Origin: Tetrahymena thermophila SB210
Taxonomy: Eukaryota > Ciliophora > Oligohymenophorea > Hymenostomatida > Tetrahymenidae
Length of the DNA: 64,000 bases
NCBI RefSeq assembly: GCF_000189635.1
Contig: NW_002476433.1
Span: 434,001-498,000, forward strand
Direction of reading: 5' to 3'
Made by a program: the position numbers and the translations under genes. This document shows positions 1 through 64,000 of this stretch, piece by piece. The notes beneath the pieces were generated by a model, which was given only the letters and a program-made list of their open reading frames with translations, made no database searches and was not told the origin of the DNA. Position 1 is the stretch's first letter; each line of letters opens with the position of its first letter.

Positions 1-805
1 TAAAAGAATTTTTAGTTAATTAATATCTCTTAAAACTGAATTTACTTATTGAATCTTTTGTAATTTTGTATGTTTTTTAATAATGAATTTAAAAAAGATA
101 AAATAAACAAAACTATATAGCTTGAAAACTTGGTTTAAACATTTTTAATTTCTTTTTTAAATGTAGCCATTAACTTATAGTTTTGAATTAAATAATTATT
201 TATTTATTTTAATATTACAATTCAAACTATTTTATTACTGCATAATATCAAGCAAAACAAACCATAAAATAATTAATAGTATATCTTTAATTTTTAAGAA
301 ACCATTAATATAAATATTAGTATTAAAGGATAAATTTAGTGAGTTCTGATAAGTAATACCTATAATAAAAATTTTTTAGTTAATTAATACCTTTTTAAAG
401 TGAATTTACTTATAAATTTTTTATAATTTTTCTATATTTTTTAATTATGAATATAAAAAAGATAAAATTAACAAAACTATGGGAAAAAAAAAATATTTAA
501 TTTTTAAATAAAATGAAAGAAAAACTAACTTAAAATAATAAATTAAGAAATAAATTTCATTCTGATAATAGATTAAGTAAATATAAGATAAAAAAACTAA
601 AATAGATATTTTTTTTTTAATTTATTTTTCAGAAAGATGATAAACTGAATAAAAATAATTTTTTTTCAATTAATTAAAGTATTAATAATTAAAAAAAAAT
701 TTATTCTCTTTATAATTAATATTCTATTTAGGTAAATTTGGAAAAATTGCAGATTTTTATTGAAATAGAATCGAGCTAATTAAAACTAATTTTTTTAATA
801 TTTTT
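1..805. repeat. AT-rich gene-free stretch with a local direct repeat
   Basis: No gene is visible. Bases about 1-120 recur imperfectly at about 363-481; both copies share the tract around TTTTTAGTTAATTAATA and the later AAAAAAGATAAAATAAACAAA-like segment. From about 515 onward the sequence matches the block at about 3535-3720, so it is the downstream flank of the first glutathionylspermidine-synthetase-like gene and part of the larger tandem duplication. Confidence 0.6.
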
Positions 806-2491
806 TCAAGAAGAAGAACTAAATCTCTTTCCTGTAGATCCGCCAGATTATCTATGAGTAGTCTTATTTTATTAAGATTATTAAAACATAGTAGTGCCAT
901 GAGTTTAAGTTTAATATTAGTAGTCATGATATCCTGCAAAGTGCCTCATAGTTTTTTCCTACAATTTGATAGATTAAATGTTTTATCTGATTAGATTATC
1001 TTGAAATAACGGGTCAATATACTAAGTTTTTTCAGCTATGTTCTCTTGTAATCTAATCAAGTCAGTATTTGAATTAAATTCTTCTTTTCCATAAAGTGAT
1101 TACCTAATATTAGACTGAGTAGTATCAGTAATTAAATCTATTTATATTTACTATTCATTTTCTGATTATTTTTTTTCAATATAATAAGGAACAACTGAGC
1201 TTCCTTATCCAATAATTGGATTCAGGTCTTCTCTTATTACTATACCGCAAGGTTTACCTTAAATTACCCAACAGCTTAGCGTAATGTATCTTTGTTAGTG
1301 ATGATCAGAATCGATAAACTCTTAAAATATGGGTTTTGAAGAAAATTTCTTGTAAGAATCAGTTTAGAATAATTCAAAATCATTATAATATTTGGAAAGA
1401 ATTATAGAATCTCCTTCCCTTCCATATTTTTACTTAGATACTTAAGGAATACCGCTACCTCCGTATCTTATAGGTTCAAGACTAGCTTTTGCTAAATGAG
1501 GGTTTTAGGGAAACATGTTATACAAAAGCACACTCATAGCTTTATTAGACATAATAATTTTCCAAGGTGGTTCAATCATTATTTATGATTTATTATCATA
1601 AAATTAAGGATTTGTAAAAAAATTATAAGTAGACTCAGATGCTAACCACTCAAAAGGGTATTGCTTCAAAATAATACTTGATTTAAAGTTATCTGATTTT
1701 AATTCATTTTCAATAACATTCTCTATTTTAGAAATGTTTTTTGTGTCAATTGAAATATTTGCCAAGAATGGCTTAATTAGAGAATGTAAATAATTAAAAG
1801 TACACTTATCTTCCCAGTTTGAATTATTAAGCATAAAAAGCTTTGATTTTCCATTCTACTCCATAATCTTTTACAGACCTTATTTTATCTCAAAATCTAT
1901 ATTATTAAACTAAAGAAGTTAGAACTATTCAGCCCATAGCTTTTAAGCTTGTCCTGCTTCAATGATACAAGAGGGAGTATCACCATTTACTTCTAAAAAG
2001 TATAATTATCCATTTTTCCCTAAAATAAAATCATAGCGAGATAGCAAATCTAGTTATCTATTTTCCCATGATTTTCGAATTATAGGAAACATATCTTTAG
2101 GAATATCAAAGACCTCTTTTAATAATAGATCATCATTTAATGCTATATCTGTAGCTTCTAAGCACATATTATGAAGTTCATGTGTAGTTTTGATCAGATT
2201 TGTAAATAGTTTCTCAGATAATTAATAACCAGCACCATCTATCCAATAATTATCATTTGAATAACCAAAAAAATATCCATTCCATCTAGTGCCTTAGAGA
2301 TTATAAAAATCAAAAAATATCTCTCTAAATTTACATTCCAAATCTTTTAATGGTTGAAAATTAGCTCTTCTTTGAACATCAACATTTGTGTCCTACAAAG
2401 AATTAATAAATCTTTTTTTTATTTATGGGAAAATAAAGTCAAGGGCTACTAATCCAACTGCTGCAATAGGTATTTTATATTTTAATAACAT
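806..2491 (-). CDS. glutathionylspermidine synthetase-like ATP-grasp protein (copy 1)
   Basis: Single-exon gene of 561 codons plus TGA (806-808), read with TAA/TAG as Gln from the ATG at 2491. It matches the GSP_synth ATP-grasp family, which ligates a carboxylate (glutathione, or a peptide in uncharacterised members) to an amine using ATP. Visible family motifs are R152-x-D154 in SRYDFIL, E167/N169/D171-TPS in LEVNGDTPS (the E-x-N metal-binding pair), and a C-terminal half with IEPPWKIIMSNKA, KYGREGDS and KPCGIVIRE. There is no N-terminal CHAP amidase domain, so it is synthetase-only like YgiC/YjfC proteins. Residues about 6-21 are hydrophobic, suggesting a signal anchor. The tail (last ~60 residues) is Gln/Ser-rich and diverges from copy 2. 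The actual substrate is unknown; the family call is firm. Confidence 0.88.
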
Positions 2492-3810
2492 TAATATTTT
2501 GATTAAAATTATTAAATTTACTAATATTTTTTAAAATTTATTTTTGATTTAAAATTGAAATCCTAATTTATAAAAATATTTATTTACTCATAAAATAGAA
2601 AAATTTAAGATTTTTCTTTGTTGTAAAAAGAAATTTCTAATAAATTTTGCCTTATCTATTTCACCAAACAAATGAGATCAAATGAATTAAAATAGTTTGA
2701 AAAGCTTTATTTAGGCTAATTAAATTGTTTCCTAACAAATAATAAACAAATAACATAGATTGTTTTACTCAACACATTTAATTTTATTAGATTATAACTT
2801 TACTAATATTATTTGGTAATTTAAAAGGTTTTTTATATTATCATCCTAAATACTCAATATTATTATAATAATCTCGCTATAACTTATATATTGAGATAAT
2901 TAAAACATTTTAATGAAAGCCTTAACTATCCATATTATTAAAAGCTTAGCTTTTTTTATTTTATTTTTATTGTTTTTAACACTTCAATTAATATTCAAAT
3001 TCTAGGTTGACGTTATTCTTTAATTCCATAACCTTCAAACTCTCTTATTAATTTAATAAAAATTAATAGGTAGGATTAATTTGACAGTTTCTTTCTTATC
3101 TCCCTCATATACACACACAGTGCTGCTTATTGAATATGAAACCCCTATTAGTATTTAATAGAAGGAAGTCGCTCAATTCTATGCTTCATATATATTCTTG
3201 TAGAGAATAAAGAGTTGTTTTAAAATACTATTGGGTAATAAATTGAACAAAGAGATATTTTATGTTTTATAAAAAATACAATTTTATAAATTAAAATAAA
3301 TAAATCAACTTTATTTACATTAAAAATATTTTAATAAAATCAATTATGTAAATTTATTTTATAAATGTGATTCAATATTTAGTAGCTTCACCTTTACTTT
3401 AGATTATTGAATATATTCTCCTAGGTAGGCTTTGATACAAGTTATTAATCAATTATTATTGTGTATCTAACCATTTTCAAACAAATTTTCATTTAATTTA
3501 AATCATATGAGAATCAAATAATAACCCTTACTAAAAAAAAAAAAGAAGAAAAATCCACTTAGAAAATAAATTAAGAAATAAATTTAATTCTAATAATAGG
3601 TAGGTATTATAAATTGATAAACAAAAACTAAAATAGATATTATTTATTTATTTACTTACTTACTTATTTATTTTTTCAGAAGGATAATCAACTAAGTAAA
3701 TTAAAGAATTAATATTTTTTTATAAAAATTTATTCTATTTAAAATTAAGAAAGCGCAGGTATTTATTTAAATAGATAAAAGCTAATTAAATTAGTTTTAT
3801 TTATATTTTT
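2492..3810. other. intergenic, upstream of copy 1 and downstream of copy 2
   Basis: No gene seen. About 2590-3115 is repeated at about 5600-6110 (shared tract around TTTTTCTTTGTTGTAAAAAG), and about 3535-3720 repeats 515-720. A short TTTA/TTAC simple repeat lies near 3645-3672. This is non-coding flank of the duplicated synthetase genes; the promoter of copy 1 should lie just above 2491. Confidence 0.6.
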
Positions 3811-5505
3811 TCAGGAATGAGGACTAAACTTCTTTCCTGTAGATCCAGCGGATTATCTATGAGTAGTCTTATTTTAATTAGGCTATTATGCATCTAAAAG
3901 CCTATCAGTAAAAAGTTAGGTGTGCATCTAATTATTTTATGTAGAGCTCATCACAGTTTTTTTCTATAAATAACTGGAGTAATTGTTTTATCTGATTATT
4001 TTATTTTGAAATAACGGGTCAACATACTACTTTTTTTCAGTTATGTTCTCTTGTAATCTAATCAAGTCAGTATTTGAATTAAATTCTTCTTTTCCATAAA
4101 GTGATTACCTAATATTAGACTGAGTAGTATCAGTAATTAAATCTATTTATATTTACTATTCATTTTCTGATTATTTTTTTTCAATATAATAAGGAACAAC
4201 AGAGCTTCCTTATCCAATAATTGGATTCAGGTCTTCTCTTATTACTATACCGCAAGGTTTACCTTAAATTACCCAACAGCTTAGCGTAATGTATCTTTGT
4301 TAGTGATGATCAGAATCGATAAACTCTTAAAATATGGGTTTTGAAGAAAATTTCTAGTAAGAATCAGTTTAGAAAGATTCAAAATCACCTTTATAATAAT
4401 TAGAAAGAATTATAGAATCTCCTTCCCTTCCATATTTTTACTTAGATACTTAAGGAATACCGCTACCTCCGTATCTTATAGGTCCTAGACTAGCTTTTGC
4501 TAAATGAGGGTTTTAGGGAAACATGTTATACAAAAGCACACTCATAGCTTTATTAGACATAATAATTTTCCAAGGTGGTTCAATCATTATTTATGATTTA
4601 TTATCATAAAATTAAGGATTTGTAAAAAAATTATAAGTAGACTCAGATGCTAACCACTCAAAAGGGTATTGCTTCAAAATAATACTTGATTTAAAGTTAT
4701 CTGATTTTAATTCATTTTCAATAACATCGTCTATTTAAGAAATGTTTTTTATGTCAATTGAAATATTTGTTGATATAGGTTTAATTAGAGAATGTAAATA
4801 ATTAAAAGTACACTTATCTTCCTAGCTTGAATTATAAAGCATAAAAAGCTTTGATTTTCCATTCTACTCCATAATCTTTTACAAACCTTATTTGATCTCA
4901 AAATCTATATTATTAAACTAAAGAAGTTAGAACTATTCAGCCCATAGCTTTTAAGCTTGTCCTGCTTCAATGATACAAGAGGGAGTATCACCATTTACTT
5001 CTAAAAAGTATAATTACCCATTTTTCCCTAAAATAAAGTCATAGCGAGATAGCAAATCTAGTTATCTATTTTCCCATGATTTTCGAATTATAGGAAACAT
5101 ATCTTTAGGAATATCAAAGACCTCTTTTAATAATAGATCATCTTTTAATACTCTATCTGTAGCTTCTAAGCACATATTATGAAGTTCGTGTGTAGTTTTG
5201 ATTAGATTTGTAAATATGTTCTCAGATAATTAATATCCAGCACCATCTATCCAATAATTATCATTTGAGTAGCCAAAAAAAAGTCCTTTCCATCTAGTAC
5301 CTTCGATTTTATAAAAATCAAAAAATATCTCTCTAAATTTACATTCTAAATCTTTTAATGGTTGAAAATTAGCTCTTCTTTAAACATCAACATTTTTGTC
5401 CTCCGAATTATTATTACTTCTTTTTCCTATTTATGGGTAAATAAAGTCAAACGCTAGTAATCCAGCTGCTGCTGCTGCAATATTATATTTTAATAACTTT
5501 AACAT
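3811..5505 (-). CDS. glutathionylspermidine synthetase-like ATP-grasp protein (copy 2)
   Basis: Single-exon gene of 564 codons plus TGA (3811-3813), ATG at 5505. It is a close tandem paralogue of the upstream minus-strand gene, with the same GSP_synth ATP-grasp motifs (SRYDFIL, LEVNGDTPS, EPPWKIIMSNKA, GREGDS, CGIVIRED) and again no amidase domain. The N-terminus has an alanine-rich hydrophobic stretch (residues about 8-21). Nucleotide identity with copy 1 is high across the catalytic core. All the indels I checked are multiples of three (for example a 3-base insertion near 4388), so both copies look functional. The C-terminal ~70 residues are strongly rearranged except for a shared QNKTTHRQS-GST segment. 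Function is inferred from family only. Confidence 0.88.
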
Positions 5506-7218
5506 TTTAATAAAATTATTTAATTTACTAATTTTTTTAAAATTTATTTTTATTTATAATCGAAATCTTAATTTTATAATTATACTTATTCATAAAATAG
5601 AAAAAATTTTAGATTTTTCTTTGTTGTAAAAAGAAATTTCTAATAAATTTTGCCTTATCTATTTCACCAAGTAAAGGAGATCAAATTAATCAAAATAATT
5701 TGAAAATCTATATTTAGGCTAATGAAATTGTTTCCTACAAATATAAAACTAAATCAGATAGATTTTTACTCTATACATTTAATTTTATTAGCATATAACT
5801 TCACTTTACATTATTTGGTAATTTTAAAGGTTTTTTCTATTATTATCCTAAATAATATTATTATTTCAAGCTCACTATAATATTGATTGAGATAATTAAG
5901 AAATTTTAATCAAGGCCCAGATTTGCCACATTATTAAAGCTTTGTTTTATCTATTTTATTTTTACTTTGTTAAAACTTCAATTAATATTCAAATTCTATG
6001 AAGACATTATGATTTAATTAGCAGCTATCAAACTCTCTTTTTAATTTTATAAAAATGAAAAGGAAGGAGTAATTTGACCCTTTCTTTCTTATATCCATCT
6101 GATTATCTCTAATTTCATTTATATAAAACCCATCATAGTATTCTATCATTTAAAAGATTTCATTTTTTTCCTTAGTTTTTCATATTTTTTTACCACTGAC
6201 ACCACTTCTAACAGCTTTATCTGAATTATGAACAACAATAAAGAAAGGGGTTAAAGATTTTATTAAAATATGTTTTTTTATAAAAAAAATATTAAAATCA
6301 TTAAAAATTAAAATTTAAGGATTGTATTTTTTTAAAATAAATTTAACTAAATTCATTCACCTATCACCATCAATTTAAATAATAAATTAAATTAATAAGT
6401 AAGTAAGTATATATTGTTATATCTATCAGCTTCTTTTACTTCTTTAAGAGATTCAATAAGGATACCTTTGTGAAATTAAAAGATTTTTGATTTGAAGCTT
6501 TTCAAAAAAAAAAACTTAATTAGATGGAATAAAAATGCACTTTAAAATAAGGATATAAATAAATATTCTTAATTTGATTAATATCTAATTTTTTTAATTT
6601 TTATTTTGTAAATTATATTTAAAAATTTAATAAGTTGAATTATGTCTTATTGTTTATTCCTTAAAAAAAAAAATAAAACCATATTTATTTATGTTCAGTT
6701 TTAAAGGAGTTCTAATTAATAAAATTTACAATAAAAAATTAAAACAAATTATCTAAAAACTAAATTCTGAGTCTTTCTTTGTTTTGTTTGTAGGGTCTAA
6801 TATCTTTTCAATTTATTTAATATTTTTAGTTATAAAAAAGGAAAGCTTATAAAAAATAGATTAATAAATTTTTGATAATTTATTTAAATTATTCTTCTTT
6901 TTTAACAAAGATTAATAATTTTTAATATCATTTACACTTATTTAATAAAAATTAATAATTTTATTTAAGTATTTTATTCATTTTATTTAAAAGAGAAAAA
7001 GGAGATAAAGTAATGGAAAGTAAGCTTTATAAATTTATGAGATCATAGAAATAAAATTTAAATCACAAATTATGAGAAGAAAAATAATAAATTTTGAAAG
7101 TTTAACATAGTGTAACAAATTAATTAGCATATGCTATTTATTTTCTTAGGTAAAGTATTTGCTAAAATAAATATTTATTAATGAATGGAGTAAGTAATAT
7201 ATATTTAATAATAAATTC
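5506..7218. other. intergenic, no gene seen
   Basis: Very AT-rich. The first ~600 bases are the duplicated upstream flank of the synthetase-like copy 2. From about 6110 to 7218 I see only homopolymer-rich sequence without a sustained reading frame in the ciliate code. It contains the 3' flank of the VIT/VWA gene. Confidence 0.5.
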
Positions 7219-10074
7219 TCAAATTTATAATAATTGTTGAATTTATAATTTTAATTGGTTAAAGTCTCCTTCTTCTTTAATTTAAGATTTAATAAAACTT
7301 AAAGATTTTTTAGAGATAAGAATCCATTTGGATTTCTCTTGGCCATATTTATTCTCAAGGATTACTAATATGAATAAAGTCATAAAAGCATCACAGGTTG
7401 CAAACGAAGTAGTGAGTTATTTAACTTTAGTTAAATCTATTTGAGATAGTTTTGTAATTAAATTTTCATCAAATTACCAAATTCCTTCAGAATTTACCAA
7501 ATTGAGTAAATCTTCAAGTTTTAGTAAGGAATGAGTGGTTTGATATTATAGCTTTGGTAAAGTTATATTTTATTATTTATTTTAATCTACTCTTTTACAT
7601 TTCTCATCATCTTTCAACTCTTTGGATTTAGTCTTTTTTTCTTTCTTATTTTGTTAAGTACTTGATTAAAATGCGAATTTTCTACATTCACTTACACTTT
7701 CACTTTCACTACTAGATTCATCTGAACCTGATTCAATATTTTTTAAATTATTTACAAACTAATTTTTCTACTCGGATTCACAACTATTTTCTTCTAGTGA
7801 ATTCATTTGTTTAGATTTCTTCATAGCTCTTCTTCTAGGTTCTACTTCATCAAGAAGGCTTGAAGCTTCTTTACATTTTTATGAAATCTAATTATTTAAA
7901 TTGGACTTTAAAATTTTACAATCAATTGCAGATTAAGGCTTAGAAATGCTTTTGAAAGATTAATCTTCATAATGCTAAATATGCTAAGAAGTGTTAAATG
8001 ATGGACTCTAAATTTTATTTTTTGGCAAATATTTTATAGAAGACGACAATTTTTGATTCATATCCCTAACTTTGCATTTTTTCATGATTTTCATTTAACT
8101 GAAATCTTTATCTTCTTCTTCTTCATCATCATCTTAACTATCTAAATCATCTTTTTCAAATCTAGAATTTTCATAAGTTTTGTTATGGCTTATGTTTTCA
8201 AACATGATTTTTTATTCATCATTTAATGTTTCAATTACGCATATCAAAGCTGTTCTTTGAGTAAGAAGCTGGTAGTCGATAGCTTACTAAACTAATTATT
8301 AACTATTATCATTTTATAATGAAAGATTTTCATTCAAATACAATTATTTTCCAATTTTAAAAACAGACTATTGTAGTTGAGGATTACATGTAAAGCTGTC
8401 TTACATCTCGAGCTTTATTTCTTTCTAAATTTTTTGTTTTTTGCGAGAGTCGTAATATTCAATCTAAATTCTTTTCTATTCATCAGTCAAGCTTGCCAAA
8501 TCTACTAGAGGTTTGAAAAAGAAATGAATATTAATTATTTCATCCTTGAAAACGCAAGGAAAATTTGTGCTAGAAGGATATGTAGATTCGAAAACGGATT
8601 TATCATACATAATACTGAAATCATCAAATGTGGGAGTTATACACATAGAGAGCATATTAATTATAACTTCAGATAAATCACATTTAAGGTCAACAATTTT
8701 TGAAATACCTTTCCCTGCTATTGCACTCTAATTTATTAAATACTAGTCTGCTCCTGAACCAAAACCAATAGAATGAACTCTACTAAACTTGTTATTCTTT
8801 CTAATAAGACTTATAACTTATTCAGGCGAATCTACTTCACCATCAGTCAATAAGAATACTTGTTTGTTATATCCTTGAATCTTATTTTGTACAAATACAT
8901 TTTTTAATGGTTTATAAATTTCAGTTCCACCTAAGTCAGCTTTATATTTACTGATATTTGAAATGGCTTTTTCCAAACTTTAACTATTGTACTTTTCTGA
9001 TTGAGGAAATAGTAATTTGAAACTCGAACCGAAGCTGATAACATTAAAGTAGCTATCAGTTGGAAGACTTTTTAAGAATAATGTAAGAGCTTGACAAGCT
9101 CTATCAATAGGTTAGCCACTCATTGATCCACTTCTATCCAAGAGGAAGATAAATTCACTTCTTGAAGAATTCAAGTGATCAACTAATTCTTAGTTTAATT
9201 TTTGTTAAAATTCATCACTTAGGATATTATCTCCATTATTTATTGCAGCTCTAATAGTGTCATCTATTTCTTTTGTTATTTCTTCATTGAAATTAGGAAC
9301 AAATGAAACCATTGCAGAGTGACTTACAGGAAGGATAGCGCTTTTAACTGAGTCTTAGTGAAATATTTTGCTAGATCCTAGAATTACTTGAGGATCAAAC
9401 ATACCTTCATAAGAAAATATAAGCTAGAAATCTATGTCTTTCTACAAAAGAGCATGACTTAGATTAAATCTTGCAGTGTTATCATCAATCATTATTTTTT
9501 CTACTGGATAGCCTCTAGACTCTGCATAAGAGATTTTACCTGTGCAGAATAGATCAAGTGTTAAGGCATTCTTACCTAATTTAGCTGAAACTTCATCTTC
9601 GCAGTATATCAGAGGAATATTAGCAATAAAATACTTATTTAACATACTGCTTAACTATTAAGTAAAAACGAGAGTTATTTCTACATGTTTATTTGGAGGT
9701 AAGTTTCCTAATAGAATTTTGCAGTAATCTTGATCTTTGATAGTTTAAGTCTGAGCATATGAAACAAAATTCCCTTAATTCTTGTTTTGATGATATTCTT
9801 TTTTGGCTTCAGTTTTATCTTTAACAATACCTTTGATGGTTTTTTAATCATATTTAGCTTCGAAGGATTCTAAGCAAACCCCTTCTTCAATTGGGAAAAA
9901 GTAAACAGTCTAAGAGTATTCATTGATTGATTTACTAATGAAAGTTTAGGATAAGTTTATATTAAGAATGTTATTTATGATTTAGCATTTATATTCAATG
10001 CTCTGTAAAGTAGCTGGCACTTTATCAGAGATAAGCTAAAAGTCTTAGGCTTTTAATTTTCTTAGCTTAAACAT
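7219..10074 (-). CDS. VIT and von Willebrand factor A domain protein (VWA5A/PARP4-like)
   Basis: Single exon, 951 codons plus TGA (7219-7221), ATG at 10074. Domain order: VIT (vault/inter-alpha-trypsin) about residues 15-140, including YFFPIEEGVCLESFEA and CKILLGNLPPNKHVEITLVF; VWA about 305-475 with an intact MIDAS, DRSGSMSG (D313, S315, S317), then LGGTEIYKPL and VFLLTDGEVD. A charged, Ser-rich linker with Glu/Asp runs follows. The C-terminal segment (LLNLVNSEGIWQFDENL ... WILISKKSLSFIK) resembles the conserved tail of VWA5A/PARP4-type proteins. No ADP-ribosyltransferase domain is present. VIT-VWA proteins are usually cytosolic or extracellular metal-dependent binding proteins; the partner is unknown. 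No signal peptide is visible, which favours an intracellular role. It has no operon-like neighbour. Confidence 0.9.
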
Positions 10075-11316
10075 TTCTTTTTAGGTTTAATTATTGTTTA
10101 GAGTTTAATATCAAAAATTGTTTGATTTTATTATTAATTAGATTATAAAAAAATCTTAATCCTCTTTGTGGATGATATTTATATGATATTTGATAATGTA
10201 TTTATTTATTGAATTGCGTCTCTATGAATTTTATGAAAAATAAATCATTAGATTATTTGTTTCTACAACAATACTATCAATATAATAAATTTTTGAGGGT
10301 GACAACCAACAAATCTTTTTTAAAATTAATAACTTTTATTGATTTAAAATTATAGTTTCTTAATATCATATAATATTAGTAGTGTAGAGCTAAATTACTG
10401 ATCATTATACAATTCTAAAAATATATCTTTTTAGCTATTAAAATTTTTTTATCTGTGTTTATTTTGTAAAAAATGATTAAAAAAAATTAAGAAGAAAATC
10501 AGTTAGGCATTTAGTAAAATAATTTTCTATAAAAAAATTAAAAGTACTGAATCTATTTATCTATCTAAATATTAATTTAATGAGAAGAAGAATAAAACAT
10601 TAAATCAAAATCATTATACACAAGAAAAAAATTTTAAAATAATTTTATAAAAAAATTCTAAATATATTTTAATAAAAAACAAACTCATAGATATTCCATG
10701 ACACATTTCATTAATAATTCTTCTATTAAAATAATAAATTTAAAAAAATACAAAAAATTTTTTATTGTATTTTATATTTAATTAGTTAATATTATTTTTT
10801 AGTATTTTCTAATATTAACAGTTAAAAAAATGAATATTTTATTTTATTTAATTCTAAACAAAGGAAAGGATAATTAAAAAATATTTTATATTAAATATTT
10901 ATTATTATAAATTTGTTTTATTAGAATAATTTTTTAAAAAAAAAAAAACCTTTTAAAAAAACTTGATATTAATATGAATATTTTGATTTAATTTTATATT
11001 ATTTTTGATGAAATAATCTGATCATCCCTTACCAATTTTATCTATTTGTCTATTTCTAATCTAGATTATCAAAGAATAAATTAAGTATTTGATCTATTTA
11101 GCATGACTGGTCATATCTTATTATACATCTAATGTTCAAAAGTATGTTTGTTATCAGGTAATCTTAAAGAAAATATTCCTAAATTAATAAATTTTAATCA
11201 TCAATTAAAAACCTATGATTTATTTTTTTAGTAATGATATTTATAAACCAATAAAATTTATAATTTAAAATAATTAATTATTTCAAATAAAAAGAGAAAG
11301 CAAATAGAACTAAAAA
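10075..11316. other. intergenic, divergent promoters region
   Basis: Gene-free AT-rich DNA between the 5' ends of the VIT/VWA gene (minus) and the first membrane-protein gene (plus), so it should contain both promoters. No palindrome or conserved element stood out. Confidence 0.5.
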
Positions 11317-12651
11317 ATGTTTAAACCTAGTTTTTTAGCTATATCCAGACTATTCATAGTTCTTATTGGTATGATCAAAGCAGGTTATTCTTTGATGATT
11401 TTCTTAAATTATAACTTTTTGATATTTAGTGAAGAAAGTTCTAACTTCTACAAATATCTTGTAACCTTTTTTGTAGGATCAATTTTGGCTTTTCCACTCT
11501 ATAAAAACTTATCAAGAAACTTTATTCTCTTATTTGCAGAATCTCTCTATATTTTGATGATGATCATAATTCCATTTTCTTCTAACGACTTTAGAATTTA
11601 TGGGTTCCTGTTAAGTGGCGGATTTTGCTTTTTACTCTATCCAATTTATTCAAATGAAAATTTACTAAAAGCTGACTAAAAAAAATCAACTATTATCGCA
11701 TGGATTTTCATGGGATTAGGAATAATATATTATTTTTGGCTAACTTACCACTACTAGCTTAAGGAAAATTTCTAATGGAAAATTGCAGGTGCTTTAAGTG
11801 TTTTAAAGTCAACTGATAATATAACTCCATATGTTTTTGGTACTTTCTCAGTCTTGAATGTTTTACTTATCTTGCTTTAAAAAGGAAAGGAAACCATTTA
11901 ATTTTACAAATTGAAACAAGACAAACAAAAAATCATTGAAATATCTGATTTACTTTACAGCGATTTTTATAGCAATAAAGTGAAAAATGAGTTTAATATA
12001 AATATTATTGAAAGCACAAGTAGTCTCCTTTTATATGGGATCTACAATAATAACGAAATGAATAGATAAGATAAATAAAAACTTTTGATCTAGATGTTTT
12101 CATTATCTTTTTTTATTGGAAGCCAAGGTCCTATGAGTAACTTAATTGATACCGTTATGAATTATTTGTATCTTCTTCAAGGAGATACTGATTATTTGAA
12201 TCTAAAAATAAACTTTGGTAATTTTTCCTCATATTAATTTATAATAATTGCAGCAGTGTTACTTGGAATCTACGTGATTTTTAAAAAAAAAGAAATGTTG
12301 TTATTTGTTAATATATTCTTTGTCTTAATACAAAGATTTTAATTGTTAGCATATTATTATAAAAATGATCTTAGTAACAATTAAATTGAATATTCATAAA
12401 TTATTTTGCTGTTTATACTAATTTCTAATTTAGGAGGATTAGGATCTTTTGTTTTCACAGAGCCCTTTTAAGTCTTAAAAATTCATGAGATAATTATTTA
12501 CTTTATGTTTTTTTGGATTGGAAATATAGCTTAATATGCATTTATTCATAATTCACTTACAGAAAATGGTATTGAATTGATGTACTGTCCTTAGATATTA
12601 AGTATAATTACATTACTTCTGGTTATTCTATCTTTCTTATTATATTCCTGA
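11317..12651 (+). CDS. multi-pass membrane protein, family unknown (copy 1)
   Basis: Single exon, 444 codons plus TGA (12649-12651). It begins MFKPSFLAISRLFIVLIGMIKAGYS and consists mainly of hydrophobic helices; I count roughly ten to twelve membrane segments separated by short loops, with one larger hydrophilic loop (about residues 185-265). It is paralogous to the minus-strand gene ending at 13917, the two genes pointing at each other; conserved stretches include LYILMMIIIPFSSNDFRIYG and SGGFCFLLYP. I do not recognise a catalogued transporter signature, although the overall layout of two helix bundles around a cytosolic loop resembles a transporter. No function is assigned. Confidence 0.8.
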
Positions 12652-13916
12652 TATTACACAAAAAATAATAAATAACTTAATTTGATTTAATAAAAATTTC
12701 ATAGTAAAATAAAGATAGATATAAATAATTAAATTTGATTCATCATTTTTTTTTGTATGTGAATTATATTTAATAAGAAGATTTTTGCTTGCTAATTTCT
12801 TTAAAATAAGTTTATTTTTTCTATGTTCTATTTTAAAAAAATATTAGTTAATAAATAATTCAAAATAAATTAAAGTTTTATAGAAATATTATTTATGTCA
12901 TTTTTATCTCAAAATTTGAAAATCTTTTGATAATATATTAATTAATCGGTAAAAAAAGTAACATATAGAGACATATTAATAATTTCTGACGCTCTATTTA
13001 AATTTAGTCTTCTTTTTAATATTGATTGTTTTGATTTTTATAGTCCATAAATTACCAAATTACCTCGTAATTTTTAAATTTAATTTAGTATGTTTTGTGC
13101 CTGTTTAAAAATAAAACTTTAGAGTTCATAATACCAATATAAAATTTTATAACCCTAAAATATTTGCAAGCTAAGTTCAAATAAATTACATAATAAAAAT
13201 AATTATTGGATTTTAGAGTAAAGGCGAGATGAGATCATTATCGTTGATCATAATTTAGAATTCATAGAACAAATGTGACACCAATATTCCTGTACCAAGT
13301 TTCTTAAATTTTATGATAAAACTTGAGACGTTAGTTATCTAAAAATGGTTTAATTATTAAATAAAAATTTTAAATATGTTAATAATTTTGTAAATTTTAT
13401 TTTAAATAAAAATTAAAAAATATTTTATGATAAATATATAGAGTAAGTGATATTTTTAAAGAAAAAGCCAATAGTTATTTTATTGATAGGAATGAGGGAA
13501 ACATTAAAAATTAAAAAGGCATTTAACTCTATATCTCTAAGATACTAAAAGTAATACATTAACATATATAGATATATAAGTTTGTAAAATTTAATTAATT
13601 AATTAATTGATTTATTACTTTTTAATTATATTACTTGTTATTAATTTATAAAGTATAATTTTTTTTGGATATTTTTTATTAATAAAGTAAAAATTAATTA
13701 ATGAAAATAACGTGTTTTTAGTAAATTGGTATGTGATTCAATTCAATAAGCAATAAACAGAATTAGGAATTAAATTTTGTTTTAGTAAATAATAAATAAT
13801 TATTTTTGCTAAAAATTATATAAATAGATAGACAGATGCTATATAAATTCAAAATATTTTAACTTTATTTATTATCAAATTTTCATAATATTTGTTATTT
13901 CTTGCTGCCATCGGTA
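12652..13916. other. 3' intergenic between convergent paralogues
   Basis: Gene-free, AT-rich. It separates the 3' ends of the two convergent membrane-protein paralogues. A run of TTAATTAATTAATTAA occurs near 13591. Nothing else is recognised. Confidence 0.5.
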
Positions 13917-15239
13917 TCAAAAATGTTTTAAATATGCCAAAGGTATCATCACTATAAAATTTGCAAGTATACTTAATATTTCTGGAGGGTAATTCTTTTT
14001 TAACTAATCATTTATTTCGTAGGAATTTTACACAAATACATGCTGTAGCATTTATCCAATCCATAAAAACATAAAATAGATTAGTATTTCATGGATTTTT
14101 AAGACTAAAAAGGGTTAAGTGAAAATCATAGATCCTATTACTCCAAAATTAAAAAGAAGCCTAATCAGACAACTCCAATTATAAACATTATAATCAAAAT
14201 CACTAGTGATATCTTTAATGAAATAAATTAAAAAAATAAAGTTAGTGATTTGAACAATTACCAAACTAATAAATAGCACTACTTTTCTTTTTTCACTAAT
14301 CAAATAGATACTAACTAATACCACCGCTAATATTACAAATTAATACGATAAGCAATAACCGAAGTTTACCTTTAGGTACATATAATCTTATTCATCTTAA
14401 ATTATTTCAAAAAATGGCATAATATTGGAAATTAAGCCATCAAAGGGATATTGAAAACCAATCAAAAAAGCTATAGAGAACATTTAGATTAAAAACTTTT
14501 ACTTTTCTTTTTTATTGATTTCATTTTAATTGTTATTATCATATAAAAGAAGACTGTTTGTGCTTTCTACATCATCGATATTAAACTCTTATTCAATTTT
14601 ATCAATATAAGTTTTTTTATAGAGAAAACTAGAGAGTTCAACTATTTTTTCTTTATCTTATTTAAGTCTATAAAATGAAATCGTTTCCTTGCCTTTTTAA
14701 AATATGATAAGCAAAATATTCAGTACTGAGAAACTACCAAAGACATAAGGAGTAATTTCATCAGACTAACTTAAAATATTTAAAATGGTCCAAACATTTG
14801 TATCGAAATTATATTTAGGTTGATAATGGTAAGTTAGCCAGAAAAAATATATCGCTCCTAATCCCATGAAAATCCATGATAAAATGGTAGATTTTCTTTG
14901 ATCACATTTTAATAAATTTTCATTAAAATAAAATGGATAAAGTAAAAAGCAAAAACCACCACTAAACAAGTACCCATAAATTCTGAAGTCGTTAGAAGAG
15001 AATGGAATTATAATCATCATCAAAATGTAGAGAAATTCAGCAAATAAGAGAATAAGATTCCTTGAAATGAGTTTGTAGAAAGATAAAGTCAAGATATATC
15101 CAGCAAAAAAAGTTCCAGTGTATTTGTAAAAAAGTGTATTTGTATAATTACTCATTAACATAAAAGAGTAGCCTGCTTTGATCATACCAACAAGAATGAT
15201 GAATATTCTAGATAAAACTAAAAAGTTAGGTTTAAACAT
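13917..15239 (-). CDS. multi-pass membrane protein, family unknown (copy 2)
   Basis: Single exon, 440 codons plus TGA (13917-13919), ATG at 15239. It is a paralogue of the plus-strand gene at 11317 along its whole length: MFKPNFLVLSRIFIILVGMIKAGYS, LYILMMIIIPFSSNDFRIYG, ITPYVFGSFSVLN, a hydrophilic middle containing QEFNIDDVESTNSLLLYD, and C-terminal helices including VLKIHEILIYFMFLWIG. It has the same predicted topology of about ten to twelve helices. The C-terminus differs from copy 1 and ends ...AYLKHF. The pair arose by an inverted duplication. Function unknown. Confidence 0.8.
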
Positions 15240-16120
15240 AGCTTAAATTCTTTTTTTATACTTTTGTAATATTATTAACTTAAATTTATTATTAAGTATT
15301 TAAAATAAAAATTGCGATCACTATTTAAATAAAATTATACTTTCTTTATTTTTTATAAATAATAGCAAATTTATTTATTAAGAGACCTGGTCAGGTATTT
15401 ATTAACTTATCAAATTAACAATAAAATTTGATTAGATTTGACCTATGAAATAGATAAAAATATTTAATACTTGAAATTGAAATGCTGATCAGAGATTTAA
15501 TTAAGATTAATGTAAACATTAAACCTTTTTATCTATCAGATTATATAAGATGAGATATATAAATATTCCTGCATAATTATGGTATATTTTTTAAGATAGT
15601 ATAAACAAATATTACTTAAACGAATTATTTTCTTGTGGATAACGTGATAAGAGAATAAATTACTGAAAAATATTTAATTTGTATTAGAAAAAAAATTACT
15701 ATTTTAATCTTGGCATTTAAACCTATTGTAAAATTGTAAATTTAATTGTTACTTTTTATATTTGCTTTACATGTAGCACTTATATGTTTTAAATTATTTT
15801 GAACGCTAAAAATAATAATTGTATTCCTGTATCTGCTGTTAATAAAGGAAATGGATTAAAATTAATTATTATATTTTGATTATTTTTAAATAGAATAAAT
15901 AAATAAATTACTTTTTAAAATTAGATGTTTATTTAATAATATTTATTGTAAACTATAATCCATCAAAAATTAAATTTGAAAAGATAAAATTAATTTTTAA
16001 GAAAAATAAATATGATAAATATGTGAATAAAATTTATGAGATAGATTAAATTAAAAAAATATACAGTGGTTTTATGAAAGAATATTTATTGTAACGTTAA
16101 TTTAGATAAATATATTAATT
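15240..16120. other. intergenic, no gene seen
   Basis: AT-rich gene-free DNA. It holds the upstream region of membrane-protein copy 2 and the 3' flank of the cap-binding protein gene. No RNA gene or repeat is recognised. Confidence 0.5.
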
Positions 16121-19100
16121 TCAGATTCTATAGCTTTGAATAACATTCTATGGAATATTTTTAAATGAGCTAAATTAACTTTGATAAGTATTTTCCCAAT
16201 CTACAAATTTTTTATACTTTCTGTAAAAGTACAAGAAATAGGTGTCGTATTGCTTATCTTTTATCTCATCTGCTGTGACTTCGCTAAATATAGATTCAAA
16301 TTGGCTGAATATAATTTCAAGCAGTTCGGTTAATTGTTGTTTAGCCTTTTCTAATTTTTAAGAGAGTGTTTCAACTTCTCCTGCTTTTTCTTCTTCGTCT
16401 TGTCCTTGATATATATTTGAATTAACTTCTTCTGTGTAGTTGTGGAATGTATCAAAAATATTAAAAGTGATTCTTCTCAAGAAGAGCCAGAGTTGATGAA
16501 CTTATCTTACAGATGCAGAGGAAGCTTTCAGCTCTTTTAAGTGTTCGAAGATGGAAGAAGCAACAATTTATGGTGTAATAAAATTGTTAGAGATAAATTT
16601 CTTCAAATAATGTTCAAGATTTGATGAGTTATTCTACCAGAATAATAGGAGAGTGTTTACAAGAGCGTTTTAAAAGACTTCTCCGTGTTCTTCTAATAAC
16701 TTTTTCAACAAAGGAGCATATCTGTCATACAAGATTTTTAAGTGAGTGAAAGTCTCACAAGATCTGAAAAATAAGCATTCCAAGAAAACACTGATAACAA
16801 AATTTTTCTTTTCATTTTCATCTTCACCTTCATCGTCAATTCCTTCTTTCAAAGCCTCGTTGATTTCTTCGCCCATTTCTTCATGAGTTTTCTTTTGAAC
16901 TAAAAGTTCCATGAATCTTTGAGCTAAAGGATCTTGCTAATATTTAGTTTTGATAATCTCTTTAACTTAGATAGGGGTAAGGAATTATAGTAAAATGTTA
17001 GCAGGAGTTTCGTCTTAGCCGTTGCTTCCCTTCAAAGCATTTTCAACTTTTTCTCTGCCACAAAGTAAACACAATTTGTAAATTATATCTCTCCATAAGA
17101 GAACTTAAGGATTGACTGATGAAGCAATTTCTTACTTAGAAACAGCCAAAGTAATTCTTTCCCATGGGAATGATAAATGAGTTTCACTTAAAACATGGCT
17201 TATGAACTCAGCCAAACTCTCCACAGAATCAGCTGTATATTCATTTAAATGGCGGTAAACTTCATTAAAAGCATCATAAATAATATCTGCACTTTCATCT
17301 TTCTTCAAAGAATGCAATGTATTTGCCAATGAACTAATTGTATGTAAATGAAAATTAAATTAATCTAAATTATTTTTTTCTAATAAACAAATAAAAAAGA
17401 AAGAAAGAAAGTAATTGCATCCATTTTATTTTGGAGAAATATTTTCTTATAATAAAAAAAAGCTTTAATTTGTATTTTGCTCAAACACACTTTCTAATTC
17501 TGAAAGATAAAAAGACAATTACATTACTTCTTTCAAATAAATCATAAATCAAAATTATTTACCTGAAATATAAAACTCTAGAAGCTATTTGATCTTCAAG
17601 AGTGCCATTTTTGCTTCTCACACTTTCGACAAATAACAAATCGACAAATGAATTAAAAATAAATTCAGCTTCTTATTTCTAAGTTTAAGTTTCTTCTCCA
17701 CACATTCTTACAAGCATTTTAATTTACTCAAATAAATTTTTTTTAGATTGTCTAAAAAGTTAAATAGTTTATAAACTGTTTTCATGGAAAATTAGTCTTT
17801 CTGTTGTGATTCCATATAATTTTCTTGGGCTTTTCTTTTTACTGCTTTTTTTAATAGTACTTTGATTAGATTTTTTAGATTTTTTTGGTTTAGAACCTCT
17901 TCCTCCATCTTCCTCTTCATCATCATAGTCTTCTTCTTCATCTAATTCTTCTTCAATTTCTTCTTCCTCTTCGCCTTCTTCATCAGCTCTTTATTGCTCT
18001 TCTTCTTCTCTCAGACGCTCTATTTCCTCATCATATTTTAAGATTGTGCTGCTGAATAAAGGAGATTAATAAACACACTTAGAGCTGTTTCTGTTCTTAA
18101 ATTCTACAATAAAAGAAAATTCTGGCTATTCAATATTCTTTAAGTCATTTGAAAACTGTAAATATGGTCTCTTTAAAGAAGGATGTTGATCTTAATTGAC
18201 ATCGACTGTCTCATTAGAGCTAGAAGAATGCTTTTTAGACTTTTCTAAATCACGCAAGATGCTTAGCCACAACATTTACAATCTATCATAATCTTTGTCT
18301 TTATTATATTTATTCTTGAATATCTAGATATAAGAAGTATCTCTTTTCTTCATTAAGTTTTGTATTTCTTTAATAATTTGTTCATATTCATGGCCCATTT
18401 TTTTCATCAAGTACTCTTAAACATATCCCAAACTTCCTACAACAATAGAAAGATAATATTCTCTTTCTTCTTAATTTTCTAGCTACTTACATTGATCTAG
18501 TATTTAAACAACTAATTATCTGTAATTAAATCCATTAACAACACCAATGTTCATGAGTTCTCCCAAAAATATCAAAATGTTCTTAGACTTAATTCTTTCA
18601 CCTATTTTTATTTATCAATTGAATTATTTTAAATTTATCTATTCATAATAATTGAAAATATAAATTGTCATAAGAAAAAATCTTTTTTTTTAAAAGAACT
18701 TTAGTATCAAACAAAGATGAGTTTGATTGAAATGATTTTTAAATTTATTGTTGGTGTTAAAAAAAGTCTTAGTTTCTTTGTATTTTATTTTTATTGTTGA
18801 ATTTCAATTTTATTTGTTTCAATCTAGATCATTTAATAGGAAATTTAATGAAATAGATGACAATAAAAATGAGTCAATAATTATAATATGAAATTGCTTC
18901 TTTACCATTATCAAGACTCTTTTGGAACTAGTCAGTGATTCTTTTAAGTAGTTCATCAAAAATACTCTTAGACTTTAAGAAAACTAAAGAAAGTACGGTT
19001 GCATAAACTGCTTGCTTAAATGACAAAAGGGATACTGAATCAACGAAATATCTGATTAGTACATCTTTGTATTCTACTTTTTCGGGTTTTTGGGCATATT

Positions 19101-19320
19101 CAATAATTTAATCAGCCAACTTTCTTATTGACAACACAAATGTTTTAGGGCTATCTTCACAAACTCTAACAACTAAAATCTTAATTCTGTCGTTTTCAGA
19201 TAGCTTTGCTTTATTCTTTCTTATTTAATCTTCGAATTACTCTGATGTAGTTTCGATCTTGCTGAATTTGCTTTGCTATGTTTCCTATTTAGATTCCGAT
19301 TAAGTGACTTGCTAGCTCAT
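16121..19320 (-). CDS. NCBP1: nuclear cap-binding protein subunit 1 (CBP80) homologue
   Basis: Three exons on the minus strand: 19320-18906, 18601-17563 and 17333-16121; introns are 304 and 229 bases with GT..AG ends, and exon phases (1, 2) close exactly on the TGA at 16121-16123, giving 888 residues. CBP80 is the helical large subunit of the nuclear cap-binding complex, which with CBP20 binds m7G caps and guides splicing, export and pioneer translation. Recognisable features are the N-terminal MIF4G-like helices (IRKLADQIIEYA, ILIFLGELMNIGVVNG), the segment EFISHVLSETHLSFPWERI that parallels the family's HHLSNFQFRWSWEDW, and the C-terminal helical repeat (LLLFWQNNSSNLEHYLKKFI, ASSIFEHLKEL). 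Length fits yeast (861) and human (790). A long acidic, then Lys/Ser-rich insert, lies near residues 250-310. The assignment is by structure and motif, not by search. Confidence 0.82.
17334..17562 (-). other. intron 2 of the cap-binding protein gene, with possible 9-base microexon
   Basis: The intron starts GTAAATAATT and ends CAATTAG on the minus strand. Inside it a second GT..AG pair could set off a 9-base exon (AATTAGAAA, about 17481-17489) flanked by CTTTCAG and GTGTGTTTG; including it adds three in-frame residues. Both readings keep the frame, so the single-intron model is only the simpler choice. Confidence 0.6.
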
Positions 19321-20350
19321 GAGATATGATCAATTCTTTTTCTATTATTAATTTAAATATTTATTTATTGAGTGTTTGCTTAGTTGCTTGCTTGCTTGCT
19401 GGTTGAGTTAGGTATTCTGAAGATTTTAAATATGTAAAAATTGGATTTAATTGAGTTTATCCTTTTCAAATAATAAATATATCTTTATTTACCTTTATTG
19501 CTAATAAACTTTTATATTAAATCTTATTAACTCTTATCTATAAAAACAAAAAATTTAGATTTTGTTTTGATCTACCGCAAAATTTAAAAAATTAAATAAT
19601 TGCAACCATATGGAAATATATAGGACACTACATTAATCATTCTTTTTTTGATGCAGCTAGATGCAAATCTGAATATAAACACCAAATACATATCTTTTCT
19701 TTTAACTACTTTTCACTTTGTAATTATAATTTATGCACAAAACCAGCAACCCAAAAATAATTAAATCAATATTTATTTGTGCTTATGTTTTTCTATAAAA
19801 ATTAATGTTTTATTTAATAATTATTTTTAATAATATTTTTTTATCTTATTAAAGTAAACAAACAAATAAATAATAAATTATTGTTATTTTAAATCGAAAA
19901 TTTTATTGAAAATTGAAAACAAATTGTTAACTTTGATAAATTAAATAAATTTCTATTTGCATAGAACATGTTTTATTTAAAAAAAAATATTTTCACTATT
20001 TCTTCTCACTTTAATTAAGTTAATCTTAAATTTTAATACAAAAAAGTAAAAATAATTGTGTAAAATAATGAAAAATTAATATTTTGTGTTTGTGATACTT
20101 GATACGTTGATATATACTAAATGAAAACAATTATTTTCAATTAGAAATTCCTTTCAATTATTTTCTTTTTATTTTAAAAAAGGAATGATTAAATAAATTA
20201 ATTAAGAAAATTTTTAAATTTTGCATGAAAATTTTGTTTAATTTAAAGAGAATAAATATATTTGTTTTCTTTTGAAAGTAAATCAAAATAAAAATATTCT
20301 AATACACTGTTTAATCAAAAGTATTTTTTATTATTTATTGCTAATCCAGG

Positions 20351-20398
20351 TATTGAAATTCCGCTGACTGGATACTTAATGTCAGCGGAATTTCAATA
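20351..20398. repeat. perfect 18-bp inverted repeat (hairpin), 12-base loop
   Basis: Arm 20351-20368 (TATTGAAATTCCGCTGAC) and its exact reverse complement at 20381-20398 enclose a 12-base loop. It is markedly richer in GC than its surroundings and lies far from any CDS. It could be a non-coding RNA hairpin, a cruciform-forming site, or the relic of a small mobile element. Confidence 0.75.
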
Positions 20399-20630
20399 AG
20401 ATTTTATTTAAAATTTGAAAGCTAAGTAGCCTTCTTGCTTTTTTTATTTTAATTTGTCAGAATTTATCAGATCTACCTGTGATTTTATTAAAAAGAAAGG
20501 CCTTTTAATTTTTTGTGAAAAATTAATTTTTTTGCTTTAAATTCATAAAATTTGATTAAGATTTTTAAATTGAGAAAAAAGAAAGAAATAGAAGGTTTAG
20601 ACACTTTTTTCATTCAAATATGAATGAAGC

Positions 20631-20664
20631 GCAAAACATTCTTTTTTTACATAGAATGTTTTCG
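20631..20664. repeat. 10-bp inverted repeat, 10-base loop
   Basis: AAAACATTCT at 20633-20642 is the reverse complement of AGAATGTTTT at 20653-20662; flanking GC/CG bases can extend the stem with a bulge. A shorter palindrome, CATTCA..TGAATG, lies just upstream at about 20611-20626. This is the weakest of three hairpins in this stretch. Confidence 0.45.
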
Positions 20665-20830
20665 AAAATGTGTAAGAAAAATTTATTTACCCTTAGTCTT
20701 CATTTTTTACCTTCAAAATTTGACAAAAGGTTTTCAATTTTCAAAAAAAATTTTCAAAATTTAATAAAAATAGGTTTATAAAAAAAATTAAAAAATAGAA
20801 AGTGTAAAATTAGCTTTAAATCATAAAAAT

Positions 20831-20880
20831 TAAATGAAATATCACGATCTGTACCTACTCAGTTCGTGATATTTTAATTA
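20831..20880. repeat. 11-bp inverted repeat extendable to a ~50-base hairpin
   Basis: AAATATCACGA (20837-20847) pairs perfectly with TCGTGATATTT (20864-20874). Outward pairing continues to 20831/20880 with one wobble and one mismatch. It lies about 350 bases upstream of the B-box gene start. Confidence 0.55.
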
Positions 20881-21235
20881 CAGGATTAGCTATACTTCTA
20901 TAAACATATTTAAAATTGAGAATTATCGATATTCTAAAAAATATTATTTTTTTAATTATACTCAACCACAACAAACAAACAAAGCAAACATATTAGAATG
21001 TTGTTATTTTTAAAAATATGATTATTTTCAAATTTATCTTGTTTCTTTCTTGCTTGCATATTTGTTAGTATATTCAATTAGTTATTTTGTGTATTTTTGA
21101 TTTTATTCTAAAATTAAAATGGGAATACTCAGTTTATAGCTTTTTAAAATAAAGAAAATATTAATAATAAATAGACTTATTAATTAATTAATAGTAAAAA
21201 AGATACATTTGAATAAAAATACAAACTTATAAAAA

Positions 21236-23159
21236 ATGGATATAAATTAATTGATGAATAATCAATAAGGCAACTCATTTGACATTAGTGAGGTCCCAAT
21301 TAATTAAACGCAAAGAATGAAAAATTAGGCAATGTAGTTAGAATAGTAGCAATAGCAATTGTAGTTACTTGATTATTAAAAAAATTAAGATTAGTTTGCT
21401 GAAAATTATGTGAACTAAAATAATATTTAAATGATACAAAATCTTCCAGATTAGCCTATCATTCCAGAAAATTTTGTGAATCAAGTAAATTAAAATATTT
21501 AACCAAGGTTTATGTCTCAAAATGCTAACTTATAATAACATAATTTTAAATCATACTCCTCATAAAAGTTTAATTTTGCTTAGCAAAGTGCTCCCTTTAA
21601 TTTTGTGAGAAATCCAATTGAATAATAATAAATGTAAATGCAAAATGCTTACCCAAATATGATATACTAGAATTATTAGGTTCAATAGCCTTAGGAATAT
21701 GGATACCTTATATGTAGATAGCACGATAATTCTAAAGTGACCTTTATTTGTTTCTGTACAAATTGTTAGGAGTATAGCAGATTCGTTTGTTCATAATGCA
21801 TAAAAAGAAAATATCATTCATAGCACCTGGATTAATTAATGCCTATTGAGGAGCTTTAAAGTTTAAACGATGAAGATTTCTTACATTAAGTTGGTACTGT
21901 AGATTCACAATTAGAAGAAATCAAAAAAAAAGGTGAATCATTTTATGATGAAAATCTAGAAGACATAGAACACTAACTAGGAATTTTAGAAAATGATTTT
22001 AATTAAATGTTTAAATAAACGCGTAAAAACATTCTCGTACAAATCTCAGAAAATAACAGTAATTAGAGTGAAGAAATGTCTAAATCGCTCCATAAAATTT
22101 AAGAAATGTATTGCTGTGGTAAATTAAAGAAGAATATTTCAGAATTTATAGAGAGTCATTAACTTCAAGACTAAAGGATTAAGCTAGAAGATGTTATAAA
22201 AAGCTATGCCACAATCTACAATTCTGTAAATTATTCAAATTTTTTTCTCTTAAAATATTATTAAATACCGAAGATGATCATATTTTAATTTCCAAAGATT
22301 TTCAAAATTAAAAACCATTTGTTAAATATATTTTTTTGGTATATTTTGTTTTGAGTTTCTATTATCTGTTAGATAATTTAGGATAGAGTACAATAAATAT
22401 TTCTAAAAATTTTTAAAATATGAGACAATTTCTAATTTTGTATAAATAATAGAATTAATTATTAGAAGATTTGCTGCCTAAAAAGAAGTTGTAGGTTAAT
22501 ATTGGTAAATTAGAATAGGTAAACTAAAAACTCTCAGAAGCAATAGCTATAATGTCTGAAGTCACAACTTCTTTGAATGAAATATAATTAAAGTTTTAAC
22601 CATCTTGCTTTGGAGATTCTAACTAATATTTAAGAATCCAGAATAATGGATTGACAGTAATATTTGCATAAATTTACATAAATACTAAAATATATTTATT
22701 TACTTAAAGATAAAAAGCTTGACTTAGGATATCGCAGTAGCTTTTACTTAGAAAGCACTAGTCCCCAGTCAAACATATAACATCTAAATTAAAGTCTTAG
22801 AAGGGGATATTTCAACTCACATTTGTTGGGGAGTTTTACTAGTTAAAGAAAAGTATGTTAAAGACACTCAAAATTTGGTTTGGCTTACCTCTGAAAAGGG
22901 TGTATTTTGTTGCTTTGATGGTGATTGTAACCAAACACCTAACTCTCTTAAGTCAGAAACCGAAGTTTCATAGAAACTTGAGTGCCCAGAATTCAGTATT
23001 GCTTTCAATTAGCAAAATAAAATATTTAAAATTGTGAGTAAAAATTAGAAATTTAACTATACACTAAAAGATTCTAAACATATTATTGAAAATGAAAAAT
23101 ACTACTTAGGTCTTGCTCTTTTTAAGGATTTAAAAATAAGCATAAAGGTTGATTTATGA
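21236..23159 (+). CDS. B-box zinc-finger / coiled-coil (TRIM-like) protein
   Basis: Three exons, 21236-22225, 22387-22656 and 22710-23159, with introns of 161 and 53 bases in phase 0; total 569 residues ending at TGA 23157-23159. The first ~155 residues are Gln/Asn-rich and disordered. A B-box-type zinc-binding motif follows: C161-x2-H164, C175-x2-C178, C186-x2-C189, H194-x3-H198. Next come helices likely to form a coiled coil (LEEIKKKGESFYDENLEDIEHQLG onward, across exon 2 with LPKKKLQVNIGKLEQVNQKLSEA). The C-terminal ~170 residues are beta-rich with YNIQIKVLEGDISTHICWGVLL and YYLGLALFKDLKISIKVDL; I cannot name that domain. There is no RING at the N-terminus. The likely role is a scaffold or ubiquitin-pathway adaptor, which is inference. 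Exon 2's acceptor (GGATAG) was chosen because it alone keeps the frame; an alternative acceptor would need another donor. Confidence 0.75.
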
Positions 23160-23489
23160 GTGATAATATTAATAAATTTATATTCTTTGTGTCTTTCAAT
23201 TAAATTTTTATTTTTAGACTGAAATATTAATTATTCACGATCTAATATTTTTTTGTTTTGTTTTTACATGTTTTTTTGAATACCACTCCCTCCACCTATC
23301 ACCTAAGGATGTAAGGAGGGAAAATAAGAAAACCTATCTTTAATATATTTAATTTCAATATTCTAATTTCTCGGAAATAATATTTGTGCTATCAAAAACC
23401 TTTTTATGATTCAAACTTTATCACACTTGTTTAATTTAAGCCAAAAATTAATAAAATTAAGATCAAATAAGAAGCAAAAAAGAAAGAAG
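23160..23489. other. short intergenic with small GC-rich stem
   Basis: 330 bases between the B-box gene and the first PARG-like gene. A 7-bp inverted repeat (TCCCTCC at about 23287-23293, GGAGGGA at about 23315-23321) encloses about 21 bases. It could take part in 3'-end formation, but no other support is seen. Confidence 0.4.
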
Positions 23490-25494
23490 ATGGAGGAAGA
23501 ACTAAACGAAAAATATGTAATTTTTTATAAGTTAAATAGCGTGTGTTTTTAAGTGTTATTTTATTAAATAATAGTAAAGCCAATATGCTTTAGATACTTC
23601 TTATGAAGTTATTGATATCTCAAATAATAAGACACAATAAGTAAAAAATTTCGAAATTACCAAAAACAAATTTGATACTAAAATGGATATTGAAAATCAG
23701 AAGACACAATAACCAGATTTTACAGAGAAATAAAATGGTCTTTCAGTTAAATATCAAGAAAGCAATCTCTACAATAACTATGGTTTGCCATAAGCTAAAT
23801 AGGTTTAATTGAATATGGAATAGACTCTTTATTAAAAAGAATAATAACCAATTTAAAGCGCATCCAATCAATAAAATTTAAATATTAAAACTACAGCAGT
23901 TATTGAAAATAAGTTTTTAGAGTAGTAAAATATATTGAACTAAAATACTATTTTAGATACTGTAACTAAATTAGATGGAGATTAAAACAAAAATAAAGAA
24001 AAAACTAATACTAATATTGAAAAAAAAAGCGAAAATGAGTAATTACTAAATAAATTAGCTTAGAATAAAGATTATTCATAAATAAATTATGGAATTTTTA
24101 AAAATTATAATTATATAAATTATTAAACAGATTAAAAATTAGATTAGTTTTACTCCTAAAATTAACAAAAATAATAGGAATATACATATTCTGAAAAATA
24201 AAAAGAGTAATATTTGAATGCATAAGAAATAAAGTTCTAAGATTTTAAAAATCAAAATATTTATGATGATAAATAACCACCATAAGCAATCGAATAATTA
24301 GAATAGCTAGTTAAAGAATAATAGGTCTTCAGCGATTAAGGAAAAAGCTAAACTAATTAAGGCAACATTTTTACAAAAATATTTAATAAAAAAAGCGATT
24401 TTCCTAATTAATTATATAATCCAACTATTATTAATAAATGCAACCCATTGAATACAAATATCAAAAATAAAATATAAAATCCCAATTTATCAATTAAAAT
24501 CGAAGATATTATTAAATATGCTCCTCTTAAACAATTTAGCATTTCTATAAAACAAACTATATACAACAAACTAATCTAAAGTTTGAGTGATGAAGATAAA
24601 AAATAAGAATTGCATATTTTAAGATGTGTAAAAGATATTGATCTTCCTAAGAATAAATTATGTGAAGAATTATTAAAAACTGAATTAAAATAATAGTAAG
24701 ATACTTTCTCTTATTTTAAACCTCCCCATGATGAATGTCATTGGTATTTAAACTTTGCAGACAATAAGCTGTTCGGTTTTTATACATCAGCCCTCTATGC
24801 TTAAGATGAGTTACAATGCACAGAAATGCCTATGCTTGCACATGTGAAAGAATACTTGGAAACCTAAAGATCTGTTCCTAATCTAAAACCTAGAACTTAG
24901 GAAAAAGATGAGCCAACACCTGTCTTAATAGTAAATGTTCCTCGTATTGGAACTATTGACATTAATCCTGATTAAAAATACAGACAAGGTCTTTATGGAA
25001 ACAATTTTAGATAGCTCAAAGAATAGGATTTACCTTAAAAATTAACAATATTTGAGAAAGAAAATTTAGTTTACACAAATATAATAGCCATGTCAGCTAT
25101 CGGGTATGGAAACGGGTAATATACTAAAGATTAAATAATATTTACACTGTATACAGCTTACAAAGCTTTCAGATAAGCTTTAGAAATCACTAATTTATAC
25201 TATCCTAATTAAAAGTGTGTTATTCATACAGGAAATTGGGGATGTGGAGCTTTTGGCAATAATTACCAATTGATTGCAATTTTGCAAATTTTAGCAGCAA
25301 ATCTAGCAGGAGTAGATAAAATGTATTATCACACTTTCAGTTAACATGGAACTGATTAATTTAATATAGGATAAGCAATTTATTACTAGATAATATAAAA
25401 TTTAGCTTCTAATAAAGGTGAAGTAAAAATAAGTAAAATTATTGAAGAAATATAAAAAAAAAAATTTGTTTGGGGTTAATCAGATGGAAATTGA
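23490..25494 (+). CDS. PARG-like (poly(ADP-ribose) glycohydrolase family) protein, diverged loop, copy 1
   Basis: Two exons: 23490-23516 (MEEELNEKY) and 23575-25494, joined by a 58-base intron; 648 residues, TGA at 25492-25494. Residues 1-~300 are Gln/Asn/Lys-rich and disordered. The C-terminal ~300 residues match the PARG macrodomain fold: NFADNKLFG (402-410), YTSALYAQDELQ with Q419-D420-E421 at the place of the family's QEE, then TGNWGCGAFGNN (561-572) and ILAANLAGVDKMYYHTF. The family hydrolyses ribose-ribose bonds in poly(ADP-ribose), with the last Glu of QEE as catalytic acid. Aligned without gaps, the diphosphate-binding GGG is F-G-F here, so ordinary PARG activity is doubtful. It ends in WGQSDGN, as does its paralogue at 29649. 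It is convergent with the tubulin-ligase-like gene. The superfamily call is firm; enzymatic activity is uncertain. Confidence 0.85.
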
Positions 25495-25800
25495 CATAAA
25501 ATTATTTCAATAAAAATCTACTTTTATTGATTGAATTTTTAAATCGTTTTTAATAAACAAACACATGGTCCACAATTATATAAATATAAATAAAAGTTAA
25601 ATTATTTAATGCTTTTTTGTGTCTTTTTATTTATTTTTTTGACTATTTTTTATTGAATTCACTCTTAACTCTATTAATATATTATTTCGAAAGGATGTAT
25701 TTCTTATTTATTTGTTAATTCTTCAATATTTTATTTGATATTTTCAAATCCTTCATTTACTGCCAAAACAATGTCTAATGCCTATTTTTTTTATTATTAA
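25495..25800. other. 3' intergenic between convergent genes
   Basis: 306 AT-rich bases between the stops of PARG-like copy 1 and the tubulin-ligase-like gene. No feature was seen beyond short poly(T) runs. Confidence 0.5.
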
Positions 25801-28614
25801 TCAAAAGTTATAAATTTTATAATTTATCTAAATTAATTATTCAAACTGCCACAAATTATTTTATTAAATTTTTTTTTTTTTGAAGAAAGTAAGTTATATT
25901 TTTATTACTTTGTGCATCATTTGTGGTATTACTTTCTCTTAGCTAGTAGTATCCACAAAAAGTGCTGGATTTGTGTTAACTTCAAGTAAATAAGGTTTCA
26001 AATTCTAGTCAATCAGTATATCAACACCAAGTAATTCGTATTAACCTACTTTCTTTTCTAATTTTGGATAACCTGCTAAAACAACATGTCTAATTATTTT
26101 TTTTATTTGATTCCACATCTCATTTTGCTTTTCTTATCCAAATTAATAAACCTTTTCAACATATTCCTATATATAAAACAAATATTAATTAATTATTATC
26201 AAAATCTATTTTAGATTGATTATCCATTATAATATCAAATTAAAGCAAATAACAAAAATTACTGAAAGTTTCTCAATAGTCCATATAGAGTCTTCTTTAT
26301 GTGCTTTAAAATCTTTATGAGATTTTTGAATTGCATTATTTGTAAGGTGGCAATATTTATTATTTTTGCTCTCTACATCTTCTAAAGAGTATTCCTGCAA
26401 ACATACTCTAGCATATCCTTTGTTGAATAGAAGCAAAAGGGGTTTTGTACTAGCAATCAGTCCATAACACCTTATATCAAATTTACGCTTATTAAGAAGG
26501 AGTGGTTCTTTAATATACTTTTAAATAATAGAGTGATGTGAAATACCATCATATTTAAATTTAGGTTATTCTTAAACTTTATTTGTTTCTTAATTATCTA
26601 ATGAACTACTTTATTGGTCTTTGCTATCATTTTATATACTATTTTTTTATAATTATTCAATTTAATTATCTTCAATCGAATTGTCTTTTTTAATCAAGTA
26701 GGCTGTTGTATATTCTCCTAATTTATATTTCTTTGTTTCTACGAATTCTCTCTTGAAAGTTACTATATCTCCAATCATTATTATTCCTCTTCCCATATTG
26801 TTGTTATGTGGTTTTAATATCCAAATGCTATTTGGATCTGTTTCTTAAGTTAGGAAAGCTATTTCATCACTCATCATATCTAGTTAGTAGCTCTCTGGGA
26901 AAAAATCTTTAGAGCTTATTTCAAGATCAGCAATATTTTTATGTTCTTCATAAGATTTCAGCAAATTAACTAAACCAACTTTGCTGGTAAAAATGTTAAT
27001 ATTTGGAATGTGGTTTACAATCTATACAATATTAATATTAAAATTCAGTTAGAAAATTATTTTAAATAATTTTTACTTAGGTTGCTTCTTTAAAAGAAAA
27101 AAAGTCAATTTCAGAAGTTGTCTAAACCCACTTAAAAAAATATTTATTTGAAAAAGCCTTAGAAGCATCTAGTAAAGTGTAGCCAGGAATATTTGAAAAG
27201 TATTTTCTTATTAGATTATCATTATTACCCTTTCCAACAAACACATATTTAGACTCATCTTTTTTAGTTTTAATACTTTATTTTAAAGAGAATTTTGCCA
27301 ATTAGTTAGCAGCCTGTTGTACTTGTCTATTTTCTTTATCCTCTTAATTTTCATCTATTTCTTCTTTTTAATCTGCATCTTCGTTTTCTTCTAATGTAGG
27401 ATCTGAAAATACTGAAAATTTATCTGGAACCCAAAGATCTCTATCATCTCTCCAAGGATGTTCCTTACAACAGGATCTAATTTAATTAAAAAAGTATTGA
27501 GATTCTGTAGGATAAATAAATTATTTTTATTACTAGCAAATACCATCAAGCCAAGGATCTAACGATCTATAATAAAATTAAATATCATAGTAATTTTTGC
27601 TGACAAACTTATAGCTATCATGATATTAAACAAAGCCCTTCTGCCATCTTGCTCCTATATATTATTAATTAAATTAGGAAATTGTTCAGCTAAAAATTCA
27701 AATTTAAAAATATGATTGAAAAAATTTAAACTTCTTTAATAAAATAAATTAAAAGAATTATTTTAAAATTCACTCAAAACTTGAGCTTTTATTCACAAAA
27801 AAGCTTATAAATATAAATTGAATGCAACTTAAATTTACCTATTGTTTGTTCACCTGTCTCTCCTCCAGTAAACACTTCTACATGCACCATCTTATGAGGG
27901 AAAGGTTTAAGCTTTTTATATTTTTCCAAAATTTATTATATTAATTGACTGATCACTTAGATTGATATTTATTTACTTTTTCGTTATAGTAAGTTCCAGA
28001 ATAAAAAATTAAATCACCAGGCTTCATTTCTTCAAATTTTACTTCTTTTGGGCAAACATCAAACTGATAAGCCTAAAAAAAAATATGAATTATTAAACAA
28101 GAAACAAGTGAAAAATGAATAAATTTTTTTTATCTCAATTATATCTTTGATTATTATTATTAATACCTGATTCCATCTACCAAGAGTAAATCCAAAGTCT
28201 TCTCTGAGATCATAAACAACCTATCTTATCAAACCACAGCAATCTAAATAAAGAGGAGCATTATGATGAGATTCTCCTTCAGTCCAGTACCTAATTATTG
28301 AATTGAAAATATGATTTTAGTGTTTATATAATTTATTTTTTATTCAATTACTTTCTATGGTAAGGAACACCAAAGTACTTTTTACACTAATCAATAAACT
28401 TTTATCTTAAAGCCTCTTTAAATTCAGCAGTTCTCCTTTCATCTTATTTCTTAGCTTTTAAATATTTTGCATGTTTCATTTTTTCATATCTTTCTTTTCT
28501 AAACTTCTAAAAAGATTCTTAGAGAGACTTTTTACTTGCATCGTTTAGGTCTTCTTAGTTATCGTTATTTTATTCGACCTTTAAAATTTCCTTTTCTAGA
28601 TTGGTATCAGCCAT
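25801..28614 (-). CDS. NlpC/P60-like domain fused to tubulin-tyrosine-ligase-like (TTLL) ATP-grasp domain
   Basis: Seven exons on the minus strand: 28614-28352, 28290-28167, 28072-27977, 27911-27839, 27654-27077, 27021-26263, 26166-25801; all introns (55-184 bases) are GT..AG and all phases close on the TGA at 25801-25803, giving 752 residues. Residues 1-85 are charged helices. Residues ~84-230 look like an NlpC/P60-type cysteine-peptidase fold: YFGVPYHRKYW, L103-D-C105-C-G-L-I-R (cf. DCSGLV) and a later MVHVEVFTGG with H171. Residues ~290-710 are a TTL ATP-grasp: WILKPHNNNMGRG (K448), KFDIRCYGLI, KYCHLTNNAIQK and LEVNTNPAL (E693, N695). TTLs add Tyr, Glu or Gly to tubulin tails. The combination suggests an enzyme that both attaches and removes a peptide-type modification; this is inference. 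Exon 7 contains a run of 13 A. Confidence 0.85.
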
Positions 28615-29648
28615 TTAAGAGCTTATATTTTAAGAATTTAAATACTTCTATATGTTTGTTTGTTTGTTTTCTTAATTTATTTTTAAATTACAAAATTTTT
28701 AAATATCTTTCTTTTCTATATTTATTGATATAATTATTATTAAATCAGCACTTTTCTAATGAAGATTTAAAAATTTAAAAACCACAGATTGCATAAATGC
28801 TGATGGACAATCTTTTCTCTTTAATCTCATTCTATCTGTAATGAAGTATTGTTTTTATAAAATTATAAATTTACTAATCAGTAGAAATAATTTAAGAATT
28901 TTATTTACAAATAAAAACTTTAATAATTCTAAAAAATTTTTTATTTAACATATAAACCATTATTTTAAGCATTTAGTTCTACCTCAAATTGCTTCAAAAA
29001 TTCAAAGCAAAAAGAATGAATTTCTAAAAATAATAAGAACTACATCACTTTATTTTAGAAGGGTAACTGGTTATATTTGATTTTGAAAATAATATTAATT
29101 TTGTAATATGTTTTCAATTTAAATAAACAATTATCAAATTTTAATTTTTATCTTTCTTATTTTATTAATGAGATACCAACTCTTTTAAATATTAAAAAAA
29201 TATTTTGAATGTTAATGTTTTCAGAAATTTAGTATCTTTTTATGTCTAAGATAGATTTTTTATTTATTTAAGATGCAAAATTTGTCCTTAACTATTTCAG
29301 AGTCTTTAAATATTATTTATTAAATATTCTTAATTGAAATTAATAATAATCAAAAGTATTTTCTTGTTTTATTGACTTTTTATTAATATGGATGGATGGT
29401 ATTTTAATAGCAATTTCAGAGGAAAAATATTTGTATACTTTTGTAATTTTTGCAATGAAATTTAGGTGCTTAGATATTAGAATATATCAATAAAAATATA
29501 AGGGGTAAAGCGTTTTTATTCAAATGCCATCAATCAAAGATTTTCGATTTATTTATATTTCAAAATACCTAAAAAATATTAGTTATTTATTCTCAAATGT
29601 TAATTAGTAAAATTATTAATTTAAAGCAAATAAATAAATCTAAAATAA
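28615..29648. other. divergent intergenic region
   Basis: About 1 kb gene-free DNA between the starts of the TTLL-like gene (minus) and PARG-like copy 2 (plus); both promoters should lie here. A TTTG simple repeat is at about 28653-28668. No other structure was recognised. Confidence 0.5.
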
Positions 29649-31289
29649 ATGAGTAGTAGCTATAATAAAGCTTTGGGTACTAACAACAATAAGAATACAA
29701 AAAATAATTTAAAGGATACAGAACAGAAAGGAGGTATATAGATGAACGTTTAAGGAATTCCTTTAAAAAATTAGCAAGTTTAAACAAATTAAATTCCAGC
29801 AGCAGGAAAGCCTAGCAAAAAAAATGATAAAAATGACATGCTGAATTAATTAAATAAAAAAGAAGAAAAAGTGATAAAAAGTGAAGGATCTTAATAAGCT
29901 TAAAGTCAAAAAAATACAACATAGGTCAAGAAGGATAGCTAAATTAAAAATTAAAGTCAACAATAATAACATGAAAGTAAACATTCTACTGATAATAATA
30001 GTAAAGCATAAATTCCATAAAATGGTAGTAATGCACCAAATTTGTAGTAAATTAAACAACAAAATTATGATTACGAATAACATGGATAACAACATTTTGA
30101 TAGTGACTAGGGAGAAGAATAAAAAGAACTTTAGCCAAATACAAATGAATTATCTGATAATGCATTGAAAAAGTAAAATTTAATTTGCTAATTGGGCAAT
30201 TTGGCTCTTTAAAGAGATGAATCTAAAGTTTAAATCAATAAAATTTGTGAAGACAATAAGAACTAAAGTATAAAAATTAGGATTGACTAAGATAATTCAT
30301 TTGAAGCAAGCATAGAAGATTTATTGAAATAAAAAATTAAAGATTTTTAGATAGAAAGCAAATTAATAATATACTCAAACTATATACACAGTTTAAATAG
30401 TGATGATATCAAATTAGCTATGAAATATATCAGAATAGTTGATAATATACCCTTGCCTTAAATTACTAATCCTAGTATTACTTATGATAGAAATAATTTC
30501 ACCTACAAAGAGAGTATTTATATGTATGAAAAACCGACAAGTGCATTAGAGAGACATTGGTATGTTAACTTTGCAGATTAAAACTTATTTGATTTCTATA
30601 ACACATCGTTATTTGCATAGGATGAAATCTAAGTTAGTGAGCATCCTCTCCTTGCTCATGTCCTTGAAAAAGTTTAAACACTAAAAAGCAAATACCCTTA
30701 GCTAGCTCCTAAAACTTATAATGGCCTTACTCCTACTCCAATTTTAATCACCAACTGCCACAGATTAGGTACAGTAGATACTTAAGGAGCTAAATTTTAT
30801 GGTAATAATTTCTAAAGAATGACAAAACAGGAACTTTAAAAGAATATGAAAGTATTTGATAAAAATAAAACTGTTTCTAATATAATTTGTATGGCAGCAA
30901 TGGGATATAAGCGTGGATACTATACTTAAGAGCAAATTAAATTTACACTTGAGACAGCTTATAAATCCTTTTATGCTGCAAGATATATTACTGAATAATA
31001 TAATATATGCCATAAGTGTGTGATCAATACTGGAAACTGGGGCTGCGGTGCATTTGGAAATAATCCTGAATGTATTGCATTAATTTAATTAATAGCTGCT
31101 TAACTTGCAGGAATAGAGATTCTAGTTTATCATACATTTAATAAAAATGGAACTTACAGTTTCAAAGACGGATAAGACTACTATCAAAAATATGTCCTTA
31201 ATATGCAAGGTAAGAACCCAAAATTGGATGATATAGTTAATTACATTTACAACATCAAATTTAAATGGGGTTAATCAGATGGAAACTGA
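29649..31289 (+). CDS. PARG-like protein, diverged loop, copy 2
   Basis: Single exon, 546 residues, ATG at 29649 and TGA at 31287-31289. The first ~200 residues are Lys/Asn/Gln/Ser-rich and disordered. The C-terminal half is a PARG-type domain: NFADQNLFDFY (307-317), TSLFAQDEIQ with Q324-D325-E326 at the QEE position, PTPILITNCHRLGTVD, then TGNWGCGAFGNN (461-472), IAAQLAGIEILVYHTF and the terminal KWGQSDGN. As in copy 1, the expected GGG loop is replaced, here by F-D-F (314-316), while the catalytic Glu position is kept. It has no intron, whereas copy 1 has one after nine codons. The shared C-terminal GQSDGN end and shared loop change imply a distinct subfamily under selection rather than decay. 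Ligand unknown. Confidence 0.85.
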
Positions 31290-31832
31290 TTTAATGAATA
31301 TGATAAAAATTGGTTTATTATTATTTCTTTTCAATCAATCAATTAATTATTTTTTTAATAATTTATTCCAATTTCTTAAACAAAAAATTAAATTTAAAGT
31401 AAAAATTATTTAATGTCTTTCTTTTGTTTTTTTATATTTTTTATATAATTTTGGAGATACTTATTTTTTATACTTATTAATATTTAGATTCAAATAAATT
31501 TTCATTAAATAAATTTACTAAAAATTTTCAAATTTCACTTATATATTGCATTTGCTTAAATTTTTTTATGGCTTAGTGATAAGATAATAATCAAAAAAAT
31601 ATAATTTAAAATTTTCAAAGAAATATAAAAAATAGAGGTTTCATTTATTTTAACTTATTAAAATCTAATAAATATATTTTATTTTTTATCCTTTTAAATA
31701 ATTTTTAAAAATAATTAACCATAATTTTTTAAATAATTTAGTAATAGAAAGAATATATAATTTTGATTTGTTTTCAAACTTTTTTTTAGATAAATAAAAC
31801 AATTAATTAGGAAACAATTAAATAAATACTAT
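31290..31832. other. 3' intergenic between convergent genes
   Basis: 543 bases of AT-rich DNA between the stops of PARG-like copy 2 and the RAP-domain gene. Nothing recognised. Confidence 0.5.
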
Positions 31833-34166
31833 TCAAAGAATTTTTTGTAAGTCTTTTAAAGGTTTATTTGAGAACACCAATTCGTAAACAAGTTAAGTGT
31901 GCTTATTGAAGAATTTATACTTTTCATATGAAATGAAAGGTATATTTTTAACTTTGTATTTATAAAGTTTAGACAAGATAGTTGACTTGATAATTGTATT
32001 TCTGTTTTCTAAAAGAGAATATGTTACAAAGTTTATATTATCTTAAAATGTATCTATATCATTCACTTTTTAGTTATATTACAAGCTATAGTTTATTGGT
32101 ATTTCACTAACTAAATAGTAATGGTAAGGGCCATTTACCTCAACGACAATATCTTAATTAATAACGTAATCAACTGAGAAAACATCTTCCAAGAATAACT
32201 CAGATTCAACACTATTAAGTTGGGAAGAATTAGGATTTTCTTTTTTATCTTATAAAATCAAGTCTTGAAGAATTTATTTTTGAAATTCTGAAATCTTGCT
32301 AAATCCAGCTTATATAAAGGCTTCTTTTAAGTCACTTATTTAATTTTCAAAATGCTTACTAATTTTAATTTGACCTTTAAAGAAAGTTTAAGTTAAAAAA
32401 TAAAATTAGATTTTCTCTTGAAGTGTTTTGTTTGGTTAAGAATTGAATTATATAATAAAATCTGTGATTAATGACATATTTTCTATTGTACAGAAAAGAG
32501 GACTTTAAACAAGTTAGTAAAGAGGAGCTTCTGGCTAGTTTTCTAATTTAAGCATTTCAACACTGCATGATATTTTTTGCTAATTGTTCATTTTTTCAAA
32601 GTGCTTATTTAAGTAGAAGTTAATTTAATTTTTAGTGAGAATATCCATTTGCAAAGGGAAATCGCCAAAGAACTACAATATTTTAATGAACTCTTAGTGC
32701 TTGAATTTTTGAATCTAGTTATCTTGATTTAAAGTATTTTCTAGCAGTTTTAAGAACTAGAAGTTAACAACACTAGAAAGTTACATGATTTTAAAGAGAT
32801 CAGCAATATTTAATAAAGTGAGTTTGATTTGATTTAGTTAATTTTATTAGGAAATATTCTCATCATTATGGCTTTCATATCTTAGATTGTTATTTAAATA
32901 ATTATTTAAAGAGGAAAGGTAGTTGACTGTGACAAAATTGTAAAATCCATGATAAAATGCAGTCTTTTAATTTAAATTGTAATTGTATAATCCCTTTTAT
33001 GTAATTAATTCAACAAATTTAAAAATATTTTCTTTGTTTTTAGAGTTCTGTTCAATTAAATGTATAAAGCATTCACTAGGGATTTCGCTTAACTTTTTAA
33101 TGCTAAAAATTTAAATTATTTTAATTAAATTTTTTGAATCAGAAACATTCCTCTTTAAGAGAATTCCGTCAAATACTTCTTCTAATAAATACTCTTACAA
33201 ATTATCAATGCTTGATTTCTAAATAAATTCATTTTATATCTATTCATTAGGAGACATGTTTTGGTCATTTAATTCTTCTTAGTTTTAAATATCAATCCAA
33301 AATCTATAAAAAGTATTTTCTCTAAATTGCTGCTTAAATTCTTAAGCACTATCAATTTTATTTATTTAGCTTTAAGATTGTTCAGTAAGCTTTAATGTTT
33401 AATACAATATATCTATTTAAATATCCAACAACTAAATTTCATCTTACTCTTTGTTTTCAATACTTTAATTTTTTAGCTTTTATTAATGCTATAAAAGCTA
33501 TATCAGGAACTAAGTGTTTTAAAAAATATCAAAATTTAACTTGCTCAAAAAATTATTTTATGAAGATAATGAGGATTGGAATATTCTAGACAAGGAAATA
33601 AAAATTTATGAGTTTAACAAAATATCTTTTGCTTCATTTAAAGTAAGATATTTCATCCATTCGCTAAACATTCTAGAAAAAGTACTAATTAATACATCAC
33701 TTGATGAATTACAGATAATTGAAAAATTAAATAAATCCAACACTAAGACCATAAACTGCATATAATTTTAAATTAGCTCATTTTTATTCTCAGGTGCTAT
33801 CGTCTTGTCATCTAACTTCTATTGAATCTTTTTAATTCGCAAGTTAATAAATAGCATTCTATTTTGTAGTATATCTCCAATAAATTAGCATTCATTTTAT
33901 GTGTATTCTGCTTTTAATTTAAGAGGATTTATAAAATTCATTTTTTCATAGAGAATTGAAGTAAATTCATTTAATTGTTATGAAATTTTCTTTGATTCTT
34001 CTTAGAAAATTCTTTCATCATTGATTGAATTTATTTAGCTGATTGTATATTTTTATGAAGACTACTTCTCATAAACTTGAGAAAGATTCTCTTTGAAGTA
34101 ATTAAACCTACAAAAATATTATAAACTTTGCCTTTATAATGCTAAATTTCTCACTAATTTAATCAT
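31833..34166 (-). CDS. RAP-domain protein, probably mitochondrial
   Basis: Single exon, 777 residues, ATG at 34166, TGA at 31833-31835. The C-terminal ~115 residues form a RAP domain: VDYVINQDIVVEVNGPYHYY with E676, N678, G679, P680, H682, followed by the downstream KLYKYKVKNIPFISYEKY. RAP domains occur in organellar RNA-binding proteins (FASTK family, plant and algal OPR/RAP proteins) that control mitochondrial or plastid transcripts. The remaining ~650 residues are alpha-helical and hydrophilic, consistent with degenerate helical repeats. The N-terminus MIKLVRNLALQRQSLQYFCRF is basic, hydrophobic and free of acidic residues, fitting a mitochondrial presequence. Its role in mitochondrial RNA processing or translation is inferred from the family. 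Confidence 0.82.
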
Positions 34167-34767
34167 CTCTTAAAATATTTCTGTTATTATTTGGTATTTT
34201 GCCTATTAACAATTTAGAAATTTCTTCTACTTATTAAATTTGAAAATGCAAATTAAATTGATATGTTTTTAATAGAATTATTAATTATCAAACTAATTTG
34301 CTTATTATTCTATTTAATATAATTAAAAAGAATTTGATCCAAATTATCACTTTTTGATTATTCATTCACAAGATATTATTATAAGAAAAGATCAAAATTA
34401 AACAAAGTTATTAAGAAAATAATCAAAGAGTTAAAAATACTTTAACATTCATATTAGTATGAGAAGCTCATTCAAAAATGAATGAATTAAAATTGAAAAA
34501 AAGCAAAAAAAGAATGAGTTTTTAGTTTTTGATACGAATTAATAATTTAATCAAATCAAAAACTAAAGAGCAAATCTAAATGTAGCTGTTTTGAATAATT
34601 AAAATGAATGTATCTTACTATCTTTGAGCAATTTTTAATATACAAACAGAATTAAGAGTTAAAATCTAAAAGAATTTGTATAAACAATTATTAACAAAAT
34701 AAAGTAGAAAAAGCATAAGCAAAGTTATATTCAATTTGCAATAGCACGCACACACAAACAAACAAAA
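34167..34767. other. divergent promoter region
   Basis: 601 bases between the starts of the RAP-domain gene (minus) and LTV1 (plus). It is AT-rich, with no gene. A shared regulatory region for two gene-expression factors is possible but not shown by any motif. Confidence 0.5.
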
Positions 34768-37202
34768 ATGGGAAGAAAGAAAGACCAATTTATAGATAAG
34801 AATAAAGCTATTACTTTCAAGCTTTCATATAGAAACAATGAAGATCCCTTCTTCTAGAGATAGCACGAAGGCGTCCCTGTCAATGTTGAGAGAGTCTTCG
34901 AAATTAAATCCATTCCTATGGATAACCACTTGACTGAAGAAGAAAAATAAAAAAGAGATAAACTCCTCAGCTTATTCACACAAGAAGATTAGGGTATTTT
35001 TGAATAAAAGTAGAAGGAGTAGTAATAAATGAATAAGTTTTGGGTTCCTCCTGAAATTCGTAAAAAGTTAGCAGGAAAAGACCTTTGGATTGATTAATTG
35101 GCCCAAAAGTCCTAATTGTAGGAATAAGAAGTTGAGGACTATGAAATTGAAGAGTTAGAAGAGGTCGAAGAAGTCGAAGCTAATGAAGACGAACAAGAAG
35201 AATTTACCGAAGAAGAAGAAGAGGGGTAGGAAGAAGAGGAAGAAGAGATTCCTACTGAAAAGAATCAAGTTAAAAAAACTTAAAAAAATAAAGAAGAGAA
35301 AAAGGAAGACAAAGATGAAGAATAAAACAATGACACTGGTAGTGAAGACTACTCTTATGACGGAGAAGAAGATGATGATTAATAAGAATAAGAAGAATAA
35401 AAGGAAAAGGAGGAAGCAATCCCTCAGAAAAAGATTGAAGATTTGACATCATAAGACTTCCCTGACTTCAAATATGTAAAAAATTAGACATACTCTATAA
35501 AAAAAAGACATTTACTTAATTTTTATACAGCCAATAATACAAATTAATTAATGCTTTAAAATAGCTTTGATTTTAACCCTACTTTGAAATTTTTTTGTAT
35601 GTCTTTTGAGATAAATTCAATCTTTTTTTTAAGAGAGAGTTGAGTTGAATATTTTAATTAATTAATTTATAATTTTAATAATTAGAAAGATTTAGTTCAA
35701 AAGAAAATTGTTGAAGATAATATCATTCCTAAATATGAAAAAATCACTTTCTCTAAGGATGTTAAATTTAAAAAGTTTAATGAATACGGTTTACCTGCTA
35801 GCAATTTCGATTACTCTAAGTATTTCGTCTAGCCAAGTAATTTATATATTTTTATTTAATGAGTAGTTTAAATATTTTTAATTTATACATAGGTTAGTAA
35901 AATGATGGTATTGTTGAAGCAGTTTTATTAGCAGATTACAAAACTGCTCCTAAGCTTAAAGAAGATATAGATTATGAATATGATGAAATGACTGAAGAGT
36001 AAAGGGAAGTTTTTGATGCATTAAATTATGATATTGATGATGACGCTTATGAATAATTAGAAGATGATTTCGTTTTAATCGCTAACGATGGTGAATAAGT
36101 AATCGTTGAGGATTTATTAGAATAAGAAATAGAAGAGGAAGTTACTGGATAGAAAAAGAAAAAAGTTAAGGGCAAAAAAATTAACTTTACCTTTGATGAG
36201 GAAGGAAAGATTCAACTTGAATTGGAAAAGCCAAAAAATAAAAAGGTTGTGAAAAAGGTTATAAAGAAGTACGCTTAGAAAGACAGTAAGCCTGGAAAAG
36301 ATACAGTGACCGAATAAGATAAAGAATTTGATAAGGTTATGAAAGAAATGGAAGATAGCTATGATGAAGATAAATACAATGGTAGCAGTGATGATGATTA
36401 TGATATCCCAGAGTTAAAAGAAGGAATTTTAACTGGTGAAGGTTTTAATAAAATTTTAGATGAGCATATTGCTGGCATGTCTTAATAAGAAAGAGAATAG
36501 GCTCACTTAGAAGAAAGGAAAATCAAAAACAAGTAAGTAAATGTAGAATTTGAATAGAAATAAAAGGAAAGATTAGAAAAGTATGAAGGTTATTTCAGAC
36601 CAGATGAAATAGTTACTCGTAAAATTTACTAAATTGTTCCTTTGGAAAAAGATAACGCACTTAAAAGTTACATTGAAAGAGAATTAATAAGAGAAGTTGA
36701 CCCTAATTATTAAGAAAACTTTGACAGACCTGAAGCTGAATTTAAGCTAGATGAAACTATAGCTACAAAGAACTTTTCCTTCAGCAGAGTTCATGAAAAT
36801 CTCACAGTTATCGGAGGTAATGATATCAGCTTGAGCAAAAGCAAAAAATATAGACCACTTAAGCATGCTGATGAAGATGAAAACAAGTAAAAAGAAAAGG
36901 AAGTAGAGTAAATCTCTGAAAATGAAGAAGAATAAGAAGAAGAGGATGATGAAAAAGATCCTTTAAAGATTAGATCCTATGAATTATCTAAGAAAATCGA
37001 CACTAAAAATGAAACTAAGGAAGAAAAAGCTGCTAGAAAGCAAGCATTAAAAGAATTCAAAGAAGCTAGAAAGCAAAAGAAAAAATTATTCAAGGAAGGT
37101 TTTGAAGCACTAGCAAAAGAGCATCAAAGTAAGTTCCAAAACCGTACTAATCATCATAACATTCAAAATGTTAAGGGTATTTCAATTAAATAAATGATGT
37201 GA
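34768..37202 (+). CDS. LTV1: LTV1, 40S ribosome biogenesis factor
   Basis: Three exons: 34768-35475, 35686-35836, 35893-37202; introns 210 and 56 bases, phases 0 and 1, total 722 residues ending at TGA 37200-37202. LTV1 binds the 40S beak with Enp1/Rps3 and is released by casein kinase phosphorylation during small-subunit maturation. Evidence: N-terminal MGRKKDQFIDKNKAITFKLSYRNNEDP (cf. the RKKKPFIEKKKA start of the family), later LEDDFVLIANDGE, DYDIPELKEGILTGEGFN, and the C-terminal ETKEEKAARKQALKEFKEARKQKK block typical of LTV1. Large acidic Glu/Asp tracts (around residues 130-220) make it longer than the human protein (~475 aa). The start codon follows an A-rich leader. The assignment is by motif order and the overall acidic/basic layout. 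Confidence 0.85.
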
Positions 37203-38302
37203 TTGTATTTAATAACTGAATTAGTTCATTTAAATCAACAATAATAATAACTAAATAACTATTAACAATAATAAAATCAAATATATAAAATTTAAATATT
37301 TTAATTAATATCTTCAAAGTATTCTTTTCCTTTTATTATACTATATGTTTTATTCTATTGCACTAATTATTACATATTTTTTATAAGAAAAACAATCTAA
37401 AAAGTTCAAAAATAAATAAATAAATATACTTATTCATGTGGATCGCTAATTAAAATCAACTTAAATATCTTTTTCTGTCATTAATTGTTATGTTATAATC
37501 TATTACCATTTATTTTATTTTAATTTAAAAAAATAATTATATTTTTTATTGTCATATTCTTTTTTCATTATTATACTTTGACATCATAAAAGTAATTAAT
37601 TATTAGCTGAACAGGTAAATTTTTTAAATAATTAAAACATGAAAATCATAGATAAAATATTTATTACCAAACCTAATATTAAAAGTTAATTTTTATGTAT
37701 AATTATACTATTTATCCTCATAAATTCAGATAAAAAATATTTTTAATTTTTATAATTTTTTAAACATTAATGAAATGAGTGTTTAACAAGAAAAATTTTT
37801 AATATTTTATAATTCTAGTCATCAAGGTATAAGGGTAATTTATTTTAAATAATATTTGTCCACTGACTATTGATTTAGTTGGAAAAATAGGCCTAATTAT
37901 TAAATTGATGAATACTCAAAAATTGTTTTTAAACTTATTTCATCAATAAATTAAGCTTGTTTTATTATATTACCTATTGTTTTTAGAAATCAAAAAAAAA
38001 TAGCTGTTATTTATCAGTTGTTGAAAAACGATTTTACGTTTAATGAATGTATTTTATCTTATTTTAATAGTATTTAAAAAAAGAAAAAAAATACTTTCAA
38101 ATATTAACTGAATAAATATTTTAAATGCTAAACATCACCATTTTATAATTACTTTAAGCGTTTTTGAATAAAGTTTTTTTTTTGTGTTATAAAAAGGTTA
38201 ATACTATTCTAATTGAATTTAAAGGATAAATAGTTTTCCAATTTTTTCATAATTATTAAAATTAATTCAATTTAAAAATCTGTATTTCTACTTAAAAAAC
38301 AA
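37203..38302. repeat. intergenic with remnant of a third secreted-protein unit
   Basis: From about 37440 to 37750 the sequence resembles the 3' flanks of the two small secreted-protein genes (38940-39260 and 41990-42290): TTTTTCTGTTATTAATTG-like, CATCAT..AGTAATTA and ATCCTCATAAATTCAG-like stretches in the same order. From about 37765 it is the 5' flank shared with the second gene (40750 on). This implies that a third gene copy once lay upstream and was lost. No coding remnant is visible. Confidence 0.6.
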
Positions 38303-38791
38303 ATGAAATTGAGAATTACTTTCCTTTTAGTTATCTTGATTTTAGCTGTAGCTACTTCAGCTAAAAAATCTCTAACTAAAGTTAAAAAAGATGTATACCC
38401 TACTTTAGAGCCCATTTTTGCATTTATTGCAAATTTAGACTCTGAGGAAGAAGATGTATTGTCAGAAGATCCTATTGGTTAGGCCTTATATCATTGCATT
38501 AATACCAATTATTAACCATGGGATCGTGATCACTAAGATTTCGTCCATCTTGTTGATAATAGATGCTAACATTTTGATCGTGAGGAGGATGTAGTAGCTT
38601 TCTATCATAATACCCTCAACTGTGTAGAGAATATTAGTGCTCCAAGATAATCTGTTAAAGTATAATTCGTTGCTACTATTTAATGCGTGTTTGATCAATT
38701 TTGCCAAGTATAAAAATAAGATCTAATTTGGCTTTAAAAGAAAAAACCTTCACTTAAATCATAAAATAAATTGAAGAGAAGAAGAGTTTGA
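38303..38791 (+). CDS. small secreted Cys protein, copy 1
   Basis: Single exon, 162 residues, TGA at 38789-38791. It begins with a classical signal peptide (MKLRITFLLVILILAVATSA, cleavage near residue 20), followed by a Lys-rich then acidic linker (about 25-58) and a domain with four cysteines shared with copy 2 (C65, C88, C107, C128), plus a private C134. The motif GQALYHCIN opens the domain and DNRCQH, LNCVEN and QCV carry the next cysteines. It ends in a basic KLKRRRV shared exactly with copy 2, which is unusual for a secreted protein and may be a processing or binding tail. I know no named family. It is probably an exported or vesicle-stored protein; no function is assigned. Confidence 0.75.
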
Positions 38792-41330
38792 TTGATAAAA
38801 ATAAAGAGCATTAAAAAAATATTATCAACTACATATTATTTTACTTTTCATTGTTGATTTTTTTTTCATATTTGAATTATAAATTTTCATTAAAAAAATT
38901 TCTTTTAATTACGAAAGGCTTTTTTTATGTTAATAAATTATCATATTAAATTTCTTTTTCTGTTATTAATTGTTAAATTTGTAATCAATCTCTTATCCTT
39001 TATTTTAAAATAAATTATACTTTTTATTATCAATACATTTTTTTGATAATAATACTCTTACATCATTAGAGTAATTATTTGTAGTAATAATAATGTTTTC
39101 AGGCAATTAAATAAAATGTTAATATCATTTTAAACTTAAAAATAAAATCTATATAACCTCACCTTATATTAAAAGCTAATTTATAATATAATTAATTACA
39201 CATTTCATCCTCATACATTCAGGTAATATTAAATAGAGTATAAAAAATATTTTTTATTTATATTAATAATTCTAAACAAGCTCTAAACAAAATAAATAAA
39301 CTAAAATAGACCTATTAATAATTTATAAAGTAATAAATTAAACTGAATTTAGAGAAAAAACTCTATTCTTTAAATTATTAAAAAAATTAAATCAATGTTA
39401 AAGAGATTAATAATAATTATAAAGGAGTATACCATAATTAAAGAGTATTTAGGTTGGTTTTCAAAAATTTTTGAATGTGATAAAGTTTTAAATTCAAAAA
39501 TTTTTAAAATTTGATTTACTGGCTACAGATTTTTCTTACAATTTTCATAGTGGGGTAGAATTTTCTATTAACTAATTTAAGTAATATTTTTATTTAAATT
39601 ACAATTAACTGTGAAAATTATTTTTCTTGTGGAATTTAATGATTGAATACTAGTATATTAAATAATTTAATTAAAAGTTAATTGATCTTTAGATATAAAA
39701 ATATAGACTCATTCAATTTTAGATTTAAGTGATACTCACATTTTGTATCTCTTTTTTAATGGTAATTCAAAAACTTCAATGTAGAATGTTAGGATGTTTC
39801 AATTTTTTATGATAAACAGCACAATTATAATTTTTAAACACTTTCTAATAGAATTTGAAGGTCTATAAGTTTTAAATAATGAGAATATTATTTTTTCCTC
39901 TTAGATTTATTTCTTTTTTCAAATTTTTTATCTTTAAATTGAATTCATATGAATTACACTGATCCTTCATCTAATACTAATATTAAGTGTTAAAATTCAA
40001 ATAGAATGGGACAAATTAATTAGAAAAACCTATTTCTATTAATTGTATTTTTTAAATAAGAAAATTTCAAACATAATAAAGGACTCAGTTTAAAATGAAT
40101 CTAAAAATAAAATTGCTATCTATAGAGCATTATTAAGTTATTAATCTAAAATATTTCATTCCTAGTTAAGAATTTTAAATACAACAAATCATCTTTAAAT
40201 TTTGATTAATTAATTTGGAAAATCCTTTTTAGATAAATCAATAAAAAATCCACTTATTTCTATTTCAATATTTAAATATTATTATTTTATAAAAATAAAA
40301 AATGACATATTTTTAATTAGCTATGGGTATTCCATACAAAAAGTATAAATTGAATTAATAAATTTAAGTTAAATAATAAAAAAGTCTAATTTTTCACCAT
40401 TTAAAAATATTTTTATACATACACAAATTAATTTACTGAAAATCATTTTAAAATTGATATATTATTTATGCTTTTTTTATTATAAAAGTGGATTATCAAT
40501 ATATTTAAATATCTTAATTTAGAACAAATAATTAATACTAATAGGATAATTAAGATCAGGAAGTAGGTTAATAAAATAAAATTGAAATCAATTAATATAA
40601 ATTAAGACCTATTAATAATAGAATAGATAGATAATACAGATCATGAAATAAATAGATGAAATAAAATTTAAATCAATTAATATAAATTAAATACTACAAA
40701 ATGTGATTAACTATCTACCATTAAAAAATATTAAAAAAATTATGACTTCTAGTTAATGAAATGTGTGTTCAACAAGAAAGTTTTTTAATATTTTCTAATT
40801 CAAGTCATCAAGGTATAAGGGTAATTTATTATAAATAATATTTACCAATTGACTATTGATTTAGTTAGAAATATAGGCCTAATTATTAAATTGAAGAATA
40901 CTCAAAAATTGCTTTTCAACTTAATTCACCAATAAATTAAGTTTATTTTATTATATTTCCTTTTGTTTTTAGCAATCAAAAAAAAATAGCTGTTATTTAT
41001 CTGTTGTTGAAAAACGGACTTACATGAGTTTGATGAATGTATTTTATTTGATTTTAATAGTATTTAAAAAAAAGAAAAACAATATTTTCAAATATTAACT
41101 GAAGTAGAAGTAATTTAATTTGTTTTAAAATTGATTAAAAAACAAATATTTGATATGCTAAACATCACCATTTTACAATTACTTTAAGCGTTTTTGTATA
41201 ACGTTTTTTATTGTGTTATAAAAAGGTTAATACTATTCTAATTGAATTTAAAGGAAAAATAGATTTCTAATTTTTTATAATTATTAAAATTTATTCAATT
41301 TAAAAATCTGTATTTCTACTTAAAAAACAA
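38792..41330. other. intergenic between the two secreted-protein genes
   Basis: AT-rich and gene-free. 38792-39490 is the duplicated 3' flank; about 39490-40750 is unique and shows no reading frame; 40750-41330 is the duplicated 5' flank, including a tract around CATCAAGGTATAAGGGTAA that also occurs near 37821. A CTCTT-poor, chromosome-breakage-like core (AGGTTGGTTT) lies at 39451-39460. Confidence 0.6.
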
Positions 41331-41843
41331 ATGAAATTTAGAATAACTTTCCTTTTAGTTATCTTGATTTTAGCTGTTGCTACTTCAGCCAAAAAATCTC
41401 TAACTAAAGTTAAGCTTCATGATGATAACGATGAACAAAATGATGATTTTCCTGATTTCTAATAAACTTTTGAACATTTTGAAACTTTAAATCCTGAGGA
41501 TGAAGATGAAATTCCAGATGATCCTGTTGGTTAGGCCTTATATCATTGCATTAATTCCAATTATTTCCCATGGGATAAGGATCACAAAGATTTCGTCAAT
41601 CTTGTTAATAATAGATGCTAACATTACGATGGTCAGGTGAATGCAGTAGATTTCTTTTAAAATTCCATCAACTGTGTTAATAATCTTAGATATTCAAGAT
41701 AATCTGTTAAAGTATAGTTCATTGCTGCTATTGAATGCGTGATTGATCTATTAAAGCAAGATTAAGAACCAGAACATATTTGGCTTTAAAACAAAAAATC
41801 TTCATTTAAATTATAAAATAAATTGAAGAGAAGAAGAGTTTGA
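41331..41843 (+). CDS. small secreted Cys protein, copy 2
   Basis: Single exon, 170 residues, TGA at 41841-41843. The signal peptide (MKFRITFLLVILILAVATSA) and its codons are almost identical to copy 1. The acidic linker (residues ~29-64, Asp/Glu-rich) is essentially unrelated in sequence to copy 1. The Cys domain is conserved: GQALYHC73, NNRC96QH, INC115, EC136, and the C-terminal KLKRRRV is identical. It lacks the fifth cysteine of copy 1. The start is set by the aligned signal peptide. Function unknown. Confidence 0.75.
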
Positions 41844-42833
41844 ATGATAAAATAAATGATCATTAAATAATTATAATCAACCACATATTACTTTACTTTT
41901 CATTGTTGATTATTTTTTTTTTCATATTAGTGTTAAAAACTTTCATTAAAAAAATTTCTTTTAATTATTAAAGGTTTTGTTTTTGTTAATAATTTATCAT
42001 ATTAAATTTCTTTTTCTGTTATTAATTGTATATTTGTAATCTATTATCCTTTATTTTAATATCAAAAAAGAAATTAAACTTTTTATTATCAATACATTTT
42101 CTTGATTATAAAACTCAGACATCATTAGAGTAATTATTTGTAGTACTAACAATGTTTTCAGGCAATTAAATAAAGTGTTAATATCATTTTAAACTTAAAA
42201 ATAAAATCTTTATAACGCTAATATTAAAAGCTAATTTATAAATATAATTAATTACACATTTGATCCTCATAAATTAAGGCATATTTAAAAAGAGTATAAA
42301 AATTTTTTTATTTTCATTCTCAACAAGCTCTAAGCAAAACAAAAAAACTAAAATAAACCTATTAATAGTTTTTTAAGTAATAAATTTAACTGAATTTAGA
42401 GAAAAACTCTTTTTTTTAAATTATTAAAAAAATTTAATCAATCTGAAACAGTTTAATAATAATTAATTATGAAGGAGTATATCATAATTAAAGAGTACGT
42501 AGGTTGGTTTTCATAAATTATTTGAATGTGATAAAAATGTTAATTTTTAAAAATTTTTTTATTATTTTAAAATACTTCTACAAATACTAATCGCACCAAT
42601 ATTGCTTATATATTATTTTTTTAACTTATCTCTCTAAGGCAATACATATAAGAAAAAAATATCATAAAAAATTGCATTATGAAAACTTTTATTAGACAGA
42701 ATATATTTAAAAATAAAAGTAAATGAAGAATTAATAATAATACAAAATATAAACTTAAAAAAAACTATAGATTCAGAATTTTATATATTTCTTTTAGAAT
42801 ATTTTATAAAACTTAATAAACTAGGTATTTTAT
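41844..42833. other. intergenic, no gene seen
   Basis: It contains the duplicated 3' flank of secreted-protein copy 2 up to about 42540 (with the second AGGTTGGTTT core at 42501-42510), then AT-rich DNA up to the convergent zinc-finger gene. Confidence 0.5.
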
Positions 42834-43772
42834 TCAATTTTTATGTGTACTTAAGTTATTTTTTTGTTTAGGTGGTCTACCTTTAGTTGTGTTTCGTTTC
42901 ATTTGAAATTTAGAAGTTTCTTCACCTTTATGCTCTCTTTTTACATGGTTAATCAATGCACCAAGGTTTGCATAACGTAATTTGCATTCATTACAAGAAT
43001 TAGAATCAGTGTAAGCAAATTTATTTTTTTCTTTAGCCCTTAACTTAGCTGCACTCCACTTCCATTTCTTTAGTTAAGATGGTTATTAGACTTAAGTTTC
43101 TTTAAAAATCATTTAATTCTGATTTAAAGAACTTTTTTCGTATTAAGGTTAATTATCTTTCAAAGGTTAATTAAATATTTATGTAGGGTTTATTTAAATT
43201 TATTGATGTTAATTTTCACTTCCGATTTATTAGTTTTGTTAGTCTGTAAACTCTTCCATGCTGTTTTGTTCTCCCCCAAAAATAAAAGAATTTGGTTTAG
43301 TTACATCTAAGATATAAAATAGTTGACATATACAATTATCTACATTGCAATTAGAATATTTATTTTGATCATTGTCTTTGAAACATCTGAAAGTCGAATT
43401 TTAATTTTGTTCTTATAATTGATTGTTTTACAAGTTTGATACACACTCTATGCTTTCACTTCTCTAAGATAAAATACTTTTTTAATATTAACCTTCGCTC
43501 AAGCTGTTCTGATTACTCTCTGAAGATGAAAAACCACCACAAATCTATTATTATCTAGCACTCTCATTATTTTCATAATATTATATAGGTAGATCATTTA
43601 GAGAATATGAAGCAGTGCTCTGAGAACTATGATTACTTGAGTATAAATTTAGGTAGCGTTACTCCAGTTTTTTAGGGCAAAAGCTTATGTCAGAAAGTTC
43701 TTAGTCCTATTAAACATCTTTTGAATAAGATTCTATTCCTTAAGTTTATGAATCAAAATTAAATTAGCTCAT
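42834..43772 (-). CDS. single C2H2 zinc-finger protein with GRPPK tail (ZF1)
   Basis: Single exon, 312 residues, ATG at 43772, TGA at 42834-42836. The first ~230 residues are Gln/Asn/Ser-rich and disordered. Near the C-terminus lies one C2H2 finger, C-x2-C-x12-H-x4-H (CNECKLRYANLGALINHVKREH), followed by KGEETSKF and an AT-hook-like TTKGRPPKQK. The finger-plus-GRPKK layout is shared with the plus-strand genes at 45418 and 50849 and the minus-strand gene at 53669, so it founds a local family. A sequence-specific DNA-binding role is likely; with a single finger, the basic tail probably contributes to binding. It is the most diverged member, with several private Cys residues in the middle. Confidence 0.75.
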
Positions 43773-45417
43773 ATATTACTTTATTTAATTGTTTTACTTT
43801 TTTTTGTTTTTTCTTGAAAACAATTATTAATAGTAATATTGCTTTTTTTAAATAAAGAAAGAAAGATATAATTGATATCTTATAAATACAAAAAACTGAT
43901 CAAATCTAACTGGAAAACTAAAAAAAAGCTTTTTTTTAAATGACGTTTGCTTTTTATCTAATATAATAGATTAGTGGGACAATTGTCATCTTTATTAGAC
44001 ACTGTGCTTTTAATATTTTTATTGGATACTAATTTTTAAAAATCTTTATTGAGCACCCAATTTTAGTTTCTTCTCATAAAAAACCACATTTTAATGAGAA
44101 AAAGATATTAATTGAAAAATTATAATGATATCTAAATAAAGCATTTAATACATAATTAATGTTCAATAATAAGAATATTGATATTTTGGATCAAAAATTG
44201 CATAGTTTTTCTACTTTGATTAAACAAATAACATTAATTATTAATTAATGTTTTAACTTAGAATATTTGTTAATAATTTCTAATGAATTAATCTAAACTA
44301 ACATTTAATAAGTTTATTAAGAAAAAATGGTTCATTTCTTTATCAAATAATGATATATAAATATATAATTTTTAAGAGGCTTGAATTTGTTATATAGTTA
44401 AACTAGTATGTATGTTTACAAAATCTATAATTTTTAACTCATAATAATCTCCTTATTGATTAATTAAAATACTAACAAAAATCAATTATGGTAGCGATCC
44501 TAAAATAGTAGGTTAAATAGCGAATTTTACTTAAAATATGAAAGCTACACTTGTATTTATTTTTATATGTCTTTAATTTACTAAATATTTTAATGTTTTT
44601 ACATTTTAAAAAATAGAATTAGTAGTTTTTAACATTTTCATTCCTTAAAATTATTTGATTCGAAGAGTATTATTTTAGGACAATTTTTAACTCTAAACCA
44701 TTTTTTTCATTTAAAAAACCAAATTTTTAAACCACGAAAATACTTGCTGCGTGTCCATGATAAATTACTTATGCTCCTATGCCCCTACCACTTCTGAATT
44801 TTTAAAAATTAATTATTTTCCTTGCAATTATAACTATAAATATAAAGCATTAAACACTTTAAAAGATTTTAATAAAGAGAGAGACATATATTTTATATAT
44901 TTTTTTCAATAATAAGAGACCCAAATACTTATTCGCGATAAATATTGAAATTAGTTATTATCAAAATATCATACATTATTTAATATACAAAATATTCAAG
45001 ATTGCATGATAAACACATAATATGAAAGTATAGTTAATAATATAAATTCAACCTTTAAACTGATTTTAGGCCCTAAAACAATTGTTTAAGCCCATTTTAC
45101 TATCTTTCTTTTACTCTTCTTTTGAAAATTAATTTTACAAAAATTCTTTGCATATTTATTCAAAATAAAATAGACATTAATTAAGTAAAAAGTAAGTATA
45201 GTATTTAATCTATTTGAATTCTAATAATTAATTAATTTAATACTCTATCAAATTCAAAATCTTAACAATTTGATAAAAACCTTCTGGATTTCCAGTTAGA
45301 AATGTAAAAATACATATAAATTGTAGCAAAGAAAAATTAGAAAATTAGTATTTCAATAAAAATATATTTTAAAAAAAGACAATTAATCAAAAAAAAAACA
45401 TTGAAGAAAACAGACAC
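43773..45417. other. divergent intergenic region of two zinc-finger genes
   Basis: Gene-free, AT-rich. From about 44740 the sequence is repeated at about 50190 (shared GCTCCTATGCCCCTACCACT-like tract and ATAAATATAAAGCATT), marking the start of the ~5 kb duplicated unit. A segment near 44493-44600 resembles 57645-57770. Confidence 0.6.
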
Positions 45418-46299
45418 ATGATGAGCTAGTCTTTTAATCAATTCTAAAGTTAATATACAGAAGTTTACCCATACCTATATGAGGATCAATAAAACTGTGA
45501 GACGTTCTACTAAAATTAAAATAATAATTAACCCTAAGTTGGCTAACCATTATAGATTGAAAAATAATATTTTATTAGCCTTTAATTAGAAAATCGCTTT
45601 AATTATACATCAAATTCCTTAATTGATAATAGAGACACTCAATACTCAACAAGTAATCATACAAAATTATCATCAAGCTTTTCAACGAATAATGTGTAAT
45701 CTGATCTCATAGAAGAAGAGTTTAAAGTTTCATAATCAGAAGTAGATTGTGCCAAAAATGTTCAACACTTTGACTCAATTATTAACTCTTTGTAAGATCC
45801 TTTTGGCAACATAGTAATGTATCCAATGTTTGATTAAGAAAATTAAGATGAATTGAACTTTTTCTAATCATAGTTTAATGGTTTCTAAGCAGATGCTTAA
45901 ACTAATTGCTAATAACCCTATAGTTCCAACTATCAAGACCAAACTTAATACTCTCATTTTCTAAATGAATCAAACTGTGGTTCTTTAGAATAATAATTAT
46001 CATAAGATCATCAATCCTCTAACATCTTTAATCAAAGAAATGAAGATTTATAAGAGCTTAGTAGTAATGTTATTGATAAGACAATATATTTGACTCCTAG
46101 GCAATAAAAAATATATAAAAATAATCCAAACGCCTACCCTGATAAATTTTCTTGTAAGAAATGCCATAAATACTATAAGAATCATTCGGGTTTAACTAAT
46201 CATGTAAGAATTAAACATTCTGGTTCCAAAACTTCAGAATTTTAACTTTAAACAACCAAGCTGGGTAGACCTAAAAAGAATAGTAATGGTCAACTTTGA
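45418..46299 (+). CDS. single C2H2 zinc-finger protein with GRPKK tail (ZF2)
   Basis: Single exon, 293 residues; the first of two adjacent ATGs (45418, 45421) is taken. Asn/Gln/Ser-rich for about 220 residues; then PRQQKIYKNNPNAYPDKF leads into one finger CKKCHKYYKNHSGLTNHVRIKH (C-x2-C-x12-H-x4-H), then SGSKTSEF and KLGRPKKNSNGQL at the end. It is nearly identical to the gene at 50849 in the finger and in the block KVSQSEVDCAKNV, while the stretches between have drifted. No frameshift is present. It is probably a DNA-binding protein; target unknown. Confidence 0.78.
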
Positions 46300-46530
46300 A
46301 AATAACAAAAATTATGATAATAATAATTTATTTAGCTGGTTATTTGATTAAAATTATATATCTTTATAACAGCTTATTTCATATTTATCATATAAATTAA
46401 TTTTGAACAAATCTATTTTCTTTTATACCTTCTATCAATAATTTTTTGTATTATTTGATTATAACAATCAACACTTTAAAAAGCAGTGTACCTATAATAA
46501 TTGAATTACTAATACATGCAAAATATAGAG

Positions 46531-46586
46531 CTTCCAGGATTGAAATTCTTGTGGTAGCTCTACCGCAAGAATAGTAATCTTGGAAG
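46531..46586 (+). ncRNA. long hairpin, pre-miRNA-like or small mobile insertion
   Basis: Arms 46531-46556 and 46561-46586 form a 26-bp stem with a GCTC loop. If transcribed from the plus strand, only a symmetric 3-nt internal loop is unpaired, because the two other differences become G-U pairs. The aligned position in unit 2 (near 51955) lacks it, so it was inserted in unit 1 or lost from unit 2. Whether it is transcribed is unknown. Confidence 0.5.
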
Positions 46587-46805
46587 TGCTTAAGTAATTT
46601 AATAAGTTTTTAAGATATGAACATTTTTTGCCAAAAAAATTATTTTTTTTAACTTAAATTAACTTAACTTAACTTACAGGTTAGACGGTAATAAAATAAA
46701 CTATGAAATATAGAATAAGGATTAGTTTTTTACAAGAAATTTTAATAATTTAAATTAGTTTTATTATAATTTTTATATACAAGTTATTAGTTAAAATTTT
46801 TTATA

Positions 46806-47039
46806 TCATATAACAATTTTTTATGTAAAGAAAGCTTTACAACTTTACTAAGAATTTTATTAAGAATATGAAGTAGTATTGGTCTCTTAATGGTAGATAA
46901 TTTATTCATTTTTTTAGATCTATTTTTGTTGATCACAAAAAAATTGATATTATTAATCATATTCAATGTTAACATATTTATCAATTGAATCTTAATTATG
47001 TACCATTTAGTTTTGATATTGACCAAAATTATAATCCAT
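46806..47039 (-). CDS. Gln-rich mini-protein (QN1), 77 aa
   Basis: Single exon, ATG at 47039, TGA at 46806-46808. The protein reads MDYNFGQYQNQMVHNQDSID, then IEYDQQYQFFCDQQKQIQK, EQIIYHQETNTTSYSQQ and a short CKAFF end. Two other full-length copies at 52258-52494 and 56285-56521 have the same length within one residue and keep the frame despite many substitutions, which supports a real coding gene. It lies tail-to-tail with zinc-finger gene ZF2. No known domain; a transactivation-type or scaffold role would be guesswork. Confidence 0.55.
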
Positions 47040-47976
47040 ATTTATTAATTTGTTTGTTGTTTTCTTATTTTTATTATTTGATTAATTATTTTTTGATTTT
47101 AATTATAAAAATTTGTCAGCTTTTAAATAATAAAAAAAATCAAAAGATCCTTCACATCCCCTGTATTTATCAAAATATAATCAAAAGTATTTTTAATAGA
47201 TTATTAAAGTGTCGACATCAAATGAAAAATTGAAAATACTTTTAAATTTAATTAATTACTAAGGAAATAACTAGTCACTTAGTATCAATATTAATCCAAC
47301 CTTTTGTTAAAGAAAGTATTTTATTAATGTTAATCTAAAATATTGAAAAGGTTCATTTTATTTTTTAAATGATAAATAAAATTATTATTTTTTAAAAAAT
47401 ATAAGTTTTCATTAAATGAGAAAGGCTTTGAATAATATAGTGTAAGATTTTTAAATTACTTCCATCAATAAATAATTTTACTTAGATTTATTAATTTCTT
47501 TAGAAAAACAATTAATAAATCTTACTAAAAATATTTTTCTGGTAGTAATTTAAAAATCTTACACTAGATTATTCAAAGCCTTTCTCACTTAATGAAAACT
47601 TATATTTTTTAAGAAACAATAATTTTATTTATCTTTTAAAAAATAAAATGAATTTTTTCAATATTTTAGATTAATATTAATAAAGTAATTACTTTAATAA
47701 AAGGTTCGATTAATATTTATAATAAGTAAATAATTATTCCCTTATTAATTAATTAATTAATTAATTAGATTTTTAAAAGTATTTTAAGTTTACACTTATT
47801 GAATTTAGAAAGAGACACTTTAATAGTCTATTAAATATATAGCAGATAAATAGAAGGGGATAGAAATATCTTAAGATTTTTTTTATTATTTAAAAGCTAA
47901 AAAATTTTTATAATTAAAATCAAAAAAGAATTAATCAAATAAAAAAAATAAGAAACCAACAAACAAATTAATAAAT

Positions 47977-48096
47977 ATGGATTATAATTTTTGTCAATAT
48001 GAAAACTAAATGATAGATAATTAAGATTCAATTGATAAAGATGTTAACATTGAATATGATTAATATTATCAATTTTTTTGTGATCAACAAAAATGA
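47977..48096 (+). pseudogene. Gln-rich mini-protein, truncated copy (QN2)
   Basis: Starts MDYNFCQYENQMIDNQDSID like its palindrome partner at 46806-47039, but stops after 39 residues at TGA 48094-48096. Relative to the partner, 14 bases are missing immediately before the stop, so the rest of the reading frame (to about 48200) is shifted. A further partial copy without a start lies at about 48205-48370. Confidence 0.6.
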
Positions 48097-48204
48097 ATAA
48101 ATTATCTACCATTAAGAGACCAACCTTACTTCATATTCTTAATAAAATACTTAGTAAAATTGTAAAGCTTGCTTTACATTAAAAATTATTAATGAAAAAA
48201 AAAA

Positions 48205-48370
48205 CTTATCATTGAATATGATTAATAATAACAATTTTTTTGTGATCAACAAAAATAGATCTACAAAAATTAATAAATTATCAACCATTACTAGACCAAA
48301 GTTACTTAATATACTTAACAAAATTAGTAAAGTTGTAAAGCTTTCTTTACATTAAAATTTCTTGTAAATC
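48205..48370 (+). pseudogene. Gln-rich mini-gene fragment (QN2')
   Basis: A tandem partial repeat of the preceding copy: it resumes at the codons for IEYDQ and includes TGATCAACAAAAATAGATCT and the GTAAAGCTTTCTTTACAT end, without the initial ATG region. It looks like a duplication remnant inside the right palindrome arm. Confidence 0.55.
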
Positions 48371-48877
48371 ACTAATTCTTATTCTTTATTTCGTAGTTTA
48401 TTTTATAATTTATTAATACAACATACAATTCATTCTTTATTTTAAATTAAAATATTTTTTATTAACACTTATAATCCATTTTATTTAAATTAGATTTTTG
48501 AAAATTTTATTATTAATAAAACCTTTTTTATTTATATAAGTAAAAGAATAATTTTATTTATCTTTTAAAAAATCAAATGAAAGTTTTCAATATTTTAGAT
48601 TAACATTAATAAAATACTTAATTTAATAAAAGGTTTGATTAATATCTATAGAGTGGCTTATTATTTCCTTTTTAATTATTTAGAGTTTGAAAATTATTTC
48701 TTATTGAATTTAGATGTAGGCACTAATTTGCCTATTGTTGATTATATTTAGATAAATAGAAGAGGATGTAAAGGTTCTTTTGATTTTATTTAAAAGCAGA
48801 AAAATTTTAATAATTAATTAATTTCAAAAAAATAATTAACCAAATAAAAAAGATAAGAAAACAAAAAATTAAAAAAT

Positions 48878-49306
48878 ATGGATTGTAATTTTGGCCAAGA
48901 TCAAAACTAAATGATAGATAATTAATATTTAATTGAAAATCCTATTAACTTTGAGTATGATTAATCATATCAATTTTTTTGCGATCAAGAAGAATAGATC
49001 TGCAAAAAAGAATAAATTATCTACCATTTCTAGACCTAAGATACTTTCTATTTTTAATAACTCAATTTTGATCAAAAGTTACTTCTTCAAAACTTGCCTT
49101 CATTAAATCATGAAACATTTTAACTTAATTATTTTAAAATTTATATTTTCTACCTAAAGTTGTATTAGGCTCGCCAAATTGAATTTTTTTTACATGTTTT
49201 TTATTCTTTACATTAGTGTTATTAGGGTTTATAGTTTTTTTTGTGGTTTTAATTAGTATTTTCCTATCCATAGATTTATATTGCTTAATTACAATATTTT
49301 GATTGA
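48878..49306 (+). CDS. Gln-rich mini-protein with extended C-terminus (QN3)
   Basis: Starts MDCNFGQDQNQMIDNQYLIE and keeps the family core through CKKEQIIYHFQTQ, then diverges and stays open to TGA 49304-49306 (142 residues). The last ~60 residues run antisense across the decayed zinc-finger gene at 49134-49790 and are probably not under selection; the usual stop seems to have been lost. It may therefore be a degenerate copy. Confidence 0.4.
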
Positions 49307-49790
49307 GAAGGATTTTTATTTTCTTAAAACTTATTTTCATTAAAGTAGTGTTTACCAATTGTTTTTTATTTTCATTTTGAATAGATTGTTGTTAATTAAA
49401 GTTATTATTATAGTTTTAGATGAATTATTAATTATTTGAATTATTCTACTTGAGTTGTAAACAGTTTTAATCATTATTTTCATGCTAATTTACATGATCA
49501 TCTTCATAGTTAGACAAACTTTAATTTTTAGGGTTTTAATTAATACAAATTACACTTTACTATCAGTAGCCTTAACTGTAATAAGCCATATTTACTATCT
49601 TGTGATAAATAGAGATGGCTATTCAAGTGTAGAGATATCATTTCATTATTATATTAAATCTAATGATTAAATTTATTTTCTCTTTAATAAGTACTACTCT
49701 TTGAATTAGTGTTCATAGAATGTTGATTTCAATAGTTTTATTAATCAAAGGAATCATAGTTATAATTGTCATAATGTTGCTCATTTTAGA
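49134..49790 (-). pseudogene. decayed zinc-finger gene (ZF3)
   Basis: Aligns base by base with the intact minus-strand gene at 53669-54406, but the family start is altered, an in-frame TGA occurs where the intact copy reads TATGAAAATCAA, there are further frame changes, and the finger has an internal deletion that removes the second Cys and first His region (TGTAAAGAATAAAAAACATG). The final GRK-like tail is still recognisable. It is non-functional as a zinc-finger protein. Confidence 0.75.
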
Positions 49791-50848
49791 AGGGAGAATT
49801 GTTTAATTCTAAATTTTCCCACCTGATGTAATAGATTCTCATATCTAGACTCAATTTAAAATTTAATCAAAACTAAAAAATATAAGATAAATCCTTTTGA
49901 TGAAATAACAAGTAAATTATATATTTTATTAAAATAATTTCATTTTAAATTCTTAGAAAAAATGTTTATTTGATGATGAAGCTTACCTATTTAATTTATT
50001 ATTATTCAGCCAGATATTTGAATATTTTATATTTGACACATTTTTTAATCTTAGATAAAATTAATTAATTATTCTTATTTATTTATTATGTATCTGGACG
50101 TCCAGATACAACAAAAATTAACATTATCCCACCCCCTAAATTTTTTTAGTATTATAATTTATTAAATTTATAAAATAAAAAGTTGCTGCGGGTGCTAAAT
50201 TATGTATGCCCCTATGCCCCTACAACTTCTGATTTTTAAAGAATTAATTGTTTTCCTTGCAAGTATAATTATAAATATAAAGCATTTAACACTTATAAAG
50301 ATTTTAATAAAGTGAGAGACACATATTTTTTAAGTTCTTCTCAATAATAAGAGACTCAAATAATTTTTCGCGCGTTAAATACTAGAATTAGTTATTATCA
50401 AATTATTATACATTATTTAATATACAAAAAACTCAAGATCAAATGATAAACACATAATATGAAATTATCATTTTATATTTATATACAGCTTTTAAACTGA
50501 TTATAGTCAGCTGCAATTATTGTTTAAGTTCATTTACTTTATTTATTTTACTCTTCTTTTGAAAATTAATTTTACAAAAATTCTTTGCATATTTATTCAA
50601 TATAAAATTGACATTAAATTAAGTAAAGAGAAAGTATAGTATTTAATATATTTTTGAATTCTAATAATTTAATTAGCTTAAGTTTATCAAATACAAAATC
50701 TTAAATATTTTGATCAGAAAATTTAGAATTTCCAGTTAGAAATGAATAAATACATATAAATAGTAGCAAAGAATAAGGAAATTTGATTTTAATAAAAGTA
50801 TTTATAAAAAAAACAATTAATAAAAAAAATATTGAAGAAAACAGACAC
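49791..50848. other. intergenic, junction of units 1 and 2
   Basis: Holds the 22-bp palindrome, a CCCACCCCCT tract (about 50130-50139), the unit 1/unit 2 junction at about 50165-50190 and the duplicated leader of the next zinc-finger gene. No gene seen. Confidence 0.6.
50089..50110. repeat. perfect 22-bp palindrome (copy 1)
   Basis: TGTATCTGGAC followed directly by its reverse complement GTCCAGATACA. GC-richer than its surroundings and preserved exactly at 54859-54880. It sits upstream of the minus-strand zinc-finger gene of its unit. Confidence 0.85.
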
Positions 50849-51724
50849 ATGACGAGCTAGTCTTTTAATTAAATCTAAAGTTAATATACAGAAGTTTAAC
50901 CATATCTATATGAAGACCAATAAAACTATGATACATTTTGCTAAAGTTAATATAATAACTAACCCTAACTTGGCTAACCATTAAAAATTGAAAAATAATA
51001 ATCTATTGATCTTAAATTAGCATCAAATTCCTTATTTGATAATATAGAGACTCAATGCTCAACAAACAGCCATACAAAATTCTCATCGCAATTTTCTACA
51101 GATAATCACTAATCTGAATTCATCGAAGAAGAATTTAAAGTTTCATAATCAGAAGTAGATTGTGCCAAAAATGTTCATTATGTTGACCCAATTATTGAAT
51201 TTTTGAAAGATCCTTTTGGCAACGAATTAATGTTACCAATGTTGGATTAAGAAAATAAAGATAAATTTGATGAATTGAACAACTCTTTTTAACCATAGTT
51301 TAACGATTTCTAAGCAGATGCTTAAACTAATTACTAATAACCATATAGTTCTAACTATCAAGACCAAACTTAATACTCACCTTTTCTAAATGAACCAAAC
51401 ATTGATTCTTTAGAATAATAACTTTCATAAGATCATCTAACCTCTAACATCTTTGATCAAAGAAATGGAGATTTACAAGAGCCTAGTAGTAATGTTATAG
51501 ATAAGACAACACATTTGACTCCTAGGCAATAAAAAGTATATAAAAATAATCCAAACGCCTACCCTGATAAATTTTCTTGTAAGAAATGCCATAAATACTA
51601 TAAGAATCATTCGGGTTTAACTAATCATGTAAGAATTAAACATTAAGGTTCAAAAACTTCAGAATGTTAACTTTAAAGAACCAAAATGGGTAGACCTAAA
51701 AAGAATAACAATGTTCAACTATGA
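50849..51724 (+). CDS. single C2H2 zinc-finger protein with GRPKK tail (ZF4)
   Basis: Single exon, 291 residues, TGA at 51722-51724. Near-identical to the gene at 45418 in its C-terminal third: PRQQKVYKNNPNAYPDKF, finger CKKCHKYYKNHSGLTNHVRIKH, and KMGRPKKNNNVQL. The Gln/Asn-rich N-terminal part is conserved in patches (KVSQSEVDCAKNV, DPFGN, SNYQDQTQYS). The finger codons show hardly any change while upstream codons do, consistent with purifying selection on the finger. DNA target unknown. Confidence 0.78.
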
Positions 51725-52257
51725 TAATAACAAAAATAATTATAATGATAATTTATTTAGTTAGTTAGCTTATTAAAATTATACATCTTTCTAACAGTTT
51801 ATTTCATATTTATCATATAAATTAATTTTGAACAAATCTATTTTCTTCTTTATCTTCTACCAATAATTTTTTATATTATTTGATTAAAACAAATAACACT
51901 ATAAAAAGTATTGCGTCTATAATAATTGAATTACTTATCATACAAATTATTAATATTGTAATTACTTATTTATATCAAGTAATAAAAAAAAGATAGAAAA
52001 ATTTTTAGAAAAGAATGTTCTTCTTCCCTCTCCCCAAAAACTTTCTTACTTTTCTTAGGTATTAAATACTTTTAATTAAGGTATAAGTTTAAAATTATTT
52101 TAATCTATGATAAACAACTGTATGGTATATTAATAAATTATAAAATAAACTAAGAAATATAGAAGAGGATATAGTAATTTATAAAACATTTTAATAATTT
52201 AATTAATTTTATTATAATTTTAAATTCTTTTTTTAATGTATATTAATAAATATTAAA

Positions 52258-52494
52258 TCAGATTTTATTATAAGTTATTAGTTAAAGTTTTTTAAAGAAC
52301 GCTTTATTACTTTATTAAGAATATGAAGTAACATTGGTCTAGTAATGATAGATAATTTATTCTTTTTTGTAGATCTATTTTTCTTGATCACACAAAGATT
52401 GATCTTATTAATCATATTCAAAGTTAATATGGTTATCAATTGAATCTTAATTATCTATCATTTAGTTTTAATCTTGACCAAAATTACAATCCAT
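52258..52494 (-). CDS. Gln-rich mini-protein (QN4), 78 aa
   Basis: Single exon, ATG at 52494, TGA at 52258-52260. Begins MDCNFGQDQNQMIDNQDSID, then INFEYDQQDQSLCDQEKQIY, KKEQIIYHYQTNVTSYSQQ and ends NKAFFKKLQLITYNKI. It is the unit-2 counterpart of the gene at 46806 and again tail-to-tail with the zinc-finger gene. Composition is Gln-rich, with one conserved Cys. No recognisable domain. Confidence 0.55.
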
Positions 52495-53668
52495 ATTTTT
52501 TAAAGCTTTCTTTTCTGTTTTTTTTTATTTGGTTTATTATTTTTTGATTTTAATTACAAAAACTTTTCCGCTTTTAAATAAAAAAAATCAAAATATATCT
52601 TCAAGCTTTATCTATCTATTTTATCTATCTATTTCCCTAAATATAATCAACTGTATTATTATCAATTTAATAACTGGAAATACAGTCACTCAGTATAAAT
52701 GTTAATCCAACCTTTTATTTAAGTAATTATTTTATTTATGAGAATCTAAATATTTGAAAAGGTTCATTTGATTTTTTAAATGATAAATAAAATTATTTTT
52801 TCTTAAAAAATAAAAGTTTACATAAAGAACTATAAATTGAGAAAATGTGTAAAAAATTAATGAGAAATGCTTTGAATAATATAGTGTAAGGTTTCTAAAT
52901 TGCATTCCTTCAATAAAAATTTTTATTTAGATTTTAATTGTTCTAAATTTTTATAAGATATAAAAAGATTAATACTATATTCATAATTAATTAGTTTGTT
53001 TGTGGTATTTATAAAAATATATTAGATTTTAATGTATATACATAATCAAGCTTTTTATAAAGCAAGATTTTGTTTAAAAAGTAATCCAAATAAAATATTT
53101 ATTCGTATAGAAATATTTTTTGGGATCCTTAAACATAAAATCCTGGATTGTCTATTTTATTCAATATCAAAAAATTTTGATTTTTTTCTATTTTTTCTAA
53201 TAATTATATCTTTAGATTAAAAAATGATTAAATATCAACCATTTATCAGAAAACAGGAGATTTAAATTACATATTCAAAATAGACAATAACTCAAAACTA
53301 ATAACAATGGATAATAAACATTAAAGTAGCAAGCCAAAAAGCGATTAAAACTATACAATCTAATATGTTTTAAATTTATTTATTTAAAAAGATTTAGAAA
53401 GAGTATTTTACTAACCAATTAATTAATAATTTAATTTAGTCAAAACAACAAAATAACTACTACTCTTCTTAAAAATTTTATATAATTGACATCTCTTTAA
53501 TTAGAGAAATGTACAAAAATTAGATATGTTAAACACTTTTAATTGTATGAATTAAAATAAATGAAAATGATTAATAAATTTTAAAAAAATATTACTGCTC
53601 ATATATATATAATTTAGAAAAGCTTAGGTAATATAAATTTATTTTATTTAATAAACTAATAATTTTGC
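52495..53668. other. repeat-derived intergenic region
   Basis: 52690-52935 corresponds to 47280-47480 (left palindrome arm of unit 1) and to 56718-56930. About 52960-53470 matches 56960-57480. A TATC simple repeat lies near 52607-52633. A weak hydrophobic frame starts at 53032, but it lacks conservation in the matching block at ~57030 and is not called. Confidence 0.55.
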
Positions 53669-54406
53669 TCAATTTTATTGATTATTTCTAAATATAGGTT
53701 TTCTACCTAAAGTTGTATTAGGTTCCATTGATAATTCAGAAGTTTTACGACCAGGATGAAATTTTTTTACATGATTTGTGAGACCACTGTAGTTTTTATA
53801 TCTTTTTATTTTGCATTCTTTACATTAATATTAGGGTTTATAGTTTTTTTTATCTTTTTAATTTGCGTTTTCCTATTCCATAGAATTCTGTTGCTTATTT
53901 ACAATATTTTGATTGGATGAAAGATATTTGCCTTCTTGAAACTGGTTTTACATTTAGCTAGGGTTTGCCAATTGTTATTAATATTCATTTTGAATTTATT
54001 TTTGTTAAGTAAAGTTATTATTATAGTTTTAGATAAACTAATTATAATTTGAGTTATTCTACTCTTGATGTAAATAGTTTTAATTATTATTTTCGTGCTA
54101 ATTTACATCATTTTCTTTGTAATTAAAAAAACTTGAATTTTTAGGGTATTGATTAATACAGGTTTAACTTTACTATTAGTAACCTTAGAAGTAGAAGTCT
54201 TAACTTTTTTAGCTATTGTTACTATCGCGTGATAAAGAGTTATTGCTATTCATATGCAAAGATGTGATTTCATTGGTAACTTAAATCTAACTATTATATT
54301 AATTTTCTATATAATAAGTACTATCCTATGAATTAGTGCCCATAGAATGTTGATTTTCATAGTTCTTTTAATCACCGGAATATTAATAGTCATTTTTAGT
54401 ATACAT
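53669..54406 (-). CDS. single C2H2 zinc-finger protein (ZF5)
   Basis: Single exon, 245 residues, ATG at 54406, TGA at 53669-53671. About 170 residues of Asn/Gln/Ser-rich sequence (NNNQNYLHQEQNNSNYNQF-type) lead to NYKPQYQ and one finger CKECKIKRYKNYSGLTNHVKKFH (C-x2-C-x13-H-x4-H, one residue longer than in ZF2/ZF4), then PGRKTSEL and TTLGRKPIF. It is the intact homologue of the decayed gene at 49134. The GRPKK motif is degenerate (GRKP), so DNA contact by the tail may be weaker. Confidence 0.72.
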
Positions 54407-54858
54407 TGTGTCATATTATTCCTCATTTTAGGAGGAAAAATCTTGTATTTCAAAATTTTCAAATTAGGACTAAAAATTTTAGTAGCTCATAGTTTTTTTT
54501 CTTTCTTTTAAATCTTTTTTATTAAAAAATATTATAATAAAAATCAAATTTTTGTGCTTTTTATATTATCCTTATGACGTAATAGACTCTCTTTTCTAGA
54601 CGCAGTTTAAAATTTAATCAAAACTAAAAATTATGAGATAAATACTTTTGATGAAATAATAAGTAGGTAATATATTTTACTAAAGTAATTTCATCTTAAA
54701 TTCTTAGAAAAATGATTATTTATTTGATTAAGTTTAATATGCCAAAAAAATTCTACTGTTTAATATTATAATTCAGGCAGAGTCAGAGTTGAATATTTTA
54801 TATTGATACATTTTTTAATATAAGCTAAAATTAATTAATTATTTTTATTTATTTATTA

Positions 54859-54880
54859 TGTATCTGGACGTCCAGATACA
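54859..54880. repeat. perfect 22-bp palindrome (copy 2)
   Basis: Same sequence as at 50089-50110, including the following ACAACAAA and the CCACCCCC tract. It lies about 450 bases upstream of the zinc-finger gene start at 54406. Confidence 0.85.
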
Positions 54881-55228
54881 ACAAACATTAACACTACCCC
54901 ACCCCCAAAGTTTTTAGTATTATAAGATTTTTTTTAATTTTGCTAATTATTAAAAATTTCAAATTTTAATATTTGTCTTATAGGGTAATAAAACATTAAA
55001 ATTTATGGTTAATTTTAAAATGAAATTTTCATCTATCAACATATTTGTTCATAAATTTTCAAGTAAAAATAAGTAAAATGATTCTATAATCACGAAATTG
55101 CTATTTAATACTATCAATTTTGCTGTAAATAAATAAAAAGTTATTAAATGATGAACGCAAAAACTATTATAATTATCTCTTTTTTTTTAAAGTCTGAAAC
55201 TAATTATGAGAGTTATTCAATATCAAAA

Positions 55229-55867
55229 TACATAAAAATTAAAAGATTCCTTTAATTGTCATTGATTAAATCTTTTTGTCAGCTTTTAATCAAATATTTT
55301 TCATTTTTAAAAAAGCATCATATTTTAAAGAGAGAAATAGGAATAGATTCAAAAGCGCTCTAATTTACATCAAGCCTAAAAATTGGTTATATAATATGGT
55401 TGGGTAATATACATGACTTTCTATTTTGATTAATTAAAATACATAAAAATTAAAAGATTCCTTTAAATGACGTTCATTACATCTTTTTGTCAGCTTTCAA
55501 TCAAATATTTTTCATTTTAAAAAAGCATCATATTTTAAAGAGAGAAATAGACATAGATTAAAAAGCTCTTTAATTTACATCAAGCCTAAAAATTGATTAT
55601 AAAAAATGGTCGGGTAATATACATAATTTTCTATTTTAATTAATTAAATACATAAAACTTAAAAGATTACTTTAAATGAAGATCATTACATCTTTTTTTC
55701 AGATTTAAATCAAATATTTTTCATCACATCATTTTTTTAAAGAGTTAGATAAACAAATATTAAAAGTTTTTTTAATTATATCAAACCTAAAAATTGATTA
55801 TATAATATGATCAGGTAATATCATACATTAAATAATACACAATTTTTTATTTTAATTAATTAAATAA
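55229..55867. repeat. three tandem ~210-bp repeats
   Basis: Units start at about 55229, 55441 and 55650 with ACATAAAAATTAAAAGATTC-like sequence; each includes TCATTACATCTTTTTGTCAG, CATCATATTTTAAAGAGA and CATCAAGCCTAAAAATTG-like segments. The third unit is the most diverged. A single partial copy lies at about 57485-57600, beyond the QN5 block. Confidence 0.85.
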
Positions 55868-56284
55868 GCCCAAGAAATTTTATGATTTTCAAATTCTTGC
55901 TCAGCTTAAAAAATTAGATTAATTATGGTGTTTATTATTTTTAACTTATAGAAAATAAAATTAAAATTAAAATTATAAACTTAAAATTAAAAAGTAAACA
56001 AATCAAAACATTAAAAAAGAATTGCATAAAAATTAAAAAATAATTAATTTATTTATTTTTTATTTAATTTTGACTAGTAGTTTCTGAGCTACATAAAAAA
56101 TACGCCGCAAATAGCAATAAAATAAACTAAAAAATATAGAAGAGGATATAGAAATTTACTAAATGTTTTAATAATTTAAACAATTTTATTATAATTTTTT
56201 TTTTAGTGTTTATTAATAAATATTCAATCAGATTTCATTATAAGTTATTAGTTAAAGTTTTTAATATCAAAATAAACTTTAAAT

Positions 56285-56521
56285 TCAGTTTATAATGATT
56301 TTTAATTTAAAGAACTCTTTACATGGTTATTAAGAATTTTATTAAGAATATGAAGTAACATTAGTCAAGTAATGGTAGATGATTTATTCTTTTTTGTAGA
56401 TCTATTTTTCTTGATCGCAAAAAAATTGATATTATTAATCATTATCTTTGTTAATATAGTTATCAATTGAATCTTAATTATCTACCATTTAAATTTGATC
56501 TTGACTAAAATTAAAATCCAT
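56285..56521 (-). CDS. Gln-rich mini-protein (QN5), 78 aa
   Basis: Single exon, ATG at 56521, TGA at 56285-56287. Begins MDFNFSQDQIQMVDNQDSID, then DNDQQYQFFCDQEKQIYKKE, QIIYHYLTNVTSYSQQNSQQ and a CKEFFKLKIIIN end. Third complete member of the mini-gene family with unchanged length; its accompanying zinc-finger gene is absent, so it is part of an incomplete unit (about 56090-57480). Confidence 0.55.
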
Positions 56522-58418
56522 ATTTTTAATGAGTTCTTTTATTTTTTTTTATTTGATTTATTATTTTTTTATTTGAATTATTAAAACTTTTCAGCTTTTA
56601 AATAAAAAAAATAAAAATATTTTTTCATATCCTTTTGTATTTACCTTAATATAATCAAATATATTATTATCATAAATTAAGAGCGTCTATCTAAATTTAA
56701 TAACTTGAAATACAATCACTCAGTACAAATGTTAATCTTACCTTTTATTATATTAATTCTTTTATAAAGGCTAATCTAAAATTGAAAAGTTTCATTTGAT
56801 TTTTTAAAGATAAATAAAACTATTTTCTATTTTCATAAGTTTTCATGAAGTGAGAAATGCTTTGAATAAAATAATGTATAATTCTAAATTGTGTCCCTTC
56901 AATAAAAATTTTATTTAGATTAATAATTGTTTTTCTAAAATGAAATATTTTTAAAGTATATAAATAGATTAATACTATATTCATAATTAATGAGTTGTGG
57001 TATTTACAAAAAATATATTAGATTTATTTTGATTTATATAAATAATCAAACTTTTTATAAAGCAATATTATAATAAAATATTTTTACATTTTATGATATT
57101 TTTTGGGAACCTGAAATAGAAATACCAATTTATATATTTTGTTCATACGGACAGGCAAAGTTTGTAAGTGAAACAAAAAAAAATTGAATCTAAAAAAGAA
57201 TTTTATTATATTTTCTTTTTCTTTTTATAATTAAGATTTTAGAATATTTAATTTAAAAAAATGATCAATACCAATCATTTTTATTGTGATCAGATAACTT
57301 AAATTACTTATTAAAAATAGACAATAACTCAAAACTAATTACAATTGATGATACGTATTAAAGGAGCAAACCAAAAAGCTAAAATTGTAGAATCTAATAT
57401 GTTTTAAATTTATTCATTTAAAAAGATTTAAAAATAGTATTCTACTAACCAATTAATTTATCATTAAATTTAGTCAAAATATCATAACATCTTTTTGTCA
57501 GGTTTCAATAAAATATATTTTTCGTCTTTAAAAAAGTATCATATTTTAAAGAGATAAATACAAATTGATTAAAAAGTATTTTATGATTTCAGACCTTGAT
57601 TTCGATTAATTTATTTTTACATAAATATGATACATAAAATCAATAAGGGAGCGATACAAAAATAGAACTTTCAATAGCGAATTTTTTTTGAAAATACAAA
57701 ATCTTCTACACGTTTTTATTTGTATCTATCTGTATATAATTCACTAAAAATTTTAATATGTTTACAATTTATTTATTAAAATTATTTGTTTTAAACTTAT
57801 TATTTGATTTTTATTGTAAATAAAATTTGATTCTTTTTTACTGCAAAGTTCGCATTTTTATCTTTTAATATTAGAATTTGATATGATATGTATTATATGT
57901 GTTTATGCGTATTTGAGTATTAATTAAGGAGGATTAATTACTTTGTTTGCATGGGCTTTACCAGACAATAAATTTTACATTTTAAAAAGATTTTAAACAT
58001 GTTAAAAACTAATTTTTTAGTTAGTTTCCTTTGATAATAAGTAAATTTTATTTATTCTAATAAATTAGTGTGAGAGATGTGATAATTCTTATAAAGGTAT
58101 TAAATAAAACTCTATATAAAATAGCTAAAACAAATATATATATAAATAATATAAAAAATATGATTTTATATTTAATTTCTTCAATTAAAAAGACAAGAAT
58201 ATATTTAAAATATATATACTGTAAATTCTCATTAATTAAGGTATTTTTTTCTTAAATTTTTTTTTTTTCAATTATGTATGAAATAATCTATTTAAAAAAG
58301 AATAATTTTAATCAAATTTAAAATAACTGAATAAATATATTTTATTTGAACTATTCCTAATTAAAAAAACCTAATTTATTAATAAAAAACAAATTATTTA
58401 TTTTTAGAAGAATTAAAA
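56522..58418. other. repeat-derived intergenic region
   Basis: About 56700-57480 matches 52690-53470. A partial ~210-bp repeat follows at 57485-57600, and 57645-57770 resembles 44493-44600. The rest, to the 3' end of the NACHT-WD40 gene, is AT-rich without a supported gene. Confidence 0.55.
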
Positions 58419-61400
58419 TCATAAGTTACTTTCTGGTTAAAAGTTAGACTCTTATTATCCTTAATCTGTAATAAATATTTTGCAAGTTGCATCATAACAA
58501 CCTAAAGCTAAATATTTTCCATCAATTGTGAAAGAAAGTGGAGGATTCTAAGATATACTAAGCTAATTAAGTGCTTAAATTAATTTCTCACCTTTTTAAA
58601 TATTGTAAATATCAAAGGAAGATTTGGCAGATAGTGCAAGAATAAAGTTACTATCACAAAAAAAGCAAATTTATTTTATTTCATCAAAAGCTTGAAAATT
58701 TTGTTTTATCTGAAAAACTTTTTCTACTTCTAATATTTATAAATGATTAGATTCACTCCATGCTAAATACTTACTATCATTTGAAATAACAACTTTCTAT
58801 ACACCTTCATCTTAATATTATTGAATTTTTTTAATAATTTTAAATTCATTTTTATAATCATAAATATTAATGAACTTTTAAGCAATTGCATAAAAATACT
58901 TTTCATTTTGGAAAAATCCGATTTTTTTAATTTATCCTATTTATAAATCTTTTATATTTAAAAGTTCAAATTATTTTTTAATATCCCAAATTTTTAATTC
59001 ATATGTTGAAACTGTAACTAAATAATCATTTGTTAAATCCATAGATTAAATATAATAAATATCAGCATTGATACTTTTAATAAGACTAAAACCATCTTTT
59101 GTATTCCAAATCTTTAAAGTTTTGTCTAATGAGGTGGTAATCAAATAATTACTATCTTTAGAAAAAGCAATCAAATTGACTTCATCAGTATGATCTTTGA
59201 TTTAATGTAAAAATTAAAAACCATTGTTAATGTCCCAAATTTTGCACAATCTATCTGATGAGCTAGTTGCAAAATACTTCTAATCATTTGAAAAAGCTAT
59301 ACTTAAAATTTGTTAAGTATGTTTTTATTTTTAGTCGAATTCTTCAAAATAGTTTTATAAATTCCATATATTTAGTGAAGACTCGTCTGTATTATTTGAA
59401 TTAGTAACTAGATATTTACTGTCTGGTGAAAATATTGCTACAGATGCTTTCACTTAAATTCTACTTTCTAACTTAAAATTGCACTGTACATTAAAAATTT
59501 GGCAAAAAGAATTATCAGAAAAGCAGGCTGCTAGATGCTTGCCATCTTAAGAAAAAGAAATCGATATAATTGGACTAACATTATTATTTATTGTGATTAA
59601 ATGCTCATAATCTTTTAAAATATTCAATATTTTAAGGCTTTTGTCAATAGAAGCAATTGCTAAATAATTTTGACTGTAAGAATATTAAATACAGCTAATT
59701 TATTCAGAAAATAAATCAATAGTTTTGACTACAAATTAATTAGATAAATTGATGATTTTACAAGTTTTATCATCATTAGCTGTTGCTAAGCTCAAATCTC
59801 TTTTAGATATATCCATAAATAAAACAGAATTTATTGTGTTAATAAGATGAAATTTATTTTTCATATCCCAAACCTAGCAAGTTTTATCAGCAAAACTTGT
59901 CACAATATATTAGCAATCAAATGAAAACCCAATATTTAAAATTTCATGATGAGTGGCTATTTGTATGATTAATTAAAAATCGTTCTCTGAGTCCCAAATA
60001 CTGAATGTTCTATCAGTTGATCCAGTTGCTAGATACTAAGAATTATTAGAAAAAACAGCACATTTAACTTCGTTATTATGGGCTTCTATGATTTTTAAGA
60101 GCTAATACTCTTTTTGTGCATCCCAAACTTTAAAATTCTTATCTTCATATGCAGCTACTATATATTTATTATTCGGTGAGAAAGTTATAGAATTTATTCT
60201 AGCCTTTCTCTAAAAATTAAAAGCTATTTCAAATAAACTGTTATTTTATTTGCTACTCCATACTTAGAAATACTCGCTATTAAAGCTCAAAATATGTTAA
60301 TTATCAAATGAGAGTAATACACTATCAATTGGGTGCACACTTGTACTGAATTAAGCAAAAATTTAAAAGTTATTTTCAATTTCTAAGATCTTTATGATTG
60401 AAACTTCTAAGTAATAGCTAACAATTAAATATCTACTATCTTATGAGAATGAAGCTGATCCAAAATTGTATAAGCTTTTAATATTTTTAATAACATTTAA
60501 TGAGTCTAGACTATATATTTATATTTGCTTTAGAGAACAAGAAACAATTATATTTCTAATTTAATTGAATAAAATAAGGATAATTTCATCACTTTAAATA
60601 CTTTTTTTAAATTTAAATTATTATTCTATGTCATAAAAATAGATTTATTTATCAAAATAAGAAACAGCCAATTTTTCATCAATATAGCAATGACTTCCCT
60701 AAATAAATATTTTTTGAAAACCTGATTAAATGTTTCCATAAAGTTTATCTTAATCTTGCAAACACAGGAAATAATATTTTCCATTTGTAGAAATATGAAT
60801 AATTTATAAATTAAATTTTTAAATTGATAAAATCTCTAAATTAATTGGATTTATTTCAAATATTGTGTTTTATGATGTTATTAAAAGGACATCATTTGAC
60901 AGCAATTTTACTTGTTGAATTTAATTATTTTTGTTCACTTAAATTAACCTTTTTTTTTATAAGTGCTCAAATTTATTGTTTTAGATAGAAAAAACATTAA
61001 TATAGCCTGTTCGTCCAACTGTAATTAATTTTTTTAGATAAAAAACAGCGCTTTTAAATGAAAAAGTACTGCTTGTATCAAAAACATTTTGGTAGGTTGA
61101 AAACATAGCATTTGAAGTGTTAGAAGAAAGAACTTAATATTGATTATCTGTTTAAAGGAAAGCATTACTCAGATTACAGTATTCAAATGAAATATCCTTT
61201 CTTTTGTTAAAATCGAGAAAAGCTTTTGAAAAAGAACATTAAAAGAATTTAAGACCAGAAAATGAAAGCTTTGAATAAAATAAGACGGAAAGTAAATTAG
61301 ATGCTCCAACATCTATTTTGCTAACATCATATATACTTTATATTTTTGATCTCTTAATATACTGAATCAATCTATTTGTCATTTAAATATTTTAGTTATT

Positions 61401-64000
61401 AAAATTCTACTAAAATTCTTTGGAAAGTATTTCATTTTGTAACATTTAAAATAATCTAAGTAAAATTTATTTTTCAGATTAATTTTTACCAGGATTGATT
61501 AAAGCTTTTAAGTTAATACTAAAACTTTCTAATTCTTCAATAGAGAGTTCACAAATATTATCTTGATATTTTTAGAAATCGTATATCATGGCTCTAGCGA
61601 CAAAATATTCAAAGAAAGCTCGATGTTTAAAATATATTTAATTGTTTTTCTAGTTTATAACTAATTCTTTTTACAAAAAGTTTTCTAAACTTTATCTAAA
61701 ACTTTTCTTATTAATTTCATCTAAAAATAGAATTTGTTCATAAATTTTGTCTAATTATAATCTACTATTTTCAATTTTTAAAATTTTATTTGATGTAGAA
61801 GTATTTGAAAATATTTTTATAGCAATATGCTAAAAGAAAACAAAATAAATGTCAGCTAAATCTTCTATTATTTTTTTATCTTAGCAAATAATATTTACTT
61901 ATTTCACAAAATCAGCTGCTTATTATTGGAAAATTGAATAAAAGTAAATCTCAAAAATATCATTTTGATTTTAAATATTATTCAGAATACTTTTTAATTA
62001 GCTCTTATCTTTATCTATAATTGATTTTAAAAATAATTAAAGATTTAAAGGTAAAATAAGCAATTTTCTTATTCTTTTTTCTTCTAAAGCAATATTTAAA
62101 GAAGATATTATATCATCTTAATATTTATCTTTGTTATCTTTTATTTAATAAAGGCATAATTTTTTAATAAAATCTATTACATCATTTATGCTAAATTGAC
62201 TTAATTTAATAATAGAATAATTTAAATTAACTAATAGCTTTCGTTAATCGTCATTATTAATATTAAAATAGAAATCAATTTGATTTCTACTAATTTTTTA
62301 TATTGTGATGCACATTATAAATGAAGTATTGCACCATTCGTCAAGTTTAAATTTGGAAAAAATTAAAGACAATTCACTCTATTATTCATCATAATTATCA
62401 AATATAATCAGCTTGTGGATATTACTTTATTTAAGTTGTTAAATTGATAGATGATCTAAATTTTATTAAATCAAATAGTTTTCAAGAGAAGGATTTAGAA
62501 TGTCTAAATCATTACAATTGATTACTATTTAAATAATATTAAGCTACTTATCAAATATTTTAATTTCTTTCATTAATTGAATTTACAACATTTAAATAAG
62601 TGTAGATTTTCCAAATCCTTCTTTTGCTAAAATGATTAAAATTTTATTCGATGATTAATTTTTAGAACTTGCAGAAATACTATTTTAAATATTTTTATCA
62701 CCATTTTTAATAAAACCTTGTATAATGAAATCTATTGTATTAACATTTTAAGATTTGTTAAGATTTTTGAAAATTTAATTAAATTCTGAATTACAGTCTA
62801 ATAATTAGGAGCTTTAATTAATGTAAATATTTTAAATTTAATCCAAAGTCTTATCAATAAAAATTTTTTTAAATATCTTCTATCTTATCTCTAATTCCCA
62901 TAGTTCAATAAATTTAGAGTGAATTTTACTTTCAAAATCTTAAAAATCAAAGATTTAACAGTTTCCTTAGTTTAAATTTTATTTTATAGTGTTTGTGTCT
63001 GATTATTTTATTTTGCTTTAAGAATATTAAATGACTTTGGTTGCAAAATTGTTTTAATCATTTAAAGTTTATTCTTTTAATTTATTTACAAATTATTTAT
63101 TTTATAAGTAAATAAGAGCTACTTCCTATTAATTTAAAAATCTAAATACAATATCTAACCAGAGATCGTCATTTTCAATATTTTTTACTATATTACAGTA
63201 GTCAAGAAGAATTTAGTTAGATAAAATAATCTATGTTAAATCGTCTACATAGAAAGTAGAACAAAATTTAATTTTGGAAGAATTATTATTTATATGAATC
63301 TAAGATTATAAAATTTCAATAAATAACTTAATTTTGCTATTATTATTTAGTTTATTAAAATCTTAAAATTGCAAATTATTTTCAAATTATAAAATCTATA
63401 TTATTTTTTCTAACACCCTAATAATTTAAATTAGAAAATAATTAAGTAAGGTAATTTCTACTTAGCATTGACTATATCGGATAAACTATTCTATATAAAA
63501 TATTAACTCTTCTTCCTCTTAAATTCCAAATATTTGTCCAAATTTTTAGTATTTTAAAATCCATATAAAAGATATTTAACTTAAAATATCATTCTTTGAA
63601 ATTTACTCAAGTAAATTTTCTCTATTTTTATCTTAACTTTATACTGATAAAACATATTCATTGATAGATGCTATATGAGGATATTAATAAGTTTTTATAC
63701 TTTAATCTTCCCTTTTCAATTACTTCATCATTATCTACTTTACTAGCTATTTAATTTCTTAAAATTAATTATTATCTCCTTAAAATTCTTCTTCATTGTT
63801 TTAAATAAAAAATTGCAAAAAATCAAACATTGTTCCAATATCTCTGCATGAAAATATTTGACTGTTCTCTTATAAATAGTCCAAAAACTCTTAAATAACA
63901 CCTCTAACTTCTATATATTCAATTTTCAAATCTTTGTTTTCAATCGTTAATATATATATTAATAATATGTTAGTCATTTAAATTAAAAATGCTTTGTAAG
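58419..64000 (-). CDS. NACHT NTPase with C-terminal WD40 repeats (5' end outside window)
   Basis: One uninterrupted frame from the window end to TGA 58419-58421, at least 1,859 residues; the codon phase at 63998 and at the stop agrees. An in-frame ATG at about 63977 exists, but the frame is open above it, so the start is probably beyond the window. A helical N-terminal part is followed by a P-loop NTPase: Walker A AKEGFGKST (about 62599-62625), Walker B-like KLIIFDNYDEQ (about 62379-62411), then helical segments typical of NACHT/STAND proteins. About 58430-61000 encodes many WD-type repeats (FSKDSNYLITTSLDKTLKIW, FSNDQKYFATSSSDRLCKIW), enough for two beta-propellers. STAND proteins of this type act as ligand-triggered switches in signalling or immunity. 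The first Walker Gly is Ala. Confidence 0.85.

Follow-up and report, generated by a model that had tools for sequence, protein, structure and literature searches.

What do two genes encode that look like those of poly(ADP-ribose) glycohydrolase (PARG) but lack its GGG and QEE motifs? The window, a stretch of 64,000 nucleotides from Tetrahymena thermophila SB210 read under genetic code 6, carries two such open reading frames on the forward strand: W1 (23515..25494, stop included, start putative) and W2 (29388..31289, stop included, start possibly further downstream). Each encodes a Gln-rich N-terminus followed by a PARG-like macrodomain. The profile search proposed in an earlier note on this DNA was run, and both proteins scored above the curated cut-off of Pfam PF05028 (PARG_cat_C; 26.3 bits), W1 with 64.2 bits (E-value 1.7e-17) and W2 with 60.5 bits (2.2e-16). 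Furthermore, an AlphaFold model of 331 residues of W2 (30294..31286, forward strand; pLDDT 91.6, pTM 0.91) adopts the PARG macrodomain fold, in agreement with the note's view that the fold is kept. This model, whose last residues are of low confidence, was built on a 35-sequence alignment, an earlier 6-sequence model having had low loop confidence. As regards the helical accessory domain that precedes the macrodomain in canonical PARG, the model begins at W2 residue 303 and is alignable only from TtPARG 117 and human PARG 621 onward.

The rebuilt catalytic loop region spans 24742..24837 in W1 (WYLNFADNKLFGFYTSALYAQDELQCTEMPML, recognised from the sequence and its conservation across aligned relatives) and 30558..30653 in W2 (WYVNFADQNLFDFYNTSLFAQDEIQVSEHPLL), both on the forward strand. 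Within it, the GGG of PARG is replaced by F-G-F in W1 (24772..24780) and F-D-F in W2 (30588..30596), and QEE by Q-D-E in both (24802..24810 and 30618..30626), the last Glu of which corresponds to the catalytic Glu756 of human PARG, with its role taken from PMC3519477. The gap-free correspondence suggested previously came out again when MAFFT aligned the proteins with four of the canonical PARGs that this genome encodes, and hhalign gave the same match at 98.4% (6 versus 4 sequences) and 99.1% (35 versus 10). A motif scan for a true GGG-x-QEE hidden elsewhere found neither GGG nor QEE in the whole W1 or W2 protein sequence.

Across the aligned relatives, all 42 family rows have Phe at the first G and QDE, and all 11 PARG rows have G and QEE; since both states are fixed, the gap-free match lies beyond chance. 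The second Phe, on the other hand, varies among the 42 rows (Ala 14, Phe 12, Tyr 9, Gly 4, and Cys, Ser and Trp 1 each), and F-x-F, which the earlier note took as the subfamily signature, has to be given up; as judged from these alignments, the signature of the family loop is F-x-x-aromatic. The 42 rows leave out the fragments L055, L056, L057, L074 and L094, same-locus copies, L084 (motif strings the same as in another row) and a decayed seventh own-genome copy without the loop, and they include L053, which is shortened at the C-terminus; the PARG rows leave out L036, L037 and L038 (own-genome, intron-split, all GGG...QEE) and L064, which closely resembles L063. Among the excluded fragments, L055 and L056 still show the first-G Phe and QDE, L057 and L074 do not span the loop stretch, and L094 has no visible motif.

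The part of PARG that is replaced is the catalytic loop, to which GGG belongs according to PMC3519477 and PMC7050489, and not the diphosphate loop, as had been proposed; the latter lies elsewhere and is kept. Indeed, the downstream GNWGCGAFG was correctly read as retained, and TGNWGCGAFGNN is present on the forward strand of both W1 (25228..25263) and W2 (31029..31064, also matched by hhalign). In the family rows, the W and both glycines of WGxGAF are each found in 42 of 42 and the final F or Y in 41 of 42, the Tyr-clasp column (human Tyr795, located via the motif YTGYA) holds Tyr in 42 of 42 as in 11 of 11 PARG rows, and the last Glu of the catalytic triad is invariant (42/42). Both proteins also finish in the same WGQSDGN, as noted before (25471..25491 and 31266..31286, forward strand), and 35 of the 42 rows terminate in W[GSHA].[SG][DN]G[NT]. 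Thus the family resembles canonical PARG (PF05028; human PARG, TtPARG 4EPP) in fold, diphosphate loop, Tyr-clasp Tyr and catalytic Glu, whereas it differs in having F-x-x-aromatic for GGG with the loop glycines of PARG absent, QDE for QEE, NFAD for DFAN, Ala for Val before the Q, its own WG.SDGN-like tail and a separate clade. Retention of the parts that bind ADP-ribose speaks against an entirely new ligand, and since the grip on ADP-ribose appears to be kept while the catalytic loop is consistently different, the family probably acts on a different target than PARG.

That the two proteins are ordinary PAR glycohydrolases, in which the loop would be a neutral alternative and PAR still the substrate, is consistent with the PARG-like fold, diphosphate loop and catalytic Glu, and with the fact that the crystallised TtPARG is encoded in this very genome. 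However, the fixed difference at the loop is accompanied in the tree by a branch of 1.89 separating the family from PARG, with no intermediate among the 53 rows, and seven canonical PARG loci, every one with GGG-X7-QEE, are already present in the genome; we consider this explanation improbable. Decay into functionless pseudoenzymes, for which the seventh same-genome copy might speak, as it has lost the motif and its diphosphate loop no longer contains the W, is hardly tenable, and to judge by the conservation counts is already largely refuted. At least six intact family genes in the Tetrahymena genome all keep the motif, although their codons differ synonymously at 169 of 318 identical-residue comparisons, and bacteria carry the same Phe and QDE. 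These results bear out the earlier proposal of a distinct subfamily rather than decay.

The bacterial relatives also mean that close homologues do not restore GGG, the outcome that the note had wanted checked, and they rule out a ciliate-only oddity. One search returned 26 loci: 19 belong to the family or are fragments, and the other 7 (L058-L064), which combine GGG or GGA with QEE, are PARGs. The bacterial members include a plasmid-encoded protein of T. saccharophilum. An origin in phages or plasmids was likewise rejected, since the searches were nearly empty: with L050 as the only query, 0 of 50,697 phage records and 1 of 72,556 plasmid records matched, viral contigs gave 0 loci at first and 1 with a wider alignment, and of 24 members searched, 1 had a single weak PADLOC match (0.0039, at E <= 0.01) and none matched PHROGs. 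On the strength of these comparisons, W1 and W2 belong to a distinct PARG-like macrodomain family of this ciliate and scattered bacteria.

At E <= 0.1, 22 of 24 family members match PF05028 and 12 of 24 match TIGR02452 of the microbial PARGs (DUF2263; TcPARG, DrPARG), with a best value of 1.5e-4; family member 1 scores 14.4 bits, below the cut-off of 50. The GGG and QEE of microbial PARGs are absent from the family, and in the structure comparison of the W2 model they gave lower fold scores than canonical PARGs. The aromatic loop and a C-terminal W..S.GN raised the suspicion of membership in the Arg-specific DUF4804 (MavL) class, whose macrodomain hydrolases, according to PMC10951314, lack the PARG signature and have a second motif, WDxx[S/A]xPGN[D/E], that loosely resembles WG.SDGN. 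Unlike that class, the family has the QDE triad and a GxWGxGAF loop, and its tail is shorter and at the very protein end. No such family turned up in the sequence comparisons with Pfam and the PDB: DUF4804 matched none of 24 members at E <= 0.1, its motif was not seen by eye in the family C-terminal ends and six ciliate sequences, and CG2909, CG3568 and MavL were not among the best 50 fold matches listed for the W2 model.

We then consider whether the rebuilt loop still catalyses. All 42 family rows have Asn at the position of human PARG Asp737 and Asp at that of Glu755. According to PMC3519477, changing the Asp737 site to Asn or Glu755 to Asn in bovine PARG abolished catalysis with no significant loss of inhibitor-ligand binding, as would suit a non-catalytic reader whose pocket binds ADP-ribose or the PAR end without hydrolysing it; the Gln-rich N-terminal extensions of W1 and W2 could then be interaction regions. 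However, a pure reader would not need the invariant catalytic Glu, and catalysis is also suggested where the family gene is fused to, or shares an operon with, a second ADP-ribose hydrolase. Furthermore, active microbial DrPARG (catalytic loop GGGFLGGAQAQ, from PMC6445106) also has Ala before the triad, so that part of the family's difference occurs in active enzymes. A reader is rather unlikely; the retained Glu, together with the neighbouring genes linked to ADP-ribose, tilts the balance to an active enzyme.

The neighbour in question is ADP-ribosylglycohydrolase (ARH, PF03747), a separate Pfam family and functional partner only, which adjoins or is fused to the family gene in only four places among all loci examined. 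At L115 the order is NrtR, phosphatase, family gene, KptA and ADP-ribosylglycohydrolase, and at L108 NrtR, family gene and ADP-ribosylglycohydrolase; the remaining annotated neighbourhoods showed no ADP-ribose link. The ciliate family genes have no operon context. These two clusters might suggest an enzyme for NAD recycling that acts on a small derivative, ADP-ribose 1''-2'' cyclic phosphate or the ADP-ribose-1''-phosphate from KptA/Tpt1, but among the loci examined KptA adjoins a family gene only once (NrtR twice), and the macrodomains that act as ADPR-1''-P phosphatases form a separate class whose loop differs; we find this distinctly improbable.

Our preferred, though tentative, reading from sequence and model is that the family are most likely (ADP-ribosyl)hydrolases with altered acceptor specificity. 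The Asn at the Asp737 site, the lost loop glycines and the few ADP-ribose-linked neighbourhoods count against it. In such a hydrolase, the adenosine and diphosphate of ADP-ribose would be bound as in PARG, and the Glu of QDE would serve as general acid on the C1'' bond of the distal ribose. The F..Y loop, with aromatic residues where PARG has flexible glycines, would line the leaving-group side and make room for an acceptor that is not a further ADP-ribose unit; the substrate might be a mono-ADP-ribose adduct of RNA or protein, or else an ADP-ribose phosphate. Bacterial gene contexts suggest a role in the clean-up of ADP-ribose adducts with ADP-ribosylglycohydrolase, KptA/Tpt1 and NrtR. A bolder version, possible but doubtful, is a separate macrodomain hydrolase class of bacteria and ciliates, in which the F..Y loop and WG.SDGN tail form a new acceptor pocket for a non-PAR adduct (RNA-, phosphate- or arginine-linked), regulated by NrtR, partnered by ADP-ribosylglycohydrolase, and gained by the Tetrahymena lineage from bacteria (a putative direction) before expanding.

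The wider question is which macrodomain removes which ADP-ribose adducts, and a compact bacterial member, the ADP-ribosylglycohydrolase fusion and a tractable six-copy ciliate make a direct test practical. The family is flagged only as PARG, through a partial Pfam match, while its loop is rebuilt along the same lines in every full member examined; a PARG_cat match by itself does not imply poly(ADP-ribose) hydrolysis.

The two PARG-like genes of the window, W1 (23515-25494) and W2 (29388-31289), are ciliate-code ORFs on the forward strand, flanking a reverse-strand tubulin-tyrosine ligase family gene (25804-27777; PF03133, 1.6e-45). Profile searches placed the C-terminal macrodomains of both above the Pfam cut-off of 26.3 bits for PARG_cat_C (64.2 bits for W1 and 60.5 bits for W2). 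Where the PARG signature GGG-X6-8-QEE has GGG, W1 reads FGF and W2 reads FDF, and QDE replaces QEE in both. The gap-free alignment to this signature claimed in an earlier note was reproduced when MAFFT aligned both proteins to four canonical PARGs from the Tetrahymena genome, as well as by profile-profile comparison (98.4% and 99.1% probability). Neither GGG nor QEE occurs anywhere along the two proteins, and the C-terminal GQSDGN that the note had seen in both is indeed shared, as WGQSDGN.

The same note had called GGG the diphosphate loop, an assignment that had to be given up. The accessible text on the human PARG structure gives the name diphosphate loop to GAFG and treats GGG-X6-8-QEE as a PARG-specific motif bearing the catalytic residues (PMC3519477); the available part of a review likewise names GGGx6-8QEE the catalytic motif (PMC7050489). 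Thus, in the family formed by W1, W2 and their ciliate and bacterial relatives, the diphosphate loop is kept and the catalytic loop is changed. We placed human PARG residue numbers by motif on 42 aligned members (6 from the Tetrahymena genome and 36 others, including three from genome G001 and one from a viral-contig record). As a result, Asp737 corresponded to Asn and Glu755 to Asp in all 42 rows, Asn740 to Asp in 37, and the catalytic acid Glu756 to Glu in every row. Since the Asn740 position is occupied by Asp in microbial PARGs, according to the accessible part of the review (PMC7050489), and Ala precedes the triad in DrPARG, in the available text of its report (PMC6445106), the family loop mixes canonical and microbial features. 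The first G of GGG is F throughout, the third is A in 14, F in 12, Y in 9, G in 4 and C, S or W in one row each, and the next position is Y in 38 and W, F, C or G once each. A precedes Q in 41/42 rows, with Q, D and E invariant; at the columns matching the family's F, A, Q, D and E, each of the 11 PARGs in the alignment carries G, V, Q, E and E. Of the 42 family rows, 30 match the strict pattern N[FY].D..LF..[YFW]...[LP][FLM]AQDE.Q..E.P.L, and 35 match the C-terminal W[GSHA].[SG][DN]G[NT], including 21 with exact WG.SDGN. The family agrees with canonical PARG in fold and profile, but fails its GGG-X6-8-QEE signature.

Searching the Tetrahymena genome with PF05028 gave 15 matching stretches, some of which are exons belonging to the same gene. 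By our reading, nine represent seven canonical PARG loci (two each on contigs C13 and C122, and one each on C97, C17 and C114), all with GGG-X7-QEE, and the other six belong to the new kind (two each on C115 and C328, and one each on C178 and C251). Protein queries recovered the same six copies and a weak seventh. All six contain F[GD]F[YC]...L[FY]AQDE and GNWG.GAFGNN, and over the motif their codons differ synonymously in 169 of 318 pairwise identical-residue comparisons (Met and Trp excluded). The seventh copy, L031 (G000:C328, reverse strand, plus-strand coordinates 7991-9160), shares its contig with two intact copies, scores 22.4 bits for PARG_cat_C, below the cut-off, has lost the catalytic loop and reads GYIGCGTYNNN, without the W, at the diphosphate loop; it is a candidate pseudoenzyme or pseudogene. 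The canonical PARG on C97 (L035) is identical to T. thermophila PARG 4EPP over residues 21-477, and the two preceding residues, at the construct's beginning, differ. The accessible part of a survey table lists '+7' for T. thermophila in a column taken to be PARG (PMC4245714); this equals our canonical count, and the new kind may therefore have gone uncounted there. Eight further stretches of the genome match ADP-ribosylglycohydrolase PF03747 (contigs C328, C167, C271, C162 and C144), the one on C328 lying about 80 kb from that contig's family genes.

Scanning bacterial and archaeal genomes with a pattern yielded 26 loci, namely 19 family members or fragments and seven PARGs. Two bacterial PARGs, L061 and L062, have GGA for GGG before QEE, as a survey likewise reported for some eukaryotic bacterial-type PARGs. 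Profile searches of samples covering the phyla around one seed locus each, with the seed genome counted, found the family in 1/344 genomes for Treponema (the seed itself), 4/301 for Chloroflexi, 5/294 for Phycisphaerales, 12/195 for Myxococcales and 4/288 for Verrucomicrobiaceae, the last including a weak partial match (G1145) and the probably misbinned G001. The contigs bearing five of the Myxococcota matches are 5 to 13 million bases long, and the complete T. saccharophilum plasmid pTS2 carries one member (L119). There (101-7960), the gene directly upstream is itself preceded by three related ORFs, among leucine-rich-repeat genes, with a weak, below-cut-off DNA_pol3_beta match. The G001 locus (L114, contig C376), from a MAG named Verrucomicrobiaceae, carries three family copies, and these stand closest to the ciliate genes; its contig looks eukaryotic by a P2X-receptor-like ORF, a hint of a second protist, one using the standard code.

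The flanks of 25 loci yielded 135 neighbour ORFs; this list counts some places twice and probably includes spurious ORFs where the DNA is GC-rich. We scanned 81 of them, followed by chosen ones singly, and every ORF of every collected locus was also searched with profiles of the L115 neighbours. An ADP-ribosylglycohydrolase adjoins the family gene at four places. The L115 cluster (248-4243, one strand) runs NrtR, DSP-PTPase-like phosphatase, family gene, KptA/Tpt1 and ADP-ribosylglycohydrolase, and L108 runs NrtR, family gene and ADP-ribosylglycohydrolase. L112 (3915-6059), from a genome of the Chloroflexota sample, is a single 715-residue ORF joining ADP-ribosylglycohydrolase to the PARG-like domain, and at L056 the enzyme lies upstream of an interrupted, shortened family gene. 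Three of these places fall among the 36 tree rows from outside the Tetrahymena genome. If roughly one gene in 4000 were of this kind and each row offered six neighbour positions, the chance of this would be about 2e-5, a guide only, as the rows are partly dependent and the flanks of unequal length. Among the scanned ORFs, the remaining neighbourhoods held no linkable gene.

Scans of 24 members against Pfam, NCBIfam, PADLOC and PHROGs gave PARG_cat_C in most, TIGR02452 weakly in 12 and otherwise single weak matches. A literature search, with most subscription journals and a comparative study of NAD-utilising pathways outside its reach, recovered no recognised description of the family, which is likely new in print.

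By the alignment, the parts holding adenosine and diphosphate are kept together with the catalytic Glu, and the region close to the distal ribose and the leaving group is rebuilt with aromatic residues. Because the ADP-ribose-holding side and Glu are retained and the leaving-group side is altered, we tentatively favour an active hydrolase for an acceptor different from PARG's, close to an even chance in our estimation. The earlier note had proposed a new ligand or a non-catalytic reader. A reader, binding ADP-ribose without cleaving it, ranks second and appears rather unlikely. What speaks against activity is that the equivalents of Asp737-to-Asn and Glu755-to-Asn kill bovine PARG, in the accessible text of PMC3519477, these two positions being Asn and Asp in the family. 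As to acceptors of a hydrolase, the available part of PMC11833690 describes removal of ADP-ribose from RNA 2'-OH by human and bacterial-type PARGs, and from KptA-type phosphate ends also by a bacterial-type PARG; PARG activity beyond PAR is, on that account, already known.
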